This document shows, in pieces, positions 1 through 64,000 of a stretch of DNA of 64,000 nt. The translations under genes were made by a program, and so were the position numbers. Below the pieces are notes generated by a model, which was not told where the DNA came from, searched no databases, and was given only the letters and a program-made list of their open reading frames with translations. Position 1 is the first letter of the stretch, and every line of letters begins with the position of its first letter. The DNA comes from Shimia sp. SK013 (GTDB lineage Bacteria > Pseudomonadota > Alphaproteobacteria > Rhodobacterales > Rhodobacteraceae). Location: the NCBI RefSeq assembly GCF_001292625.1, contig NZ_LAJH01000008.1, positions 1 through 64,000 of the forward strand. Direction: 5' to 3'.

Positions 1-186
1 GAGGGAGGGAGGGAATGTCGGCGAGACCGACGCATAGCCATAACGCACATGTTGGCGTCATATCAGAAGGATGCGACCTGTTTGCCGAAGGTCTCTGTCG
101 TTCTGATACATTGGATATGTGCCCTGCCCGACCAATTGCATGTCCCCTTTCAGACAAGAACATGTGAGTTTCTGCCAATCCGCGAT
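1..186. other. Window edge, no gene recognised
   Basis: This stretch precedes the stop codon of the minus-strand phosphatase gene. It opens with a short GAGG-repeat tract (about positions 1-14) and holds no open reading frame with a credible ribosome binding site. No tRNA-like or terminator-like structure with a T-run was found. Confidence 0.4.
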
Positions 187-657
187 CTAGCTATGTTTTT
201 GCAATGACAGCCCCTTGGCCCACGCCAATTGTGCATCAGTTTCCACCGCACAGGGCCGGCGTGCGCGCAGACGTTTCAACGCCTTGTCAAAATCCTGCCC
301 TGCCGCCACCATCAGCGCCAAAACCACCATACCTGACCGCCCGCATCCGCCACGGCAATGCACCAACACTCGGCCACCGGCCTGCAAGCGCATCAACAGT
401 CGCGCCGACATGTCCGGCCAGACGGCGTCAAACGCCGCATCAGGCGTGCCGAAATCGGTGATTTCGTTGTGGTGCCACTCCCAGTCCCCTCTTTGCAAGA
501 CCCCCAAGGACGCGCCCGTCTCTTCATCCAGTGTCAGACTGACAATCACGTCCGGCAGCCAAGCGCGCAGCGCATCAAACTCGTGTTTTGCCGTCGGCAG
601 CGGACTCAACGCAACCGTGCCCGTGCCAATCGACCAGTCCACAATCTCAAACGCCAT
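187..657 (-). CDS. Protein tyrosine / dual-specificity phosphatase family protein
   Basis: A 156-residue cytoplasmic protein predicted to hydrolyse phosphotyrosine or a related phosphoester. The C-terminal half carries the cysteine-phosphatase P-loop, HCRGGCGRSG (HCx5R followed by S/G). An upstream Asp (DFGTPD region) could act as general acid. The frame stays open further upstream, but the start at 657 is chosen because AAAGG sits about 8 bases before it and the added residues look non-coding. It lies divergently from dnaX, so 658-827 should hold both promoters. The family is clear; the substrate is unknown. Confidence 0.8.
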   Translation of the reverse strand: MAFEIVDWSIGTGTVALSPLPTAKHEFDALRAWLPDVIVSLTLDEETGASLGVLQRGDWEWHHNEITDFGTPDAAFDAVWPDMSARLLMRLQAGGRVLVHCRGGCGRSGMVVLALMVAAGQDFDKALKRLRARRPCAVETDAQLAWAKGLSLQKHS

Positions 658-827
658 GCCTTTGACCTTTCTCTGGTTTAAACATACGCACCCTCCTCCG
701 CGCGGCGCCCGCGCCCAGCAGATCAGATCGCTTTGCTGGTGGACGCGCCGCCCTGCCCCGCTTAACCTGACGCCTGATCCGCCGAATCCGGCGGACCCAG
801 ACACGTCCGACCAAACAGGCTGCCACT

Positions 828-2594
828 ATGACCGACACCCCCGACACAGGCTATCAGGTTCTCGCGCGTAAATACCGCCCGGAAACCTTTGCTGATCTGG
901 TGGGGCAGTCCGCCATGGTGCGCACGCTCAAAAACGCGTTTGAAGCTGACCGCATCGCTCAGGCCTTTGTCATGACCGGCATTCGCGGCACCGGCAAAAC
1001 CACCACTGCCCGCATTATCGCCAAAGGTATGAACTGCATCGGCCCTGACGGCGGTGGCGGCCCAACCACCGATCCTTGTGGCCAATGCGAACATTGCGTG
1101 GCCATTATGGAAGGCCGCCACGTCGATGTGATGGAAATGGACGCGGCCTCTCGCACTGGCGTGAACGACATCCGCGAGATCATCGATTCGGTGCACTACC
1201 GCGCGGCCTCGGCGCGCTACAAGATCTACATCATCGATGAGGTACACATGCTCTCGACCAGTGCGTTCAACGCGCTGCTCAAAACCCTGGAAGAGCCGCC
1301 CGCGCATGTGAAATTCATCTTCGCCACCACCGAAATCCGCAAGGTGCCGGTGACGGTTCTGTCTCGCTGTCAACGTTTCGACTTGCGGCGCATCGAACCC
1401 GAAGACCAGATTGGCCTGCTGCGCAAAATCGCCGCTGCCGAAAACGCCAAGATTGCCGACGATGCGCTGGCGCTGATCACCCGCGCCGCCGAAGGCTCGG
1501 CCCGTGATGCCACATCCCTGCTGGACCAAGCCATTTCCCACGGTGCCGGCGAAACCACCGCCGATCAGGTCCGCGCCATGCTGGGTCTTGCTGACCGTGG
1601 CCGTGTGCTGGATCTCTTTGACATGATCTTGCGCGGCGACGCTGGCGACGCCCTTAACGAGCTGTCTTCGCAATATGCCGACGGCGCCGACCCAATGGCC
1701 GTGCTGCGCGATCTGGCGGAAATCACCCACTGGATTTCCGTGGTCAAAGTCACGCCTGAGGCGTCAGAAGACCCCACAGTGACGCCAGACGAACGGGCGC
1801 GCGGTCAGTCCATGGCCGAGACCCTGCCCATGCGCGTGCTGACCCGCATGTGGCAAATGCTGCTCAAGGCCTTGGACGAGGTTGCTTCCGCGCCCAACGC
1901 CATGATGGCGGCAGAAATGGCCATCATTCGCCTGACGCATGTCGCCGACCTACCCAGCCCCGAAGAATTGGTGCGCAAACTGCAAGACACCCCGCGCCCG
2001 CCTATGCCGCCATCTGGCGGTCCAGGCGGCGGTGCCGCCATGGGCCAAGCAGGCGTGCCTACCCAACAAGGCGGCTATCAAGGCGGCGCAGTGCCCAATG
2101 GCGGTGGCAGCCAAGGTGGCAACGTGACCGCGCTGGCGATTGCCGACAATCAGGCACTGGCGCGCTACGCAACTTTTGAACATGTGCTCGAACTGATCCG
2201 CAGACGTCGCGACGGCGTTCTGCGGGTGCAAGTCGAGAAATACTTGCGCCTCGTGGCCTACCAGCCCGGCCGCATCGAATTTGAACCCGCTCCCAACGCG
2301 CCCAAGGACCTCGCGCAGCGCCTTGGTACGCAACTGCAACGCTGGACCAACAACCGCTGGGCGGTGATCGTCGTTTCCGAAGGTGGTGCCGACACCATCG
2401 ACGAAATCCGCAACGCCGCCGAAAACGCCATGCGCACCGAGGCCAAAACCCATCCACTGGTGCAGGCTGTGCTGGAGGCGTTCCCCAAAGCCAAGATCAC
2501 CGACATCAAGTCCCGCCAAGAGATCACCAACGAAGCCCTGGCCGAAGCCCTGCCTGAGGTCGAAGACGAATGGGATCCATTTGAGGAAGACTGA
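828..2594 (+). CDS. dnaX: DNA polymerase III subunit gamma/tau
   Basis: Clamp-loader ATPase of the replicative polymerase, 588 residues. Visible features are the AAA+ Walker A GIRGTGKT (residues 51-58), four zinc-ligand cysteines (C70, C84, C87, C90), Walker B IIDEVH (135-140), the SRC sensor (179-181), then a Gly-rich linker around 385-435 leading to the tau-specific C-terminal part. Length fits alphaproteobacterial full-length tau; I saw no clear slippery sequence for a short gamma form. It is followed by ybaB and recR, the usual order. A GACCTTG/CAAGGTC hairpin at 2613-2630 separates it from ybaB and has no T-run, so it may tune rather than end transcription. Confidence 0.97.
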   Translation: MTDTPDTGYQVLARKYRPETFADLVGQSAMVRTLKNAFEADRIAQAFVMTGIRGTGKTTTARIIAKGMNCIGPDGGGGPTTDPCGQCEHCVAIMEGRHVDVMEMDAASRTGVNDIREIIDSVHYRAASARYKIYIIDEVHMLSTSAFNALLKTLEEPPAHVKFIFATTEIRKVPVTVLSRCQRFDLRRIEPEDQIGLLRKIAAAENAKIADDALALITRAAEGSARDATSLLDQAISHGAGETTADQVRAMLGLADRGRVLDLFDMILRGDAGDALNELSSQYADGADPMAVLRDLAEITHWISVVKVTPEASEDPTVTPDERARGQSMAETLPMRVLTRMWQMLLKALDEVASAPNAMMAAEMAIIRLTHVADLPSPEELVRKLQDTPRPPMPPSGGPGGGAAMGQAGVPTQQGGYQGGAVPNGGGSQGGNVTALAIADNQALARYATFEHVLELIRRRRDGVLRVQVEKYLRLVAYQPGRIEFEPAPNAPKDLAQRLGTQLQRWTNNRWAVIVVSEGGADTIDEIRNAAENAMRTEAKTHPLVQAVLEAFPKAKITDIKSRQEITNEALAEALPEVEDEWDPFEED

Positions 2595-2675
2595 TCGCAA
2601 CTGCGACGACGCGACCTTGTAAACAAGGTCCATCATCCGTATTTAGGCCGCAACAACACTTAAGGAGAGACCCAG

Positions 2676-3020
2676 ATGCTTAAAGGCCTCGGTAACCTCG
2701 GCGACATGGCCGGGATGATGAAAAAAGCCCAAGACATGCAAGCCAAAATGACTGATATGCAGGAAGAACTGCACAACATGATGGTTGTTGGCGAAAGCGG
2801 CGCCGGTCTGGTCAAGGCCACCGCGTCGGCCAAAGGTGAACTCAAGGCGCTCGACATCGACCCCTCCATTTTCAACGGCGAGGACAAAGAAGTGGTCGAA
2901 GACCTGATCCTTGCGGCCATCAAAGATGCACAGACCAAGGCGGCGGATCGCGCACAAGAAGAGCTCGGCAAGATCACGTCAGAGCTGGGTCTGCCCGCTG
3001 ACATGAAACTGCCGTTCTAA
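2676..3020 (+). CDS. YbaB/EbfC family nucleoid-associated protein
   Basis: A 114-residue DNA-binding protein of the YbaB/EbfC family, small dimers that bind the nucleoid and are nearly always encoded between dnaX and recR, as here. The N-terminal half is Met/Lys/Gln-rich and helical (MMKKAQDMQAKM), followed by the conserved G(E)SGAGLVKAT strand region typical of the family. The start at 2676 has a strong AAGGAG site 8 bases upstream. Length matches the family (about 105-115). Its link to recombination through recR is inferred from gene order only. Confidence 0.95.
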   Translation: MLKGLGNLGDMAGMMKKAQDMQAKMTDMQEELHNMMVVGESGAGLVKATASAKGELKALDIDPSIFNGEDKEVVEDLILAAIKDAQTKAADRAQEELGKITSELGLPADMKLPF

Positions 3021-3089
3021 AGAACTTGCACGCCCCCCGCCACTTCTCGCTATAGTTAAGCAGAGATGACCCAGCAAAGGGCGCAAGAC

Positions 3090-3680
3090 ATGAGCAGTTC
3101 CGACATAGACACGCTGATCGAGATGATGGCCAAGCTGCCCGGGCTTGGCCCCCGCTCCGCACGACGTGCGGTTCTGCACCTTATTCGCAAACGTGGCTTT
3201 CTGCTTGCTCCGCTTGCAGACGCCATGCAGGCCGTGGCCGTTTCCGCCCGTGAATGCCTGAACTGCGGCAACGTCGGCACCACCGACATTTGTGACATTT
3301 GCGCCTCCGAAAAACGCGCCACGGGCGAACTTTGCGTGGTCGAAGATGTGTCCGATCTATGGGCCATGGAACGCGCGAGCGTCTTTCAGGGCCGCTACCA
3401 TGTGCTTGGCGGCACCCTGTCCGCTCTCGAAGGTGTTGGACCCGAAGACATCTCCATTCCCAAGCTGGTTGACCGTGTTGCTTCCGAGCAAATCACCGAA
3501 GTTATTCTGGCGCTCAACACCACTGTCGACGGCCAGACAACGGCGCACTATATCGCAGACCAACTTGAAGAGCGCGTTCGGCTGACCTCTCTGGCCCAAG
3601 GCGTGCCTGTGGGCGGGGAGTTGGACTATCTCGACGAAGGCACCATCAGCGCCGCCCTGAACGCGCGCAAAACGCTCTAA
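3090..3680 (+). CDS. recR: Recombination protein RecR
   Basis: RecR acts with RecF/RecO to load RecA on gapped DNA. The 196-residue product has the N-terminal helix-hairpin-helix ([12 protein letters not shown]), a four-cysteine zinc finger (C56, C59, C68, C71), a Toprim domain beginning [15 protein letters not shown], and the Walker-B-like [15 protein letters not shown] region. I chose the ATG at 3090 because AAAGGG lies 8 bases upstream and homologues begin just before the DI(D/E)TLI helix. An in-frame ATG at 3066 would add eight residues and cannot be excluded. Third gene of the dnaX-ybaB-recR set. Confidence 0.95.
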
Positions 3681-3743
3681 AGCGTCCTTCTGCCCAGCTG
3701 TGCCAAAACCAAACAGATGTAAGGCTCTGCGGAGGCAAACACG

Positions 3744-4334
3744 TTGAACAAATTTGGACATCTTCCAACGCCCCCTGACGGGCCCTTCCGGTTCATCGCT
3801 CTGGATGTCGAAACCGCCAGCAGGGCCGCTGGCAGCATTTGTCAAATTGGCCTCTGTTTTGTCAGCGACACAGGGACCATGCAGACCTATTCGGTCCTGG
3901 TTGACCCCGAAGATCCCTTTGAGGCCTTCAACACGGAGCTTCACGGCATTTCCGCCGAAACCGTGCGCGATGCCGCGACATTCCCGACGGTCTACGCCGC
4001 CTTGTTTGACCGGCTTAACACCCACAGCCTTGTGCAACACAGCACCTTTGACGAAAAGGTCATGACCGCTGCCTGCGCGCGCTATGATCTGCCCATGCTC
4101 ACCTCACATTGGACAAACAGCGTCAAAGTGGCCCGCCAAGCATGGCCCGCCCTAAAAGGAGCAGGCGGACACGGGCTGGCCAATCTCAAAAAACATCTCG
4201 GCCTCAGCTTTCATCACCACGATGCGGGCGAAGACGCGCGCGCGGCGGCCTGTGTGATCCTCAAGGCAGAAGAAACAACGGGCGTGCGCTTGGCCCATCT
4301 TAAGACGAACCGCCAGCTAAACCTGCCGATCTGA
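3744..4334 (+). CDS. DnaQ-like 3'-5' exonuclease (DEDDh family)
   Basis: A 196-residue protein with a single RNase-H-fold exonuclease domain. The acidic metal ligands are visible: DVE (D21, E23) in the first motif, D103 in STFDEK, and the H159-x4-D164 pair of the DEDDh motif III. It lacks the tau-binding tail of polymerase III epsilon, so it is more likely a repair or RNA/DNA trimming nuclease than the replicative proofreader. The start is TTG at 3744, supported by GGAGG about 9 bases upstream. It ends just before a bidirectional terminator facing the convergent TrcR-like gene. Confidence 0.85.
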   Translation: MNKFGHLPTPPDGPFRFIALDVETASRAAGSICQIGLCFVSDTGTMQTYSVLVDPEDPFEAFNTELHGISAETVRDAATFPTVYAALFDRLNTHSLVQHSTFDEKVMTAACARYDLPMLTSHWTNSVKVARQAWPALKGAGGHGLANLKKHLGLSFHHHDAGEDARAAACVILKAEETTGVRLAHLKTNRQLNLPI

Positions 4335-4347
4335 AAGGGGCTTTGGC

Positions 4348-4381
4348 AAAAAAAGAGGCCGCCCAGATGGACGGCCTTTTT
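4348..4381. terminator. Bidirectional Rho-independent terminator
   Basis: GGCCG (4357-4361) pairs with CGGCC (4372-4376), with a short inner CC/GG extension. The stem is flanked by an A-run on the left and a T-run on the right. It sits between the convergent exonuclease (+) and TrcR-like (-) genes and can serve both. Confidence 0.8.
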
Positions 4382-4401
4382 GTGTTCTGTAACGGTCAGA
4401 C

Positions 4402-5154
4402 TTAGCGTGGCTGCTCGTCTTCGTCTTCGTTTTCCGGCAGGTTGAAGAAACTGTCGGCATCCGAGAAATCCGCATCCGATGCATCCTTTTCGCTGTCATC
4501 ATCAGACAGTGAGAAGGTTTCCAGACCTTCGATCGCCGTTGGGATTTTCGGTTCGGCTTCCATGCCCAAAGACGTCTGCGTGCTCACCAGCTTGCGACGC
4601 TCATCATCGGTCATCACTTCGCCATCCGCTGCTTTCTTCGCGGCGGCTTTTTGTACAACCGCATCCAATTCGGACTGTTTGCACAGACCCAATGCCACCG
4701 GATCAATTGGCTGAATGTTGGCAATATTCCAGTGGGTCCGCTCGCGGATCGCCTGAATTGTTGGCTTGGTGGTGCCAACCAGCTTGCCAATTTGGCCATC
4801 GCTCAGCTCGGGGTGGAATTTCACCAGCCAATAGATCGACGCCGGACGGTCCTGACGTTTGGACAAAGGTGTATAACGCGGGCCGCGACGCTTTTCTTCG
4901 CCTGTAGCAGCCGCATTGAATTTCAGCTTCATCTTATAAAGCGGATTGGTTTCCGCGTTTGTAAGCTCTTCCTGAACCAATTGGTTGTTGGCAACGGGGT
5001 CAAAACCCTTCACGCCAGTGGCCACATCGCCATCCGCGATGCCCTGAATTTCCAATTCGTGCATGCCAACAAAATCCGCGATCTGCTTGAAGCTGATCGT
5101 GGTGTTGTCCACCAGCCAGACGGCGGTGGCCTTGGGGTGCAACAGTTTTGCCAT
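4402..5154 (-). CDS. trcR: DUF1013 family protein, TrcR-type cell cycle transcriptional regulator
   Basis: A 250-residue protein of the alphaproteobacterial DUF1013 family, now usually named cell cycle regulator TrcR. Two helix-turn-helix-like segments are visible: near the N-terminus (TISFKQIADFVGMHELEIQ) and in the middle (LSDGQIGKLVGTTKPTIQ). Both resemble the DNA-binding repeats expected of the family. The C-terminus is an acidic, Ser/Asp/Glu-rich tail, probably disordered. The start at 5154 has AAGGAG 9 bases upstream; the longer in-frame extension is rejected. The family name is recalled, and the regulatory role here is inferred from it. Confidence 0.85.
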   Translation of the reverse strand: MAKLLHPKATAVWLVDNTTISFKQIADFVGMHELEIQGIADGDVATGVKGFDPVANNQLVQEELTNAETNPLYKMKLKFNAAATGEEKRRGPRYTPLSKRQDRPASIYWLVKFHPELSDGQIGKLVGTTKPTIQAIRERTHWNIANIQPIDPVALGLCKQSELDAVVQKAAAKKAADGEVMTDDERRKLVSTQTSLGMEAEPKIPTAIEGLETFSLSDDDSEKDASDADFSDADSFFNLPENEDEDEQPR

Positions 5155-5302
5155 GTGTCTACTCCTTACGAATCTCTTTCGCCGCATATAGGTTTCCCGT
5201 CGCCTGACTTTTGTCAGACGGCACCGTTGGTCTGGTGCGGGTTGCCGTTGTCGGGGAACTTGAGGCCGATATAGTGCGGTCAAGACAAAAAGGAAAGACC
5301 CA

Positions 5303-5941
5303 ATGCGCCATTTGATAAGCCTCCTCCTAGCCGCCCTTTTGGCTGGGCACGCCTTTGCCGACGACGACATTGCCGGTGACTTTGACTATTATGTCATGGC
5401 ACTCAGCTGGTCACCAAACTGGTGCGCCATCGAAGGCGACGCCAAGCGTTCGCCGCAATGTGACACCGGCGAAGACCACGGCTGGGTGCTGCACGGGCTC
5501 TGGCCGCAATACCATCAGGGCTGGCCGGACTATTGCCGCACCACCCACCGCAATCCACCGCGTAGCCTGACAAATGACATGGCCGACATCATGGGCACCT
5601 CAGGTCTGGCGTGGCACCAATGGAAAAAGCATGGCACCTGCTCCGGCCTGTCCGCCGAGGATTACTTCGCTTTGTCGCGCCAAGCCTACGACAGCGTGAC
5701 CCGCCCCACAGTGTTCCGAGAATTGGATCAGACAGTGCGCTTGCCAGCTTCAGTGGTGGAACAGGCGTTTCTCAAAGCCAACCCACGCCTCGCGCCAGAC
5801 ACGCTGACCATCACTTGCCGGGATGGATTTATCCAAGAGGCGCGCGTATGTTTGTCACGCGATCTCAATCCGGTGCCTTGTGGGCGCGATGTCAGCCGGG
5901 ATTGCAAATTGGACAGCGCGCGGTTTGACCCGCTGCGCTGA
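5303..5941 (+). CDS. Secreted ribonuclease T2 family protein
   Basis: A 212-residue exported ribonuclease with a signal peptide (about residues 1-19, cleaved after HAFA). Active-site segment CAS I is VLHGLWPQY (H64). Segment CAS II is AWHQWKKHGTC (H105 and H110). In well-studied T2 enzymes CAS II reads HEWxKHG, so the catalytic Glu position is Gln (Q106) here, which may lower activity. Several cysteines (C41, C53, C78, C113 and others) suggest disulfides, fitting the periplasm or exterior. It lies divergently from the TrcR gene and converges on a lipoprotein gene 6 bases away. Confidence 0.88.
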   Translation: MRHLISLLLAALLAGHAFADDDIAGDFDYYVMALSWSPNWCAIEGDAKRSPQCDTGEDHGWVLHGLWPQYHQGWPDYCRTTHRNPPRSLTNDMADIMGTSGLAWHQWKKHGTCSGLSAEDYFALSRQAYDSVTRPTVFRELDQTVRLPASVVEQAFLKANPRLAPDTLTITCRDGFIQEARVCLSRDLNPVPCGRDVSRDCKLDSARFDPLR

Positions 5942-5947
5942 TTTGTA

Positions 5948-6343
5948 TCAATCATCTGACAGCTTGTTGATCCTTAACTTGCCGCTCGCCGCTTCTTCGC
6001 ATTTGCCACGCGAAAAGTCGGCGCTTGTGCTGACCCAGTTCAAGGCCATCACACTGTCCCCGTCCGCGCGCAGATAAAAGGGTATCGGCTCGCTTTGGCC
6101 ACCACTGTTGTTGCCACGCACCATCGTGCCGCAATACAGTTGATGCCCGTTGCTCAGCGCATATGTTCTAAATTCGGGGAACTGCGCCAAACCTGGATTA
6201 CTTGCCTGCTCAGCCAAACGGTTCTTGGCCCAAAACACCTCTTGCGATGTCGGTGTCGTTGGCGTGGTGCTGACGCGCATCATGTCCAGCGAACACGCGC
6301 CCAATAGCGGCAGGCAAATCAACGCCGCAATCGAATTCTTCAT
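5948..6343 (-). CDS. Small predicted lipoprotein of unknown function
   Basis: A 131-residue protein with a lipoprotein signal: short basic start, hydrophobic stretch, then the lipobox LLGAC (Cys at about residue 18). The mature part has no family I recognise; it contains two further cysteines (YCGTM and GKCEEA) that could form a disulfide. The start at 6343 is set by AAGGAG 9 bases upstream. It lies downstream of the F0 ATP synthase operon but behind that operon's terminator, so it is probably transcribed separately. Confidence 0.75.
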   Translation of the reverse strand: MKNSIAALICLPLLGACSLDMMRVSTTPTTPTSQEVFWAKNRLAEQASNPGLAQFPEFRTYALSNGHQLYCGTMVRGNNSGGQSEPIPFYLRADGDSVMALNWVSTSADFSRGKCEEAASGKLRINKLSDD

Positions 6344-6415
6344 TGCTGCTTCTCCTTTTTGTCTTGTTGCCAACAGCATAACCACAGGTTTGAGACCACA
6401 TCACGGCAAAAATGC

Positions 6416-6447
6416 AAAAAGCCCGGACGTTGCCGTCCGGGCTTTTT
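6416..6447 (-). terminator. Rho-independent terminator of the F0 ATP synthase operon
   Basis: A perfect 9-bp stem, GCCCGGACG (6421-6429) with CGTCCGGGC (6434-6442), has a TTGC loop. Read on the minus strand it is followed by TTTTT (complement of 6416-6420). It lies about 20 bases beyond the atpF stop codon. Confidence 0.9.
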
Positions 6448-6466
6448 CTGTCTCATGTACCAATGC

Positions 6467-7027
6467 TTAGTGCAGCTTGGAGTCGACCTCGGAGATTCCG
6501 GTCTCGATCAGCTTGTTGGCGTCTGCCGCTGTCATCTGATCGGAAATCACGTTGCGCGCGGCCGCAATGGCCACCGAAACGGCCTGATCGCGCACTTCTT
6601 TGACGGCCGAAGCCTGCGCAGATGCGATCTGGTCCTGTGCCGCAGCCAAACGACGGACAATCGAGTCTTCAAGATCCGCCTTGGCCTGAATAGCCGCGTT
6701 TTGGGCTTCTTCTTTGGCCTGCGCGATGATGCGCGCCGCCTGCTCTTTTACTTCTTGCTGTTTACGCTCGTAAGACGCCAGTACCGTCTGGGCTTCCTCG
6801 CGCAGGGCGCGGGCTTCGTCCAGTTCGGATTTGATGTCGTCGGCGCGCTTGTCCAACATCCCACCCAAAAGGGAAGGCACTTTGAAGTAAAACAGCACCG
6901 CGATGAACAGGATGAAACCCAACGTCACGACAAAGTCGGTGTTCTTCAACGAAAAGAACGGGCCGCTGGCAGCAAACGCAGGGCTTGCCATCATAAGGGC
7001 GGTGACGGTTGCGAGTGTTGTGCGCAT
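6467..7027 (-). CDS. atpF: F0F1 ATP synthase subunit B
   Basis: Peripheral-stalk subunit b of the F0 sector, 186 residues, joining the membrane part to F1. It has a signal-like N-terminus (MRTTLATVTALMMASPAFA), one membrane helix at about residues 33-50 (FVVTLGFILFIAVLFYF), then a long Ala/Glu/Gln/Arg-rich coiled coil (AREEAQTVLASYERKQQEV). It is the last gene of atpI-B-E-F'-F, 4 bases after atpF'. Having both b and b' is typical of photosynthetic and related alphaproteobacteria, where the stalk is a heterodimer. A strong terminator follows. Confidence 0.95.
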   Translation of the reverse strand: MRTTLATVTALMMASPAFAASGPFFSLKNTDFVVTLGFILFIAVLFYFKVPSLLGGMLDKRADDIKSELDEARALREEAQTVLASYERKQQEVKEQAARIIAQAKEEAQNAAIQAKADLEDSIVRRLAAAQDQIASAQASAVKEVRDQAVSVAIAAARNVISDQMTAADANKLIETGISEVDSKLH

Positions 7028-7031
7028 GGTC

Positions 7032-7574
7032 TTACCCTTTCATCCGGTCAGCGACCGCTTTGGTTACGGCTTTGGCATCTGCTTTGCCACCCAGCGCTGC
7101 GACAACTTCGTTCGCAGTTGCATCGGCAACATCCTTGATGCTGTCCAGCGCACCGGCACGGATTTCAGCAATTGCCTTCTCCGATTCAGCCGCCTTAGCG
7201 GAAATTTCCGCATCAGCCTTCTGTATTGCGACGTCCAGGTCTGCCTGGATCTCGGCCTTCGCTTCAGCAGCGATTTTCTGCGCTTCAACACGCGCATCTG
7301 CCAAAGCCTGATTGTAGGCCTCTTCCGCTTCTACAGCTTTCGCCTTCAGCTCTTCAGCTGCGGCGATGTCATTCGTAATGGTCCCCTGGCGTTCAGCCAG
7401 AACCGCAGCGATGCGCGGCAGCGCGATGCGCGACAGGACGAAGTAGATCACGACCAGCGTGATCAAAAGCCAGAAAATCTGGTTGCCCCAGTTCGAAAAG
7501 TCGAGCTGTGGCATGCCCGGTGCAGAGGCAGCCTCTGCGGCGTGGCCTGCGGCGTCAGTTGTAGTGGTCGCCAT
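7032..7574 (-). CDS. atpG: F0F1 ATP synthase subunit B'
   Basis: The second peripheral-stalk subunit (b'), 180 residues. After an Ala-rich N-terminus there is one membrane segment ([20 protein letters not shown], about residues 33-52), followed by [14 protein letters not shown] and a long charged Ala/Glu coiled coil. The segment GNQIFWLL...PRIxxVLxxR marks it as b' rather than b. It lies between atpE and atpF in the operon. The symbol follows the cyanobacterial/alphaproteobacterial usage (also atpX or atpF2); it is not the F1 gamma subunit. Confidence 0.93.
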
Positions 7575-7656
7575 GACGTCCTCCTGGGAACTTCCGTGTG
7601 ATTACGGGTGGGGCACTAAGGTGCCCGCACCCGCACGTAAGGATGGTTCCGTAGGC

Positions 7657-7881
7657 TTAGACGGCGAACATCAGCAGAAGCGCAACCAGGAACGAGAAGA
7701 TGCCCAGTGCTTCCGCAAACGCGATGCCGATGAAGAGAGTTGCAGTCTGACCAGCAGCTGCGGATGGGTTGCGCAGAGCGCCAGCCAAGAAGTTGCCTGC
7801 CACGTTACCAACACCGATAGCGGCTGCGCCGGAACCGATTGCTGCGAGACCTGCGCCGATGTGTGCGAGTTGACCTTCCAT
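7657..7881 (-). CDS. atpE: F0F1 ATP synthase subunit C
   Basis: The proteolipid of the rotor ring, 74 residues. It has two membrane helices joined by the polar RNPSA loop (residues 37-41), and the ion-carrying carboxylate is Glu57 in [12 protein letters not shown] see no sodium-type ligand set beside the Glu, so proton coupling is the likely mode. The gene has larger flanking gaps (55 and 82 bases) than its neighbours, common for atpE, whose message needs high translation; an AAGGAG-like site precedes the ATG. Confidence 0.96.
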
Positions 7882-7936
7882 GAGTGTATCTCCTTACGAT
7901 TGGAAGTTAATAGTAGAGTTCGTGTTTCTGGGACCG

Positions 7937-8695
7937 TTAGTGCGAAGGATGCAGCGCATCTTTCAGATACACACAGGTCAGAATAGTAAAGACGTAGGCT
8001 TGGATAAAGGCCACGAGGACCTCCAGACCGTACATCGCGGTGATCGCCACCACGGACACAGGGCTGACCACGGCGATCGCGGCAAAGCCCGCGAACACTT
8101 TGATCACCGCGTGACCGGCCATCACGTTACCCGCAAGACGGATGCTGTGGCTGACAGGGCGGACGAAGTAAGAAATCAGTTCGATGATCGCCAGGATCGG
8201 ACGCAACGCCAGCGGCGCGCTTGAGACCCAGAAGAGACCAAGGAAGCCCATGCCGTTCTTGACGAAACCAACGACGGTCACGGTCAGGAACACCAACAAG
8301 GCCAGCACCACAGTCACACCAAAGTGGCTTGTGGTGGTAAAGGACATCGGGATCAGGCCAAGGAAGTTGGCAAACACGATGAACATGAAAAGCGTCATGA
8401 TGTAGGGGAAGAACTTGATCGCGTCCTTGCCGGCCACATCTTCGACCATCTTATAGACAAAACCGTACGCCAGCTCGCCGATCGACTGGCTGCGCGATGG
8501 CACAACCGCGCGGCGGCGCGTGCCAACAACCATCAATGCAATGACGGCCACAACGGCCAAGGCCATCCAAAGGGTCACGTTTGTAGGGGTGTACCAATTG
8601 ATTATGTCGCCACCAAACAAAGGTTTGATGATGAACTGATCCATCGGGTGGAATTCCAGACCGCCACTCTCTGCGCCGTGTGCTTCGCTTGCCAC
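7937..8695 (-). CDS. atpB: F0F1 ATP synthase subunit A
   Basis: The stator subunit a that forms the proton half-channels, 252 residues with about five to six membrane helices. The essential arginine is visible in [14 protein letters not shown], and the last helix carries the usual [14 protein letters not shown] ending. It starts with GTG at 8695, with AGAGGA about 8 bases upstream, two bases after the atpI stop. It works with the c-ring encoded next. Confidence 0.96.
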
Positions 8696-8697
8696 GT

Positions 8698-9027
8698 TCA
8701 GTTCCTCTCGTCTCTTTCAGCGACCTCGGCCGCTTGTTTCTCTTCGATCTCTTTGGCGGTGCGCATCATAACGTTGATACCCGCGGCAAGACCAAACAAT
8801 GTGAACAGCACCATGAAGATCGGGAGTGTCCCGAACACGCTGTCCAGCGCATATCCGATGCCAAAACCGATCCCGAGACCGGCTACCATTTCTACCACCA
8901 TGCGCCACGCCTGATTGGCGCCCGAATAGTGCTCATCAGCGCGGGGTTTGGGGTCCTGGGCCTTTTTGGCCGCCTCGATCCGCTCCTCAAGACGCTGCAT
9001 TTGGTCTTTTTGGCCCGGCTCGGTCAC
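8698..9027 (-). CDS. atpI: AtpI/AtpZ family ATP synthase accessory protein
   Basis: A 109-residue membrane protein at the head of the F0 operon. Family members help c-ring assembly or act as a small cation channel. A charged N-terminal helix ([15 protein letters not shown]) precedes two membrane helices: one Gly-rich ([20 protein letters not shown]) and one [21 protein letters not shown] chose GTG at 9027, because the GGAGG upstream lies 10 bases from it but only 4 from an in-frame TTG at 9033; an ATG at 9000 is also possible. The operon promoter should be in 9028-9353. Confidence 0.88.
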
Positions 9028-9353
9028 GCGCAAAATCCCTCCGCTGACGATGGCGTAGTGCTATTGCGGCAAAGGGAATGAGTCAATGACATTGATCGGA
9101 CAGGAAGACGCAGCTTAACTGCCTGTTTTGACGCAATAAATTATCAAAATTAGACGTCGCAGGCCAAGACCGACCACTACCCGCGCGCTGAATCTGCAGC
9201 CTTTCGCTTATTCAACGATTTGGTTGAGTTTTGCACGATTACCACAGGAGCGCGCCATGGCCTCGCCTACGGTTCCCCTAGCCGCCACACTGTGCCACTC
9301 TCTGCCGCATCCTGTTACGAGCCGCGCGCTCCGCGCCAACCGAGACTGTTTTG
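9028..9353. other. Intergenic region with presumed F0 operon promoter
   Basis: This 326-base region lies between divergent genes, atpI (-) and the secreted-protein gene (+). An AT-rich patch around 9126-9150 contains the inverted arms TTTTGA (9126-9131) and TCAAAA (9144-9149), a plausible regulatory site. I could not assign a convincing -35/-10 pair on either strand. Short ORFs here lack coding character. Confidence 0.4.
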
Positions 9354-10047
9354 ATGCCTTTTTTGACCCGCCTTCTTGCCGCTGCCTTCTTTTCGCTTTT
9401 GACCCCGCCGCTTCTGGCCGCCACCTACTTCCCTGCGGATACATGGGCCGCGCCCGGTGATACCGAAAACGCGGCCTTTTACGAAGAATGGTATGGCGAT
9501 CGCCTCAAACATATGGATGAACCGATCCTGTCGTCTTCCACGCCCGGCACCGTCATCCGCATCACCCGCCACCCCTCCTTAGCCGCCCCTGCCACGGTGC
9601 GACTGCATCTGACGGACAAGGGCCGCCCTCAGCTGACTTTAAAGAAACTGAAGCTGGATTCTGAAGGCGAGATCGTTGGGCTGACCTAAGCGCAAAAAAA
9701 AGTGGCTCAACCGCGCACAGTGGCAAAGGGTACAGGGATTTCTTGCGCAAATCGCCCCCTTCGACCCTGCCACCCCTGCCATTATTTCAACCGTGACCTC
9801 GCAGAACGGCGACGGCAATCCGGCCGAGGCCCTCTGTATTGATGGCACCACCGTTGTGCTCGAGGTGGTGCTAAACGGCCAATACCGCGCCCTGTCGCGC
9901 CATGATTGCGCACTTGCGGACCCCAACCCGCTGGGCGATCTCTATTTCCTGTTCGACCAACGCTTCCGCGGCAATTTCAACACCGTGACCTACTACGACT
10001 TTGACGAGAACCCGCCTAAACCATTTAAGGACCTGGCGCTCCAGTAG
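9354..10047 (+). pseudogene. Secreted protein of unknown function, frameshifted
   Basis: The first frame (9354-9689) gives a 111-residue protein with a clear signal peptide (MPFLTRLLAAAFFSLLTPPLLA) and stops at TAA 9687-9689 after GEIVGLT. A second frame is open from 9685 to 10047, has no start codon or ribosome site of its own near its beginning, and continues naturally as KRKKKWLNRAQWQRV... to FKDLALQ. Dropping the single T at 9687 turns ACC-TAA-G into ACC-AAG and joins both halves into one protein of about 230 residues. I therefore read it as one gene broken by a +1 frameshift. A sequencing error or +1 recoding at the stop are alternatives. A GCGGTCC/GGACCGC hairpin (10047-10066) follows. 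Confidence 0.65.
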
Positions 10048-10105
10048 CGGTCCCAATCAGGACCGCGCCTCTTCCCCGCTTTGCACCAACACGCTATGAG
10101 GGGCC

Positions 10106-10462
10106 ATGACCACCACCCTCGATACCGTCTTCTCGGCCCTAGCGGATCCAACCCGCCGCGAAATCCTCAACATGTTGCTTGAGGACGACATGGCCGTGAC
10201 CGATGTGGCAGAGCCGTTTGAAATGTCTCTCGCCGCGATCTCCAAACATCTGATGATTTTGGCCAACGCCGGTCTGATCTCTCAGGAAAAACGCGGCCGA
10301 GTGAAATGGTGCAAGCTGGAGCCCGACGCTCTGCGCGCCGCATCGGTCTGGATGCAGGGATTTGGTCAGTTCGAGCCTGTGAACCTCGACGCCTTTGAGC
10401 GTTTTCTGGAAACAGAACTCACCGATCCGCCGACTGAGCCGCCCTCAAACACGCCCGAATAA
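10106..10462 (+). CDS. ArsR family transcriptional regulator
   Basis: A 118-residue winged helix-turn-helix regulator. The start LDTVFSALADPTRREILNML is the hallmark of the ArsR subgroup, followed by the recognition helix MSLAAISKHLMILANAGL and the wing EKRGRVKWCKL. No CVC metal-binding motif of the arsenic or zinc sensors is visible, so the signal is unlikely to be a classic metal; members of this subgroup often pair with SRPBCC/AHSA1 proteins. The 3' end overlaps the convergent ClbS-like gene by 44 bases. Confidence 0.88.
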   Translation: MTTTLDTVFSALADPTRREILNMLLEDDMAVTDVAEPFEMSLAAISKHLMILANAGLISQEKRGRVKWCKLEPDALRAASVWMQGFGQFEPVNLDAFERFLETELTDPPTEPPSNTPE

Positions 10463-10928
10463 ACTTTGCTGCAGACCGATAATGCGACGGCGCCGCCGCC
10501 TCGGCCCAGCGCCCGGTGGTCCACTTGTTATTCGCCCCTTTCATCGGCCCGCCATAAAGGTCCGCGTCGCTCAAGCTCCCGATCAAGCGCACCCAACTGG
10601 CTTGCGCGTTCGACAGCGCATCCTTGACCTCGTCCCACGACTGCCCTGCATTTTTCTTCCGCATCATAGCGTTGTAGGCTTTCAACTCGCTCCACTTGTA
10701 ACCCGGAGCCGGGAAAGCAACGTCCTTTCCGGCTTGCCCGTCCGCGAACCACCCTAAAAACAACGTGATCCAGTGGGCACGATGCGCGACCACATCTTTG
10801 ATCGACGGTCCGTCTTCAAACGCTTGCGACGCCAAATCTGCACTCACGTCGTCCAGCAAGGCGGTCAGCTTGCCAAATTCCTTTTCGGCGACCGCGCAAA
10901 GGTCGGCTTTGTTTGTCGCTGCTGGCAT
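10419..10928 (-). CDS. ClbS/DfsB family four-helix bundle protein
   Basis: A 169-residue soluble protein of the DUF1706 family, which includes the colibactin-resistance protein ClbS and DfsB. It shows the family pattern: an N-terminal segment NKADLCAVAEKEFGKL, the SIKDVVAHRAHWITLFLGW helix and VAFPAPGYKWSELKAYN, then WTTGRWAEAAAPSHYRSA. It belongs to the wider DinB-like fold. The start at 10928 has GGAAGG about 8 bases upstream. A protective or detoxifying role is inferred from ClbS only; no toxin pathway is nearby. Confidence 0.8.
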   Translation of the reverse strand: MPAATNKADLCAVAEKEFGKLTALLDDVSADLASQAFEDGPSIKDVVAHRAHWITLFLGWFADGQAGKDVAFPAPGYKWSELKAYNAMMRKKNAGQSWDEVKDALSNAQASWVRLIGSLSDADLYGGPMKGANNKWTTGRWAEAAAPSHYRSAAKFIRACLRAAQSADR

Positions 10929-10940
10929 CTGCCTTCCTCC

Positions 10941-11354
10941 TCAGCGCACAACGAGAACCGACATTTTGGCGTGTTTCGCCAAATATCCCGCGTGTCCTGT
11001 AGTCAGAAAATCCATCACCCGCGGCGCGTGGGTGCCCACCACCACCAAATCGACGCCAAGCTGTTCGGCGGCAACTGTCAGATCGTGATCCAGTTCCGCA
11101 GCCACATCGTGGCTGTCGATTGTGCATTTGGAAATCGGCTGCGTCGTATAGGCGTCAAACCGTTTGCGCGCATCCTCAAGCGCCTTGTCCACCGCTTCCG
11201 GGTCATGCGGCGCGGCGCTGATGCCTGTGCCCACCACCGCCATCAGCGTGATCTTTGCTTGTTGCCATTGAGCGATCTTTCCGGCGACTTCCGCTGCGCG
11301 GTCAATTGCGGGCGGCAACGTCAAATCCACCGGTACCATTATGTGCGTGTACAT
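10941..11354 (-). CDS. Universal stress protein (UspA family)
   Basis: A 137-residue single-domain Usp protein. It begins MYTHIMVPVDLTLPP, typical of the ATP-binding Usp fold, and ends with the nucleotide-binding pattern GVDLVVVGTHAPRVMDFLTTGHAGYLAKHAKMSVLVV (G-2x-G-9x-G-like arrangement). The start at 11354 is fixed by GAGGAGG 6-7 bases upstream. A perfect TTGAG-N4-CTCAA site lies 56 bases upstream (11410-11423), so oxygen control by an FNR-type regulator is plausible. It lies 12 bases before the ClbS-like gene on the same strand and may be co-transcribed with it. Confidence 0.9.
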   Translation of the reverse strand: MYTHIMVPVDLTLPPAIDRAAEVAGKIAQWQQAKITLMAVVGTGISAAPHDPEAVDKALEDARKRFDAYTTQPISKCTIDSHDVAAELDHDLTVAAEQLGVDLVVVGTHAPRVMDFLTTGHAGYLAKHAKMSVLVVR

Positions 11355-11409
11355 CAGACCCTCCTCTCTAAAGGTGGCCTCTATGTAACGCGACCGATGG
11401 CCCCTGTCT

Positions 11410-11423
11410 TTGAGATGGCTCAA
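11410..11423. promoter_or_regulatory. FNR-like box upstream of the universal stress gene
   Basis: TTGAG-ATGG-CTCAA is a perfect 5-bp inverted repeat that fits the FNR/FnrL pattern TTGA-N6-TCAA. It sits 56 bases upstream of the UspA start codon. UspA-type genes are common FnrL targets in Rhodobacteraceae. The site is seen; the regulation is inferred. Confidence 0.5.
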
Positions 11424-11589
11424 GCCCATCCGGCGCAAACTTGAAACGCACCAACCAACGACGCTGGCGCTTTATCCGGTTTACCAAGACCCAAAGGTGC
11501 GGCCAAAACGGCGGTGCCCGTCTGCCTTGCATCGCGGTTTCAGGGCGGTCCCGTCAGTTTTTCAGCGCCACAAACGTCACGCGCCAAAA

Positions 11590-12474
11590 TCAAGACGCAT
11601 CAGTTTCCAGCAGCAACACCAGGGCCCCAATCGTCAGCGCCACGCCAATCAAAACAAATCCCGACGGCGCCCCGTGCCCCAGCCCGAATTCCCAGCAGAT
11701 GACCCACGTCGGCACCAGATAGGTATAGGCCATGACCTTCGCACTCGGCAGCTCAAGGGCCGCAAATTGCAACAACACAAATGTCGACGCGCTGGCAAAA
11801 ATCGCCAGATATATCACGGTGCCCCAAACAAGCGGCGACAAGTCAGCCCAGTTTGTCGCCCGAATGTCGCCCCAGCCAAACACCGTCAAAACAGCCAGCC
11901 CCGCCATCAACATGCCAAAGGTGAACACCACGGGCCGCTCGCCTCGGTTCAACTTGCGCACCATCGGCGTATAGGCCGCGTGGGCCACGCACCCCCAGAA
12001 GTAGTAGACTTCGCCTTCCCCGACCTCAAACCGCAAAAACGCCGCCCAATCCGCGCGAAAGATGACCCACAAAGCCCCAACCGCGCCAATGGCCAGCGCC
12101 ACCGCCATCCGCCGCGTGGTGATCTGGCGCAACAACACCCAGCCAAATCCGGCAGACATCAAAGGTGTCAACGTGAACACCGCCGCTGTGCTCACCGGAT
12201 GCGCGGTCTTCAGCCCCTCAAACATCAGCACAAAATAGATCGCGAAAAGTCCGCCCAGCACCAGATACCGCCAAGGCGCACGAAAGCTGCCCGAAGGAAT
12301 CCCGCCTGTGGCCAGCGCAGCCACCCCGATCACCGCCCCCGCGATCAGAAACCGTATCGCGTTCAGGGCCGCTGGCGCCACTTCATTGGCCACCATTCCC
12401 CCAAGCGAAAACGACCCCGCCACCAAGGCAGAGAACAGTAGCATCGCCAAATGGCCGCGTTGTGCGCCGCTCAT
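11590..12474 (-). CDS. EamA/DMT family transporter
   Basis: A 294-residue inner-membrane protein with about ten hydrophobic segments arranged as two EamA repeats, typical of drug/metabolite exporters and permeases. Examples are FSALVAGSFSLGGMVAN early and FASASTFVLLQFAALELPSAKVMAYTY in the second half, with the family ending VPTWVICWEFGLG...LIGVALTIGALVLL. The start at 12474 overlaps the upstream LysR stop as ATGA, so the two are translationally coupled. The substrate is unknown; the LysR partner probably controls it. Confidence 0.85.
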   Translation of the reverse strand: MSGAQRGHLAMLLFSALVAGSFSLGGMVANEVAPAALNAIRFLIAGAVIGVAALATGGIPSGSFRAPWRYLVLGGLFAIYFVLMFEGLKTAHPVSTAAVFTLTPLMSAGFGWVLLRQITTRRMAVALAIGAVGALWVIFRADWAAFLRFEVGEGEVYYFWGCVAHAAYTPMVRKLNRGERPVVFTFGMLMAGLAVLTVFGWGDIRATNWADLSPLVWGTVIYLAIFASASTFVLLQFAALELPSAKVMAYTYLVPTWVICWEFGLGHGAPSGFVLIGVALTIGALVLLLETDAS

Positions 12475-13352
12475 TTTGTCTGCCACCCCTGAGCATGGTC
12501 TTTCAAAAATTTCAAAAAGGTCTGCACTTTGGTGGTTCGGTGCAAATCGACGTGGGTCACAAGCCGCACATGCACCGCCCATTCGGGGCGCGGCGGCAAC
12601 ACTTGCTGCAACCCCTCTTCATTCTCTGCCGACCACTTCGGCAGAAACCCAAGTCCCGCACCGGATCGGATAGCTGCGGCAATTCCGCGATCCGACGTCG
12701 AGCGGAACGTCACATTTTCCCTCGGCACATATTGTTTTAACCACTGATAAAATGGCGCGCGGCTTTCTTCGTTGTCATGCCCGACAAACCGGTGATTGAC
12801 CAAATCCGACTCGTCTTTTGGAACGCCCCACCGCGCGATATAGGCACCCGACGCAAACAACGCCGACGGCAACTGGGCCAGAGACTGCACCACATTGTCG
12901 GGCTGCTCTTCGCCAACACCGGCCCGGATCGCCACATGCGCCTCGCCGTACTCCAACCTAAACACCCTGTCTCCCGTCAAGAACCGCACCATCAAATCCG
13001 GATGCGCTGCCTGAAACTCCGCCAATACCGGCGCCAACAAGGGCGCAAAGCCGCCCAACGACGTCACCACCAATTCGCCCGACACATCCTCGCCACGGCC
13101 TTTCATGCGGCCTTCGAGTTGGCCGAACTGGTCATCTGTGGCCTGCGCCACCCGCATCAGGTCCTGCCCGGCCTCCGTTGCCGTATATCCCCGCGCGTGA
13201 CGCTGAAACAGCTTTAGGCCCAACTTGGCCTCCAACGAGTCGATATGGCGGATCACCGTAGCATGGTGCACACCCAACACGTCTGCCGCGCCGCTGACCG
13301 TGCCCAATCGCGCCACTTGATACGCGGTGCGGATTTCGTCCCAGTTGTCCAT
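12471..13352 (-). CDS. LysR family transcriptional regulator
   Basis: A 293-residue regulator. The N-terminal winged helix is clear (WDEIRTAYQVARLGTVSGAA, then VLGVHHATVIRHIDSLEAKLG), followed by a periplasmic-binding-like effector domain (GELVVTSLGGFAPLLAPVL...). The start at 13352 follows GAGGGA by 6 bases; an upstream in-frame start is rejected. It is coupled by ATGA overlap to the EamA transporter and divergent from the azoreductase/DoxX pair. The spacer between them holds an imperfect palindrome at 13397-13411. Confidence 0.9.
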   Translation of the reverse strand: MDNWDEIRTAYQVARLGTVSGAADVLGVHHATVIRHIDSLEAKLGLKLFQRHARGYTATEAGQDLMRVAQATDDQFGQLEGRMKGRGEDVSGELVVTSLGGFAPLLAPVLAEFQAAHPDLMVRFLTGDRVFRLEYGEAHVAIRAGVGEEQPDNVVQSLAQLPSALFASGAYIARWGVPKDESDLVNHRFVGHDNEESRAPFYQWLKQYVPRENVTFRSTSDRGIAAAIRSGAGLGFLPKWSAENEEGLQQVLPPRPEWAVHVRLVTHVDLHRTTKVQTFLKFLKDHAQGWQTK

Positions 13353-13396
13353 ACGGTCCCTCGTCACGTTACTTATGTGCATTTTTAAACACAGTA

Positions 13397-13411
13397 TGCG
13401 CAATTAGTGCA
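13397..13411. promoter_or_regulatory. Candidate LysR operator
   Basis: TGCGCAATTAGTGCA is an imperfect 15-bp palindrome (TGC...GCA arms) in the AT-rich spacer between the divergent LysR and azoreductase genes, about 45 bases upstream of the LysR start. Its position and symmetry fit a LysR-type site. Binding is inferred. Confidence 0.4.
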
Positions 13412-13479
13412 GTTGTGTGAAATTTTGCAATATCTAAATGTTCCCTCAGTTGATCAAACACACCGCCAAGGAACACACA

Positions 13480-14022
13480 ATGACCCACACCGTACTGCAC
13501 ATCGATGCCTCCGCCCGCTTTGCCGATTCTGTATCGCGCGTGAAATCTGCTGACCTCGTCGGCGAACTCAGCGCCAACACGGTCCTTCGCCGCGACCTGG
13601 CCGATGGGTTGCCGTTTCTGGATGAGACCTTCACCACAGCAACCTTCACGCCCGAGGAAAACCGCACCGATGCCCAAAAGGCCGCCCTGGAAATCTCCGA
13701 CACTTTGGTTGCGGAACTGCAAGCCGCGGACACCATCGTTATCGGCACCGCCTTGTATAACTTTGCCATCCCCGCTGTGCTCAAGGCTTGGGTGGATCAG
13801 ATCGCCCGCGCTGGCGTGACATTTGCTTACACTGAAAACGGCCCCAAAGGCCTGCTTGAAGGCAAAAAGGCCATCGTATCCATCGCCACCGGCGGCACGC
13901 CGCTGGGCTCGGACTTTGACTTCGCCTCCAACTACCTGCGCTTTGTTTTCGGATTTCTCGGCATCACCGATGTGACCATCCTCGACAAAGACGGCGCTGT
14001 GGTAGACGCCAAGGCCGCCTGA
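13480..14022 (+). CDS. azoR: FMN-dependent NADH-azoreductase (AzoR/AcpD family)
   Basis: A 180-residue flavodoxin-like oxidoreductase that would reduce azo dyes or quinones with NADH. The start VLHIDASARFADSVSR is the family FMN phosphate-binding segment, and the middle TIVIGTALYNFAIPAVLKAWVDQIARAGVTF matches the AzoR core. It is shorter than E. coli AzoR (201). The ATG at 13480 has AAGGA 8 bases upstream. It faces the LysR gene divergently and is followed by a DoxX gene, a common pairing under LysR control in response to quinones or electrophiles. Confidence 0.88.
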   Translation: MTHTVLHIDASARFADSVSRVKSADLVGELSANTVLRRDLADGLPFLDETFTTATFTPEENRTDAQKAALEISDTLVAELQAADTIVIGTALYNFAIPAVLKAWVDQIARAGVTFAYTENGPKGLLEGKKAIVSIATGGTPLGSDFDFASNYLRFVFGFLGITDVTILDKDGAVVDAKAA

Positions 14023-14127
14023 GCGCTTCCGCACCATCTCTGTGCGCGGATACGCTTTTTCCCTTTGGCGGGAGCCCTTACGCTTCCGCCCCACAAAACA
14101 ACCAATCAAGAACTTGGGACACGACAC

Positions 14128-14478
14128 ATGCAAAAATACATTCTCCTCATCGCAAAGGCGCTGCTGACGCTGGCCTTTGTCGCCGCAGGCTTCTTCAAGC
14201 TGACAGGAAATGAAATGATGGTCGGCACTTTTGACGCAATCGGCGTCGGCCAATGGTTCCGCTACCTCACAGGCGCGCTCGAAGTCGGCTGCGCTATCCT
14301 GCTCTGGGTGCCTGGCAAACAACTGATCGGCGCAGCGCTTTTAGTCTGCACAATGATCGGGGCTGTTTTGGCTCACCTGCTGATCCTGGGTCCATCCGCC
14401 GTGCCTGCATTGGTGCTGGGTGTGATCGCGGCCTATGTGGCGTATGCCCACCGCGACCAGAACCCTCTGAGCGCCTAA
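14128..14478 (+). CDS. DoxX family membrane protein
   Basis: A 116-residue protein with four hydrophobic segments, beginning ILLIAKALLTLAFVAAGFFK and including LTGALEVGCAILLWVPG. This is the DoxX/DoxD-like four-helix membrane fold often co-encoded with quinone or azo reductases. The ATG at 14128 was chosen over an earlier in-frame start that lacks coding character. It lies 105 bases after azoR and ends before a strong terminator, so the two genes probably form one operon. Function in redox stress is inferred from context. Confidence 0.82.
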   Translation: MQKYILLIAKALLTLAFVAAGFFKLTGNEMMVGTFDAIGVGQWFRYLTGALEVGCAILLWVPGKQLIGAALLVCTMIGAVLAHLLILGPSAVPALVLGVIAAYVAYAHRDQNPLSA

Positions 14479-14501
14479 AACTCGGCCACCAAAAACAAAG
14501 T

Positions 14502-14534
14502 CCGGCTGCGATGTCTGTCGCAGCCGGTTTTTTT
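14502..14534 (+). terminator. Rho-independent terminator after azoR-doxX
   Basis: A perfect 10-bp stem, CCGGCTGCGA (14502-14511) with TCGCAGCCGG (14518-14527), is followed by seven T residues. It ends the azoR-doxX unit just before the convergent ProXp-ala gene. Confidence 0.93.
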
Positions 14535-14536
14535 GA

Positions 14537-15055
14537 CTAAAACTCCAAAAACTCCGGCGTCGCGCCCACGCGGTCCATAAACGGCCATAGATCAACCACA
14601 TCCATCGCCACTGTCCGGTCGTTCACCAAAGGATGCATATAAATCCGCGCCGCCTCCCGCACCGAGCTGTCGATGATGAACCGCACACCCTTTTCAGCCC
14701 CAGTCGCCATCGCCAATGGGCTCACCGCCCCGGGCCTAATACCAAGCATTTCAAACAGCCTGTCCGCTGACCCAAACGACAGGCCACCGACGCCCAACTG
14801 CTTGCCAAGCGTCTTCAGGTCGATCTCGCGATCCTGTTCCAGCGTCACCAGATAATTGCGTTTCTTCTTGTCCCGCAAATACAGATTCTTCACCCGAAAC
14901 GCCGCCTCACCTTCGACAACCATCGCCGCTTCAACCGACTTCGCATCCTCCACGGTGCGCAGCGGCACATGGGTATGCAGCGTCACATCAATCCCCCAGC
15001 CCGCCAACTGCGACAACAGGCGGTCCGACTGCTGATGCATCTCGTCATTGTCCAT
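14537..15055 (-). CDS. Prolyl-tRNA deacylase (ProXp-ala/PrdX-like, YbaK family)
   Basis: A 172-residue trans-editing enzyme of the YbaK/ProX superfamily, expected to hydrolyse mischarged Ala-tRNA(Pro). Family features are HTHVPLRTVEDAKSV, the VKNLYLRDKKKRNYLV segment with the conserved KNLFLRDKK-type motif, DLKTLGKQLGVGGLSFGSADRL, and the late MHPLVNDRTVAM signature. The ATG at 15055 is preferred over one six bases upstream because GAGGAG is then correctly spaced. Its start overlaps the upstream ATP-grasp gene by 11 bases, so the two are probably co-translated. Confidence 0.88.
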   Translation of the reverse strand: MDNDEMHQQSDRLLSQLAGWGIDVTLHTHVPLRTVEDAKSVEAAMVVEGEAAFRVKNLYLRDKKKRNYLVTLEQDREIDLKTLGKQLGVGGLSFGSADRLFEMLGIRPGAVSPLAMATGAEKGVRFIIDSSVREAARIYMHPLVNDRTVAMDVVDLWPFMDRVGATPEFLEF

Positions 15056-16187
15056 GGCCATCTCCTCTTCCCAGAATGTGACGCAAGAACGCCTTGCGCT
15101 TAATCTTGCGCACCTGGTTCTGCACCAAGCGCGCATAGCCGGAGTCATCGGGGTACCCGTTGTCCGCAACCAGCCCCTGCCCCCGTATGATGCGCGCCAG
15201 GTCACGCCCGCCTGCGTCCCGAAACAGCCTGGCTTCCTCCACGACATGCACAAAGGTGTCAAACGACTTTGGCGGAAAAACCGGATCGCCGGCATCCCCG
15301 CCCACTGCCTCAAGATAGGCCGCCGGCAAATCTCGCCCCATGGCCAGCCCAACATTGATGCTGCCCGACATCCGCGGATTGATTTCGAGCAAAAAGTGGG
15401 TGCCATCCGCCCGCCGGATCATGTCCAGGTCGATGCCGCCGGACCAGTTCAAATGACGCGTAATTTTTTGCAACACGGCATCCAAGGCCGGACCGTCCAC
15501 AGGTGTGCAAAAGGCCGGGGTTCCAGCCAGTTGCAAACGCTCATCCACCTCAAACCCCACAGTCACCTTCAAACGCCCGTCAATCGCAACACCTCCGAGG
15601 CCGACAAATGTCCCCTCGATATTTTCCTGTATTTGCGCGCAACCAGGCTCAGGTATCCGATGCAAATGCGCACCGAGCGCCTCAGCTGAATCGACCCTGA
15701 AAACACCCGCCGACGCCAATGTTTCAGACAACTTTAGAAAGCAGGGAAAGCCGATCTCTTCCGCCGCATCAAGCGCAGTGGCACGCGTCACCGTTGCCGA
15801 CCGCGGCACCGGAATATCAAGGTCCGCACACAAATCCGCCGTAGCATTCCTGTCCCGACACAGCGCGACCGCCGCCACTGACGGCGTGACGAAGGCTCCG
15901 ACGTCAGGCGCCATCTCCGCCGCCAACGCAACGGCAAGCGCGTCGTCGTCCGAAATCGGCACCACCAGATCAAAACCAAGCTGTATCACCTGATCAATCA
16001 GGTACCGCGCGTGCGCGGCAGGCTCTGCTCCCGCAAATGCCGGCACCAGAGCCGTGACATAATCCGACCGACCAATTGCAGAGATAATGGGGCTGACCAT
16101 TAGGCTCACCTTGTGCCCCCGCCGCCCGAAGCTTTGCACACAGGCCAAAGCGCCCTGCCAATGGTCGCGCATTATAAGAACGTGCAT
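15045..16187 (-). CDS. ATP-grasp domain protein (carbamoyl-phosphate synthase-like)
   Basis: A 380-residue ATP-dependent carboxylate-amine/thiol ligase-like protein. It starts with a Rossmann-like preATP-grasp fold (MHVLIMRDHWQGALACVQSF), then the ATP-grasp body with GFPCFLKLSE and the metal-binding ending GIDLDMIRR...FLLEINPRMSGS, where E/N of EINPR bind Mg-ATP. The substrate is not readable from sequence; relatives include peptide ligases and polysaccharide- or cofactor-modifying enzymes. It overlaps the ProXp-ala gene and is divergent from ffh. Confidence 0.82.
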   Translation of the reverse strand: MHVLIMRDHWQGALACVQSFGRRGHKVSLMVSPIISAIGRSDYVTALVPAFAGAEPAAHARYLIDQVIQLGFDLVVPISDDDALAVALAAEMAPDVGAFVTPSVAAVALCRDRNATADLCADLDIPVPRSATVTRATALDAAEEIGFPCFLKLSETLASAGVFRVDSAEALGAHLHRIPEPGCAQIQENIEGTFVGLGGVAIDGRLKVTVGFEVDERLQLAGTPAFCTPVDGPALDAVLQKITRHLNWSGGIDLDMIRRADGTHFLLEINPRMSGSINVGLAMGRDLPAAYLEAVGGDAGDPVFPPKSFDTFVHVVEEARLFRDAGGRDLARIIRGQGLVADNGYPDDSGYARLVQNQVRKIKRKAFLRHILGRGDGHGQ

Positions 16188-16409
16188 GAAATATCCTTAA
16201 CTTCCCGATGTGGTGCCACGCTTGACTCCGCCAGGCAATAGGACTAATTGCGCATCCAACTCCGGGAGTCTGTCAAACTTCCGGTCCCATGGCTTAGGCC
16301 GGGATCGCCCCCCATCAGCGCGTCGCGCCCATGGGGGACATTGGCGTTTGGGCGGTTCGTACCTATCTACGGGCCAAGGTTGGAAACGGTGCTAAGGAGC
16401 CGCAAAGCG

Positions 16410-17933
16410 ATGTTTGAAAATCTAAGCGAACGCCTTTCCGGCGTCTTTGATCGCCTCACCAAGCAAGGCGCCCTGTCTGAGGATGACGTCAAAACCGCCC
16501 TGCGCGAAGTTCGCGTCGCGCTGCTTGAGGCCGACGTCTCGCTGCCCGTGGCCCGCGACTTTGTCAAAGCCGTGCAAGAAAAGGCGACAGGCCAGTCGGT
16601 AACCAAATCTGTCACGCCAGGTCAGCAAGTCGTCAAGATCGTCCACGACGAGCTCCAAGGCGTACTGGCAGGTGGCGGCGATGCCGACCTTGGCGCGCTC
16701 AAAATCGACAGCCCGCCCGCACCGATCCTGATGGTGGGTCTGCAAGGCTCCGGTAAAACCACCACCACCGGTAAACTCGCCAAACGCCTGTCCGAGCGCG
16801 ATGGCAAACGCGTGCTGATGGCTTCTCTCGACATCTACCGCCCGGCCGCGATGCAACAGCTGCAGGTGCTCGGCACCCAGATCGGCGTCGACACGCTGCC
16901 CATCGTGGCAGGCGAGTCCGCCGTCCAAATCGCCAAACGCGCCAAACAACAAGCGACGCTGGGCGGCTACGACGTCTACATGCTCGACACTGCCGGCCGC
17001 CTGCAGATCGACGAAGTCCTCATGAAAGAGGTCGAAGACGTCCGCGACGCGGTCAACCCGCGTGAAACCCTGCTGGTGGTCGATGGTCTGACTGGTCAGG
17101 TCGCGGTTGAGGTCGCCGAAGAGTTCGACGGCAAGATCGGCATCTCCGGCGTGGTCCTGACCCGGATGGACGGCGACGGCCGTGGCGGTGCGGCGCTGTC
17201 GATGCGCGCCGTGACCGGCAAGCCAATCAAATTCGTCGGCCTTGGCGAAAAGATGGACGCGCTCGAAACGTTTGAGCCCGACCGCATCGCCGGCCGCATC
17301 CTTGGCATGGGCGACATCGTTGCCTTGGTTGAGAAAGCTCAAGAAACAATCGAGGCCGAACAGGCCGAACGCATGATGAAGCGCTTTATCAAAGGCCGCT
17401 TCAACATGAACGACATGAAATCCCAGCTTGAGCAGATGCAAAAGATGGGCGGCATGGAAGGCATGATGGGCATGATGCCCGGCATGGCCAAAATGGCCAA
17501 AGGTGTGCAGGACGCGGGCTTTGACGACAAAATGATCGTCCGCCAGATCGCTATGATCCAGTCGATGACCAAAAAAGAACGCGCCAATCCCCAACTTCTG
17601 CAAGCCAGCCGCAAAAAGCGCATCGCCAAAGGCTCCGGCATGGATGTGTCTGACCTCAACAAGCTTCTGAAAATGCAGCGCCAGATGGGCGACATGATGA
17701 AGAAGATGGGCAAAATGGGCAAAGGCGGCATGCTTAAGCAGGCGATGAAAGCCATGGGCGGCAAAGGTGGCGCCGACATGGCCAACATGGACCCGACCCA
17801 GATGGACCCCAAACAGCTCGAAGCCGCGGCCAAAGCCATGGGCGGCAAAGGCGGCATGCCGGGTGGCTTGCCTGGTCTCGGCGGCGGCATGGGGCTCCCC
17901 CCGGGCCTGTCCGGTTTTGGCAAAAAGAAGTAA
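16410..17933 (+). CDS. ffh: Signal recognition particle protein Ffh
   Basis: SRP54 GTPase that targets nascent membrane proteins with 4.5S RNA. The 507-residue protein has the N-domain (MFENLSERLSGVFDRLTKQG), the G-domain with GLQGSGKTTTTGKLA, DTAGRLQ and TRMDGDGRGG, and a Met-rich M-domain (QKMGGMEGMMGMMPGM) with a long Gly/Met tail. The start at 16410 follows AAGGAG; the longer frame upstream is rejected. A TTGACT box at 16222-16227 may mark an upstream -35. The gene heads a run of closely packed genes, with the first acetyltransferase starting directly after its stop. Confidence 0.97.
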   Translation: MFENLSERLSGVFDRLTKQGALSEDDVKTALREVRVALLEADVSLPVARDFVKAVQEKATGQSVTKSVTPGQQVVKIVHDELQGVLAGGGDADLGALKIDSPPAPILMVGLQGSGKTTTTGKLAKRLSERDGKRVLMASLDIYRPAAMQQLQVLGTQIGVDTLPIVAGESAVQIAKRAKQQATLGGYDVYMLDTAGRLQIDEVLMKEVEDVRDAVNPRETLLVVDGLTGQVAVEVAEEFDGKIGISGVVLTRMDGDGRGGAALSMRAVTGKPIKFVGLGEKMDALETFEPDRIAGRILGMGDIVALVEKAQETIEAEQAERMMKRFIKGRFNMNDMKSQLEQMQKMGGMEGMMGMMPGMAKMAKGVQDAGFDDKMIVRQIAMIQSMTKKERANPQLLQASRKKRIAKGSGMDVSDLNKLLKMQRQMGDMMKKMGKMGKGGMLKQAMKAMGGKGGADMANMDPTQMDPKQLEAAAKAMGGKGGMPGGLPGLGGGMGLPPGLSGFGKKK

Positions 17934-18551
17934 ATGACACAGACATCGGCATATCCTCATGAGGCATCCGCCTCTGATCCAGCTGCAGCTTTGGCTGCTC
18001 AGCTGGCAGCGGTCGTGCCGACTCTGGAAACCGAACGCCTGATTCTGCGCGCCCATCGCGAAAGCGATATCGCGACGGAGATTGAATTCTACCAAACCAA
18101 GGGCTCCGAATTTGTTGGCGGGCCCAAATCGGCAGACGATACTTGGCGCTATATTTCCATGATGATGGGCCACTGGGCCCTGCGCGGCTTCGGCTTCTGG
18201 GCGCTTGAGGACAAAGACTCCGGCACGTACCAAGGTCGGGTTGGTCTCTGGTACCCGCACGGTTGGCGCGAGCGCGAAATCGGCTGGATCCTAATGCCGT
18301 CCGCCACCGGTAAAGGTTATGCAACAGAAGCCGCCTCTGCGGCGCGCGCGCATGCCTATGACGTGCTTGGTTGGGACACAGCCATTTCACAGATCGCCGT
18401 GGCCAATGAAGCCTCAAAAGCCGTCGCCCGCCGCCTTGGCGCGGTAATGGAAGAGACCTATGAGCCGAACGACGACTACGGCACCATCGAAGTCTGGCGC
18501 CACCCTGCGCCTGCGGATCTGGTAAACGGCGGAATGGAGGCCTACGCATGA
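17934..18551 (+). CDS. GNAT family N-acetyltransferase, first of three
   Basis: A 205-residue RimJ/RimL-type acetyltransferase that would move acetyl from acetyl-CoA to an amine. It has LETERLILRAHRESDI at the start of the fold and the acetyl-CoA-binding region EIGWILMPSATGKGYATEAA (R/Q-x2-G-x-G/A variant: GKGYAT). It carries an N-terminal extension of about 30 residues that its two neighbours lack. The ATG follows the ffh stop without a gap, and its end overlaps the next acetyltransferase as ATGA. Substrate unknown. Confidence 0.85.
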   Translation: MTQTSAYPHEASASDPAAALAAQLAAVVPTLETERLILRAHRESDIATEIEFYQTKGSEFVGGPKSADDTWRYISMMMGHWALRGFGFWALEDKDSGTYQGRVGLWYPHGWREREIGWILMPSATGKGYATEAASAARAHAYDVLGWDTAISQIAVANEASKAVARRLGAVMEETYEPNDDYGTIEVWRHPAPADLVNGGMEAYA

Positions 18552-19066
18552 CCTCCGTGACCATCCCAACCGTAGAGACAGACCGCCTGATCCTGCGCGC
18601 CCACCGCGTCGAAGACCTGCCGGAAATGGCGGCGTTTTTTGCCGGACCTCGCGCCAAATTCATCGGCGGCACCATGACCGAAGGTGAATGCTGGCGCGGC
18701 ATGATGCGTGGCGCGGGTCATTGGGTGCTGCGCGGCTATGGCCTGTGGCACATCGAAGAGAAAGCCACCGGCAAACTGGCCGGTTGGTCTGGTATCATTC
18801 ACCACATCGAGTGGCCCGAGCCAGAGCTGGCTTGGACCCTATTTGACGGTTTTGAAGGCAAAGGTGTTGCCTATGAGGCGGCGCTGGCGGCACGTGCTTA
18901 CGCGGCACAGCACTTTGGTCTCAACCGCCTAATCAGCCTTATTGCGCCCGAAAACACACGTTCTCTCGCACTGGCCAAACGCCTGGATGCCACCTTTGAG
19001 GGCGAGCAGACGGTCAATGGCTATGACTGTCATGCCTACCGCCACCCCCAAGTGGAGGTGCTCTGA
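18548..19066 (+). CDS. GNAT family N-acetyltransferase, second of three
   Basis: A 172-residue paralogue of its neighbours: VETDRLILRAHRVEDLPEM, the shared GHWVLRGYGLWHIEEK motif, and acetyl-CoA loop DGFEGKGVAYEAALAARAYA. It overlaps the first gene by four bases (ATGA) and the third by one base (TGATG). Tight overlaps indicate co-translation and equal amounts. It arose together with the flanking copies by tandem duplication, judging from the repeated GHWxxRGxGxW motif. Substrate unknown. Confidence 0.85.
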   Translation: MTSVTIPTVETDRLILRAHRVEDLPEMAAFFAGPRAKFIGGTMTEGECWRGMMRGAGHWVLRGYGLWHIEEKATGKLAGWSGIIHHIEWPEPELAWTLFDGFEGKGVAYEAALAARAYAAQHFGLNRLISLIAPENTRSLALAKRLDATFEGEQTVNGYDCHAYRHPQVEVL

Positions 19067-19671
19067 TGGCCACGCGCAACATCCCCGTTCTGGAAACCAA
19101 ACGCCTGATCCTGCGCGGCCCCGAGCCCGAGGACTATCCGGACTTCAAGGCCACATTTGCCTCTTATCGCTCCCGCTTTATGGGCGGTCCGCTCAATGCC
19201 TATGAAACATGGATGCTCTATGCCGCCGAAATCGGCCACTGGAACATTCGCGGCTACGGCATGTGGATGATCCACGACAAGGCGACCGACGAAACGCTGG
19301 GCATGGCCGGCGGCTGGATGCCCGCCCAATGGCCCGAACGTGAAATCGCATGGATCATCTGGCCGGAGAAAGCCGGCCACGGCTATGCCCTCGAAGCCAC
19401 CCACGCCGTGCGCCGTTATTTCTATGACGATCTTGGCTGGGATGGGGCCGTGTCCTACATCGACCCGAAAAATCTGGATTCCATCCGTCTCGCCGAACGT
19501 CTTGGCGCCCAAAAAGACAAATCCGCGCCATCGGTTGATGGCCACGACGTGGTTTACCGGCACCCCTCGCCCGAAGCCCTGCGCACCACGCAGATCGGCG
19601 ACGCCATCGAGATGGAAATCAGCCACTACGCCGACCCGATGTTCAAACCGAAAGGCTACGCTCTTGACTGA
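19066..19671 (+). CDS. GNAT family N-acetyltransferase, third of three
   Basis: A 201-residue paralogue with LETKRLILRGPEPEDYPDF, GHWNIRGYGMWMIHDK and the cofactor loop IIWPEKAGHGYALEATHAV. The loop Gln/Arg-x2-Gly positions are changed relative to copy one, so cofactor binding may differ. The ATG shares one base with the preceding stop. Its last eight bases overlap the TTG start of chorismate mutase. Confidence 0.85.
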   Translation: MATRNIPVLETKRLILRGPEPEDYPDFKATFASYRSRFMGGPLNAYETWMLYAAEIGHWNIRGYGMWMIHDKATDETLGMAGGWMPAQWPEREIAWIIWPEKAGHGYALEATHAVRRYFYDDLGWDGAVSYIDPKNLDSIRLAERLGAQKDKSAPSVDGHDVVYRHPSPEALRTTQIGDAIEMEISHYADPMFKPKGYALD

Positions 19672-19960
19672 CGCTGTAACCCGCGCCGCCGACGTGCTCG
19701 CTGAGCACCGCGACAGCATCGACCGCCTCGATGCGATCCTCGTCTATACGCTGGGCGAGCGGTTCAAACACACACAGGCTGTTGGCAAACTCAAAGCCAC
19801 TCACGACCTTCCCCCGTCCGATCCGGATCGCGAAGCGAACCAGATCGCACGTCTCGAAGACCTTGCGAAAAAGGCCGATCTGGACCCTGAATTCGCCAAG
19901 AATTTCCTGAACTTCATCATCGCTGAAGTCATTCAGCACCATAAGAAGCATCAGGAATAA
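19664..19960 (+). CDS. Chorismate mutase (AroQ type)
   Basis: A 98-residue all-helical enzyme converting chorismate to prephenate for Phe and Tyr synthesis. The AroQ signature is visible: HRDSIDRLDAILVYTLGERFKHTQAVGKLK (family R-x2-ID-x2-D/L-x2-L...R...V-x2-K), then a C-terminal helix EFAKNFLNFIIAEVIQHHK. The start is TTG at 19664 with AAAGG 8 bases upstream, overlapping the acetyltransferase by eight bases. The position between ffh and rpsP is common in Rhodobacteraceae. Confidence 0.88.
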   Translation: MTDAVTRAADVLAEHRDSIDRLDAILVYTLGERFKHTQAVGKLKATHDLPPSDPDREANQIARLEDLAKKADLDPEFAKNFLNFIIAEVIQHHKKHQE

Positions 19961-20062
19961 CAAACCGTTGGGCCACTGAAACCGGTCCTTCGACACCAAC
20001 CCGCACCGCACTGGTGCACACCAACGCACCCCGGTGCAAACGCCATCTAAGGAGATAAACCC

Positions 20063-20452
20063 ATGGCTATGAAAATTCGTCTCGCCCGCGGCGGTTCCAA
20101 GAAACGCCCTTTCTACCGTGTTGTTGCAGCCGACAGCCGCATGCCACGTGACGGCCGCTTCATCGAAAAGCTCGGCACATACAACCCGCTGCTGCCTAAA
20201 GACAGCGAAGAGCGCGTTAAACTGGACATGGAACGCGTTCAGTACTGGCTCGACGAAGGCGCGCAGCCTACCGATCGTGTTGCACGCTTCCTCGAAGCGG
20301 CTGGCACCATCGCCAAAGTAGAGCGCAGCAACCCTAAGAAAGCTGAGCCCGGCAAGAAAGCGCAAGACCGCGCTGAAGAAAAAGCCGCCAAAGCTGCGGA
20401 CGCAGCCGAAGCCGCTGCCGCGCCTGCAGAAGAAGCAGCCGCAGAAGAATAA
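20063..20452 (+). CDS. rpsP: 30S ribosomal protein S16
   Basis: Small-subunit protein S16, 129 residues. The start [19 protein letters not shown] is diagnostic, followed by [16 protein letters not shown] and the [12 protein letters not shown] helix. It has the Ala/Glu/Lys-rich low-complexity C-terminal extension common in alphaproteobacteria ([17 protein letters not shown]), absent from the approximately 82-residue E. coli protein. AAGGAG lies about 9 bases before the ATG. It begins the rpsP-bluB-rimM portion of the block. Confidence 0.97.
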
Positions 20453-20469
20453 GTTAGGCCCGCACCGGA

Positions 20470-21099
20470 ATGACAGAGTTTACGCCAGATTTCCGGGACG
20501 ACCTGACACGGCTCATGATGTGGCGGCGCGATGTGCGCCGCTTCCGCTCGGATCCAGTGGACGAGGCACTCCTGTCGGAGTGTCTCGACACGTTTTTGCT
20601 GGCCCCTTCGGTGGGGCTCAGCCAACCTTGGCGCCTAGTGCGCGTCCAATCCGACGCCGCCCGTGCTGCCGCTCTCAAGAATTATCAATCTGCCAATGCC
20701 ACCGCGCTGTCAGACTACTCCGGGGACCGCGCCGCGCTTTATGCGCGCCTTAAACTGTCGGGCATGCGCGAAGCGCCTGTGCATTTGGCAATCTACTGCG
20801 ATGAAGCCACACCCAAAGGCGCCGGCCTCGGCGCCTCCTCCATGCCCGAGATGCGCCGCTATTCGGTGGTTGGCGCGGTCACCCAATTCTGGCTGGCAGC
20901 CCGCGCACAAGGTCTGGGTGTCGGTTGGGTCTCGATCCTTGATCCCGTCCAGCTCAACCGCGATCTGGACATACCGCCTGACTGGTCTCTGGTGGCTTAT
21001 CTCTGTGTCGGCTGGCCCGAGGCGCCCTCCGACACACCGGAACTGGCCAAAGTCGGATGGGAAGACCGTGACGCACAACTTGAGATGCAAACCCGCTAA
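20470..21099 (+). CDS. bluB: 5,6-dimethylbenzimidazole synthase
   Basis: BluB fragments reduced FMN with oxygen to make 5,6-dimethylbenzimidazole, the lower ligand of vitamin B12. This 209-residue nitroreductase-fold protein has MMWRRDVRRFRSDPVDE, the LAPSVGLSQPWRLVRV flavin-binding segment, YCDEATPKGAGLG, the PEMRRYSVVGAV region and GVGWVSILDP, all matching BluB rather than general nitroreductases. It sits 17 bases after rpsP, inside a ribosome/tRNA-modification operon, while no other cobalamin gene is in the window. Confidence 0.9.
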   Translation: MTEFTPDFRDDLTRLMMWRRDVRRFRSDPVDEALLSECLDTFLLAPSVGLSQPWRLVRVQSDAARAAALKNYQSANATALSDYSGDRAALYARLKLSGMREAPVHLAIYCDEATPKGAGLGASSMPEMRRYSVVGAVTQFWLAARAQGLGVGWVSILDPVQLNRDLDIPPDWSLVAYLCVGWPEAPSDTPELAKVGWEDRDAQLEMQTR

Positions 21100-21220
21100 C
21101 TCTGACCCACGTATTTGCATCCGGCCCAAAGGTTTCTACCATCGCCAATGCCGCCTCTCCCTTGCGCCATTCCCGCCAATCCGTCAAAACAGTCTACAAG
21201 ACCAAAAAGGGCCCAAACCC

Positions 21221-21736
21221 ATGACCAACAGTGATCCCGACATGATCTGCGTCGGCGCCATCGGCGGCGCCTATGGCGTGCGCGGTGACGTCCGTTTGAA
21301 ATCTTTCACGGCCGAGGCCGACGCCATCGCGGATTATGCCCCGCTCATCACCGGCGACGGCGCGATGGAATTCGAAGTCACCGTTCTTGGTGTTGTGAAA
21401 AACGGCCTCTCGGCCCGCCTCTCGGGGATCTCTACCAAAGAACAGGCAGATGCCCTCAAAGGGGTGAAACTCTATGTGCCCCGCGCCCGCCTTCCCGACA
21501 CGGATGATGACGAATACTACTACACTGACCTCGTCGGCCTCGAAGTGCGCGACACCGGCGGCACGCTGCTTGGCACCGTGAAATCGGTCCAAAACCACGG
21601 CGCCACCGATTTACTGGAAATTCAGGGGGCCGCGCTCAAATCGACGGTCCTTTTGCCTTTCACCCACGTTGCGGTGCCCACCGTCGACATTTTGGCGGGC
21701 CGCATCATCACGGATCCACCCGAGGGGCTCTTTTGA
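21221..21736 (+). CDS. rimM: Ribosome maturation factor RimM
   Basis: RimM binds S19 and the 30S head during late assembly. The 171-residue protein starts with the family motif ICVGAIGGAYGVRGDVRLKSF, continues with a beta-barrel domain, and has the PRC-barrel half starting DDEYYYTDLVGLEV followed by LGTVKSVQNHGATDLLEI. The ATG at 21221 was chosen over the longer open frame because this is where the conserved fold begins; AAGG lies about 11 bases upstream. It normally neighbours trmD, but here two sulfotransferase genes intervene. Confidence 0.95.
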   Translation: MTNSDPDMICVGAIGGAYGVRGDVRLKSFTAEADAIADYAPLITGDGAMEFEVTVLGVVKNGLSARLSGISTKEQADALKGVKLYVPRARLPDTDDDEYYYTDLVGLEVRDTGGTLLGTVKSVQNHGATDLLEIQGAALKSTVLLPFTHVAVPTVDILAGRIITDPPEGLF

Positions 21737-21790
21737 GATGCCCGACAGCTCCGTAACTCAGGCCGCGTATTCACATCTCAGGAGCGCACC

Positions 21791-22588
21791 ATGATCCGCA
21801 TCCTCGTGCACGCAGGCTTTCACAAGACCGGCACGACCAGCGTTCAGAAAATGCTGGTCCACAACCGCCCGCGGCTGGAACGCCACATCAGGTTTATCAC
21901 ACGTCCCGGCATGATCGGCGCGTGCGAGGCCGCCCGCGCCTATTCCGCCAGCCGACACCCCGCTGATCTCACCGAGTTCGCCTCCGAAATCGCGGCGGTC
22001 TTTGAAGAGATCGACACCGACGACTCCCGTCCACTTGTTCTCAGTTCCGAAGACCTCTCCGGCCACATGCCCGGTCGCCGCAATCTGACCCGCTATGACG
22101 CGGCGCCCCACCTGATGAAAGCCATCGCCGACACGACCCAAGCGGCGTTTGGCGATGGTGCAGACCTGACCTTCTATTTCTCAACCCGTGCAGCCGAGGA
22201 CTGGATGCGCAGTTGCTACGCGCAACACCTGCGTGCCGTGCGCATGACACTCAGCTTTGAGGACTATTGCACGACATTTGCCGACAGCGCCAAGCTTGAC
22301 GCCATTGTAGAACAAGTGCGCGACAGCGTGGCACCCTTCAAAGTCCTCAGCACACCGCTCGAAGAAGCAAGCACCCGCCCCATCGGCCCGCTCGCCTCGG
22401 TGATGGATGCGCTGGACATGCCCGGACGCGCGCGCCGTGGGCTGGAGGTATTGCCGCCGGCAAACGTGTCCATGCCCCAAGAACTTCTGGACGCCATGCT
22501 CGAGGCCAACCGCTCCGACCTCAGCAACGAAGACGTCTCCAAGGCGAAATTTGAAGCCCGCCGAATTTGGCTCACCGGTGACATCTGA
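21791..22588 (+). CDS. Sulfotransferase family protein, first of two
   Basis: A 265-residue protein predicted to move sulfate from PAPS to an acceptor. The 5'-phosphosulfate loop is GFHKTGTTSVQ at about residues 9-19 (P-loop-like KTGTTS), and the 3'-phosphate region may be the FSTRAAEDWMRS stretch. It shares the LSSEDLSGHMPGRR segment and overall plan with the next gene, so they are tandem paralogues. It starts 55 bases after rimM with AGGAGC before the ATG. The acceptor is unknown; surface glycans are a common target in this family. Confidence 0.78.
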   Translation: MIRILVHAGFHKTGTTSVQKMLVHNRPRLERHIRFITRPGMIGACEAARAYSASRHPADLTEFASEIAAVFEEIDTDDSRPLVLSSEDLSGHMPGRRNLTRYDAAPHLMKAIADTTQAAFGDGADLTFYFSTRAAEDWMRSCYAQHLRAVRMTLSFEDYCTTFADSAKLDAIVEQVRDSVAPFKVLSTPLEEASTRPIGPLASVMDALDMPGRARRGLEVLPPANVSMPQELLDAMLEANRSDLSNEDVSKAKFEARRIWLTGDI

Positions 22589-22589
22589 C

Positions 22590-23414
22590 ATGGCGGACAA
22601 GACCCGTCCCCTGATCATCCACGCCGGTTTCCACAAAACCGGCACCACGACGCTGCAACGCACCCTGCGTGAAAACCGCGCTTTGCTCAAACCGCACTGC
22701 AACATTCAGCTCAAATGGAAGGTCCGCCCACTGGTGCATGCCACGCGCGGTTACTCCACATGGCGCGACCCGCTGTCACTGGCCAAAGTCTCCCTGCGCG
22801 CCGATGAATACTGGGCAGAGCAGCCGACATACAAAAACCGCGGCCTGATCCTGTCCGCCGAAGAACTCGCCGGCCACATGCCGGGCCGCGATGACGTGCC
22901 CGACTATCGCCCTGCCATCGACAACCTGCGTGAAATCGTGACCGCCGCACAGCGCCGCTATGAAAAATCCGGCCAACAGGCCGACGTCCGCATCGTGATG
23001 ACCACCCGTCAGGCGGATCCATGGTTGGAGAGCGCCTTTTGGGAGCATGTGAAATCCTCGGGCATCACCATGTCCCTTGAGGAGTTTAAGACCCGCGTCC
23101 GGCCTGCCGCTGACACCCGTCCCCTGTTGCAGGAGTTAGCCGAGGCCATCGCCCCCGTGCCCGTGATCCCGCTGGCGCTGGAGCATTGGCAAGCTTTGCC
23201 GCTCGGCTTGGCCAGCCCGCTTCTGGACCTCGTCGGCGTGCCGCCCAAAACCCGCGACAAGTTGGTGCCGTTGCCGCCGGAAAACACCCGTCTGCCGCAG
23301 CCCGTTTTGGATGAACTGCTGGACCTCAACCGCAAAATCAGCGACAGGGAGGCCCGCAACGTGGCCAAACGCGCCCTGATGGACGCGCACGAAAGGACCT
23401 TGGCAGGTGACTGA
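22590..23414 (+). CDS. Sulfotransferase family protein, second of two
   Basis: A 274-residue paralogue of the preceding gene. Its PAPS loop is GFHKTGTTTLQ near residue 12, and LSAEELAGHMPGRDDV aligns with the matching block of the first copy. A TTRQADPWLESAF segment matches the Arg/Ser 3'-phosphate-binding region of sulfotransferases. It starts one base after the previous stop and its end overlaps trmD by eight bases, so the pair is tied into the rimM-trmD transcript. The start at 22590 is chosen over a longer frame that overlaps the first gene. Confidence 0.78.
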   Translation: MADKTRPLIIHAGFHKTGTTTLQRTLRENRALLKPHCNIQLKWKVRPLVHATRGYSTWRDPLSLAKVSLRADEYWAEQPTYKNRGLILSAEELAGHMPGRDDVPDYRPAIDNLREIVTAAQRRYEKSGQQADVRIVMTTRQADPWLESAFWEHVKSSGITMSLEEFKTRVRPAADTRPLLQELAEAIAPVPVIPLALEHWQALPLGLASPLLDLVGVPPKTRDKLVPLPPENTRLPQPVLDELLDLNRKISDREARNVAKRALMDAHERTLAGD

Positions 23415-24213
23415 CAAACCAAAGGACAGAACACCCCGCTCCCATGGGCGCAAATCCATCTCAGCGTCTTTCAAACCGCGCGAGCTTATGGACCCCAACC
23501 CACGCCTTGCCGGTGTCTGGACCGCGCATATCATCACGCTGTTTCCCGACGCTTTTCCAGGTGTGCTAGGCGAAAGCCTCACTGGCCGCGCGCTCAAGGA
23601 TGGCAAGTGGCAGCTGCACACCACCAATCTGCGTGATTTTGGCGTCACCAAGCACCGCAACGTTGATGACACGCCTGCCGGTGGCGGCGCAGGCATGGTG
23701 CTGCGCCCCGACGTGTTGGGCAACGCCATCGAAAGCGCCATGTCCGGCGCGCGTGGCAACCGTCCGCTGGTCTATCTATCGCCACGCGGCCGCCGCTTTG
23801 ATCAGCAAATGGCGCGGGCTTGGTCGCAAGCTGACGGTGTCACCCTGCTCTGTGGCCGCTTCGAAGGCGTAGATCAGCGCGTGCTGGATCACTACAACAT
23901 CATGGAAGTCAGCCTTGGCGACTTTGTCCTGACCGGTGGCGAAATCGCGGCACAAGCCATGATCGACGCCACAGTGCGGCTCTTGCCGGATGTCTTGGGC
24001 AACGAAGAAAGCACCGTGGATGAAAGCCATTCCGCCGGCCTGTTGGAACACCCGCAATACACCCGCCCCGCCGAATGGAAAGGCCGCGCCATCCCAGATG
24101 TGCTGATGTCAGGCCACCATGGCAACGTCGAAAAATGGCGCCGTGACATGGCCGAAACGCTCACCCGCGAGCGGCGTCCGGACATGTGGCAAGCTTATCA
24201 AAACAAAAAGTAG
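23407..24213 (+). CDS. trmD: tRNA (guanine-N1)-methyltransferase
   Basis: TrmD makes m1G37 in tRNAs with G36, preventing frameshifting. The 268-residue protein has HIITLFPDAFPGVLGESLTG, the DDTPAGGGAGMVLRPDV segment, LLCGRFEGVDQRVLD, and the knot region EVSLGDFVLTGGEIAA that binds S-adenosylmethionine. The start is GTG at 23407, overlapping the sulfotransferase stop; it gives a 27-residue basic extension of a kind seen in related alphaproteobacteria. An ATG at 23488 is the alternative. A hairpin directly follows the stop, and rplS is unusually far downstream (1.5 kb). Confidence 0.95.
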   Translation: MTDKPKDRTPRSHGRKSISASFKPRELMDPNPRLAGVWTAHIITLFPDAFPGVLGESLTGRALKDGKWQLHTTNLRDFGVTKHRNVDDTPAGGGAGMVLRPDVLGNAIESAMSGARGNRPLVYLSPRGRRFDQQMARAWSQADGVTLLCGRFEGVDQRVLDHYNIMEVSLGDFVLTGGEIAAQAMIDATVRLLPDVLGNEESTVDESHSAGLLEHPQYTRPAEWKGRAIPDVLMSGHHGNVEKWRRDMAETLTRERRPDMWQAYQNKK

Positions 24214-24260
24214 ACAGGGCACCGTTCTCTCTAGGCGAGGGGGGTCGAACGGCGCCCTGT
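24214..24260 (+). terminator. Long hairpin after trmD
   Basis: ACAGGGC-A-CCGTTC (24214-24227) pairs with GAACGG-C-GCCCTGT (24247-24260): 13 bp with one internal mismatch and a 19-base loop. It starts at the trmD stop codon and is followed by TTGTG only, so the T-run is weak. It could be a terminator or a 3'-protecting structure. Confidence 0.55.
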
Positions 24261-24534
24261 TTGTGAAGGCTGGTCCTTCCACAAGACCATTCCCAAGGTG
24301 TCCAGGACAGGGACGGGCCCGGGACACATGAGGCACCTTCGGTCGCGGTCGACAGTCTCGGCTTACACCAAAGTCGTCGCCACATTTGCCATGACGCATG
24401 TCGTGAGAGTAATCTGCGTCACTCCCCTACCCTAGCCAAACTGAATTCATGCGGCGGAAGGGGAAAGTATAGTCCGGCGCTCAAAAGTATAGTCCGGCGT
24501 ACAATGGTATGGGGTCACGCCAAAGAAATTTGAA
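24261..24534. other. Non-coding stretch between trmD and the GH25 gene
   Basis: No credible gene. It contains a second hairpin, TGTGAAGG/CCTTCCACA (about 24262-24283), a GTGTCC/GGACAC pairing near 24297-24327, and the 20-base-period direct repeat listed separately. Together with the inverted GH25 gene, this looks like material inserted into the conserved trmD-rplS interval. Confidence 0.45.
24464..24503 (-). repeat. Direct repeat, possible IS21-type end remnant
   Basis: The 16-base unit AAAGTATAGTCCGGCG occurs at 24464-24479 and 24484-24499, period 20. Read on the minus strand it starts TGTACGCCGGACTATAC and repeats GCGCCGGACTATAC. Terminal TG followed by closely spaced direct repeats resembles the ends of IS21-family elements, but no transposase gene or second end is present. 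The repeat is certain; the origin is inferred. Confidence 0.45.
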
Positions 24535-25350
24535 CTACCCGCCAATCCTGTCCCGCCAGCGCACCCAATCCTCTGGACTGCCTCGGAACACGTTGATGTC
24601 GACCTCGCCATCAACCCCCGGCACCTCGCCCGTGCCCGTGTATTGCCAGAACGTCCAACGGCTTCCGGGATAAACATCCTTGGGGTGTCCGGCCACAGAC
24701 CGCAGCCAAAATTCCGTTCCCCCGACCTGTCCGATACCCGTGTCCTGATAAAAATCCACCGTCGTGTAGACAATCGGCCGCCGGTCATAGTGTTTTTGCA
24801 GGATCGACAGGAACTTGCGCGCTTCCGAGCGCACCTTTGCCCCGCTTGGCCGTTTGGTGCAGGTTTTGGATCGCGGAGTCCACTCCATATCCAGAACGTG
24901 CGGCAAGTCCGAGCCGCGCGGCACGTTGCGGATGAACCACCGCGCCTGCTCTTCGGCGGAGCGGCAGAAATAATAATAGTGATACGCGCCCCAAGGCACC
25001 CCCGCCGCCTGCGCGCCCCGGCGGTGATCATCAAACCGTGGATCCGCCAGATCACCCCCCTCGGTGGCTTTGAAAAAGGCGAAACTGACGCCAGCCCGCT
25101 GGGCCTCGCGCCAGTCGATCTCACCCTGCCAGCGCGACACATCGATGCCATGGATCGGATAGGCCCGCGGCCCGCGGCCTTCCCAGTCATAGGGATCAAA
25201 ATCACCAAACTTCGGTCTTGTGACCAGCCGCGCCACCTCGGCCTTAAGCTGCGCTGCCTGTCGGTCTTGGACGGTAACTGGTTCAGGCTGGGGGCGGCTA
25301 CAGGACACCAGAGCCAACAAAACCACCACAAAAGCCCATGAAAATCGCAT
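24535..25350 (-). CDS. GH25 family lysozyme-like lipoprotein
   Basis: A 271-residue predicted muramidase cutting peptidoglycan. The N-terminus is a lipoprotein signal (FVVVLLALVSCS, Cys near residue 17). The GH25 barrel starts at HGIDVSRWQGEIDW, where Asp is catalytic, and includes AFFKATEGGDLADPRF, GAYHYYYFC, and the catalytic DxE in VLDMEWTP. It ends with FWQYTGTGEVPGVDGEVDIN, typical of the family. The start at 25350 has GAGG 8 bases upstream. It is encoded against the direction of trmD and rplS, which it separates. Confidence 0.88.
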   Translation of the reverse strand: MRFSWAFVVVLLALVSCSRPQPEPVTVQDRQAAQLKAEVARLVTRPKFGDFDPYDWEGRGPRAYPIHGIDVSRWQGEIDWREAQRAGVSFAFFKATEGGDLADPRFDDHRRGAQAAGVPWGAYHYYYFCRSAEEQARWFIRNVPRGSDLPHVLDMEWTPRSKTCTKRPSGAKVRSEARKFLSILQKHYDRRPIVYTTVDFYQDTGIGQVGGTEFWLRSVAGHPKDVYPGSRWTFWQYTGTGEVPGVDGEVDINVFRGSPEDWVRWRDRIGG

Positions 25351-25753
25351 CAGAAATACCTCAAACCAAATACCAAATCCGCCGCACATCAAGCGTCAAA
25401 CCTACATCAAACCCTAGCTGGTCTGCGGCGCTTCTGAACAGTAAACTTACCGTAGGGCGCGCAATCTTTTGGCCGACACACATCTCGCCTGCCGCACAGT
25501 CAATCCCGCTTGCACTGTGACCCGCTTTCCCCTACATACGCGCAGGTCCGCGTCTCGCATGAGTCGTTCGGGCGTGCTGTGCATTGCAAAACTGTTGCTT
25601 TCTTCGGGAACAGGTGCACCTCACAGCAAACAACGACAAGAAAAGACGACCTGATCTCTGGCGGGCGCATCTGCGGACCCGGAAGAAGACCGAGAGCTCT
25701 TAGGTGCATCAAACCTTTGCGGAACAACCGCAAGCAAAATAGGAGAAGGTCAG
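25351..25753. other. Long upstream region of rplS
   Basis: These 403 bases separate the divergent GH25 and rplS genes, so both promoters must lie here. A TTGCAC...TACATA pair with 17-base spacing (about 25509-25537) is a weak candidate plus-strand promoter; the rest would be a long rplS-rpmE leader. No convincing ORF or T-run terminator is visible. A CTTTGCGG/CCGCAAG hairpin lies about 25716-25734, just before the ribosome binding site. Confidence 0.4.
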
Positions 25754-26128
25754 ATGAATCTGATCGCACAGCTTGAGGCGGAACAAGTGTCCGCCCTGGG
25801 GAAAGACATCCCCGATTTCAAAGCCGGCGACACTGTTCGCGTAGGCTTTAAAGTGACCGAAGGTTCGCGCACTCGTGTGCAGAACTACGAAGGTGTTTGC
25901 ATCAGCCGTAAAAACGGCGCAGGCATTGCCGGCTCGTTCACTATTCGCAAGATTTCTTTTGGCGAAGGCGTGGAGCGTGTATTCCCGCTGCACTCGACCA
26001 ACATCGACAGCATCACTGTTGTTCGCCGTGGTCGTGTCCGTCGTGCCAAACTGTACTATCTGCGCGCACGTCGTGGTAAATCCGCACGTATCTCAGAAGA
26101 CACCACCTACAAGCCCAAAAAAGCGTAA
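25754..26128 (+). CDS. rplS: 50S ribosomal protein L19
   Basis: Large-subunit protein L19 at the 30S-50S interface, 124 residues. Recognised by [54 protein letters not shown] and the basic end [28 protein letters not shown] precedes the ATG. It is followed after 11 bases by rpmE, and a terminator closes the pair. Confidence 0.97.
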
Positions 26129-26139
26129 GGAGCGGTATC

Positions 26140-26361
26140 ATGAAAAAAGACACACACCCCGATTACCACTTCATCGACGTCAAAATGACCGACGGTACGA
26201 TCCTGAAGATGCGCTCGACTTACGGCGCCGAAGGCGACCAGCTGGCGCTCGACGTTGACCCTTCCGTGCACCCTGCATGGAACGGCGGCAACACCCGCTT
26301 GATGGATGCCGGTGGCCGCGTATCCAAGTTCAAAAAGAAATACGAAGGCCTGGGCTTCTAA
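26140..26361 (+). CDS. rpmE: 50S ribosomal protein L31 (cysteine-free)
   Basis: Large-subunit protein L31, 73 residues, starting [19 protein letters not shown] and ending [15 protein letters not shown]. The zinc-binding cysteines of the classic C+ form are all absent: the protein has no Cys. It is thus the zinc-independent form, which is usual in this bacterial group, although elsewhere such forms are often zinc-regulated paralogues. Strong ribosome site AAGGAG. Co-transcribed with rplS. Confidence 0.95.
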
Positions 26362-26386
26362 GCACCGCTTTCAGATGTTTCGACAA

Positions 26387-26417
26387 AACGCCGCTCCTAT
26401 TTGGGGCGGCGTTTTTT
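26387..26417 (+). terminator. Rho-independent terminator after rplS-rpmE
   Basis: AACGCCGC-TCC (26387-26397) pairs with GGG-GCGGCGTT (26403-26413), and the T-run continues to 26417. It lies 25 bases after the rpmE stop. Confidence 0.93.
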
Positions 26418-26506
26418 GTTGGGTGCCACCCAAAAAAAGTGACACATCTTTAGATTGTGATTAGTGTAGTAGCATTACCTGAATTTCCCGAACGAAGAAT
26501 CCATAA

Positions 26507-28015
26507 ATGCCCACTTATTTTCAGCACGAACAATACGGCCTAGCACACCTCTTCTCAGAACATTTTGCAGACCGTTGGAATACTGCATTTGTGACTGAGA
26601 CAATGAATGGTGAAGTAAGAATTGGGTTTTCTCCTTCTTCACCTATCGTTTACGGCGTCATGCAACTGAACGGCGACGATCTCGTTGTGATCAATGGGGA
26701 ATTGATATCCGGAACAATCACCTCTATCGATTTCTATTATCCCGGATACCCGAGCGGAGGATCTTTTGGCGTAGGTTTTCTGGACGGTCAACTCACAGGC
26801 CTGAATTGGGGTGCCCAGGACTTTCAAAGCCAACTCGCCGCTTTCGCAGCCGGTGATTACAGCGGTTTCAATCAAGCGATTTTGGACACAGTGACAACAG
26901 TTATTTGTGTTGACACTCGCCCCACCGTACACTCGGGCGATTACGCCAATGCAAATAGTTTCGTACTGGGCAACAATGACGGTACCTTTTCTTTTGAACA
27001 TTCCGCCCTTGGAACCAGCGTTCCCATCACCATCAACGGCGGCCACGGATACGACATCTTTTCCGTCTCTTGGTACGTACCACCCCCTACCCCTCTTTCG
27101 CCCGCCCCCACCTTCACGATTGATTTGGAAGCGGGCACATTCACCGACCTCTATGGCACCACCCACCGGATCCTGAACTTTGAAGAGGTGATCGGGTCTT
27201 CGGCTAACAACCACATCACCGGGTACGAGAACGTCTCCAACGCGTTGACGGGCGGAGTGGGCGACGACACCCTTCTTGGTGGAAATCAATCCGACACGCT
27301 CGTTGGCGGTTCCGGCAACGACTTGCTTGTCGCCGGTGACGGTGACGACGTCATTATGGGCAGTGACAATTTCAGCGACGACGACGACACCATCAACGGC
27401 GGCGATGGCATAGACACCTATCGCACGTCTTATTCAAGTGACCATTTTGTCGACCTAACCAATACTTATTCAACACCGCACGGCAACACGCGCACTTTCA
27501 TTGACATCGAAAACGTGATCACTCGTTCGGGCGATGACACCATTATCGGTAATGGCGTCGACAACCGAATTGAGTCTTGGGCGGGCGAGGATCTCATACT
27601 GGCAGGCGGCGGCAACGACACAGTGATAGGAGGTTCGGGCAACGACATTTTGGTCGGCGGCACCGGAGAAAATGAACTGACTGGCGGGCGCGACGAAGAT
27701 CAATTTGTATTTGTGACCCTAAACGCGTCCGACACAATCACTGATTTCACCATGAGTGAAGACACGCTGGACTTTTCCAGCTTGGCGGCGGACAGCGGTA
27801 TATTCTCTGTCACCATGAACGGACTGGAAACCATACGGATCAACTGTTTCGATGACACGGCTTCAGGCATCCTAGCCTTATCTATCGTTCAGTCTGGGGA
27901 CGCCGTAGAAATCTATGTGACCTCGGGTGGTATCGCAGCATCCGGAAGCACCCCACTTGCGACCCTTCTCGATGTAAATCTGGCTGACCTATCGTGGGAT
28001 GACTTCATCTTCTAA
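26507..28015 (+). CDS. RTX calcium-binding repeat protein, probably secreted
   Basis: A 502-residue protein whose second half holds glycine/aspartate nonapeptide repeats of the hemolysin type: GGVGDDTLL, GGSGNDLLV, AGDGDDVIM, GGGNDTVIG, GGSGNDILV, GGTGENELTG. These form calcium-loaded beta rolls. The C-terminus (FVTLNASDTITDFTMSEDTLDF) resembles the serralysin-type end that carries the type I secretion signal; there is no N-terminal signal peptide. The first 230 residues match nothing I know. The region is visibly AT-richer than its neighbours and has a poor ribosome site, hinting at acquisition. No type I exporter is nearby. Confidence 0.83.
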   Translation: MPTYFQHEQYGLAHLFSEHFADRWNTAFVTETMNGEVRIGFSPSSPIVYGVMQLNGDDLVVINGELISGTITSIDFYYPGYPSGGSFGVGFLDGQLTGLNWGAQDFQSQLAAFAAGDYSGFNQAILDTVTTVICVDTRPTVHSGDYANANSFVLGNNDGTFSFEHSALGTSVPITINGGHGYDIFSVSWYVPPPTPLSPAPTFTIDLEAGTFTDLYGTTHRILNFEEVIGSSANNHITGYENVSNALTGGVGDDTLLGGNQSDTLVGGSGNDLLVAGDGDDVIMGSDNFSDDDDTINGGDGIDTYRTSYSSDHFVDLTNTYSTPHGNTRTFIDIENVITRSGDDTIIGNGVDNRIESWAGEDLILAGGGNDTVIGGSGNDILVGGTGENELTGGRDEDQFVFVTLNASDTITDFTMSEDTLDFSSLAADSGIFSVTMNGLETIRINCFDDTASGILALSIVQSGDAVEIYVTSGGIAASGSTPLATLLDVNLADLSWDDFIF

Positions 28016-28021
28016 CCCCGT

Positions 28022-28576
28022 TTACGAAAGCTCCAACCAAAGCGTCCCCTTCCGATATCCCCCCTTGATCAGGAACCCCTCCTTTTCCACTTCGGGATAC
28101 TCCTCCGCCCAATCGCGGAACTGGTCATTTGTCACCACCCGCGCGTCCATATCACGTGCCGCCAGCAAAATAGTCTTGTCCGCCGGCGTGCCTTTGGGCA
28201 CCACCAAAACGTTTTCCGCTGACAGGCCAAGTCGCGTCGCAAACGCGCTGTCATGCATGTAACTCTCCGAGACAAGATATCCCGCATTGGCGTCAAACAT
28301 CACACCCAGTTTCAGGTTCTTTGACCTGAGGCTGTCCAAAACCTCGATCAACGTGTCCAAATTCGGCGCGCCGCCCTTCCAATACATCACGTTTGAGCCA
28401 TCGACGATCACCGTGCTTCGGGTCTTCGCCGGTTCCGGCTGAGCCTCAGGTTGACGCCGTCGATCTCGGTACAAAAGGAACCGCAAAAGCCGCGACAACA
28501 GAAACATCATCAGCAAAAATACGAGCAATACAGCAATCAAAAACCCGGCCTCGGGCCGCGCAAAAAAGTCGGACAT
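28022..28576 (-). CDS. Membrane-anchored NYN-domain ribonuclease-like protein
   Basis: A 184-residue protein with an N-terminal membrane helix (FLIAVLLVFLLMMFLLSRLL), a basic linker (RDRRRQ), and a C-terminal NYN/PIN-like domain of the Zc3h12a type. The domain's acidic metal site is visible: VIVDGSNVMYW (first Asp), GVMFDANAGYL, TPADKTILLAARDMDARVVTNDQFRDW. Such domains cut single-stranded or structured RNA. Tethering to the inner membrane suggests local RNA turnover. It converges on the RTX gene with 6 bases between. Function is inferred from the fold. Confidence 0.78.
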   Translation of the reverse strand: MSDFFARPEAGFLIAVLLVFLLMMFLLSRLLRFLLYRDRRRQPEAQPEPAKTRSTVIVDGSNVMYWKGGAPNLDTLIEVLDSLRSKNLKLGVMFDANAGYLVSESYMHDSAFATRLGLSAENVLVVPKGTPADKTILLAARDMDARVVTNDQFRDWAEEYPEVEKEGFLIKGGYRKGTLWLELS

Positions 28577-28664
28577 ATTTCAAGTCTTCTTGGTAATCAA
28601 AATCCTTATCAGGAAGGTGACCAACTAACCGAGCAGCCACAACCATAAAGCGTGTAAAATCCAC

Positions 28665-28699
28665 AAAAAAACCGGCACCGCTCTCTCAAGCGATGCCGG
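28665..28699 (-). terminator. Rho-independent terminator of acnB
   Basis: On the minus strand, CCGGCA-T-CGCT pairs with AGCG-G-TGCCGG (complement of 28672-28699) and is followed by seven T residues (complement of 28665-28671). It lies about 25 bases after the acnB stop. Confidence 0.9.
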
Positions 28700-28723
28700 C
28701 CAATTTTTTAAGCGATCCCCAGA

Positions 28724-31513
28724 TCAGAAGTGCGCGGACTTGGTGGTCGTCGGCGCAGCCAAAGGCGGAGCAAATTTGGTCAGGTCAATGCCTTCCACCG
28801 CAGTTTTGTACTCTTCCAATGTGGGCGTGCGGCCCAACACAGCTGCCAGCACCACCAGCGGGGTCGAGCCCAACAGGCTCTCACCTTTCTTGGTCGCGCT
28901 ATCGCCCACAACACGGCCTTGGAACAAGCGTGTCGACGTCGCCAGAACGGTGTCGCCTTTGGCGGCTTTCTCTTGGTTGCCCATGCACAGGTTACAGCCC
29001 GGACGCTCGAGATAGAGAATGTTCTCATACTCTTTGCGCGCATGCTCTTTCGGGAACAGATCGTCGAACTCAAAGCCGGAATACTTCTGCAGGATTTCCC
29101 AGTCACCCTCAGCCTTCATCTCGTCGATGATGTTATAGGTCGGCGCGGCCACAACCAGCGGTGCCTTGAACTCGACCTTGCCGTTGGCAGCTTCGATGTT
29201 CTTCAGCATCTGCGCCACGATCTTGATGTCGCCCTTGTGCACCATGCACGAACCAACAAAGCCAAGATCCACCTTCTTCTCAGCTTTGTAGAAGCTGATC
29301 GGACGGATGGTGTCATGGGTATAGCGCTTGGACACATCGGCGTTGTTCACGTCAGGGTCGGCAATCATTGGCTCGACGATTTCGTCCAGATCCACAACAA
29401 CTTCGGCAAAGTATTTGGCGTTGTCATCAGGTGTCAGCGCAGGCTTGGCACCGGATTTGATCTCGGCGATGCGGGCATCCGCGATGTCGATCAGGTTTTG
29501 CAGCATGCCATTTTCATGCTCCATGCCTTTGTCGATCATAATCTGGATGCGCGATTTCGCCAGCTCAAGCGAGCCAACAAGTGTCTCGTCGTTGGAAATA
29601 CAGACCGACGCTTTGGCCTTCATTTCCGCAGTCCAGTCCGTAAAGGTGAACGCTTGGTCCGCCAGCAATGTGCCGATGTGTACTTCGATCACGCGGCCTT
29701 GGAACACGTTGTCGCCATGCTGTGCGAGCATCTGCAACTGTGTGGCGTGCACCACGTCGCGGAAATCCATGTGCTCGGCCATTTTGCCTTTGAAGGTCAC
29801 TTTGACCGACTCCGGGATCGGCATCGACGCCTCACCTGTCGCCAGTGCCAGTGCCACCGTGCCACTGTCCGCACCAAAGGCGACGCCTTTGGACATACGG
29901 GTGTGGCTGTCGCCACCGATGATCACGGCCCAATCGTCCACGGTGATGTCGTTCAGCACTTTGTGGATGACGTCGGTCATCGCGTGGTATTCGCCTTTGG
30001 GGTCACGACCAGTGACCAGACCAAAGTCGTTCATGAACTGCATCAGACGCGGTGTGTTGGCTTGCGCTTTGGTATCCCACACAGACGCTGTGTGACAGCC
30101 CGACTGATACGCGCCGTCAACGATTGGCGACACAACGGTGGCCGCCATCGCTTCGAGTTCCTGCATGGTCATCAGGCCGGTGGTGTCTTGCGAGCCTACG
30201 ATGTTGACCTGAACACGTACGTCGGACCCGGCGTGCAATGTCTTGCCCGGTGTGGTGCCCACAGCGTTTTTGTTAAAGATCTTCTCCACAGCGGTCAGAC
30301 CCTGACCCTCGTGGCTGATTTCTTTGGACGGTGCGAAAACCGGTGTTGGCTCAACGCCCAGCGCCTCTGCGGCAAATGTCTGCAGCTTCTTGCCGAAGAC
30401 AATCGCGTAGGACCCGCCCGCCTTCATGAACTCGGCTTTTTGCGGGGTAAAGGACGAGGACACATCGACCAGCTCATCACCCTCTTCCGAGTAGAGCTTT
30501 TTGTCTTTGGTGTTGATCTTCAGAACGGTGCCGGTCTCGACAGAGTATGTCTGCTCAAGGATCGGGTTGCCGTCGTTGTTCAGGATCGCGTTGCCATCTT
30601 CGTCGGTTTTCTTGACCCAGTTCTTCAGGTCCAGACCGATACCGCCGGTCACGCCCACTGTGGTCAAAAAGATCGGCGAGATGCCGTTGGTGCCTGCCAC
30701 GATGGGCGCATAGTTCACAAACGGCACATAGGGGCTGGCCTGTTTACCAGTCCAAAGCGCGACGTTGTTCACACCCGACATCCGCGAAGACCCGACACCC
30801 ATGGTGCCTTTTTCCGCAATCAGCATCACCTGTTTGCCAGGGTGCTGCAGCTTCAGCTCGTTGATGTGCTTTTGCGCCGCTTCCGTGATCATGCACTTGC
30901 CGTGCAATTCGCGGTCCGCACGGCTGTGCGCTTCGGCACCGGGCGACAGAAGGTCGGTGGAAATGTCGCCTTCGCCCGCCACATAGGTCACGATTTCGAT
31001 TTCTTCGGACATGTCCGGCAGCTCGGTAAAGAACTCGGCTTTGGCGTAGCTCTCCAACAGACCCTTGGCGACAGCGTTGCCCGCAGCCAGCGCATCCCCC
31101 AAACGGGTCATGTCAGCATCATACAGGAACACCTGTGTCTTCAGCACGTCCGCAGCTTGCGAAGCAATTGCTGCATCATCACCCAGCGCCAAATCAATCA
31201 GCACGTCAACCGAAGGACCACCCTTCATGTGCGATAGCATTTCAAAGGCAAAATCGGCTGTGATCTCGGCCACAACAGCCTCACCCAGAATGATCTCTTT
31301 CAGGAACTTCGCCTTTACGCCCGCCGCGCTCGTGGTGCCGGGCAGCGTGTTGTAAATGAAGAAGTCGAGCGCGCCTTCGCGCAGCTCATTTCCGGTGTCT
31401 TTGATCAGGTCGATCAGCTCGGCCACAAGGGGGCCGCCGTCAATCGGCTTGGGGCTCAGGCCCTCGGCTTTGCGGGTTTCGATCTCGGTGAGGTAGTCGG
31501 TATACAAGCTCAT
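28724..31513 (-). CDS. acnB: Aconitate hydratase B / 2-methylisocitrate dehydratase
   Basis: TCA-cycle enzyme interconverting citrate and isocitrate through a 4Fe-4S cluster; AcnB also handles 2-methylisocitrate. The 929-residue length fits the longer alphaproteobacterial AcnB. Visible are the HEAT-like N-terminal domain (MSLYTDYLTEIETRKAEG), GGDSHTRMSKGVAFGADSGT in the catalytic part, and the cluster loop ERPGCNLCMGNQEKA. It is transcribed alone, ended by its own terminator. Upstream (31514-31755) are two GTTGCAA boxes exactly 20 bases apart, a possible operator. Confidence 0.96.
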   Translation of the reverse strand: MSLYTDYLTEIETRKAEGLSPKPIDGGPLVAELIDLIKDTGNELREGALDFFIYNTLPGTTSAAGVKAKFLKEIILGEAVVAEITADFAFEMLSHMKGGPSVDVLIDLALGDDAAIASQAADVLKTQVFLYDADMTRLGDALAAGNAVAKGLLESYAKAEFFTELPDMSEEIEIVTYVAGEGDISTDLLSPGAEAHSRADRELHGKCMITEAAQKHINELKLQHPGKQVMLIAEKGTMGVGSSRMSGVNNVALWTGKQASPYVPFVNYAPIVAGTNGISPIFLTTVGVTGGIGLDLKNWVKKTDEDGNAILNNDGNPILEQTYSVETGTVLKINTKDKKLYSEEGDELVDVSSSFTPQKAEFMKAGGSYAIVFGKKLQTFAAEALGVEPTPVFAPSKEISHEGQGLTAVEKIFNKNAVGTTPGKTLHAGSDVRVQVNIVGSQDTTGLMTMQELEAMAATVVSPIVDGAYQSGCHTASVWDTKAQANTPRLMQFMNDFGLVTGRDPKGEYHAMTDVIHKVLNDITVDDWAVIIGGDSHTRMSKGVAFGADSGTVALALATGEASMPIPESVKVTFKGKMAEHMDFRDVVHATQLQMLAQHGDNVFQGRVIEVHIGTLLADQAFTFTDWTAEMKAKASVCISNDETLVGSLELAKSRIQIMIDKGMEHENGMLQNLIDIADARIAEIKSGAKPALTPDDNAKYFAEVVVDLDEIVEPMIADPDVNNADVSKRYTHDTIRPISFYKAEKKVDLGFVGSCMVHKGDIKIVAQMLKNIEAANGKVEFKAPLVVAAPTYNIIDEMKAEGDWEILQKYSGFEFDDLFPKEHARKEYENILYLERPGCNLCMGNQEKAAKGDTVLATSTRLFQGRVVGDSATKKGESLLGSTPLVVLAAVLGRTPTLEEYKTAVEGIDLTKFAPPLAAPTTTKSAHF

Positions 31514-31620
31514 GGTGATCCTAGCGATTTGGAGTTGGCGGGTGCATGAACGCCGAGTCTCAAGCTTATTTTTAAGGCTCGGTGGCTATTTGTATGCGGC
31601 TGTATACCAAACAGGTGCGA

Positions 31621-31647
31621 GTTGCAAGCCGTTCCACCATGTTGCAA
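31621..31647. promoter_or_regulatory. Paired GTTGCAA boxes upstream of acnB
   Basis: GTTGCAA occurs at 31621-31627 and 31641-31647, two helical turns apart, about 110 bases upstream of the acnB start. The sequence resembles TTGCAA-core sites of RamB/ScfR-type regulators of acetate and propionate metabolism, which would suit an aconitase gene. Identity of any binder is inferred. Confidence 0.3.
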
Positions 31648-31755
31648 AGGGTTCGGATGTCTCAAACTGTTGGCACCGGCGCCGCCTGCGGTCCTTTTGC
31701 CATAAATTCCGCTCGGCCCCAAATGCTTCTTGGGCGCAGGCAAAATCCTGCCGCG

Positions 31756-32973
31756 TTATGCCGCAACCGGCTTTGGTCCACCGCGTACCCGCAACAGGAT
31801 CAACACCAAGATGGCGATGTTAAGCGCATTCCAAACGATGCCGTTGATGAACGCCAACCCATAGCTGCCGCTCACGTCGTAAATCCAACCAGACATCCAC
31901 CCGCCCAGCGCCATGCCCATGATCGTCGCCATCATGACAAATCCCACGCGGCTGCCCGCCTCATTGGCAGGCATGTATTCTCGCACCACAAGCGCATAGG
32001 CCGGAACGATCCCGCCCTGCGCCAGACCAAAGGCGGCACTGACCAGATAAAGCGGCACCAAACCATCAAACGGCAGAAACAAGAACAGCGCCATGCATTG
32101 CAAAACCGACCCGATCAACAATGTGATCAATCCGCCCAGCTGATCCGCGACCAACCCCGAAATCAACCGCGACACCACGCCGCCCAACAACATCAGGGCC
32201 AGCATCTCGGCACCCACCGCCGGGCCAAAGCCCAAATCCACGCAGAAACTCACGATGTGTACCTGCGGCATCGACATCGCGACGCAACAGCCCACGCCCG
32301 CAATGCCCAACACCCACATCAGAACCACTGGTTTGAACGGCGCTCCACCTTGTTTGGCATCTGCCGCCCTTTGTTGTGCCGCCAAGGCCTCCATCGGCAC
32401 CCGCGGACGCAACAACAACGCCAAAGGCACAATCGCGACCACTGTGATCACCGCCAATGCCACAAACACCCCGCGCCAGCCGTAATCGGCTTGCACGCCA
32501 CTCAGCAGCATGGGCCAGATGGCGCCGGACAGGTAATTCCCGCTCGCCACAATCGCCACCGCAATCCCGCGTCGCCTTTGAAACCACAGCGATATGTCCG
32601 CAATCAGAGGCCCAAACCCGACGGCCGTTCCAAACCCCAAAAAGAAATGCACCAACGACAGGATCCCCACCGACGGGCTCACTGCGGCCAGCGCGTAACT
32701 CATCGCGCTCAACACCGCCGCGCCAATCAGCGACTTGCTGACCCCGAACCGGTCCACCGCGCGGCCAATTGCAAAATTGCCCACCGCAAACCCAATCATG
32801 GTCAGCACATAAGGCACGCTTGCCCCGGCCCGATCGATGCCAAACTCGGCCTGTATCGACGGCATTACAACAATGACCGCCCACATGCCCACGTTGGCAA
32901 AGACCGCAATCAACAAAGTGATAGCGAGGCGTGTCCAGCTATAGCGGCTGTCGAGAATGGGGTGATCCGTCAT
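31756..32973 (-). CDS. MFS transporter
   Basis: A 405-residue inner-membrane carrier with about twelve membrane segments. MFS marks are GRAVDRFGVSKSL between helices 2 and 3 (the G-x3-D-R-x-G motif) and SGNYLSGAIWP / VVSRLISGLVADQLG in the second half. The pattern (NVGMWAVIVVMPSIQAEFGIDR...) is close to carriers for monocarboxylates or the oxalate/formate type. It reads toward acnB but is separated by 242 bases. Substrate unknown. Confidence 0.85.
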   Translation of the reverse strand: MTDHPILDSRYSWTRLAITLLIAVFANVGMWAVIVVMPSIQAEFGIDRAGASVPYVLTMIGFAVGNFAIGRAVDRFGVSKSLIGAAVLSAMSYALAAVSPSVGILSLVHFFLGFGTAVGFGPLIADISLWFQRRRGIAVAIVASGNYLSGAIWPMLLSGVQADYGWRGVFVALAVITVVAIVPLALLLRPRVPMEALAAQQRAADAKQGGAPFKPVVLMWVLGIAGVGCCVAMSMPQVHIVSFCVDLGFGPAVGAEMLALMLLGGVVSRLISGLVADQLGGLITLLIGSVLQCMALFLFLPFDGLVPLYLVSAAFGLAQGGIVPAYALVVREYMPANEAGSRVGFVMMATIMGMALGGWMSGWIYDVSGSYGLAFINGIVWNALNIAILVLILLRVRGGPKPVAA

Positions 32974-33029
32974 GGGGCCACGCTAGGCGGGAGTGGAGCG
33001 TCTGTATAGCTCCAGAACGACATGGCATA

Positions 33030-33455
33030 TCAACCTGCACCGCCCACCTGCTGATGCACTTCAACCACATTGCCCTCAGGATCTTGAAAAAACACCTGAT
33101 GCCATTCTTTGGCAAAGGCCGTGCCATAGTCCGAAAACGGCACGTTGTTGTCCCGCAGCACCTGCAGAAACGCTGCGATATCATCCGTGCGAAACGCGAT
33201 ATGCCCACGATCCACCGGATTGATCACCTGCCCGTTCACAAACGCCACATCCAAGCGACGCTCCGCCAGATGCATCTGCATGTCGCCATCGGTGGCAAAG
33301 CGGATTTTGCCGTCAAATCCTTTGCCATCTGCGGCCTCGGTGCGCGGGAAGTCCTCCTGCGGTACGTCCGCAAGCCCCAAAACCTTGGTATAAAAATCAT
33401 GCAGCCCATCCACATCGTGGGACACAAAATTGATGTGGTGAAATTCGAGTTTCAT
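33030..33455 (-). CDS. VOC family (glyoxalase-like) protein
   Basis: A 141-residue vicinal-oxygen-chelate protein: MKLEFHHINFVSHDVDGLHDFYTKVLGL opens the first beta-alpha-beta unit with a metal-ligand His, and the second unit includes RGHIAFRTDDIAAFLQVL and FFQDPEGNVVEVHQ with the usual Glu. It could be a lyase, isomerase or dioxygenase; the sequence does not say which. A ribosome site (GGAGCC region) lies before the ATG at 33455. Confidence 0.85.
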   Translation of the reverse strand: MKLEFHHINFVSHDVDGLHDFYTKVLGLADVPQEDFPRTEAADGKGFDGKIRFATDGDMQMHLAERRLDVAFVNGQVINPVDRGHIAFRTDDIAAFLQVLRDNNVPFSDYGTAFAKEWHQVFFQDPEGNVVEVHQQVGGAG

Positions 33456-33543
33456 AGGCGGCTCCGAGCTTGTGTATTGCTGACCTCATAGAGCCAACAA
33501 CATTGCCTCAGATCAAGCCACTCTCCGGGCCAAAGCCGTCTAT

Positions 33544-34026
33544 TCAGGATTTGGCCGAGCCTTTCAGGCTGCTCACGTCGGTAAACGGCGGTTCACCAAA
33601 GCTTCGGAACTCGCCGCTTTCCGACATAAAGGCCCAGCGCGCGACCATAAGCTGGTATTGCCGCGCGTACCACTCTTCGTCGTCTTCCACGATGCGCGTG
33701 CGCCATGATCCCTGTATCCGGGTTGGAACGCGCACATCTTTGCGTTTCGGTTTTTTCATTCCCTCATGGGCAGCGTCGTTCGCCTGGTCCCATTTGCGGC
33801 CCAGCAACTTCACCAGTTCGTCAACTTGTTTCTTTCTGCGACCGGCGAAAATGACATCAACCTCGACCCCATTCTGCACCATGCCTTTGATGATGACGTC
33901 TTTGCGCGAGTTCTTCCCGAATTTCGGTATCAGCTCGACAACCAATTCCGTCGGAGGTTTTTTGTACAACCCGCGATCCTCATAGGCCGGGGTAATCAAT
34001 GCTGGGTTGCCGACACGCTTATTCAA
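33544..34026 (-). CDS. Protein of unknown function
   Basis: A 160-residue basic/acidic mixed protein that I do not recognise. It has no signal peptide or membrane segment. The middle is rich in Lys/Arg (AGRRKKQVDELVKLLGRKWD, GMKKPKRKDVRV), followed by WRTRIVEDDEEWYARQYQLM, suggesting a soluble, possibly nucleic-acid-binding protein. The only upstream start is TTG at 34026 with a weak site (GGAAC); an internal ATG at 33882 would shorten it to 112 residues. It stands alone, and the codon use looks less GC-rich than the neighbours. Confidence 0.55.
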   Translation of the reverse strand: MNKRVGNPALITPAYEDRGLYKKPPTELVVELIPKFGKNSRKDVIIKGMVQNGVEVDVIFAGRRKKQVDELVKLLGRKWDQANDAAHEGMKKPKRKDVRVPTRIQGSWRTRIVEDDEEWYARQYQLMVARWAFMSESGEFRSFGEPPFTDVSSLKGSAKS

Positions 34027-34162
34027 TGTTCTGTTCCGTCGCTGAAGTAAGTTGCGTAAAAATTGCGACGCCCAGAATTGTCGAAACGCATTAACAATGA
34101 ATGAGTGAAACCTCCAAGGGACGGCCGTGCGGCTAACGCCAGACCACCCTCATTCCGCACCT

Positions 34163-34195
34163 ACGCGATACAGACGCGATACCGACGCGAAACAG
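34163..34195. repeat. Three tandem copies of an 11-bp repeat
   Basis: ACGCGATACAG, ACGCGATACCG and ACGCGAAACAG follow one another without gaps, just 3' of the Cys/Met PLP enzyme gene (-). The region between that gene and the unknown protein gene otherwise shows no structure. It may be simple slippage or a protein-binding array. Confidence 0.6.
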
Positions 34196-34202
34196 ACACC
34201 CC

Positions 34203-35345
34203 TTATTGCCCCAAGGCCTGCCCCAAATCCGCAATCAGATCATCTGCATGTTCCGCCCCCACAGAAATCCGCAAAAGCGTCTCCGGAATGCCCGTGTGCG
34301 GCTCGATCGTATAGCGATGCTCCACAAGGCTTTCCACGCCGCCCAATGACGTCGCCCGATGGAAAAGCTTCATCTTTCCAGCCACTTGCAAAGCCGTCTC
34401 GCGATCCCCCTTCACTAGGAAAGACATCAAAAATCCGTACCCGCCCGGCATTTGCGCTTTGGCCAGATCATGTCCCGCATGGCCTTCAAGACCGGGATAA
34501 AGCACACTGTCCACCTTCGGGTGATCCGCCAGATAATCCGCTATTTTCATAGCGTTATCCACCATCCGCTCAACTCGCAACGCCATCGTGCGCATACCGC
34601 GCAACAACAGCCACGCCTCAAACGGCCCCATCACAGCGCCCGCGCTGGCACGATCGGTTTCAATCTCTTCCCAGACCGGCGTGATCTCTTTGGTGATCAA
34701 CACACCACCCAGCACATCCGAGTGCCCATTGATCACTTTGGTGGTGGAATGCATCACGATATCTGCACCCAATTTCAACGGGTTGGTCAGAACCGGCGAG
34801 GCCGCCGTGCTGTCCACCGCCAACAGCGCTCCACAACTCCCGGCCGCCTTTTTGGCCGCCGCAACATCCGTGATCTTGAGCCACGGATTGCTTGGGGTCT
34901 CCACCCAAACGATATTCGCAGGCCCTTTGGCACACACATCCGCCAACGCCGCCGCATCGCTTGCGTCCACTTCGTCCACATCTATCTGACGACGCTCACA
35001 AAAATCGCGCACCCATTTGGTTGTGTTCCAATAAATGCCGGACTGGATAATCACACGTGCACCCGTCGGAACCGTACGAAACAGCGCCGCAATCGCGGCC
35101 ATGCCTGACGGGAAAAGCAACCCCGCCGCACCACCTTCCAACTGGGCCAGAACGCCCTCTGCTTGGCGCACCACATCGTTGTGCGGCCGCGCATAAACAT
35201 TGTCCGAATTCAACGGTTTATAGTTTTTGTCCCGCACAAACGTCGTGGCTGGCTGGATCGGTGGAACCACACCGCCGCTTTGTGCATCAATCGCCCCGCC
35301 GGCCTGCGCCAACAAGGTCTCCGGCCGCATATCCTTGATATCCAT
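34203..35345 (-). CDS. metC: Cys/Met metabolism PLP-dependent enzyme (cystathionine beta-lyase-like)
   Basis: A 380-residue PLP enzyme of the gamma-family. The cofactor lysine is K203 in HSTTKVINGHSD; other family blocks are VPPIQPATTFVRDK, YARPHNDVVRQAE, LLFPSGMAAIAALF, WVETPSNPWLKITD and HRATSLGGVESLVEHR. The STTKVINGHSDV form and QPATTF start fit cystathionine gamma-synthase or beta-lyase; the exact activity cannot be fixed by sequence, so the symbol is tentative. The start at 35345 follows GAGGGAAAG. Divergent from rluE. Confidence 0.85.
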   Translation of the reverse strand: MDIKDMRPETLLAQAGGAIDAQSGGVVPPIQPATTFVRDKNYKPLNSDNVYARPHNDVVRQAEGVLAQLEGGAAGLLFPSGMAAIAALFRTVPTGARVIIQSGIYWNTTKWVRDFCERRQIDVDEVDASDAAALADVCAKGPANIVWVETPSNPWLKITDVAAAKKAAGSCGALLAVDSTAASPVLTNPLKLGADIVMHSTTKVINGHSDVLGGVLITKEITPVWEEIETDRASAGAVMGPFEAWLLLRGMRTMALRVERMVDNAMKIADYLADHPKVDSVLYPGLEGHAGHDLAKAQMPGGYGFLMSFLVKGDRETALQVAGKMKLFHRATSLGGVESLVEHRYTIEPHTGIPETLLRISVGAEHADDLIADLGQALGQ

Positions 35346-35431
35346 CGTCTTTCCCTCACGCTCTTGCGGCACAGATGATCCCAGCCAAAGCGAACTTGCA
35401 ACCCCAACACGCCCCCGTGTAGGAACGGCTC

Positions 35432-35986
35432 ATGACCCGCGTGATCCTCTTTAACAAACCGTTCGATGTGCTGTCGCAATTCACCGACAAAGGCCTTGAG
35501 GGCAGCACACGCCGCACGCTGTCGGACTTCATCGACGTGCCCAAAGTCTATCCTGCCGGCCGTCTGGACCGTGACAGCGAGGGGCTGATGGTGCTGACGG
35601 ATGACGGCAAACTGCAGGCCCGCATCGCCGATCCGCGACACAAGATGGCCAAAACTTATTGGGTCCAGATCGAGGGCCAACCGGATGACGCAACACTCGC
35701 CGCGTTACGCAAAGGCGTGACGCTCAAGGACGGGCTGACAAAACCTGCCGACGTAAAACGTATTGATGAGCCCGCCAATCTCTGGCCACGAACTCCGCCG
35801 ATCCGCGTGCGAAAATCAGTTCCAGATTGCTGGATTGCGCTGACAATCCGCGAAGGCCGCAACCGTCAAGTGCGCCGCATGACCGCTGCCGTGGGCCACC
35901 CCACGCTGCGTCTGATCCGTGCACGCATCGGCGACTGGTCACTCAGCGACTTGGCCACAGGTGACTGGCGAGACATTCTGCCTTAA
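35432..35986 (+). CDS. rluE: rRNA large subunit pseudouridine synthase E
   Basis: A 184-residue single-domain pseudouridine synthase of the RsuA/RluB/E/F group, expected to modify U2457 of 23S rRNA. It has the catalytic motif [17 protein letters not shown] (catalytic Asp) and the late motif [21 protein letters not shown]. There is no S4 domain, which matches RluE. It starts directly at [14 protein letters not shown], the usual N-terminus. It is upstream of mipZ in the same direction, with 111 bases between. Confidence 0.92.
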
Positions 35987-36002
35987 AAAATTATCAATAA
36001 CT

Positions 36003-36070
36003 GCCCACTTTTCCTGTGGATAAACACCACATATATAGTGGACAGCAAAGAATGACCGCCGTAAGTGGGC
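36003..36070. promoter_or_regulatory. mipZ upstream region with DnaA box and inverted repeat
   Basis: TGTGGATAA at 36015-36023 is a perfect DnaA box on the minus strand (TTATCCACA). It lies inside an 8-bp inverted repeat, GCCCACTT (36003-36010) and AAGTGGGC (36063-36070). TATATA at about 36030-36036 could be a -10 element. The start codon of mipZ follows at 36098. Confidence 0.45.
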
Positions 36071-36097
36071 GCATATAACAAATCAGGGGCAACGGGC

Positions 36098-36907
36098 ATG
36101 GCGCATATCATTGTGGTCGGCAACGAAAAGGGCGGCGCGGGCAAATCCACGCTGTCGATGCACATCGCCACCGCTCTTACGCGGATGGGCCACAAGGTTG
36201 GCGCGCTTGATCTGGACTTGCGCCAGAAAAGCTTTGGCCGCTACGTCGAAAACCGCCTGAAATATGCCAAAGAGCATAGCCTCGACTTGCCCACTCCGGA
36301 CTATCACGATCTGCCGGAAATCGACCCTGCAACGCTGAAGCCCGGCGAAAACATCTATGATCTGCGCCTGTCAGCAGCGGTTGCAACGCTGGAACCTGAC
36401 AGCGACTTCATTCTGATTGATTGCCCGGGTTCGCACACCCGCCTCTCGCAAGTCGCGCACTCGCTGGCGGACACGCTGGTGACACCGTTGAACGACAGCT
36501 TTGTCGACTTTGACCTTCTGGCCCACATCGACGGCGACGCCGACACAATCACCGGCCCGTCTGTGTACTCTGAAATGGTCTGGAGCGCGCGGCAGTTGCG
36601 CGCACAGGCCGGGTTGCAGCCAATCGACTGGATCGTCATGCGCAACCGTATGGGCGCGCAGCAAATGGTCAACAAAGAGAAAATGGGCAAGGCGCTGGAC
36701 AAACTTGCCAAGCGTATCGGCTTTCGTGTGGCGCCGGGCTTTAACGAGCGTGTCATTTTCCGCGAACTCTTCCCGCGCGGCATTACCCTTCTGGATTTGC
36801 GCGACATCGGGGTCAAACAGCTCAACATTTCTAACGTCGCCGCCCGTCAGGAATTGCGCGAACTGATCAAAGCGCTAAACCTTCCCGGCGTTACGCCCGA
36901 CTTCTGA
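36098..36907 (+). CDS. mipZ: Division plane positioning ATPase MipZ
   Basis: A 269-residue ParA/MinD-superfamily ATPase. In alphaproteobacteria MipZ forms a gradient from the ParB-bound poles and blocks FtsZ assembly, so division happens at midcell. The deviant Walker A is KGGAGKST (K11 signature lysine, GKST 15-18), with HIIVVGNEKGGAGKSTL as start, LDLDLRQKSFGRYVENR and FILIDCPGSHTRLS as Walker B region. WIVMRNRMG is typical of MipZ. The ATG at 36098 is preferred over 36065. It is 9 bases before the exosortase gene, probably in the same transcript. Confidence 0.94.
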   Translation: MAHIIVVGNEKGGAGKSTLSMHIATALTRMGHKVGALDLDLRQKSFGRYVENRLKYAKEHSLDLPTPDYHDLPEIDPATLKPGENIYDLRLSAAVATLEPDSDFILIDCPGSHTRLSQVAHSLADTLVTPLNDSFVDFDLLAHIDGDADTITGPSVYSEMVWSARQLRAQAGLQPIDWIVMRNRMGAQQMVNKEKMGKALDKLAKRIGFRVAPGFNERVIFRELFPRGITLLDLRDIGVKQLNISNVAARQELRELIKALNLPGVTPDF

Positions 36908-36916
36908 CCCGATCAG

Positions 36917-38494
36917 ATGAGTGTGCCAACGGCCATAAAACCAATGCGGAACCGCCTGACGATCATGGCAGGCATCGCAGTGGCAGAGCTTCTGGCCGTG
37001 ATTATCACCTATCAGGTCATAGCCTCCATCGAATGCCGTCAGACCGAGATCGAGGCCGCTTGTCGCGCGCTTCGGTCAATGACCGCCCGAGGTCTCGCGG
37101 TGATAACGGTTCTGGCGCTTTTTTTCTGGCTGCGCCCCCGCGCCTATCTAGCGTTGCGCGAGGCAACCCAATCCGCCCCCGGCCCGCACATTTGGCTGAC
37201 GTTGCATGGTTTTGGGTTGGCGCTGATCTTTCTGCCCTTGCCGCTTTTTGGGGCCACTGAGATTTCGCACCGGTTTCTGCCAACACTCTTGATGATGACC
37301 GCTGGCGGCACGCTCGCCGCACTGGGCGCGCTGCTTTGGATTACACCTGCGCGCCAATGGTGGCGCTGGCTGCAATCCCAAAGCTATTTCCTGCCCGTGG
37401 CCCTGCTTGGCGCCGTCATCGTGCCCGATCTGGCGGATCTGATGCGCCCCTTGTGGAACATCGCGGATCTGTCGAGTCTGACCTTCTTTCTGGTGTTTCT
37501 GGTGCTGTCGGCCATGGGCGTAGACGTCGGTGTAGATCCTGCAAGTTATGTGATCGGCTATGATGATTTTTTCGTGCAGATCGCCAGCCAATGCTCCGGT
37601 GTCGAAGGCATTGCGCTGATCACCATCTTCATGGGGCTTTATGCGATGTTGATGAAGGCCGACCTGCGCATGCGCCGCTTCTGGCTCGCGCTTTTTCCGC
37701 TGGCAGTGCTGTGCAGTTGGTTCTTTAACATTTTGCGCATCGCGATCCTGATCGTGATTGGCGCCGAAGTGTCTGCGGAACAAGCGCTCAACGGGTTTCA
37801 TTCCTACGCAGGCTGGCTGATGTTCACAGCCCTCGCCCTTGGTGTTGTCGCCGTGGCTCACCAATGGGCCTGGCTGCACCGCACGCCCCGTGACCGTAAC
37901 GACCTGCCAAGACTGGCTGAAGAAGGCTTAGCAGCCCTGATTGTGCCGTTTATCGTGATGATGATCACTGGCGTCGTAGCATCCGCTTTCTGGCCCACCC
38001 CGTCGGACGCCTACCCGTTTCGCGCCGTTGCGATGCTGTGTGTGCTACTTTACTTTCGCCCCGCCCTTGTCCGCCTTGTGCAACGCCCCGAAGCGCTCGC
38101 CGTACTTGCAGGCATCGCGGTCGGCGCGCTCTGGCTGATCACTGCGCCAGTGACCCAACCACAGGCAACCGCGCCTTCGACGGCATGGATTGCCTTTCGT
38201 CTACTGGGCACCATCGCTTTGGTGCCAGTGATCGAAGAGTTGTTTTTCCGGGGCTATCTTCAGCGACGCCTGATGCGCGGCGGGCTGATCTGGGTGGTTT
38301 TGGCGCTTTTGCTGCCGAACCTGTTGTTTGGACTGCTACACGAACGCTATCTCGCAGGCATGCTTGCGGGCGTGGTCTTTGGTTTGCTTGCGTTGCGAAA
38401 ACCGGGGCTTACAAACGCAATCGCGGCCCATGGGGCCGCGAACGCTGTGATTGCAGTCTATGCGTTGATCACCGCCAATTGGGCGCTGATCTAA
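36917..38494 (+). CDS. xrtE: Exosortase E / CPBP protease fusion (VPEID-CTERM system)
   Basis: A 525-residue integral membrane protein with two fused domains. The N-terminal exosortase half has the catalytic set Cys226 (SQCSGVEG), Arg274 (FNILRIAIL) and His295 (NGFHSYAGW). The C-terminal half is a CPBP/CAAX-protease-like domain with E440-E441 and R445 (EELFFRGYLQRR), H475 (LLHERY) and H505...N509 (HGAAN). Exosortases act as transpeptidases that cut C-terminal sorting tails; this fusion matches the named family exosortase E/protease of the VPEID-CTERM system. The predicted substrate gene lies convergently 4 bases away. It follows mipZ by 9 bases. What the extra protease cuts is unknown. Confidence 0.93.
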   Translation: MSVPTAIKPMRNRLTIMAGIAVAELLAVIITYQVIASIECRQTEIEAACRALRSMTARGLAVITVLALFFWLRPRAYLALREATQSAPGPHIWLTLHGFGLALIFLPLPLFGATEISHRFLPTLLMMTAGGTLAALGALLWITPARQWWRWLQSQSYFLPVALLGAVIVPDLADLMRPLWNIADLSSLTFFLVFLVLSAMGVDVGVDPASYVIGYDDFFVQIASQCSGVEGIALITIFMGLYAMLMKADLRMRRFWLALFPLAVLCSWFFNILRIAILIVIGAEVSAEQALNGFHSYAGWLMFTALALGVVAVAHQWAWLHRTPRDRNDLPRLAEEGLAALIVPFIVMMITGVVASAFWPTPSDAYPFRAVAMLCVLLYFRPALVRLVQRPEALAVLAGIAVGALWLITAPVTQPQATAPSTAWIAFRLLGTIALVPVIEELFFRGYLQRRLMRGGLIWVVLALLLPNLLFGLLHERYLAGMLAGVVFGLLALRKPGLTNAIAAHGAANAVIAVYALITANWALI

Positions 38495-38498
38495 ACGA

Positions 38499-38780
38499 TC
38501 AATCCGCCTTGTTGCGGCGGCGGCGCAGTTCCCAAACCAACACCAATGTGGCCAAAACAGCCGCCATTGCCAAAAGGCCGGCACCTGCGTCAATCTCGGG
38601 CACAGCGTTGGAGGACCCACTTGTCGAGCCACCGGTTGAGCTGCCCGTGTTGCCGCCAAACCAACGCCACCACCAGTTGCTGCGCCAACCGCCACTGTCC
38701 TGAGCCAAGGCCGATGTCGCCGTCATCAGTGTCGCGCTTACAGACATCAACGCCAGATTGGTTGTCGTTTTCAAACCCAT
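38499..38780 (-). CDS. VPEID-CTERM sorting-signal protein, substrate of exosortase E
   Basis: A 93-residue exported protein. Signal peptide residues 1-26 (ending ATSALA), then a Trp/Gly/Ser-rich segment (GGWRSNWWWRWFGGNTG, five Trp), the sorting motif VPEID at residues 60-64, a membrane helix (GLLAMAAVLATLVLVW) and a basic tail (RRRRNK). This tripartite end is the PEP-CTERM-like signal cut by exosortases. The mature product would be only about 33 residues plus any part of the motif. The start at 38780 has GAGAGGG about 6 bases upstream. It converges on the exosortase E gene. Confidence 0.92.
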   Translation of the reverse strand: MGLKTTTNLALMSVSATLMTATSALAQDSGGWRSNWWWRWFGGNTGSSTGGSTSGSSNAVPEIDAGAGLLAMAAVLATLVLVWELRRRRNKAD

Positions 38781-38947
38781 GTCGCCCTCTCGAAATAACC
38801 TAAACTTTGACCCAAAATGCCACACACCAACCGGAACAGGCAAGTGAAACGCCACAATTTCGCCTTAAACGCGCAGGATTGTCTCCGACCCGAAAACAAT
38901 GATCCCACCGAACGCAAACTGTTGGTCAATCGCCCGACAGTCGCCTG

Positions 38948-39415
38948 CTATTTGGGCGAATTGCCCGAATCAGGTGTCCCACCCAACCGGCGCAAAACAC
39001 GCTTCAGTTGCGCAACTTCGTCGGCTGTGAACCCCTCAAGGAGGGCCGTTTCATACCGTTCAGCAGTGTCTCGCAGATCCCGATAAACAGCCTCGCCCGC
39101 AGGCGTCAAAACCAGCCATTCGACCCGTCGATCGGTCTCGCTTGGCATCCGTTTCAGATACCGACGTTGCCCAAGTCGATAGACGGCGCGGCTCACTTTT
39201 GTCTTATGAATCTTGCCGCGTGTGCCAATATCCGTGGCGGTCATCTCGCCAAACATGCCCAGATGAAACAGCACACGCCATTCGGTGCGCAACAACCCGT
39301 AGCGATCCTTATAGATTTTCTGAAACGTCAGGCTGGATTCTTCCGCTGCCTGATTTAGCAGATAGGGCAGAAACCTAAGCAGGTCGAACCCTTCGATTTT
39401 GGCAGTCTCGGTCAT
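38948..39415 (-). CDS. MarR family transcriptional regulator
   Basis: A 155-residue winged-helix regulator, divergent from hmgA. Visible: RTEWRVLFHLGMFGEMTATDIG, the recognition region GKIHKTKVSRAVYRLGQRRYLKR, and the wing ETDRRVEWLVLTPAG. The order and position suggest control of the homogentisate genes. The 77-base spacer to hmgA contains a 19-bp imperfect palindrome. Confidence 0.9.
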   Translation of the reverse strand: MTETAKIEGFDLLRFLPYLLNQAAEESSLTFQKIYKDRYGLLRTEWRVLFHLGMFGEMTATDIGTRGKIHKTKVSRAVYRLGQRRYLKRMPSETDRRVEWLVLTPAGEAVYRDLRDTAERYETALLEGFTADEVAQLKRVLRRLGGTPDSGNSPK

Positions 39416-39434
39416 GAATCAGCGCGCCTCCTGC

Positions 39435-39453
39435 TTGTTAGTTACAAAAACAA
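39435..39453. promoter_or_regulatory. Candidate MarR operator between marR and hmgA
   Basis: TTGTTAGTTACAAAAACAA is an imperfect palindrome with TTGTT/AACAA arms; its left half TTAGTTAC resembles known MarR half-sites. It lies between the divergent MarR and hmgA starts, 40 bases upstream of hmgA. Confidence 0.45.
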
Positions 39454-39492
39454 CCATTACCAGTGCAACCAAATTCGAGATGGAGACAAAAC

Positions 39493-40848
39493 GTGACCAA
39501 GCACACCCTCCCGACCCGCATGCAAATGGCCCCGTCCATTCCCGGCCCGCACGAAGGCTTTATGCCGGGCTTTGGCAACGACTATGAAACCGAGGCCCTG
39601 CCCGGTGCTTTGCCCCAAGGCATGAACAGCCCGCAGAAGTGCAACTACGGCCTTTATGGTGAGCAGTTGTCCGGCACGGCCTTCACCGCCGAATCTGTGG
39701 AACGCACGTGGTGTTACCGCATTCGCCCGTCGGTAAAACACAGCCACCGTTATGAAAAAATCGATGTGCCGGCGTGGAAGTCCGCCCCCTGTGTGGACCC
39801 TGATGTGACCTCACTTGGCCAATACCGTTGGGACCCGATGCCCCATACCGAAGAGGCGCTGACATGGATCACCGGCATGCGCACCATGACCACTGCGGGT
39901 GATGTGAACACCCAAGTTGGCATGGCCTCTCATGTCTATCTGGTGAACACCACAATGGAGGATGATTACTTCTTCTCCGCCGATTCCGAACTGTTGGTGA
40001 TACCGCAAGAGGGTGTGCTGCGATTCTCAACCGAATTGGGCATCATCGACCTTGAACCCAAAGAAATCGCCATCATCCCGCGCGGCCTGCTGTATCGCGT
40101 CGAAGTTCTCGAAGGGCCAGCCCGTGGGTTTGTATGCGAAAACTACGGCCAGAAATTCGAACTGCCGGGCCGTGGCCCGATCGGGGCCAACTGCATGGCC
40201 AACCCGCGCGATTTCAAAGCGCCAGTTGCCGCCTTTGAAGACCGCGAAGTGCCCTCAACCGTGACCGTAAAATGGTGCGGACAGTTCCACCGCACCAACA
40301 TTGATCAAAGCCCGCTGGATGTGGTGGCGTGGCACGGCAACTATGCGCCGGTTAAATACGATCTGCGCACGTACTGTCCGGTTGGCGCGATTCTGTTTGA
40401 CCACCCCGATCCCTCGATTTTCACCGTACTCACCGCGCCGTCAGGCCAGCCCGGCACGGCCAACATCGACTTTGTTTTGTTCCGCGAGCGCTGGATGGTG
40501 GCCGAGGATACCTTCCGTCCCCCATGGTATCACAAGAACATCATGTCCGAACTGATGGGCAACATTTATGGCCAGTATGACGCCAAGCCGCAGGGCTTCG
40601 TCCCCGGCGGGATGAGCCTGCACAACATGATGATCCCGCACGGACCCGACAAGAACGCCTTTGAAGGCGCGTCCGAGGCCAAGCTGGAGGCCGAGAAGCT
40701 CGACAACACCATGTCGTTCATGATCGAAACACGCTTCCCGCAGCACCTGACCGACTTCGCCGGTCGCCAAGCCCCGATGCAGGATGACTACATCGATTGC
40801 TGGAGCGATCTGGAGAAGAAATTCGACGGCAAACCCGGGAAGAAGTAA
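39493..40848 (+). CDS. hmgA: Homogentisate 1,2-dioxygenase
   Basis: Non-haem iron enzyme opening the ring of homogentisate to maleylacetoacetate. The 451-residue protein begins near [20 protein letters not shown] and [20 protein letters not shown], both diagnostic. The C-terminal part carries the [20 protein letters not shown] region and [14 protein letters not shown] with metal-ligand His/Glu residues. The start is GTG at 39493 with GGAGA 7 bases upstream. It heads hmgA-fahA-...-maiA and faces a MarR regulator. Confidence 0.97.
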
Positions 40849-40861
40849 ACTCACACCGACA

Positions 40862-40888
40862 GGAGCCCCGTGCCTTACGCGCGGCTCC
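40862..40888 (+). other. Intercistronic hairpin between hmgA and fahA
   Basis: GGAGCC (40862-40867) pairs with GGCTCC (40883-40888), with further inner pairs. It has no T-run, so it is more likely an RNA-stability element than a terminator. Confidence 0.5.
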
Positions 40889-40946
40889 CGTAGGGAATTT
40901 TAGTCAGAAAGACGCAGGGGACGCCCTGCACCACAAGGAAACGCGC

Positions 40947-42203
40947 ATGTCTTTGATGAAAAGCTGGGTGGAGAGCGCCAACGCGCCCGACCACCCTTTC
41001 CCCCTTAACAACCTGCCATATGGTGTGTTCTCACACGCCGGAACCGAGCAACGCTGCGGCGTCGCCATTGGGGACATGATCCTTGATATGGCCGCAGCCG
41101 AAGAAGCCGGTCTGGTTCAAGTTTCTGATGAGCCGGTCTTTGATCTCCCCTATTGGAACGATGTCATGGATCTGGGCGCGGAAGCATGGGGCGACCTGCG
41201 CACGCACCTGATCGCATTGCTGTCCGAAGGCAGCGCCGAGCGCGCCGCAGTCGAGACTTTGCTAGTGCCAATGGCTGAGGCCGAACTTCACATGCCCATC
41301 GCGGTCAGCGAATACACCGATTTCTACGCCGGTCGTCACCATGCGACCAATGTTGGCACCATGTTCCGTGGCGCGGAAAATGCACTGCCGCCAAACTGGT
41401 TGCACATCCCGATTGGCTACAACGGTCGCGCGTCGTCCGTTGTCGTGTCCGGCACCCACATCCGCCGCCCATGGGGTCAGCTGAAGTCGCCAGATCACGA
41501 CCTACCCGCCTTCCTGCCCTGTCGCCGCTTTGACATCGAACTGGAAATGGGCGCCATTGTCGGCACTGCATCCGATGGCCCGATTTCGGTGCAGGAAGCC
41601 GACGACAACATCTTTGGCTACGTGCTGCTGAACGACTGGTCAGCGCGCGACATCCAAGCGTGGGAATACCAGCCGCTTGGCCCGTTTCAGGCCAAGGCCA
41701 CCGCAACCTCCATCTCGCCTTGGATCGTGACTAAGGCAGCACTGGAGCCGTTCCGCACCATGACGCCTGAGCGCGAGTTTGAGCTTTTGGACCACATCAA
41801 GGACGTGGGCCCTATGCTCTATGACATCGACCTCACCGTGACCATGGCACCCGCAGGCAAAGAGGCCACCACCATCGCCCGTACCAACTATGACCAGATG
41901 TATTATTCCGCCGCACAGCAGCTGGCGCATCACTCCACATCGGGATGCCCGATGAACGTGGGTGATTTGTTGGGTTCCGGCACAATTTCCGGCCCGACCA
42001 AACCCGAACGCGGCAGCCTTCTTGAGCTCAGCTGGGGTGGCAAAGAGCCGCTCACATTGGACACCGGTGAAACCCGCACCTTTATCGAGGACGGCGACAC
42101 GCTTACGCTCGACGGTGGCGCCAAAGGCGATGGCTACACCATCGGATTTGGCACCTGCACTGGCACGGTCGTGGCCGCGCTGGACGATCCCTACAAACGC
42201 TGA
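40947..42203 (+). CDS. fahA: Fumarylacetoacetase
   Basis: Last enzyme of the homogentisate route, splitting fumarylacetoacetate into fumarate and acetoacetate. The 418-residue protein has the N-terminal domain (HPFPLNNLPYGVFS), the metal site region DFYAGRHHATNVGTMFRG, RRFDIELEMGAIVG and VLLNDWSARDIQAWEYQPLGPF of the FAH fold, and SGCPMNVGDLLGSGTISGP. The ATG at 40947 has AAGGAA 8 bases upstream. It lies 98 bases after hmgA behind a hairpin. Confidence 0.97.
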   Translation: MSLMKSWVESANAPDHPFPLNNLPYGVFSHAGTEQRCGVAIGDMILDMAAAEEAGLVQVSDEPVFDLPYWNDVMDLGAEAWGDLRTHLIALLSEGSAERAAVETLLVPMAEAELHMPIAVSEYTDFYAGRHHATNVGTMFRGAENALPPNWLHIPIGYNGRASSVVVSGTHIRRPWGQLKSPDHDLPAFLPCRRFDIELEMGAIVGTASDGPISVQEADDNIFGYVLLNDWSARDIQAWEYQPLGPFQAKATATSISPWIVTKAALEPFRTMTPEREFELLDHIKDVGPMLYDIDLTVTMAPAGKEATTIARTNYDQMYYSAAQQLAHHSTSGCPMNVGDLLGSGTISGPTKPERGSLLELSWGGKEPLTLDTGETRTFIEDGDTLTLDGGAKGDGYTIGFGTCTGTVVAALDDPYKR

Positions 42204-42217
42204 AACCGGAGCCCGCC

Positions 42218-42754
42218 ATGCCGCACCGCCCCGAATACGTTGGATATATCGCGATGAGCCTTGATGGGTTCATCGCCACTCCCGACGGCGGTGTGGACTG
42301 GCTGAACCCGTTTAACGAGGCGATTGCGTCTGATGGTGGCGATGGCGGCTACGGTGATTTCATCACCGAAATTGACGCACTCATGGTGGGTCACGCGACT
42401 TATATCCAAGTGCTTGGCTGGGGCTGGCCCTATGAAGCCCGCCCTGCCTACGTGCTGACGCATCGGCACGACTTCAAAGGCGATCATGTTGCCGCTGCCG
42501 GACCAGTTGAAGACCTCAAGGCTGCGATCGAAACTGCCGATCATCGCCGCATCTGGATCATGGGCGGCGGACAAACCCAACGCGCTGCAATGGACGCGGG
42601 CATGTTTGATCGCATCTCGATCTTTCTCATGCCAACGCTTTTGGGGCGCGGCCTGCCGTGCTTTGCCCCTGGCGCTCAACACAATCTGTCGCTGACCGCA
42701 TCGCATCCGATGCCCGGCGGCATCATGAAACTCGACTACATCTTCAAGGATTGA
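42218..42754 (+). CDS. Dihydrofolate reductase family protein (RibD C-terminal type)
   Basis: A 178-residue protein of the RibD_C/DHFR-like fold: YIAMSLDGFIATPDGGVDWL, the GHATYIQVLGWGWPYE region, WIMGGGQTQRAAMDAGM (nucleotide-binding GGG) and the family end LLGRGLPCFAPGAQHNLSL. Members reduce pteridine- or riboflavin-type substrates, but many are uncharacterised. It lies within the homogentisate cluster, 14 bases after fahA, so a role linked to aromatic breakdown is possible but not shown. Confidence 0.82.
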   Translation: MPHRPEYVGYIAMSLDGFIATPDGGVDWLNPFNEAIASDGGDGGYGDFITEIDALMVGHATYIQVLGWGWPYEARPAYVLTHRHDFKGDHVAAAGPVEDLKAAIETADHRRIWIMGGGQTQRAAMDAGMFDRISIFLMPTLLGRGLPCFAPGAQHNLSLTASHPMPGGIMKLDYIFKD

Positions 42755-42759
42755 CCCAC

Positions 42760-43710
42760 ATGGCCAAGGCATTTGCGTCGCAAGGCGACATGACGGAAAA
42801 AAACATCTCCTTCACCGAAGTCGGCGACGGGCTTTATGCCTTCACCGCCGAGGGCGACCCCAACTCCGGTGTGATCATCGGCGACGACAGCGTGATGATC
42901 GTTGAGGCACAGGCCACTCCGCGCCTTGCCAACAAAGTCATCGAATGCGTGCGCACAGTGACAGACAAGCCGATCTCCCATGTTGTGCTGACCCACTATC
43001 ACGCCGTGCGCGTTCTGGGTGCGTCCGCTTATGGCGCAGATCAGATCATCATGGGCGACGCCGCCCGCGCGATGGTGGTGGAGCGTGGCCAAGAAGACTG
43101 GGACAGTGAATTCCAACGCTTCCCGCGCCTGTTTGAAGGCCACGAAAGCATTCCCGGCCTGACCTATCCGACCACTTCGTTTTCCGAGGACATGACGGTC
43201 TACCTCGGCAACCGCCGCATCGACCTGATGCATCTGGGTCGCGCCCACACTGCCGGCGACATCGTGATCCACGTGCCGGATCAGAACGTCATGTTCACCG
43301 GCGACATCGTTGAATACCATTCTGCCTGCTATTGCGGCGACGGGCATTTCTCCGATTGGGGCGACACACTCGACAACATTGCGTCGTTTGATGTGGACGC
43401 CATCGCACCCGGTCGCGGCGATGCTTTGATCGGAAAACAGATGGTCAACGCCGCCATCGAAAACACCCGCGATTTTGTCGAAAGCACTTATCGTCCGGCG
43501 GCGCGTGTTGCCGCCCGCAACGGCACCTTGAAAGAAGCATGGGACGCCGTGCGCGCGGAATGTGACCCGAAATTTGGCGACTACGCCATCTATGAGCACT
43601 GCCTGCCCTTCAACGTTGCCCGCGCCTATGACGAGGCCCGAGGCATCGACACCCCTCGCATCTGGACCGCCCAGCGCGACATTGAAATGTGGGAAGCCTT
43701 GCAGGGCTAA
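42760..43710 (+). CDS. MBL-fold hydrolase-like protein with degenerate metal site
   Basis: A 316-residue metallo-beta-lactamase-fold protein. The canonical HxHxDH motif reads HYHAVR (in LTHYHAVRVLGASAYG), so the Asp and second His of metal site 2 are missing. The downstream His (LGRAHTAGD) and Asp (FTGDIVEYH) remain, but the final GHG position reads GRGD. It may hold one metal or act differently. The same variant appears in relatives placed beside FAD hydroxylases, as I recall. It starts 5 bases after the DHFR-like gene and precedes the hydroxylase. Confidence 0.8.
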   Translation: MAKAFASQGDMTEKNISFTEVGDGLYAFTAEGDPNSGVIIGDDSVMIVEAQATPRLANKVIECVRTVTDKPISHVVLTHYHAVRVLGASAYGADQIIMGDAARAMVVERGQEDWDSEFQRFPRLFEGHESIPGLTYPTTSFSEDMTVYLGNRRIDLMHLGRAHTAGDIVIHVPDQNVMFTGDIVEYHSACYCGDGHFSDWGDTLDNIASFDVDAIAPGRGDALIGKQMVNAAIENTRDFVESTYRPAARVAARNGTLKEAWDAVRAECDPKFGDYAIYEHCLPFNVARAYDEARGIDTPRIWTAQRDIEMWEALQG

Positions 43711-43807
43711 AGACCCGTCTTTGATCCAGATCGTGGCGGGATACCGCCCGGTCTGGAACACTGCGTGACCAAACGATGCGCGCACCCGATCCATTGGGAG
43801 GAAACCC

Positions 43808-45418
43808 ATGAGCAAGATCTTTGAAACGCCGCTTTACCCGTATACGCGGCATGCCGATCAAGACGCGGCCGCGCCGCCCCGACACAAGGTGATTGTGATC
43901 GGCGCGGGCCCGATCGGATTGTCTGCGGCCATCGACCTCGCCAATCAGGGCGTCCAGGTGCTGGTTCTGGATGACAACGACAAGGTCTCCTTTGGCTCCC
44001 GTGCGATCTGTTTTGCCAAACGACAGCTGGAAATCCTCGACCGCATCGGCAGCGCCGATCCGTTTGTCGAAAAAGGTATAGAATGGGACGTGGGAAAGGT
44101 CTTTTTTGACGACCGTCAGGTCTACGACTTTGACCTGCTGGCCGAAGCTGGCCACCGCCGACCAGCGTTCATCAACCTACAGCAATACCATTTCGAAAAA
44201 TTCCTCGTCGACCGCGTGCGCGACCTACAGGATCAGGGCGCACCCATCGAAATTCGCGGTCAAAGCAAGGTCGAGGCGATTGGCCAACACGACGATCACG
44301 TCACGCTTGAGGTGGAAACCCCCGAAGGCAGCTATACGCTCGAGGCCGACTGGCTGATTGCCTGTGACGGCGCCAACTCCCCCACCCGCCGCATGTTGGG
44401 GCTGGATTTTGTCGGTCGGGTGTTTGAGGACAACTTCCTGATCGCTGACGTGGTGATGGATGCCGATTTCCCCACCGAGCGGTGGTTCTGGTTCGACCCG
44501 CCCTTCAATCGCGGCCAGTCCGCGCTTTTGCACAAACAGCCAGACAACGTCTGGCGCATCGATTTGCAACTGGGCTGGGACATCGACAAAGAAGAAGAGA
44601 AGAAGCCTGAAAACGTCATCCCCCGTCTCAAGGCGATGCTTGGCGACGACGTAAAATTCGACCTCGAATGGGTATCGATCTACACGTTCCAATGCCGCCG
44701 GATGGAGAAATTCCGCCACGGTCGCGCTCTGTTTGCCGGGGATTCCGCGCATCAGGTTTCGCCGTTCGGCGCACGGGGCGCCAATTCCGGCATGCAGGAC
44801 ACCGACAATCTGGTCTGGAAGCTCAAGCTGGTGATCGACGGCAAAGCGCCCGAAGGTTTGCTGGACAGCTACAATGTCGAGCGCATCCATGGTGCAGACG
44901 AAAACATCACCAATTCCACCCGTTCGACGGACTTCATCACGCCGAAATCGGACATGAGCCGCATCTTGCGCGATGCCGTACTGGACCTGTCGGAACACTA
45001 CGAATTTGCCCGACCTCTGGTGAACTCGGGGCGTCTCTCTGTGCCCTGCACCTATGACGGCTCGCCGCTCAATTCCGCCGACGCTCTTGCTGGACCTGCA
45101 ATATCCCGTCCCGGCAGTGCCTGCCCTGACGCGCCGCTGCCGGACGGTTTTTTGCTGAACCACTTAGGGGACCGCTTCGTGCTGATGACCATCGACGCTG
45201 ATGCGCCCGACAGTTTTGTCGAGGAAGGTGTCGAAGTCACGCGCCTCGCGCTGTCGGTGCGCGATGATCCAACATTGGCCCTGCAACGCCGCTATCTCGG
45301 GGATGCACCGTCCGGCGTGTACCTGATCCGCCCGGATCAACACGTCGCGGCCCGTCGCGAAACCTTTGACGAAACCCATTTCCGCACCGCCCTGCGCCGT
45401 GCCACAGGCAAGGAATAA
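43808..45418 (+). CDS. FAD-dependent aromatic hydroxylase, MhaA-like
   Basis: A 536-residue class A flavoprotein monooxygenase of the phenol/MhpA/TfdB group. FAD-binding motifs are VIVIGAGPIGLSAAIDLANQG (GxGxxG), ADWLIACDGANSPTRR (DG motif) and GRALFAGDSAHQVSPFGARG (GD motif). It is followed after 3 bases by a 66-residue DUF2783 protein. This large-flavoprotein plus small-partner layout matches 3-hydroxyphenylacetate 6-hydroxylase MhaA/MhaB of Pseudomonas putida, whose product is homogentisate, the substrate of hmgA here. That assignment is inferred; another hydroxylated aromatic acid is possible. Confidence 0.82.
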   Translation: MSKIFETPLYPYTRHADQDAAAPPRHKVIVIGAGPIGLSAAIDLANQGVQVLVLDDNDKVSFGSRAICFAKRQLEILDRIGSADPFVEKGIEWDVGKVFFDDRQVYDFDLLAEAGHRRPAFINLQQYHFEKFLVDRVRDLQDQGAPIEIRGQSKVEAIGQHDDHVTLEVETPEGSYTLEADWLIACDGANSPTRRMLGLDFVGRVFEDNFLIADVVMDADFPTERWFWFDPPFNRGQSALLHKQPDNVWRIDLQLGWDIDKEEEKKPENVIPRLKAMLGDDVKFDLEWVSIYTFQCRRMEKFRHGRALFAGDSAHQVSPFGARGANSGMQDTDNLVWKLKLVIDGKAPEGLLDSYNVERIHGADENITNSTRSTDFITPKSDMSRILRDAVLDLSEHYEFARPLVNSGRLSVPCTYDGSPLNSADALAGPAISRPGSACPDAPLPDGFLLNHLGDRFVLMTIDADAPDSFVEEGVEVTRLALSVRDDPTLALQRRYLGDAPSGVYLIRPDQHVAARRETFDETHFRTALRRATGKE

Positions 45419-45421
45419 GTC

Positions 45422-45622
45422 ATGCCCGACACTCTGATCCTGACCCCAAACATCGAAGCTGCTGACGATTTCTACGCGGATTTGCTGGCGGCACATGACG
45501 GTCTCGACCCCGCCGGTTCTGACGCGCTGAACGCGCGGCTAGTGCTGATCCTGTCCAATCACATCGGAGATCGCGCCGTTCTGGCCGAAGCACTCGACGC
45601 AGCCCGCGCCAAATCCAAATGA
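45422..45622 (+). CDS. DUF2783 family small protein, possible MhaB-like coupling protein
   Basis: A 66-residue soluble helical protein (TLILTPNIEAADDFYADLLAAH..., ARLVLILSNHIGD) with no cofactor motif. DUF2783 proteins are regularly encoded just after FAD aromatic hydroxylases, and the size fits the small coupling protein MhaB needed by MhaA. Its stop overlaps the maiA start by four bases. Coupling function is inferred from size and place. Confidence 0.78.
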   Translation: MPDTLILTPNIEAADDFYADLLAAHDGLDPAGSDALNARLVLILSNHIGDRAVLAEALDAARAKSK

Positions 45623-46257
45623 CCGCGCCTCAGTTGTTTGACTACTGGCGGTCTTCCGCCAGCTACCGCGTCCGCATTGCCCTTAATCTCGCGGGCATTG
45701 CCTTTGACAGCGTGCCTGTCGATCTGGTGGCCGGAGATCATCGCAGCGCAAAACACCTTGCCCGCAATCCGCAAGGGCTCGTGCCGGTGCTCGACATCGA
45801 CGGCATCCGTCTGACCCAGTCGCTGGCAATTCTGGATTATCTCAACGACACGCGCGGCCTTGGCCTGTTGCCTCAAGACCCTGTCGCAGCGGCACAGGCA
45901 CGGGCGCTGGCCCATGCCATTGCTGTCGATTTGCACCCGGTCTGCAATCTGCGAGTGGCCAAACATGCGGCACAGCTTGCGCCGGATGACGGTGACGCCA
46001 TGGCGAAATGGATGGCGCATTTCATCGCCCCCGGCCTGCACGCCTTTGAAACGATTCTGGCGTCTTTTGACCAGACGCCGTTTTGTTGTGGCGATGCCCC
46101 GGGTCTTGCGGACATCTGTCTGATGCCACAGCTTTACAACGCCCGCCGATGGGGGGTGGATTTCACTGATTGCCCGAAAATGGTCGCGATCGAGTCCGCC
46201 TGTGCCGCGCTCCCCGCGTTTGCGGCCGCGCATCCGGACAGGGTCAAGCCGGACTGA
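45619..46257 (+). CDS. maiA: Maleylacetoacetate isomerase
   Basis: A 212-residue zeta-class glutathione transferase that isomerises maleylacetoacetate to fumarylacetoacetate using glutathione. The zeta signature is SSASYRVRIALNLAGI (family SSCxxRVRIAL; the Cys is Ala here), followed by NPQGLVPVLDIDG and the C-terminal domain with HPVCNLRVAK and FCCGDAPGLADICLMPQLYNARR. It completes the hmgA-maiA-fahA route and overlaps the DUF2783 gene. Confidence 0.93.
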   Translation: MTAPQLFDYWRSSASYRVRIALNLAGIAFDSVPVDLVAGDHRSAKHLARNPQGLVPVLDIDGIRLTQSLAILDYLNDTRGLGLLPQDPVAAAQARALAHAIAVDLHPVCNLRVAKHAAQLAPDDGDAMAKWMAHFIAPGLHAFETILASFDQTPFCCGDAPGLADICLMPQLYNARRWGVDFTDCPKMVAIESACAALPAFAAAHPDRVKPD

Positions 46258-46260
46258 GCC

Positions 46261-46707
46261 TCAGCTTTCTCCGCCGTCCGCGTTCAGATCGTTCAACAAA
46301 GCCAACAGCTGGTCATATTTCTCAGCTCCCAGCCGGTCGCGTTGAACCTCAGCCAGACGCAAGGCTTCGGGAATATTCGCGGCAATAATGGCCTCACCGG
46401 CTTCGGTCAACGTAATGACATGCCTGCGCCCGTCAAACTGATCCCGCCCGCGCGTCACAAGCTCCTTGTCCTCAAGCTTTTGCAGGATGCGCGTCAAACT
46501 CGGCAGCAACAACACCGCCCTTTCCGAGATTGTCGTTGGATCAAGTGGACCGTCTTCCACCAACACGCGCAACACGCGCCATTGCTGCTCGGTTACACCC
46601 ACGTCTGCCAGCATCTTGCGCACCGGCCCCATGACCTTTTCGCGCGCGCGCAACAGGGCAATCGACAGGGATTGAGATGTGGCCGGAATTTCGTTGTGTC
46701 TCGACAT
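46261..46707 (-). CDS. MarR family regulator, HpaR-like
   Basis: A 148-residue MarR protein close to HpaR, repressor of homoprotocatechuate/hydroxyphenylacetate genes: SLSIALLRAREKVMGPVRKM, VTEQQWRVLRVLVEDGPL, RAVLLLPSLTRILQKLEDK and the wing RDQFDGRRHVITLTEAG. The start at 46707 has AAAGG 7 bases upstream. It converges on maiA and is divergent from the ABC importer operon, so it may control the transporter. The aromatic-acid signal is inferred. Confidence 0.88.
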   Translation of the reverse strand: MSRHNEIPATSQSLSIALLRAREKVMGPVRKMLADVGVTEQQWRVLRVLVEDGPLDPTTISERAVLLLPSLTRILQKLEDKELVTRGRDQFDGRRHVITLTEAGEAIIAANIPEALRLAEVQRDRLGAEKYDQLLALLNDLNADGGES

Positions 46708-46931
46708 GCGCCTTTCTTGCACGTCCAGACCACAAAACGCAATTGTGCGACTTGTCACTCTGGCTCACATACAGCGGTCCAACCTGTATTTGGGCCGTCT
46801 CCAAAGCCCCCGCCTGCGCAATAACACCTACGTAGTTTCCCCGAATTGACCAAAATCGCCCCCGCCTCCTACCATGTCAGCAATCACCCCGATCTCCAGT
46901 TCGGGCGTGAGTTCAGGGAGGACAACTCATT

Positions 46932-48104
46932 ATGAAATGGCTCATTACGGGCGCAGTGTCGGCATTGGCACTAACAACCACAGCGGCATTCGCCGATATT
47001 AAGATCGCGCATGTCTATGGAAAAACCGGCCCGTTTGAGGCCTACGCCAAACAGTCCCACGACGGGCTGAAGCTGGGGCTGGAATATGCCACAGGTGGCA
47101 CCATGGAAATCAACGGCGAGAAAATCGTCGTGATCGAAAAAGACACACAGCTCAAGCCCGACATCGGCAAGGCGCTTCTGGAAGAAGCGTATGGCGACGA
47201 CGACGTTGACCTTGCGATTGGCCCCGTTAGCTCGGGTGTAGCGCTGGCCATGCTGCCGGTTGCCGAAGAGTATGAAAAGTTGCTGATTGTTGAGCCCGCC
47301 GTGGCCGACAGCATCACCGGCACCAACTACAACCGCTACATCTTCCGCACGTCGCGCAACTCCAGCCAAGACGCGGTTGCCAACGCCATCGCGCTGGCCG
47401 GTGAAAACGTGCACATCGCGACACTGGCGCAGGATTATGCCTTTGGCCGCGACGGCATCGCCGCGTTCCGCGAGGCTCTTGAAGGTCAGGGCCAAGCGAT
47501 TGCGCACGAAGAATATGCGCCCACAGACACCACCGACTTCACGGCCGCCGCAGAGCGTATCTTTACGGCCATGAAAGACCTCGAAGGCGACAAAAAGCTC
47601 TTCATCATCTGGGCCGGTGGCGGCAACCCGATGAGCAAAATTCAGGCAATGGACCCATCCCGCTTTGGTGTTGAGATTGCCACCGGCGGCAACATCCTCG
47701 CTGCCTTGAAGGCCTACAAGGACTTCCCCGGTCTCGAAGGCGCGACGTACTACTACTACGACATTCCCAAAAATGACGTGAACGACTGGCTTGTTGCCAC
47801 CCACCAGGATCGTTTCGGCACGCCTCCTGATTTCTTCACCGCAGGCGGCATGTCCGCAGGTATCGCGGTTGTCGAAGCCATCAAAAAAGCCGGCGGCACC
47901 GACACCGAGGATCTGATCTCGGCCATGGAAGGCATGGAGTGGGAAACCCCCAAAGGCACCATGAAATTCCGCGCTGAGGATCATCAGGCCATGCAGCCGA
48001 TGTATCACTTCAAAATTCGCGTGGATGACGACGTGGAATGGGCGATCCCCGAATTGGTGCGCGAACTTGGCATCGACGATCTTCCGATCCCAGTCCGCAA
48101 CTAA
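46932..48104 (+). CDS. Branched-chain-type ABC transporter substrate-binding protein
   Basis: A 390-residue periplasmic binding protein of the LivK family with signal peptide MKWLITGAVSALALTTTAAFA. The fold is recognised by IKIAHVYGKTGPFEAYAKQS, the VDLAIGPVSSGVALAMLPVAEEY segment and TLAQDYAFGRDGIAAFREAL. The downstream GFHM genes complete the importer. Next to a homogentisate cluster the ligand may be an aromatic acid rather than Leu/Ile/Val. GGGAGG lies about 10 bases before the ATG. A strong hairpin after the stop should favour its message. Confidence 0.92.
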   Translation: MKWLITGAVSALALTTTAAFADIKIAHVYGKTGPFEAYAKQSHDGLKLGLEYATGGTMEINGEKIVVIEKDTQLKPDIGKALLEEAYGDDDVDLAIGPVSSGVALAMLPVAEEYEKLLIVEPAVADSITGTNYNRYIFRTSRNSSQDAVANAIALAGENVHIATLAQDYAFGRDGIAAFREALEGQGQAIAHEEYAPTDTTDFTAAAERIFTAMKDLEGDKKLFIIWAGGGNPMSKIQAMDPSRFGVEIATGGNILAALKAYKDFPGLEGATYYYYDIPKNDVNDWLVATHQDRFGTPPDFFTAGGMSAGIAVVEAIKKAGGTDTEDLISAMEGMEWETPKGTMKFRAEDHQAMQPMYHFKIRVDDDVEWAIPELVRELGIDDLPIPVRN

Positions 48105-48121
48105 TACAGTCTAAAAATTCC

Positions 48122-48150
48122 AGCCCGGCGGCACAGGTTGTCGCCGGGCT
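48122..48150 (+). terminator. Hairpin between binding-protein and ATPase genes
   Basis: AGCCCGGCG (48122-48130) pairs with CGCCGGGCT (48142-48150), then CTCCTTTCCC. The T-run is weak, so it should terminate only partly or protect the upstream message, giving more binding protein than transporter. A second small hairpin (48162-48177) follows. Confidence 0.55.
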
Positions 48151-48187
48151 CTCCTTTCCCACCGGAACAGGCTCCGGAAAGAACCCC

Positions 48188-48964
48188 ATGTCACACAGCA
48201 TCCTCGAAACCACCGACCTGACCGTGCGCTTTGGCGGCCATGTGGCGGTGGATCACATCTCCTGCAACTTCAACGCCGGTGAGTTGACCGCTATCGTCGG
48301 TCCCAACGGCGCAGGCAAGACCACCTATTTCAACCTGATCTCCGGCCAGATCCCCGCCAGCGAAGGCCGCGTCATGCTCAACGGGCATGACATCTCGCGC
48401 ATGTCTGTCGCGCAGCGCACCCACCTTGGGATTGGCCGCGCCTTTCAGCTGACCAACCTGTTTCCAAATCTGAACGTGTTGGAAAACGTGCGCCTTGTGA
48501 TCCAATCCAAGGCTGGCCGCGGCTTCAATATGTTCTCGATGGCCTCCACCCACGACGACCTGACGACCCCGGCGATGGAAATCGTCGAGCGGGTTCGCTT
48601 GCGAGACCAAGCGCTTCAGATCGTCTCGGAATTGTCGCACGGCGATCAACGCAAGCTCGAAGTCGCGCTCCTGATCGCGCTCGACCCGCTTGTCTATATG
48701 TTTGACGAGCCCACAGCCGGCATGTCGGTAGACGAAGCCCCCTTGGTGCTTGATCTGATTGCCGACCTGAAACACCGCAAAGACCGCTCGATCCTCTTGG
48801 TGGAACACAAGATGGACGTGATCCGCACGCTCGCTGACCGCATCATAGTGCTGCACAACGGTGCGCTGGCCGCAGACGGCGCGCCCGCCGAAGTCATGGC
48901 ATCTGATGTGGTGCAAGAGGCCTATATGGGCCGCGACCTCGAAGGAGCGCTCGCCAATGTCTGA
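48188..48964 (+). CDS. ABC transporter ATP-binding protein, LivG type
   Basis: A 258-residue ATPase of the importer. Walker A GPNGAGKTT, the LivG-specific IGRAFQLTNLFPNLNVLENV, signature-like LSHGDQRKLEVA (LSxGxxR variant), and Walker B YMFDEPTAGMS. The switch His is in LLVEHKMDVI. The ATG at 48188 is chosen over a longer open frame running back into the binding-protein gene. It overlaps the next ATPase gene by eight bases. Confidence 0.94.
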   Translation: MSHSILETTDLTVRFGGHVAVDHISCNFNAGELTAIVGPNGAGKTTYFNLISGQIPASEGRVMLNGHDISRMSVAQRTHLGIGRAFQLTNLFPNLNVLENVRLVIQSKAGRGFNMFSMASTHDDLTTPAMEIVERVRLRDQALQIVSELSHGDQRKLEVALLIALDPLVYMFDEPTAGMSVDEAPLVLDLIADLKHRKDRSILLVEHKMDVIRTLADRIIVLHNGALAADGAPAEVMASDVVQEAYMGRDLEGALANV

Positions 48965-49679
48965 TCCCATCCTGAAACTTGACGGCGTCTATACCAACAT
49001 CGCGCAGTATCACATCCTGCAAGGCGTCAACCTTGAGGTGCCGCGTGGCCAAGTCACCATGCTTCTGGGCCGCAATGGCGTTGGCAAAACAACAACCCTA
49101 CGCTCCATTATCGGCCATTGGCGCGCCCACAACGGCGCGATCCTGTTTGACGGGCAAGACATCACCAAGCTGCCGACCCCCGCCATCGCGCGGTTAGGCA
49201 TCGGCTTTGTGCCCGAAGACATGGGCATCTTTGCCGATCTGACAGTTGAGGAAAATATGATCCTCGCGGCTGTCAGCGGCCCAATCAATCAGGCCCGCCT
49301 GCAATGGCTTTTCACTGTCTTTCCAGCGCTTGAGACGTTTTGGAAAAAAGAAGCGGGCACGCTGTCGGGCGGGCAAAAGCAGATGCTGTCCATCGCGCGC
49401 GCCATGATCGAAGAGCGTCTGCTCTACCTGATTGACGAGCCGACCAAAGGTCTGGCGCCTGCCATCATCACCACAATGGCGCGGGCCGTGAAAGAACTCA
49501 AAACCCAAGGCGCATCGATCCTTTTGGTGGAGCAGAATTTTGCCGTGGCCAAAGCGCTGGGCGACACTGCCAATGTCATGGACGACGGCCGCATGATCTG
49601 GTCCGGACAAATGTCTGAACTGGCGACCGACGCCGCCCTGCAGGAACAGCTGATGGGCCTGAGCGTGGAGAGCGAATGA
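48957..49679 (+). CDS. ABC transporter ATP-binding protein, LivF type
   Basis: A 240-residue second ATPase. Walker A GRNGVGKTT, the LivF-type RLGIGFVPEDMGIFADLTVEEN, signature LSGGQKQMLSIARAM, Walker B YLIDEPTKGLAP and LLVEQNFAVA. It starts inside the LivG end (8-base overlap), so both ATPases are made together as a heterodimer. Confidence 0.94.
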   Translation: MSDPILKLDGVYTNIAQYHILQGVNLEVPRGQVTMLLGRNGVGKTTTLRSIIGHWRAHNGAILFDGQDITKLPTPAIARLGIGFVPEDMGIFADLTVEENMILAAVSGPINQARLQWLFTVFPALETFWKKEAGTLSGGQKQMLSIARAMIEERLLYLIDEPTKGLAPAIITTMARAVKELKTQGASILLVEQNFAVAKALGDTANVMDDGRMIWSGQMSELATDAALQEQLMGLSVESE

Positions 49680-49740
49680 TGCGCCCGCTGACACCGACCG
49701 AATTAGGTATTTTTGGAACAAAAAAGCCGAGGAGCCACCC

Positions 49741-50772
49741 ATGAGTGCCGCACCGGATCACACACCAACCATGGCGCGCATGTCCTTTGGCGAGCGTCTC
49801 GCCCCACACGCGCCGGTCTTGCTCGTTGTTGGCTTGATGCTGCTTGGCTTTATTGCCATTCCCGCGACATCCAGCTGGCTAACGCTGACGGTCTCAGGCC
49901 TCGCAATGGGCATGATGATTTTCATCATGGCTTCCGGCTTGACCCTCGTGTTTGGCCTGATGGACGTCATCAACTTCGGCCACGGCGCGTTTGTGTCCGT
50001 TGGCGCATTTGTCGGCGTGAGCTTTTTGCTGATGCTCGAACATATGACCGGCGCCAGCTCGCTGATGCTGAACCTCACCGCGCTCATGGTTGCGATAATT
50101 GGTGCTATGGCCGCCACGGGCCTGATGGGTTGGGCCTTTGAAAAGGTCATCGTCAAGCCAGTCTATGGCCACCACCTCAAACAGATCCTTGTCACCATGG
50201 GTGGGCTGATCGTTGTGGAACAGCTCATCATTGTGCTGTGGGGACCCGAGGAAATCTACATTACCCGCCCCGAAGCGCTGAAAGGCGCAATCACTTTCGC
50301 CGGTGCCGCACTCGAGAAATACCGCCTTGTGGCCGTCGCTGTTGGCATCGTGGTTTTTGCCGGCATGCGCTTTGTGCTGCGCCGCACCAAGATCGGGTTG
50401 ATCGTTCGTGCAGGTGTTGAAAACGGCGAGATGGTCGAAGCGCTGGGCTATCGTCTGCGGCTGGTGTTTGTCGGCGTGTTCATCGCCGGATCTGCACTGG
50501 CGGGATTGGGCGGCGTTCTTTGGGGCCTCTATCAAGAAGTCATCACCGCCCACATGGGCAACCAGACCATGATCCTCGTGTTCATCGTGGTGATCATTGG
50601 CGGGCTTGGCTCGGTTGAAGGCTGCTTCATCGGCGCGCTACTTGTCGGGCTGATGCAGAATTATGTGGCCTTCCTTGAACCAAAGGTCGCCTTGATTTCC
50701 AACATTGGCCTGATGGTCGCGATCCTGATGTGGCGCCCGATGGGCATGATCCCCGTGGTAAAGGCGAAATAG
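49741..50772 (+). CDS. ABC transporter permease, LivH type
   Basis: A 343-residue membrane permease with about eight membrane helices and a 45-residue charged N-terminal extension. LivH features: GLTLVFGLMDVINFGHGAFVSVGAF, TKIGLIVRAGVENGEMVEALGY (ATPase coupling loop) and the VVIIGGLGSVEGCFIGALLVG end. GAGGAG lies 7-8 bases before the ATG. Confidence 0.93.
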   Translation: MSAAPDHTPTMARMSFGERLAPHAPVLLVVGLMLLGFIAIPATSSWLTLTVSGLAMGMMIFIMASGLTLVFGLMDVINFGHGAFVSVGAFVGVSFLLMLEHMTGASSLMLNLTALMVAIIGAMAATGLMGWAFEKVIVKPVYGHHLKQILVTMGGLIVVEQLIIVLWGPEEIYITRPEALKGAITFAGAALEKYRLVAVAVGIVVFAGMRFVLRRTKIGLIVRAGVENGEMVEALGYRLRLVFVGVFIAGSALAGLGGVLWGLYQEVITAHMGNQTMILVFIVVIIGGLGSVEGCFIGALLVGLMQNYVAFLEPKVALISNIGLMVAILMWRPMGMIPVVKAK

Positions 50773-50774
50773 CT

Positions 50775-51839
50775 ATGCTGACCAAACTTCTCTCGGGCGA
50801 CATGCCCCGCTCCAAGGTGCTGGCCGTCGTCCTGATCGGCATCCTGTTCTGTCTTGCCTTCGCGCCTTTCCTGTTTCCGGGCGTGCGCTCTGTCGACACC
50901 GCGGCACGCATTTGTGTGTTCATCGTTCTGGTCGCCAGCTACGACTTGCTGCTGGGCTTTGGCGGCATTGTCAGCTTCGCGCACACCATGTTCTTCGGGC
51001 TGGGCGCCTACGGCGTGGCGCTGGCCTCCACCCACATGGGGCGCGGGTTTGACGCGCTGATCGTTGGCGCGCTTGCGGGTGCAGGTCTCGCGGCCCTTCT
51101 GGCGCTTGCCATCGGGCTGTTTTCCCTGCGTGTCCGCGCGATCTTCTTTGCCATGATTACGCTTGCTGTGGCCTCAGCCGTGGCCGTTCTGGTCAGCCAG
51201 CTCTCTGGCCTGACGGGTGGCGAAGACGGCTTGTCGTTCAAGATCCCCCGCGCCTTGGGTCCGGCCTTCAAGTTTGCAGACGGCGAAATTCTCGGTGTCA
51301 AAGCCAATGGCAAGCTGCTGAAATACTACCTCGTCTTCGGTTCCTGTCTGGTCCTGTTCCTCTTGATGTTGCGCATCGTGCATTCGCCATTTGGCCGCGT
51401 GTTGCTGGCAATTCGCGAGAACGACTTCCGCGCCGAGGCAATTGGCTACCGCGTGGTGCACTATCGCGTCGCGGCCACCTGTCTGTCCGCCGCTATCGCA
51501 GCCCTAGCCGGTGCGCTCTATGCGATCTGGCTGCGCTATGTGGGGCCTGACACCACGCTTTCTATGGAAATCATGATCGACATTCTTTTGATGGTGGTGA
51601 TCGGAGGCATGGGCACAATGTATGGCGCTGTGATCGGCGCGACGCTGTTCGTGCTGGCACAAAACTATCTGCAAGGCCTGATGGACGTGGCTGGCGGAGC
51701 GGTCTCCGCCTTGCCAATCCTGCCTGAACTGCTCAACGCGGACCGCTGGCTGCTGTGGCTGGGTGTGCTCTTTATCCTGTCAGTGTATTTCTTCCCGACT
51801 GGTATCGTCGGTCGCCTGCGGCAGACCAAATCCACCTAG
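50775..51839 (+). CDS. ABC transporter permease, LivM type
   Basis: A 354-residue membrane permease. Features: YDLLLGFGGIVSFAHTMFFGLGAYG, AIRENDFRAEAIGYRVVHYR (coupling loop) and VVIGGMGTMYGAVIGATLFV. It starts two bases after the LivH stop. It ends 7 bases before the convergent DUF3095 gene with no clear terminator. Confidence 0.93.
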   Translation: MLTKLLSGDMPRSKVLAVVLIGILFCLAFAPFLFPGVRSVDTAARICVFIVLVASYDLLLGFGGIVSFAHTMFFGLGAYGVALASTHMGRGFDALIVGALAGAGLAALLALAIGLFSLRVRAIFFAMITLAVASAVAVLVSQLSGLTGGEDGLSFKIPRALGPAFKFADGEILGVKANGKLLKYYLVFGSCLVLFLLMLRIVHSPFGRVLLAIRENDFRAEAIGYRVVHYRVAATCLSAAIAALAGALYAIWLRYVGPDTTLSMEIMIDILLMVVIGGMGTMYGAVIGATLFVLAQNYLQGLMDVAGGAVSALPILPELLNADRWLLWLGVLFILSVYFFPTGIVGRLRQTKST

Positions 51840-51846
51840 CGCCGTA

Positions 51847-52989
51847 TCAAAGACGCGTGGCCGCTTGGGCATACCCACCGGCCGCGCCATCCACAAAATG
51901 CATGTGGTTTGACTCGGTCGCAGACGGCACCAAACAGGTCATCATCGCCTCCGATTGCGCGTGCAGACCATAACGCACCAAACCTTCCGCCTTGGCTTTG
52001 CGCAAAATGCCTTCGATCTTCGCCTGCGTTTCAGCGTCACAATCCAGCGTCATCTTCAGACCGTCGTCAAACTTGCGAAAATCCGCATTGGTCGCCACTT
52101 CGGCGCGATAAGACATTGGGTCAAAGTTCCCGATTTTGCGGCCAGACCGCATCAGAACCCAAATCAAAGCGTTGCTCACCGCCAGCTTGGCCAGCCGCGC
52201 CACAAAAGGTCCGCTTTGGCTCACACGTGCTTCAATGGTCATTCCGGGCGGCGGGAAATGTGCATCCGGCCCCTGTCGTGGCACGGGATGCATCCCGCGC
52301 GGATCCACGGCACTCGCCTCGATGACGCTCTTGGCGACTTTGGCAAAGGCCTCTTCCGACACCCCATCGCGTGGCTTCAGAACGATGGACAATATGGCGC
52401 CGCGTTCGGATTCCACATTTGACCATCTGCAACTCAACCCGCTCAAATCCGGCGCTCCGCTGGGCGCGCTGCGCTCGTCCAGAAGCAAAACGTTGGACTT
52501 CATCTGCCGCTCGGCCCACGCCAGCCCACCACCAGAGAACATCGCATAGTCGACACCCTCACCCGGTGCATACCGCGCCACACGCACATCGCGACCTGCG
52601 TCGCGAATGTCGGCCACACTGACTGTCGCCACCCGAAGCTCGATACCATATTCCGCCCGTGCCCAGCGCCGCACCGAATCCAGTGCCTTCTCAGCGGCCG
52701 CGCGTTGTGTCGGCCAAACAGCAAACCCGGCGCCGTCACCCCCGAAAACATAGGGCAAGGCGGCCATATCCGCGGCGTTAAGCTGCGCTGAAATCACAGC
52801 AGCTCCCACCATATTCACAATCTTGTAGCGCCCGCGTTCGATCTCGTGCGTTGACCCGACAATATCCGCAACGCCAACAATCCAGTCGTCGGGAAGTGGC
52901 ACATACCGCTTGGGATCGCTTAAGCTGTCAAAACTGTCCGTACGCGGCAGGTTCGCATAAAACGCCTGCGTTGATTGTTCTATATACAT
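51847..52989 (-). CDS. DUF3095 family protein
   Basis: A 380-residue soluble protein of the DUF3095 family. The first 140 residues resemble a class III nucleotide-cyclase fold: WIVGVADIVGSTHEIERGRY (ADIVGST is the cyclase metal-binding pattern) and VFGGDGAGFAVWP. The rest is unassigned, with a basic core (LMRSGRKIGNFDP). Cyclic-nucleotide synthesis is possible but unproven. The start at 52989 is chosen, with AGGAT just upstream; an in-frame start six codons earlier exists. Confidence 0.8.
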   Translation of the reverse strand: MYIEQSTQAFYANLPRTDSFDSLSDPKRYVPLPDDWIVGVADIVGSTHEIERGRYKIVNMVGAAVISAQLNAADMAALPYVFGGDGAGFAVWPTQRAAAEKALDSVRRWARAEYGIELRVATVSVADIRDAGRDVRVARYAPGEGVDYAMFSGGGLAWAERQMKSNVLLLDERSAPSGAPDLSGLSCRWSNVESERGAILSIVLKPRDGVSEEAFAKVAKSVIEASAVDPRGMHPVPRQGPDAHFPPPGMTIEARVSQSGPFVARLAKLAVSNALIWVLMRSGRKIGNFDPMSYRAEVATNADFRKFDDGLKMTLDCDAETQAKIEGILRKAKAEGLVRYGLHAQSEAMMTCLVPSATESNHMHFVDGAAGGYAQAATRL

Positions 52990-53168
52990 GATCCTAGAGC
53001 TCCCCAACTTGGAACCCCTCCCTCGAAACCAGATGGGACCTATACGTAGGGCAACAAGGTTTGGTGTTTACACATCCCTGCACAGATGCGTGAGCATAAG
53101 CGCACATCCGCCCCTTGCCTTTCCCTGAACGTTCCGGTCAAGTCGCGCCTCAGGGGGACATACACCAC

Positions 53169-54341
53169 ATGCGCAACGATCTGATCCTGCTGTGCCTAGC
53201 TTACGTGCTCAGCCAGTTTTTCCGGGCCTTTTTGGCCGTCCTCACACAGGTGCTCGAAGCCGACATCGGCGCCACGCCTGCAGATCTGGCTTTTGCCTCG
53301 GGTCTCTGGTTTCTGGTGTTCGCTGCCATGCAAATCCCCGTCGGTGCAGCGCTTGACAGCATCGGCCCACGTCGCACGGCCGCGGTACTTCTGTTGGTCG
53401 GCGGAGGCGGAGGCGCCGCGCTCTTTGCGATGGCCACCGCGCCTATTCATGTGGTGATTGCGATGGCATTGCTGGGTGTCGGCTGCGCGCCTGTGTTGAT
53501 GGCGAGCTACTTTATCTTTGCCCGCACCTATCCGCCTGCGCGTTTTGCAACGCTTGCTGCGCTGATGCTCGGCGTTGGCTCCGTCGGCAATCTGATCGCC
53601 GCCTATCCAACCGCTTGGGCCGCCGAAACCATCGGCTGGCGCGCAACGCTTTGGGTGCTCGCCGCGATCAGCAGCGTCATCGCACTGGGCCTTTGGGCCA
53701 AGGTGCAAGACCCGCCCAAAGCCGAAAGCTCCGAGCAGGGCTCGGTGTTTGATCTGCTCAAAATCCCTGCGCTCTGGTTCCTGTTTCCGTTGATGTTCGT
53801 GAACTACATGCCCGCCGCAGGCATCCGTGGGCTGTGGATCGGCCCCTATCTTTCAGACACCTTCGCCCTCGACACCGGCCAAATCGGTCAGGCCACGCTT
53901 GTAATGGGCGTCGCGATGATCCTCGGCACGTTCTGCTACGGGCCTGCGGATCGCATCTTTGGCACCCGCAAATGGGTCATCATCACCGGCAGCCTCACCG
54001 GCGCAGGCGCATTGGCCTGTCTCACAGTTTTCACCGACACCGGCTCCATACAGTCGATCCTGATGATGTCGGTGGTCGGATTTTGCGGGGCCGCCTTCCC
54101 CGTGTTGATCGCCCATGCTCGCAGCTTCTTTCCCGAACATCTCACGGGGCGCGGCGTGACGCTGATGAACCTCTTTGGAATCGGCGGAGTTGGTGTGATG
54201 CAATTCGGTTCCGGCAAACTGCACAACGCCATTGCCCCAACCGATTCCCTGCTGGCCTATCAGACCCTCTTTGGCATCATGGCCGCCCTTATCCTGATAG
54301 GTGCGCTGATCTATTGCTTCTCCCAAGACCGGATGGATTGA
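53169..54341 (+). CDS. MFS transporter
   Basis: A 390-residue carrier with about twelve membrane segments. The motif between helices 2 and 3 reads GAALDSIGPRRTAA (G-x3-D-x2-G-x-R-R), and VNYMPAAGIRGLWIGPYLSD lies near helix 7. The family is typical of nitrate/oxalate-like or general anion carriers; substrate unknown. The ATG at 53169 follows a GGGGGA site. An in-frame ATG at 53115 is less likely. Confidence 0.85.
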   Translation: MRNDLILLCLAYVLSQFFRAFLAVLTQVLEADIGATPADLAFASGLWFLVFAAMQIPVGAALDSIGPRRTAAVLLLVGGGGGAALFAMATAPIHVVIAMALLGVGCAPVLMASYFIFARTYPPARFATLAALMLGVGSVGNLIAAYPTAWAAETIGWRATLWVLAAISSVIALGLWAKVQDPPKAESSEQGSVFDLLKIPALWFLFPLMFVNYMPAAGIRGLWIGPYLSDTFALDTGQIGQATLVMGVAMILGTFCYGPADRIFGTRKWVIITGSLTGAGALACLTVFTDTGSIQSILMMSVVGFCGAAFPVLIAHARSFFPEHLTGRGVTLMNLFGIGGVGVMQFGSGKLHNAIAPTDSLLAYQTLFGIMAALILIGALIYCFSQDRMD

Positions 54342-54387
54342 TCCAAAATCCAGCCACCTATCGCATTCATCGCAAACCGGAATGCCG

Positions 54388-54422
54388 CGCTTAAGCAATT
54401 AAGCGTGCCCGCCCCCTTTTTT
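54388..54422 (+). terminator. Possible terminator between the MFS and asd genes
   Basis: CGCTTAA (54388-54394) pairs with TTAAGCG (54399-54405) around GCAA. A six-T run follows only after 11 bases, so the structure is atypical. It may instead be a binding palindrome upstream of asd. Confidence 0.3.
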
Positions 54423-54473
54423 CTTTGGCCAAACAGGGCTAAGAGGGCGCGTCGTTAGTAATGGAGACCTGAG

Positions 54474-55496
54474 ATGGGTTATCGCATCGTCGTCGCTGGC
54501 GCCACGGGCAACGTGGGCCGCGAAATGCTGAACATTCTGGAGGAACGCCAGTTCCCCGTGGATGAGCTTGCCGTTCTGGCCAGCCGCCGTTCCCTTGGTA
54601 CGGAAGTAAGCTTCGGCGACAAAACCTTGAAAACGCAGGACATCGAACAATTCGATTTCACCGGCTGGGACATGGCGCTGTTTGCCATCGGCTCGGACGC
54701 GACCAAGAAATACGCCCCGATCGCGGCGGCAGCAAACTGTGTCGTAATCGACAACAGCTCGCTCTACCGGTACGACCCCGACGTCCCGCTGATCGTGCCG
54801 GAATGTAACGCCGATGAAATCCACGGCTATTCCAAGAAAAACATCATCGCCAACCCCAACTGCTCGACAGCGCAGATGGTTGTGGCGCTCAAACCTTTGC
54901 ACGACCGTGCCACCATCAAGCGCGTTGTGGTCTCGACCTACCAATCAGTGTCGGGTTCGGGCAAGGCTGGCATGGATGAGCTGTGGGAGCAGACCAAATC
55001 GATCTATAATCCTGTCACCGACGTGCCGCCAAAAACCTACCCCAAAGAGATCGCCTTCAACGTGATCCCGCACATCGACGTCTTCATGGAAGACGGCTCC
55101 ACCAAAGAAGAGTGGAAGATGGTCGCAGAAACCAAGAAGATCATCGACAAAAAGATCAAAGTCACCGCAACTTGCGTGCGCGTGCCTGTGTTTGTGGGCC
55201 ACTCCGAAGCGATCAATATCGAGTTCGAAGACTTTCTGGATGAAGACGAAGCACGCGACATCCTGCGCCAGTCGCCGGGCATCATGGTGATCGACAAACG
55301 CGAAGACGGTGGCTACGTCACCCCCAAAGAATGCGTCGGCGATTTCGCCACCTTTATCTCGCGCGTCCGTCAGGACAGCACGCTCGACAACGGCCTGAAC
55401 CTGTGGTGCGTGTCTGACAACCTGCGCAAAGGCGCGGCGCTCAACGCGGTACAGATCGCCGAAACACTGGGTCGCGAAGTCCTGAAAAAGGGCTAA
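54474..55496 (+). CDS. asd: Aspartate-semialdehyde dehydrogenase
   Basis: Converts aspartyl phosphate to aspartate semialdehyde for Lys, Met, Thr and diaminopimelate synthesis. The 340-residue protein has the NADP-binding VVAGATGNVGREMLNILEE, the catalytic Cys in NPNCSTAQM, VSTYQSVSGSGKAGMDEL, and the VPVFVGHSEAINIEFE block. GGAG lies before the ATG at 54474. A terminator follows. A decayed partial copy of the same gene lies at 57036-57197. Confidence 0.97.
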   Translation: MGYRIVVAGATGNVGREMLNILEERQFPVDELAVLASRRSLGTEVSFGDKTLKTQDIEQFDFTGWDMALFAIGSDATKKYAPIAAAANCVVIDNSSLYRYDPDVPLIVPECNADEIHGYSKKNIIANPNCSTAQMVVALKPLHDRATIKRVVVSTYQSVSGSGKAGMDELWEQTKSIYNPVTDVPPKTYPKEIAFNVIPHIDVFMEDGSTKEEWKMVAETKKIIDKKIKVTATCVRVPVFVGHSEAINIEFEDFLDEDEARDILRQSPGIMVIDKREDGGYVTPKECVGDFATFISRVRQDSTLDNGLNLWCVSDNLRKGAALNAVQIAETLGREVLKKG

Positions 55497-55518
55497 AACC
55501 CATACGATCCGAATTCAA

Positions 55519-55547
55519 AAGGCGCTCCATTTTGGGGCGCCTTTTTT
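55519..55547 (+). terminator. Rho-independent terminator of asd
   Basis: AAGGCGC-TCC (55519-55528) pairs with GGG-GCGCCTT (55534-55543), and T residues continue to 55547. It lies about 20 bases after the asd stop. Confidence 0.92.
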
Positions 55548-55721
55548 CTTGGGGTTTTCCCCGAATGGTGTCGGGCACAGAAAACCGGACAATCGCCGCG
55601 CTCTGCACTTATGGCGGTTTGGGGGGCAGAGGGAGCATTGGTTGCTTCAGAACCATCCGAACCAGTGGCCACTTTCTAGTGTCGGATCCGTGTCAATGAA
55701 GGGTTGGATATTCAAGACAGA

Positions 55722-56888
55722 TCACAAGATGGGCTTATCAACTGACTTAGCGTGCTTGGTCACCGGCAGGCGATCCCGCACCAGCTGCTCCCAAAACGCG
55801 ACCCCGATTGGCACTATATCATCGTTGAAATCATAATCGTTTGAATGGAGCGGCTGGCCACACGGCCCCTCTTGCCCGTTGCCGAGCAGCAAGAAACATC
55901 CCGGGACAGCGGCCGAGAAATGTGCGAAATCCTCAGAAAAACTCATGGGGTCACGATTGCCTTCGGTCTCCAGCCCCAAGGCGCGCGCCGCATCCACCAC
56001 TGCGCGCGTTTGTTGCGGCGCGTTGATCGTCTCGATGAATTCTGTGTTGAACGTCACAGATATGCTTACGCCGTGGGCGGCTCCAATACCGTCCGCAAGC
56101 TGGCGCATGAGCTGCGCGACTTTCTCGCGATCTTCGGGCATCCGCGCCCGCACATCTCCTTTGAGAGTTGCGACACCAGGTAGGACATTGCGCTGACCAT
56201 CGGTCAGGAATTCGGTCACCGAAACCACAACACCCGCTCCCGGAGCAAGCTTGCGCGAAACGATGGTTTGCAACGCCTGCACAATCTCTGCCCCGATGGT
56301 TATCGCATCTCGCCCAACCTGCGGCATGGAGGCGTGACCGCCTTGTCCTTCGATCAGAATTTCAAACAGGCTTTCGCTCGAACAGATTTGACCGGGCCGC
56401 GTGGAAACCTGTCCCACAGGCGCGGCAGGAAGATTGTGAATGGCATAGATTTCCTCAACTGGAAAACGGTCCAGCAGGCCCTCGGCAATCATGGCTTGCG
56501 CGCCCAGTCCGTGCTCTTCGTTGGGTTGGAATATGAACAGCACCGTGCCATCAAAATCGGGCTCATCAACAAGGGCTGCCGCCGCGCCCAAGAGCATGGT
56601 CATATGGCCATCATGCCCACAGGCATGCATCACGCCAGGCGTTTGGGACACATAGTCGTGACTGCTTGCTTCCTGTATCGACAGCGCGTCCATGTCGGCG
56701 CGCAGGCCGATGGCGCGATTGCCTGTCCCGCGCTTCAGGACCCCCACAACTCCCGCGCCGATATGGGTCTCGATTCCCAGATCCTCAAGGATACCCACAA
56801 CCCTTGCTTTCGTGCTTTCTTCAGCAAACCCGAGTTCGGGCATCCTGTGAAACTCATGGCGTAGGGCAATCAGGTCTATTGGTGGCAT
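55722..56888 (-). CDS. M20 family amidohydrolase (hippurate hydrolase-like)
   Basis: A 388-residue zinc amidohydrolase of the M20D type that would cleave N-acyl amino acids. Metal-site motifs: LRADMDALSIQE, HACGHDGHMTMLLGAA, FIFQPNEEHGLGAQAM (catalytic Glu pair), and HNLPAAPVGQV. The dimerisation domain has GQGGHASMPQVGRDA. The start at 56888 has AGGAAA 7 bases upstream. It lies on the opposite strand between the intact asd and its decayed copy, and has a lower-GC, less biased codon use, so it may have been inserted there. Confidence 0.9.
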   Translation of the reverse strand: MPPIDLIALRHEFHRMPELGFAEESTKARVVGILEDLGIETHIGAGVVGVLKRGTGNRAIGLRADMDALSIQEASSHDYVSQTPGVMHACGHDGHMTMLLGAAAALVDEPDFDGTVLFIFQPNEEHGLGAQAMIAEGLLDRFPVEEIYAIHNLPAAPVGQVSTRPGQICSSESLFEILIEGQGGHASMPQVGRDAITIGAEIVQALQTIVSRKLAPGAGVVVSVTEFLTDGQRNVLPGVATLKGDVRARMPEDREKVAQLMRQLADGIGAAHGVSISVTFNTEFIETINAPQQTRAVVDAARALGLETEGNRDPMSFSEDFAHFSAAVPGCFLLLGNGQEGPCGQPLHSNDYDFNDDIVPIGVAFWEQLVRDRLPVTKHAKSVDKPIL

Positions 56889-57342
56889 GCGGTTTTTCCT
56901 GTGGATGGTGACCAATGATGTTACCTTGAAAACTAGAAAAAGCAGCCCAGAAAAGCGACATTTGGCGGGACATATTACAAGTACCTGAAACATCCGCCTT
57001 GTTGCTCAAAGCAGGCATTCATGCGGCAGCAGCATCAATCGGTGTCAGGCTCAGGTAAATCCGGCATGGACGAGCTGAGGGACCAGACCAAAGCAGCCTA
57101 CAATCCCGCAACCGACGTGCCCCCAAAGACCTAAACCAAAGAAGCGTGGAAGTTGGTCGCGGAAACGCTTGGCCGCGAAGTTCCAAAGAAGGGCTGAGCG
57201 CCACCAATCTTAAGCCGAGCAATAGGCGCCCTTATTCGGGTTTCTTTTTATTCGCCTCAAAATTACCTAGATTTCTCCTAGTTCACTCCCCTATAAGGAG
57301 AATAATAAACACGAATAGATAGTATTATAGGGACGTAATTCA
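56889..57342. other. Spacer holding the asd remnant
   Basis: 454 bases without an intact gene. 56889-57035 is the amidohydrolase upstream region; 57036-57197 is the asd remnant; 57198-57342 is AT-rich, with AAGGAG at about 57295-57300 lacking any nearby start codon and TATTAT near 57325, a possible promoter for the next gene. Confidence 0.5.
57036..57197 (+). pseudogene. asd: Decayed partial copy of asd
   Basis: The 54 codons read QSVSGSGKSGMDELRDQTKA..., then YNPATDVPPKT, a stop TAA, TKEAWKLVAET and LGREVPKKG plus a final stop. Each piece matches intact asd in order (QSVSGSGKAGMDELWEQTK; YNPVTDVPPKT; TKEEWKMVAET; LGREVLKKG), with the Tyr codon turned into a stop and two internal deletions. 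It has no start. It shows a former second asd copy. The intact gene lies 1.5 kb upstream in the same direction. Confidence 0.88.
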
Positions 57343-58047
57343 ATGATGGCGCTCGGTTTGCTTTTGCTCGGCGCCTTGGGGGGCGCCATACTATTTTCCA
57401 TGGACGACGATGACGCTGTTGCCGCGCCTGACGAGGAAGCGGTCGAAGAGCTTACCTATGACGGCACCGACACGCTTTTGGGCACAGAGGGCGACGATAT
57501 ACTTATAGGAGAACACGACCCCGCGCTTGAGCCCTCCGTTGTCGAGCTTCTGGGGGGTGATGATGTCGCAATTGCGCCAACCTTGTCTGACGGACCAACC
57601 TCTGTCTACGGCGGGGAAGGCGACGACGTCTTTAACGTGCGCACGTCGATTGGCGACGACCGGCCGGAATTCGGCGGCTTTGGCCTGCAAGGCGGAGAAG
57701 GCAGTGACACGTTCAACCTGACGCTCGAAGTGGTCGACCAGGACACCGATGTGGATGGCGACGGCGAAGTGTCCATCAACGCAGGTGTCGTGCAGGACTT
57801 TGACCCCGCCGAGGATTCGCTGGTGATCGATATCGAACGCTATGCCACTTTCTTGGACCGTGAAATCACAGTGGATTTCGAACAAACATCCGGCTCTACC
57901 GCGGTCTGGGGAGAGGATGAGACGACGCTGACCTTCAACTTGGCCGCCACCGCAAACGCTGCAGCGGCGGTTTCGACGATCACCATCTACAGCGATGTGC
58001 CCTTCACAGTGGACGACATTCAAATTCTGGATCCAATGGCCGCCTAG
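57343..58047 (+). CDS. Membrane-anchored RTX-like acidic protein
   Basis: A 234-residue, strongly acidic protein. The N-terminus is a membrane anchor (MMALGLLLLGALGGAILFS) followed by DDDD; then RTX-like calcium repeats (GTDTLLGTEGDDILIGE, YGGEGDDVFNV, GGEGSDTFNL) and a beta-rich end (QDFDPAEDSLVIDIERY). Short anchored RTX-like proteins of this plan are frequent in the Roseobacter group. The role is unknown; calcium binding is inferred from the repeats. Confidence 0.75.
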   Translation: MMALGLLLLGALGGAILFSMDDDDAVAAPDEEAVEELTYDGTDTLLGTEGDDILIGEHDPALEPSVVELLGGDDVAIAPTLSDGPTSVYGGEGDDVFNVRTSIGDDRPEFGGFGLQGGEGSDTFNLTLEVVDQDTDVDGDGEVSINAGVVQDFDPAEDSLVIDIERYATFLDREITVDFEQTSGSTAVWGEDETTLTFNLAATANAAAAVSTITIYSDVPFTVDDIQILDPMAA

Positions 58048-58350
58048 AAGACATCCGGCCCAAAACGACGTTACGGGCGGCGCTGCCTTGCGCCGCCCGT
58101 TTCTGTTCGATCGGCCAGATTCAAACCGACAAGACCTACACCTATGCTGTGACCGGTCATTTTTCCGCCACCGCTCGCTTGGCCGGCGTCTGACCGTTGC
58201 GGTCAAGACCACCAGCAACCTGTGCGATGCTCCGCGTCCTCGCGCAAACAAGCACACCTCCGCCCACCCACATCCTTTCAGGTTGCCCCCACTTGCCAGC
58301 CCTCGCTGCGACGTGTTCCCTAATGCCAACCCGCAACCAAAGGCCGTTTC
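58048..58350. other. Intergenic region without a gene
   Basis: About 300 bases between the RTX-like gene and the DUF4139 gene. It contains the terminator at 58073-58108 and otherwise GC-rich sequence with no recognisable gene or repeat. The promoter of the DUF4139 gene should lie in its second half. Confidence 0.4.
58073..58108 (+). terminator. Terminator after the RTX-like gene
   Basis: A perfect 11-bp stem, ACGGGCGGCGC (58073-58083) with GCGCCGCCCGT (58090-58100), is followed by a short T-rich stretch (TTCTGTTC). Confidence 0.75.
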
Positions 58351-59976
58351 ATGACCAAACCCATTTTCGCCGCAGCCATTTTTCTTATCGCCAGTCCGCT
58401 TTGGGCCGACACCATTCCGCTTTCCGCCCCAGTCACAGCCGCCACACTCTACAGCAACGGCGCGACCCTGACCCGCACCGCGCCCCTCTCTGCGCCTGCT
58501 GGCGACCATGATATCCTGATTACCAACCTACCCGAGTCCATCGACCCAACCACGGTTCGCGTCACCATAGACGGTGCGCAGCTTGGCGCCGTCACTGTGC
58601 GCTACGCCAAAGTGCCGCCAGCGCCGCGGGCCGACGGCGCAACGCTCGCCGCCGCCAAGGCCGAGGTCAAACGGATCGAGGCCGAAATCCTAACGACCAG
58701 AGACCAACAAGCCGACATCCGGATGCAGGCCGACGCCGCCAACGCCCGTCTCAGCTACCTCTCGCGTCTGCAAAGCCCACAGGACACCACCACGCCCGAG
58801 GCGTTGACGCAAACGTTGGCCGTTATTGGTCAGGAAACTCTTAGGGCCCGTCAGGAAGCCGCCAGTGCCGAACGATCAGCCCGCCAGTTTGACACATCCC
58901 TGAACGACCTTGCCAAAGCTTTGGCAGACGCGCGCGCCGCCGAACAGTCCCTCACCCCTCCAGAGGGCGAAAAGTCCATGCTGGTGGCGCAGGTCAGCTC
59001 CGAGCACCCCATAAAAGGCACCGTGACCCTCACGCACCGCACCGATTGGGACGCCACCTGGCAGCCCGTTTATGACGTGCACCTCACAACCGGAGATACC
59101 CCGGCCTTGCGCATTAACCGCAATGTCTTTGTCTTTCAGGACACCGGCGAGGATTGGACCGACGTCGATGTAACCCTCTCCACCAGCCGCCCCGATGCCC
59201 AGACCGCTCCCTCAAGTCTTGCTCCGTGGCGCCGCCGCATCGAGGTTCCCCAACCGGTGATGCCAAAACCGCAAGGTCGTCTGGCAATGAGTGACGAAGC
59301 TGAGGCCCCAATGGCGGAGCCCGTCATTTCCGAAGCTGCCGCGACGCCGACCTTTGATGACGGCATCAACGCCACCTACGTCTACCCGACACCGGTCTCC
59401 ATCACGTCCGGTACGGAAGCGCTCCGTCTTGCGCTGGACACGCTGGAGATTGCACCTAACGTGTATGCCTTGGCCAACCCGATGCGCGACGAAACCGCCT
59501 TCGTCATGACAGAGCTCATCAACACGACCGACGAACTCATCTTGAATGGTGAAGCGGATTTCTACCTGAACGGCACTTTCGTCACCCAAGGGCTTCTGCC
59601 TCTTGTAGCGGCAAGTGACACCGTCGATTTGTCCTTCGGTGCTATCCCTGGTTTGCGCCTGAGCGACACGGTCACCAATAGGATCACAGGCGACAAAGGC
59701 GTGTTGACCACCCGCAACGAACAAGCTGAAACCCGTGTGCTCTCAGCAGAGAACCTCACGGACCAGACATGGACCCTGCGTATGATCGGTCGCGTGCCCT
59801 ATTCGGAACAGCAGGATCTCGTGATCGCGCACCAAGCCAAGCCCGCGACCGATAACAGCCAATACAAGGACCAACGCGGCATTCTTATGTGGACACGCGA
59901 GCTCGGTGCCCAAGAAAGCTTCAAGGCCGAGCTTTCTCATACAATCCAGTGGCCTCCAAAAATGGTTCTTCGCTAA
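58351..59976 (+). CDS. DUF4139 (mucoidy inhibitor MuiA-like) exported protein
   Basis: A 541-residue exported protein with signal peptide (MTKPIFAAAIFLIASPLWA). The N-terminal DUF4140 part starts at VTAATLYSNGATLTRTAPL; a coiled coil (AAAKAEVKRIEAEILTTRDQQ...) follows; then the DUF4139 beta domain with THRTDWDATWQPVYDV and DTGEDWTDVDVTLSTSRP. MuiA was linked to mucoidy inhibition in Azotobacter, but the biochemical role is unknown. It stands alone in its transcript. Confidence 0.88.
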   Translation: MTKPIFAAAIFLIASPLWADTIPLSAPVTAATLYSNGATLTRTAPLSAPAGDHDILITNLPESIDPTTVRVTIDGAQLGAVTVRYAKVPPAPRADGATLAAAKAEVKRIEAEILTTRDQQADIRMQADAANARLSYLSRLQSPQDTTTPEALTQTLAVIGQETLRARQEAASAERSARQFDTSLNDLAKALADARAAEQSLTPPEGEKSMLVAQVSSEHPIKGTVTLTHRTDWDATWQPVYDVHLTTGDTPALRINRNVFVFQDTGEDWTDVDVTLSTSRPDAQTAPSSLAPWRRRIEVPQPVMPKPQGRLAMSDEAEAPMAEPVISEAAATPTFDDGINATYVYPTPVSITSGTEALRLALDTLEIAPNVYALANPMRDETAFVMTELINTTDELILNGEADFYLNGTFVTQGLLPLVAASDTVDLSFGAIPGLRLSDTVTNRITGDKGVLTTRNEQAETRVLSAENLTDQTWTLRMIGRVPYSEQQDLVIAHQAKPATDNSQYKDQRGILMWTRELGAQESFKAELSHTIQWPPKMVLR

Positions 59977-59997
59977 CTCTGCGCCGCCAAACGCCAC

Positions 59998-60030
59998 AAA
60001 AAGGTCGGGCGATTCTCCAAATCGCCCGAC
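59998..60030 (-). terminator. Minus-strand Rho-independent terminator
   Basis: A perfect 11-bp stem, GTCGGGCGATT (60004-60014) with AATCGCCCGAC (60020-60030). Read on the minus strand it is followed by C-TTTTT-G (complement of 59998-60003). It implies a minus-strand transcript arriving from 60.06-60.3 kb, or protects the DUF4139 message. Confidence 0.6.
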
Positions 60031-60059
60031 TCGCGCCCCAATCGGGACCCAAATCAGCA

Positions 60060-60158
60060 CTAGAAAATCATCAAGTAGCGCAATTGGGCCAACAACGTCC
60101 AAAACGCGCCGCCCATCCGGATTAGGGACCGGACTTTGAGGGGCAGCCGCCTCCACAC
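60060..60158 (-). CDS. Possible 32-residue membrane peptide
   Basis: A short minus-strand frame with GTG at 60158 (AAGG 10 bases upstream) encoding a basic, hydrophobic peptide (WRRLPLKVRSLIRMGGAFWT... ending LRYLMIF). It lies 30 bases before a minus-strand terminator. No family is recognised. Support is limited to the terminator and start context. Confidence 0.25.
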   Translation of the reverse strand: MWRRLPLKVRSLIRMGGAFWTLLAQLRYLMIF

Positions 60159-60223
60159 GTACAGCAAGCCTTGTTTTGCTGGTGTTTGGAGGCCCTGCGG
60201 GACAGTTTTGAGAGGGCTAACCC

Positions 60224-60239
60224 GGCAACGATCGTTGCC
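60224..60239. promoter_or_regulatory. Perfect 16-bp palindrome
   Basis: GGCAACGATCGTTGCC is fully self-complementary. It lies about 160 bases upstream of the small-protein gene at 60396 and about 65 bases upstream (on the minus strand) of the possible minus-strand peptide. It suits a dimeric regulator site; the regulator is unknown. Confidence 0.4.
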
Positions 60240-60395
60240 CGGGCTCGAATGCTGTGTTTCCAATTTTAGCCAAATTTACCGTCAATTTGACACAATTCGC
60301 GCCATTTCAGCCGCATTTCGGCAGCACCTTAATCTCAACAACACACACATCGGCCCCTCCACCAACCGGCCAAAAACAAAATAAGGAAGTTCACA

Positions 60396-60533
60396 ATGCC
60401 TAAGCGGATTTACAAAGAAGACATCATGACAATCGCAACTCCTGGCACCGGTTCTCTCGCAGATAAAGCCCGTGAACGTCGCCTTCGTGCCCTTATGTCC
60501 AGCAATCGCAACACCTCCAATATCTTCGCCTGA
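60396..60533 (+). CDS. Small basic protein of 45 residues, unknown
   Basis: The frame starts with ATG at 60396, preceded at 8 bases by a strong AAGGAAG site, and ends with TGA at 60531. The product (MPKRIYKED..., SLADKARERRLRALMSSNRN..., ending NIFA) is basic and probably has one Arg-rich helix in the middle. A long leader precedes it and a strong terminator closes it within 60 bases, so it forms its own unit. No family is recognised. A DNA/RNA-binding or regulatory role is only a guess. Confidence 0.65.
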   Translation: MPKRIYKEDIMTIATPGTGSLADKARERRLRALMSSNRNTSNIFA

Positions 60534-60589
60534 GAGTCATCCCTTTTCCCTCACCACCCGTCTCTCTCCGAAGGTTCAGACACCCCGTG

Positions 60590-60618
60590 CACCCCGTGCT
60601 CGGGGTGTTGTTTTTTTT
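60590..60618 (+). terminator. Rho-independent terminator after the small protein gene
   Basis: CACCCCG (60590-60596) pairs with CGGGGTG (60601-60607) around TGCT, followed by TTG and eight T residues. Confidence 0.9.
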
Positions 60619-60790
60619 GACTGTCTCCCGCCAGAACACGCAAACCACTACGCAAATCCAATCCGCATTTGGCGCATTTGGGTCGCGCAAACAAAACCCC
60701 CACAATTCGACGAAAATACGAGAAACGAAGAAACGTTTTGAGAAGGTTATTCCCTCAAACTGCTCTTGGGTGATTCACGGGTAACACACA

Positions 60791-61183
60791 ATGGGTGAGA
60801 ACATGGACCAAGTCTCGCGGCTGCTTTTTTCCGAAGCAGCCCTCGTAAACGAAGATGAATTGACGCGTCTCTATATAAAGATGGACTACCGCAAGGCAGA
60901 ACAACTGATCATCGCGGCCATTGATGCCTTGTCAGAGGCATTGGCGGCAGCAGAAGTGGCCTACAACAGCAATAATGACCAGTACCTCATGGCCGCTTGC
61001 CGCAACATCGCCCGTGCCTCGCGGCGACTCGGGTTGGACCAACTTGCCTCTGTGGCCCGGGACGTTCGGATCGCCCTGCATCAAGATGACGATGTCGCCG
61101 CACAAGCCACTCTGGCCCGAATGCTGCGGCTGGGGGAGCCCTCCATGCGCGCGCTTTGGGACATCAAGGCCATTCAAAGCTGA
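60791..61183 (+). CDS. Unknown helical protein, Hpt-like without the phospho-histidine
   Basis: A 130-residue soluble all-helical protein. The segment MAACRNIARASRRLGLDQLASVARDV resembles the core of a histidine phosphotransfer (Hpt) domain, but the phosphorylated His-x2-Lys-Gly is replaced by Arg-x2-Ala-Arg. It may be an Hpt-fold protein that binds without phosphotransfer, or the likeness is chance. An ATG four codons in (60803) has a better GGTGAG site and may be the true start. It stands before the aminopeptidase gene, separated by a large hairpin. Confidence 0.65.
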   Translation: MGENMDQVSRLLFSEAALVNEDELTRLYIKMDYRKAEQLIIAAIDALSEALAAAEVAYNSNNDQYLMAACRNIARASRRLGLDQLASVARDVRIALHQDDDVAAQATLARMLRLGEPSMRALWDIKAIQS

Positions 61184-61237
61184 AAGATCACGCCCAACAA
61201 ACCATCCTTCATCCAGATGTCTCCGACAGCACTTGCA

Positions 61238-61269
61238 GGCGCTGCCACAGCCTATAGGCTGGCAGCGCC
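61238..61269 (+). other. Strong hairpin upstream of the aminopeptidase gene
   Basis: GGCGCTGCC (61238-61246) pairs with GGCAGCGCC (61261-61269), and inside it AGCC pairs with GGCT around TATA: about 13 base pairs. No T-run follows, and the aminopeptidase start is only 24 bases on. It may be a leader structure or a processing site. Confidence 0.55.
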
Positions 61270-61293
61270 AAACACCTGTCAGGAGGCCTTCCC

Positions 61294-62709
61294 GTGTCAC
61301 ATTCTCAGTCCGACACCCTGAAATTTGCGGCGGCATCGGGCGATGCGTCTGACGCATTGCCGTTGCACGTTGTCGACAAAGACGGCTTGGAAACCTGGCT
61401 GGACCGCCAAGCCGATCCGGTGCGCACTTGGATTTCTGCGTCCGGCTTCACCGCTGGACTTGGCAAAACGCTTCTGGTGCCCGACGCCTCCGGCACCCCC
61501 ATCATGGCCGTGGCCGGCTACGGCGATGCAGCCACGCGCGCACGCGGCAGGTTCCCCCTCGCTGCCATTGCGAGCGCTTTGCCGACAGGGTCCTACGCCT
61601 TGGCCACGGACCTGCCTTGGGGAGATCTTGAAACCGAATGCCTCGGCTGGCTTCTGTCCCAGTATGTGTTTGGCAAATATAAGAAAAAATCAGCACACGG
61701 TGCGCGGCTCATCTGCCCCTCAGGCGTCGATGCAAACCGTGTAGAAGCCATCGCCGCCGGCGAAGCACTCACCCGTGATCTGATCAACATCCCCGCCTCA
61801 GATATGGGCCCGCAAGACCTGCAAGCCGCCACCGAATCGCTGGCGTCGCGCTTTGGTGCAACCCTGTCTGTGATCACCAGAGAGGCGCTGTTGGATCAGA
61901 ATTTCCCGATGATCCATGCCGTAGGCCGCGCCGCCGCGCCAAACCGCGCACCGCGCCTTTTGGACATGACTTGGGGCGACAGCGGCCCCACCCTGACGCT
62001 GGTGGGCAAAGGCGTGTGTTTTGACACCGGCGGCCTTAATCTCAAACCCGGCGCATCTATGGGTTTGATGAAAAAGGACATGGGTGGCGCAGCAACCGTG
62101 CTTGGCCTCGCCCATATGATCATGGCGCTGAACTTGCCTCTGCGTTTGCGCGTCCTGATTCCGGCGGTGGAAAACTCTGTGTCCGCCGACTCTTTCCGCC
62201 CCGGCGACGTGCTCACGTCCCGCGCAGGCCTGACCGTGGAAATCAACAACACCGACGCCGAAGGCCGCCTTGTGCTGGCCGACGCGCTGGCCTTGGGCTC
62301 TGAGGACAATCCAGATCTCATGATCTCCATGGCCACCCTCACCGGCGCCGCCCGCGTCGCCGTCGGCCCGGACCTTTCGCCTTACTACACCGACGACACC
62401 GCCGTTGTGGGCGCGTTGGAAACCGCCGCCGCCGCGATCTCAGACCCGGTCTGGCGCATGCCCTTCTGGACGCCGTATGAGAAGATGATCGAACCTGCAA
62501 TCGCCGACCTCGACAACGCGCCCGCCGGTGGCTTCGCCGGCTCCATCACCGCGGCGCTTTTCCTGCGCCGCTTCGCCGAAGATCAACGTTACGCCCATTT
62601 CGACATCTACGGCTGGAACCCGTCCCCGGCCCCTGCCCGCCCAAAAGGCGGCGTCGGCATGGGCGCGCGGGCCGTCCTTGAGGCGCTGCCAAAGGTGTTG
62701 GGGCTTTGA
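61294..62709 (+). CDS. M17 leucyl aminopeptidase family protein
   Basis: A 471-residue cytosolic aminopeptidase using two zinc/manganese ions. Active-site blocks: GKGVCFDTGGLNLKPGASM (first metal Lys/Asp), KKDMGGAATVLGLAH, and the family signature NTDAEGRLVLADAL. It lacks no visible metal ligand. The start is GTG at 61294 with AGGAGG 7 bases upstream. Its stop shares one base with the NlpC/P60 gene start, making a three-gene overlapping operon. Confidence 0.94.
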   Translation: MSHSQSDTLKFAAASGDASDALPLHVVDKDGLETWLDRQADPVRTWISASGFTAGLGKTLLVPDASGTPIMAVAGYGDAATRARGRFPLAAIASALPTGSYALATDLPWGDLETECLGWLLSQYVFGKYKKKSAHGARLICPSGVDANRVEAIAAGEALTRDLINIPASDMGPQDLQAATESLASRFGATLSVITREALLDQNFPMIHAVGRAAAPNRAPRLLDMTWGDSGPTLTLVGKGVCFDTGGLNLKPGASMGLMKKDMGGAATVLGLAHMIMALNLPLRLRVLIPAVENSVSADSFRPGDVLTSRAGLTVEINNTDAEGRLVLADALALGSEDNPDLMISMATLTGAARVAVGPDLSPYYTDDTAVVGALETAAAAISDPVWRMPFWTPYEKMIEPAIADLDNAPAGGFAGSITAALFLRRFAEDQRYAHFDIYGWNPSPAPARPKGGVGMGARAVLEALPKVLGL

Positions 62710-63563
62710 TGGACCGGCGCCTGACTTTGGCCAACACGCGTGTCGCACACAGCTCACTGAAAGCTGAATTCGTGTCCGATAAATTTGTTGATGGTGAGCC
62801 AAAGCAGGTCGCTGGTTATCCCTTTCTCCTCAATGCCCCACAGGGCGATCGCGACAGACAGCTTTTGTCTGGCGACATGTTTTTGGTCATCGAGGAAGTA
62901 AACGGCTGCGCATTCGGTCAATCAATGAAAGATGGCTACGTTGGATATGTACATGGCGGCTTGATGCCTCCACGCGAACCAACTCACCGGATCGTAGCGC
63001 GCTCGACGTGGGCATACCGCACACCTGATTTCAAATCTCAGGCGGCCATCAAATTACACCACGGTTCTCAAGTCGCGGCCGTGTCACAAAATGGCCGATG
63101 GACAGAAATTGATCTTACATCACCGTCGGAGAAAAATGGCGCCACATGCTTTTTGCCAACGGCCCATCTAGCGCCAGCGAACAGTTCTGAAAGCGACCCG
63201 GCCTCTGTCGCCGAACGTTTCCTTGGCACGCCCTATGTTTGGGCTGGCAACACCGGAGACGGCATCGATTGCTCCGGCCTTGTGCAGGCCGCGCTTTTGG
63301 CCTGCGGCACCCCCTGCCCCGGCGACAGCGATCTACAAGAAGCCGCCTTCCCCGACGCAACCGGCCCTTATCGGCGCGGCGACCTGATGTTCTGGAAGGG
63401 TCATGTCGCCATGGTCACCGACCCCGACACCCTCATCCATGCCAACGCGCACCACATGGCCGTGGCTTACGAGCCCATCGCCAACGCCATCGCCCGGATC
63501 AAAGCCCAAGGCGACGGCCCCGTGACGTCCCACAAACGCCCTGCTTACGGAGCCAGCACATGA
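62709..63563 (+). CDS. NlpC/P60 family cysteine peptidase with SH3 domains
   Basis: A 284-residue peptidase probably cutting gamma-D-Glu-diaminopimelate bonds of peptidoglycan fragments. Two bacterial SH3-like units (about residues 20-155) precede the NlpC/P60 domain with Cys188 (GDGIDCSGLV), His232 (KGHVAMV) and His244. There is no signal peptide, so it may act in the cytosol on recycled peptides, in line with the upstream aminopeptidase. The first 450 bases are visibly AT-richer than the catalytic part, suggesting a mosaic. It overlaps both neighbours. Confidence 0.88.
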   Translation: MDRRLTLANTRVAHSSLKAEFVSDKFVDGEPKQVAGYPFLLNAPQGDRDRQLLSGDMFLVIEEVNGCAFGQSMKDGYVGYVHGGLMPPREPTHRIVARSTWAYRTPDFKSQAAIKLHHGSQVAAVSQNGRWTEIDLTSPSEKNGATCFLPTAHLAPANSSESDPASVAERFLGTPYVWAGNTGDGIDCSGLVQAALLACGTPCPGDSDLQEAAFPDATGPYRRGDLMFWKGHVAMVTDPDTLIHANAHHMAVAYEPIANAIARIKAQGDGPVTSHKRPAYGAST

Positions 63564-64000
63564 GTGACTTCTTCAAACCCATCTCAGGCATGGAACTGCC
63601 GCGTTTCGCGGGAATGCCGTCTTTCATGCGCCTGCCCAACATCGATTTTGACCACGCCCGCATTGACGAAGTGCAAATCGGCCTTGTCGGTGTGCCGTGG
63701 GACAGCGGCACCACAAACCGCCCCGGCCCGCGCCACGGTCCGCGTCAATTGCGCGACGCCTCCACCATGATCCGCGCTCAAAATGGCGCCACCGGCGTGC
63801 GCCCTTTTGATCTCGTAAACTGTGCCGATCTTGGCGACGTCGGCCCCAATCCGGCCGACATTCCTGACAGCATGGCCCGCATCACCGCCTTTTTCGATCA
63901 CCTCAAAGCCCGCAACATCACGCCACTAACGGCCGGTGGTGACCACCTGACTTCTCTGCCGATTCTGCGGTCTTTGGCCAAAGATACCCCCCTTGGCATG
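63560..64000 (+). CDS. Agmatinase/arginase family protein, cut by the window end
   Basis: The ATG at 63560 overlaps the preceding stop (ATGA) and the frame runs open to the window end, giving the first 147 residues. Ureohydrolase marks are GVPWDSGTTNRPGPRHGPRQ (substrate loop) and the manganese motif GGDH in TAGGDHLTSLP. The form fits agmatinase or guanidinobutyrase, which releases urea. The rest, with further DxHxD metal ligands, lies outside. It is the third gene of the overlapping aminopeptidase operon. Confidence 0.9.
   Translation, partial: MSDFFKPISGMELPRFAGMPSFMRLPNIDFDHARIDEVQIGLVGVPWDSGTTNRPGPRHGPRQLRDASTMIRAQNGATGVRPFDLVNCADLGDVGPNPADIPDSMARITAFFDHLKARNITPLTAGGDHLTSLPILRSLAKDTPLGM

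Follow-up and report, generated by a model that had tools for sequence, protein, structure and literature searches.

Exosortase/PEP-CTERM (EpsH/XrtA) systems often have twenty or more targets, according to the available excerpt of one account (PMC3237569), and, in the accessible portion of another, a signal peptide is ascribed to exosortase targets (PMC12188702). Fusions of EpsH with CAAX-type proteins were noted in 2006 and left unexplained in the text available (PMC1569441), and dedicated systems with one target were in print in 2011 (PMC3237569, in excerpt). Where rhombosortase/GlyGly-CTERM genomes have a single target, enzyme and sole target tend to adjoin (available text of PMC3237569), as in the pair described here; unlike that pair, they use a rhomboid serine protease and a different tail motif. 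MrtJ/JDVT-CTERM and MrtX/MYXO-CTERM resemble the pair in having a CPBP-family enzyme for C-terminally tagged proteins, and MrtJ with a single JDVT-CTERM protein forms a two-gene neighbourhood, as far as the accessible text goes (PMC11980579). Myxosortase MrtX differs from it in the invariant Cys of the MYXO-CTERM motif, which the VPEID motif lacks, and neither the MrtJ nor the MrtX system has an exosortase domain. The closest working parallel is AgrB and MroQ acting on AgrD, in which one short precursor is served by a CPBP protease together with a membrane Cys protease (PMC10482373, in the part available); those enzymes are encoded by separate genes together with a receptor kinase, and the likeness claimed is one of working, not of homology.

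The pair in Shimia sp. SK013 belongs to the NCBIfam families of exosortase E/VPEID-CTERM (TIGR04162/TIGR04161), since both genes exceed the curated cut-offs, and at the family level no difference was found. The literature search returned no paper on the VPEID-CTERM family, the matches to 'VPEID' looking unrelated in the excerpts seen. The earlier note's 'not described', said of what the added protease cuts and of why mipZ is 9 bases upstream, needs qualifying: the family is named in NCBIfam, and both the EpsH/CAAX fusions (PMC1569441) and dedicated systems (PMC3237569) were in print, on the evidence of the text available. What the present analysis adds to TIGR04162/TIGR04161 is the size of the cargo, precursors without a leader, an acidic residue at tail position 25, an adhesin-associated clade and counts per genome. 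No description of the short cargo, the precursors without a leader, the acidic tail residue or the clade with the adhesin turned up in the literature searched, a body outside which the 2012 exosortase survey (Haft et al.) lay. The pair appears to form a cassette of two genes whose enzyme, a membrane protein with two protease domains, processes and exports a single, very short Trp-rich peptide rather than the many full-size proteins that such enzymes usually handle.

Within the window, the 64,000-nucleotide stretch that was analysed, xrtE occupies 36917..38494 on the plus strand and encodes an exosortase E/protease fusion of 525 aa that matches TIGR04162 with 583 bits (cut-off 150) over residues 18-525 and profile positions 3-516 of 516, and is thus full-length. 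The exosortase (EpsH) domain covers residues 56-315 (37082..37861; PF09721 63.9 bits, cut-off 25.7) and contains C226, R274 and H295. It is followed by a CPBP/Rce1-like glutamic protease domain at residues 423-511 (38183..38449; PF02517 55.4 bits, cut-off 22.4), in which the motifs EExxxR (E440/E441/R445), FxxxH (F471/H475) and HxxxN (H505/N509) are all present, so that the fusion of an exosortase to an intact CPBP protease, first read from the open reading frame, is borne out by both profiles. The three exosortase residues are identical in 34/34 and 64/64 aligned XrtE sequences, two overlapping sets, and the same holds for E440, E441, R445, H475, H505 and N509. An AlphaFold model of XrtE was confident (mean pLDDT 91.7, pTM 0.80); Foldseek retrieved no solved structure resembling it at E <= 0.001, and a profile search found no PDB sequence at E <= 10. 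The nearest named relative is Shimia sp. Alg240-R146, whose XrtE is 98% identical. Two further cysteines outside the active site, C40 (37034-37036) and C49 (37061-37063), are identical in 64/64 sequences; they lie in a loop that is likely outside and possibly form a disulfide.

Convergent with xrtE, its stop 4 bases away, is a gene on the minus strand for the VPEID-CTERM peptide precursor of 93 aa (38499..38780; ATG at 38780, stop at 38499-38501). Its arrangement and its VPEID, helix and RRRR ending are as given in the earlier note, and the protein matches TIGR04161 with 49 bits (cut-off 33; 51 bits in the whole-genome search); a Pfam scan found no family matching it. A signal-peptide-like start, predicted from the sequence and a home-made rule, comprises residues 1-26 (38703..38780) and ends in ALA before Q27. 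The predicted mature peptide, residues 27-59 (38604..38702), lies between this likely signal peptide and VPEID and reads QDSGGWRSNWWWRWFGGNTGSSTGGSTSGSSNA in Shimia sp. SK013, where about 17 residues form a Trp-rich head and a flexible linker of Gly, Ser, Thr and Asn follows. The sorting tail, residues 60-93 (38502..38603, with the TIGR04161 match at 38514-38603), consists of VPEID, a conserved helix, E84 and RRRR within the terminal RRRRNKAD, and has the tripartite build (motif, helix, basic cluster) that is also seen in exosortase/PEP-CTERM targets.

The pairing was followed through related genomes. The tail gene lies within the examined flanks of 75 of the 80 named XrtE loci, being downstream and convergent in 70, upstream on the same strand in 2, upstream and divergent in 2 and downstream on the same strand in 1; the median gap for 73 convergent tail hits is 37 bases, a figure that includes two loci with wrong values (L119 and L153). 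The genome of Shimia sp. SK013 itself (28 contigs, 4.05 Mb) has one exosortase by genome search and one VPEID tail over the cut-off, the next best match having E 1.57 and 11.9 bits, in contrast to the many targets per enzyme of exosortase/PEP-CTERM systems. A TIGR04161 count was begun with 50 of the 80 named loci and covered 49 genomes (L115 left out); at E <= 0.001, one tail was found in 48 and two in Leisingera sp. SS27, where they lie near contig ends and are alike, not identical. The count of tails per exosortase E proposed in the earlier note thus upholds the dedicated pair, and the many further VPEID proteins in the same genome that would have spoken against it did not appear.

Samples chosen by taxonomy gave a similar result. 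XrtE exceeded the cut-off in 34 of 295 genomes of the family sample, and a tail at E <= 1e-4 was present in 31 of these 34 versus 2 of the 261 genomes lacking XrtE; a single tail is present in 29 of the 31, while tandem copies number two in G216 and four in G027. The three XrtE genomes without a tail at this threshold (G141, G007 and G017) were searched again with a wider tail alignment, which found six VPEV tails in G141, one beside XrtE in G007 and no strong tail in G017, as well as three in G345, a genome outside the family. In the class sample XrtE exceeded the cut-off in 4 of 385 genomes, one of them G345. Within the genus Shimia (n=25), the same 14 genomes have XrtE and one VPEID tail and the other 11 have neither. 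The one-to-one pairing with short cargo is well documented, and both genes are lost or absent together. Because the VPEID gene is under purifying selection and the two genes share their presence in 14 of 25 Shimia genomes, the pair is not a matter of chance.

Several loci stand apart from this pattern. In G141 (L093, 4309-16590), XrtE is accompanied by five VPEV-tailed larger proteins, and a sixth lies elsewhere, making this a many-target exosortase E; the frames that carry the tails are 203-539 aa long. VPEI-type peptide genes occur in two genomes without XrtE over the cut-off, G048 (L096) and G134 (L097). In Roseovarius gaetbuli (L119, 10001-11596), xrtE has an in-frame stop after 378 codons beside an intact adjoining peptide gene, which may reflect either a broken gene or a sequence error. 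A record named Nocardioides marinus, an actinobacterium (L135), contains this XrtE pair; the contig concerned recurs in the family sample (G238), and the assembly is likely mislabelled or contaminated.

The cargo between signal peptide and VPE spans about 5-40 residues and is mostly an aromatic head followed by a Gly/Ser/Thr linker. Median predicted mature lengths are 30 for 59 precursors with a signal peptide, 23 for 24 leaderless precursors and 13 for 11 precursors of the adhesin clade (range 6-20), values that depend on the home-made signal-peptide rule, whose cuts are visibly misplaced in, for example, L104, L136, L142, L154 and L165. The smallest substrate is about 54 residues long, and the cargo of G345 is possibly five residues (ISGGS). 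At least three W, F or Y residues are present in 44/59, 23/24 and 0/11 predicted peptides of the three groups, respectively. The aromatic residues are in front and Gly/Ser/Thr behind: in the leaderless peptides the share of W is 14.6% over the first 14 residues and 0.9% beyond them.

Of the 80 named loci, 22 (from Roseovarius, Marivita, Natronohydrobacter and others) have leaderless precursors, in which about 20-32 residues precede the tail, and examples of their starts are MWNWFF, MFDWFW and MSWLDRIRIFYGGG. In eight of these loci (L125, L128, L137, L161, L166, L167, L172 and L179) no more than 28 codons separate the preceding stop from the tail, leaving no room for a signal peptide. The window precursor, by its sequence, does carry the signal peptide expected of an exosortase target; the eight loci lack it. 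On the XrtE tree, the 21 leaderless rows correspond to five state changes, at least four of them forced by branches with SH-aLRT >=95, as counted by a quick method that does not give the direction of change. In its leaderless precursors, and with no EPS locus showing in the window, the family differs from exosortase/PEP-CTERM systems, whose targets have a signal peptide in the published text available (PMC12188702). The L103 row in the tree was translated in the wrong frame (164 aa, end branch 10) and its position was not used. Neither the tree nor A2 includes L119, with its in-frame stop, or L153, with a misplaced start (6 aa), the organism of L153 being represented in the tree by L067. In the locus L149, on the same contig as L071, three tandem leaderless VPEI precursors lie beside one XrtE (9011-9994 on the minus-strand scale); their heads differ, and two of the three have a Cys pair.

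Among 94 distinct tails scoring at least 40 with our own profile, which are not independent of one another, 28 positions align without gaps, P2 and E3 being present in 94, V1 in 91, G9 in 90, A12 and A14 in 92 each and A18 in 89. An acidic residue occupies position 25 in 93 of 94 tails (E in 90 and D in 3), the exception having A there. The profile derives from 36 family-sample tails and is biased toward similar ones, and TIGR04161 served as an independent check. V1, P2, E3, A12, W24 and E25 are common to nine aligned tails, five of them from G141. No Cys is among the common residues of positions 1-28 in the 94 tails, in contrast to the invariant Cys of the MrtX-type motif. The helices of ordinary PEP-CTERM tails are expected to be less conserved.

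The placement of the two active sites was approached by positive-inside counting, with mean loop charges over 64 XrtE sequences. Loops 73-91, 143-157, 246-253, 380-392 and 495-498 count as inside and loops 200-228, 285-295 and 409-421 as outside, and from residue 229 onward the charges alternate cleanly, so that C226, R274 and H295 would be placed outside. Helices 158-175 and 183-199 are out of step with this alternation, and the topology of XrtE therefore stays an inferred one. By the same charge count, the CPBP site probably lies within the membrane and may open to either face: E440 and E441 are near the inner end of helix 422-452, H505 and N509 are in the inner half of helix 499-519, and in helix 457-473 it is the outer end to which H475 is near.

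The reading that we favour, and to which we give about an even chance of being right, is of a self-contained two-gene module that matures one short peptide by an exosortase cut at VPE on the outside and a CPBP cut of the leftover helix, yielding a surface product. The precursor would reach the inner membrane with its N-terminus outside, in Shimia by means of a signal peptide; several relatives would manage without a leader, and there the basic tail may drive N-out insertion. On the outer face the exosortase half would then cut, or transfer, at the VPE motif, releasing or attaching the short peptide, after which the CPBP half would cut the leftover helix inside the membrane, possibly near acidic position 25. 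The aromatic peptide would stay at the surface or leave it. Such a CPBP cut would explain why both the sequence and the length of the helix are conserved as far as the acidic residue before the Arg cluster. Two cuts on the precursor are likely; the cuts, their order, the membrane faces and any attachment of the peptide are inferred. A fuller claim is possible and distinctly more tentative, falling short of an even chance: that this is an exosortase system with cargo of about 5-40 residues and several independent losses of the signal peptide, and that a sortase-like Cys site and an intramembrane glutamic site in one polypeptide cut the single substrate at the two ends of its helix, with the second cut set by acidic position 25.

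Alternatively, the pair could be an ordinary dedicated exosortase that sorts a small surface protein in the manner of PEP-CTERM, with the CPBP domain as a helper that makes no cut of its own on the substrate. The family bears the exosortase name (TIGR04162), the window precursor has a signal peptide, dedicated one-target sorting is in print (PMC3237569, in excerpt) and a catalytically dispensable CPBP protein, SpdC, is known from the accessible part of PMC10482373. However, an inactive helper would have no need of the six CPBP motif residues that are identical in 34/34 and 64/64 sequences, and cargo of 6-20 residues in one clade, together with leaderless precursors, is unlike an ordinary cargo protein. 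We consider this alternative rather unlikely, although it fares best among those weighed.

The resemblance to AgrB and MroQ acting on AgrD in Staphylococcus raises the question of whether the two membrane proteases mature a secreted pheromone. The same two kinds of enzyme act there on one short precursor, in the available text (PMC10482373); the mature parts here are very short, two Cys are present in 8/59, 2/24 and 6/11 of the signal-peptide, leaderless and adhesin-clade peptides, respectively, and L149 has three tandem variants. Selection tells a different story, since six related Shimia loci (L106-L111) gave dN/dS values of 0.19 (signal peptide), 0.13 (head), 0.08 (linker) and 0.09 (tail); the head is thus constrained rather than diversifying, and the gene is real. 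Nor do the loci share a receptor or regulator family, the largest neighbour cluster after xrtE reaching 7 of 34 loci (up to about 8 kb examined on each side), and no Agr-type receptor kinase or regulator was found among the window neighbours scanned by profile. A peptide signal is therefore improbable.

It is also very improbable that the peptide is antimicrobial or acts on membranes, the CPBP domain then serving in processing or self-protection. Trp accounts for 11.5% of residues in the signal-peptide group and 8.9% in the leaderless group, and CPBP proteins include bacteriocin immunity proteins such as SkkI, in the portion of PMC10482373 available. The peptides nevertheless have few charges, K being 0.4% and R 1.9% of leaderless residues, and purifying selection and the lack of an immunity or export gene common to the 34 loci point the same way. 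In its few charges the leaderless VPEID cargo is unlike cationic Trp-rich peptides. A hypervariable pheromone or bacteriocin was likewise lowered in standing, because all regions of the VPEID gene are under purifying selection in Shimia.

If the cassette is instead a self-contained module that matures one short surface peptide, its neighbours elsewhere may bear on where the product acts. Among 123 loci, 14 (L081, L082, L084-L092, L097, L164 and L183) have a large SdrD_B/cadherin/Big_9 protein next to a very short VPEIS/VPEID peptide gene; XrtE is present as well in all except L097, a three-gene arrangement of one clade. The adhesin queries came from 8 of these 14 loci, the independent hits being L082, L084, L086, L088, L164 and L183, and L164 is from the same organism as the query locus L081. 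Five adhesins were scanned, four beside XrtE and one beside the orphan peptide gene of G134; all match SdrD_B and Big_9, at least three also match cadherin-type domains, and some have a thioester-domain match. On the XrtE tree, 12 adhesin rows fall in one 13-row branch (SH-aLRT 91; 2 changes). The peptides of this clade are the shortest and have no Trp (two W in 0/11), which leaves one function shared by all the cargo unproven.

Relatives of Wzz were found in 5 and of sugar transferases in 6 of 123 loci, query loci L097 and L230 included, and the orphan VPEIS gene of G134 (L097) lies with adhesin, Wzz, glycosyltransferase-like and flippase-like genes. Five EPS-type proteins, taken as queries from two related loci, found no homologue in the window, and by those queries the EPS genes that mark an exosortase/PEP-CTERM locus are absent from it. 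As the Wzz, sugar-transferase and adhesin counts have no background rate and the window has none of these genes, they are a hint only of a role at the surface or in the matrix, which would be in line with known exosortases as portrayed in the accessible text of PMC12188702. That the product acts at the cell surface, in matrix or adhesion, is a guess.

Directly upstream in the window is mipZ (PF09140 MipZ 390.3 bits, cut-off 20.7), which ends at 36907, 9 bases ahead of the xrtE ATG, a position to which the earlier note drew attention. mipZ adjoins xrtE in 15 of 80 named loci, some with short flanks, and in 3 of 34 family-sample loci, all forming one 18-row branch of the XrtE tree (SH-aLRT 94). 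The gene is present in all 25 Shimia genomes, and in three of those without the pair (G676, G681 and G683) it is followed directly by marR and then hmgA, marking the site without both genes; the other 8 of the 11 have other arrangements or no recognisable neighbour within the 1.5 kb examined. Elsewhere the neighbours, presumably, to go by sequence likeness, are ribosomal-protein and fusA-like genes or transporter-like genes. Thus xrtE and the VPEID gene move as a unit and mipZ is a bystander; as a functional partner it was rejected, being confined to 15 of 80 named loci and one clade, with mipZ and marR side by side in three Shimia genomes where the pair is missing. A link to cell division is scarcely credible, since the tight spacing of 3-24 bases in 15/15 named loci with mipZ adjoining makes co-transcription likely there but is limited to 15 of 80 named loci and one clade with three more, while 11 of the 25 Shimia genomes have mipZ without the pair and the cassette lies beside other genes elsewhere. 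From the earlier reading as a whole, then, the dedicated pair is retained and a meaningful link to mipZ finds no support; the very short cargo had no place in it.

Exosortase biochemistry is hard, partly because there are usually many large and variable targets per enzyme. With one enzyme and one short substrate, the whole processing could be traced by mass spectrometry, and the two active sites are separable by point mutations. The module could show what CPBP proteases do when they are fused to exosortases, and it could show whether exosortase targets manage without a signal peptide.
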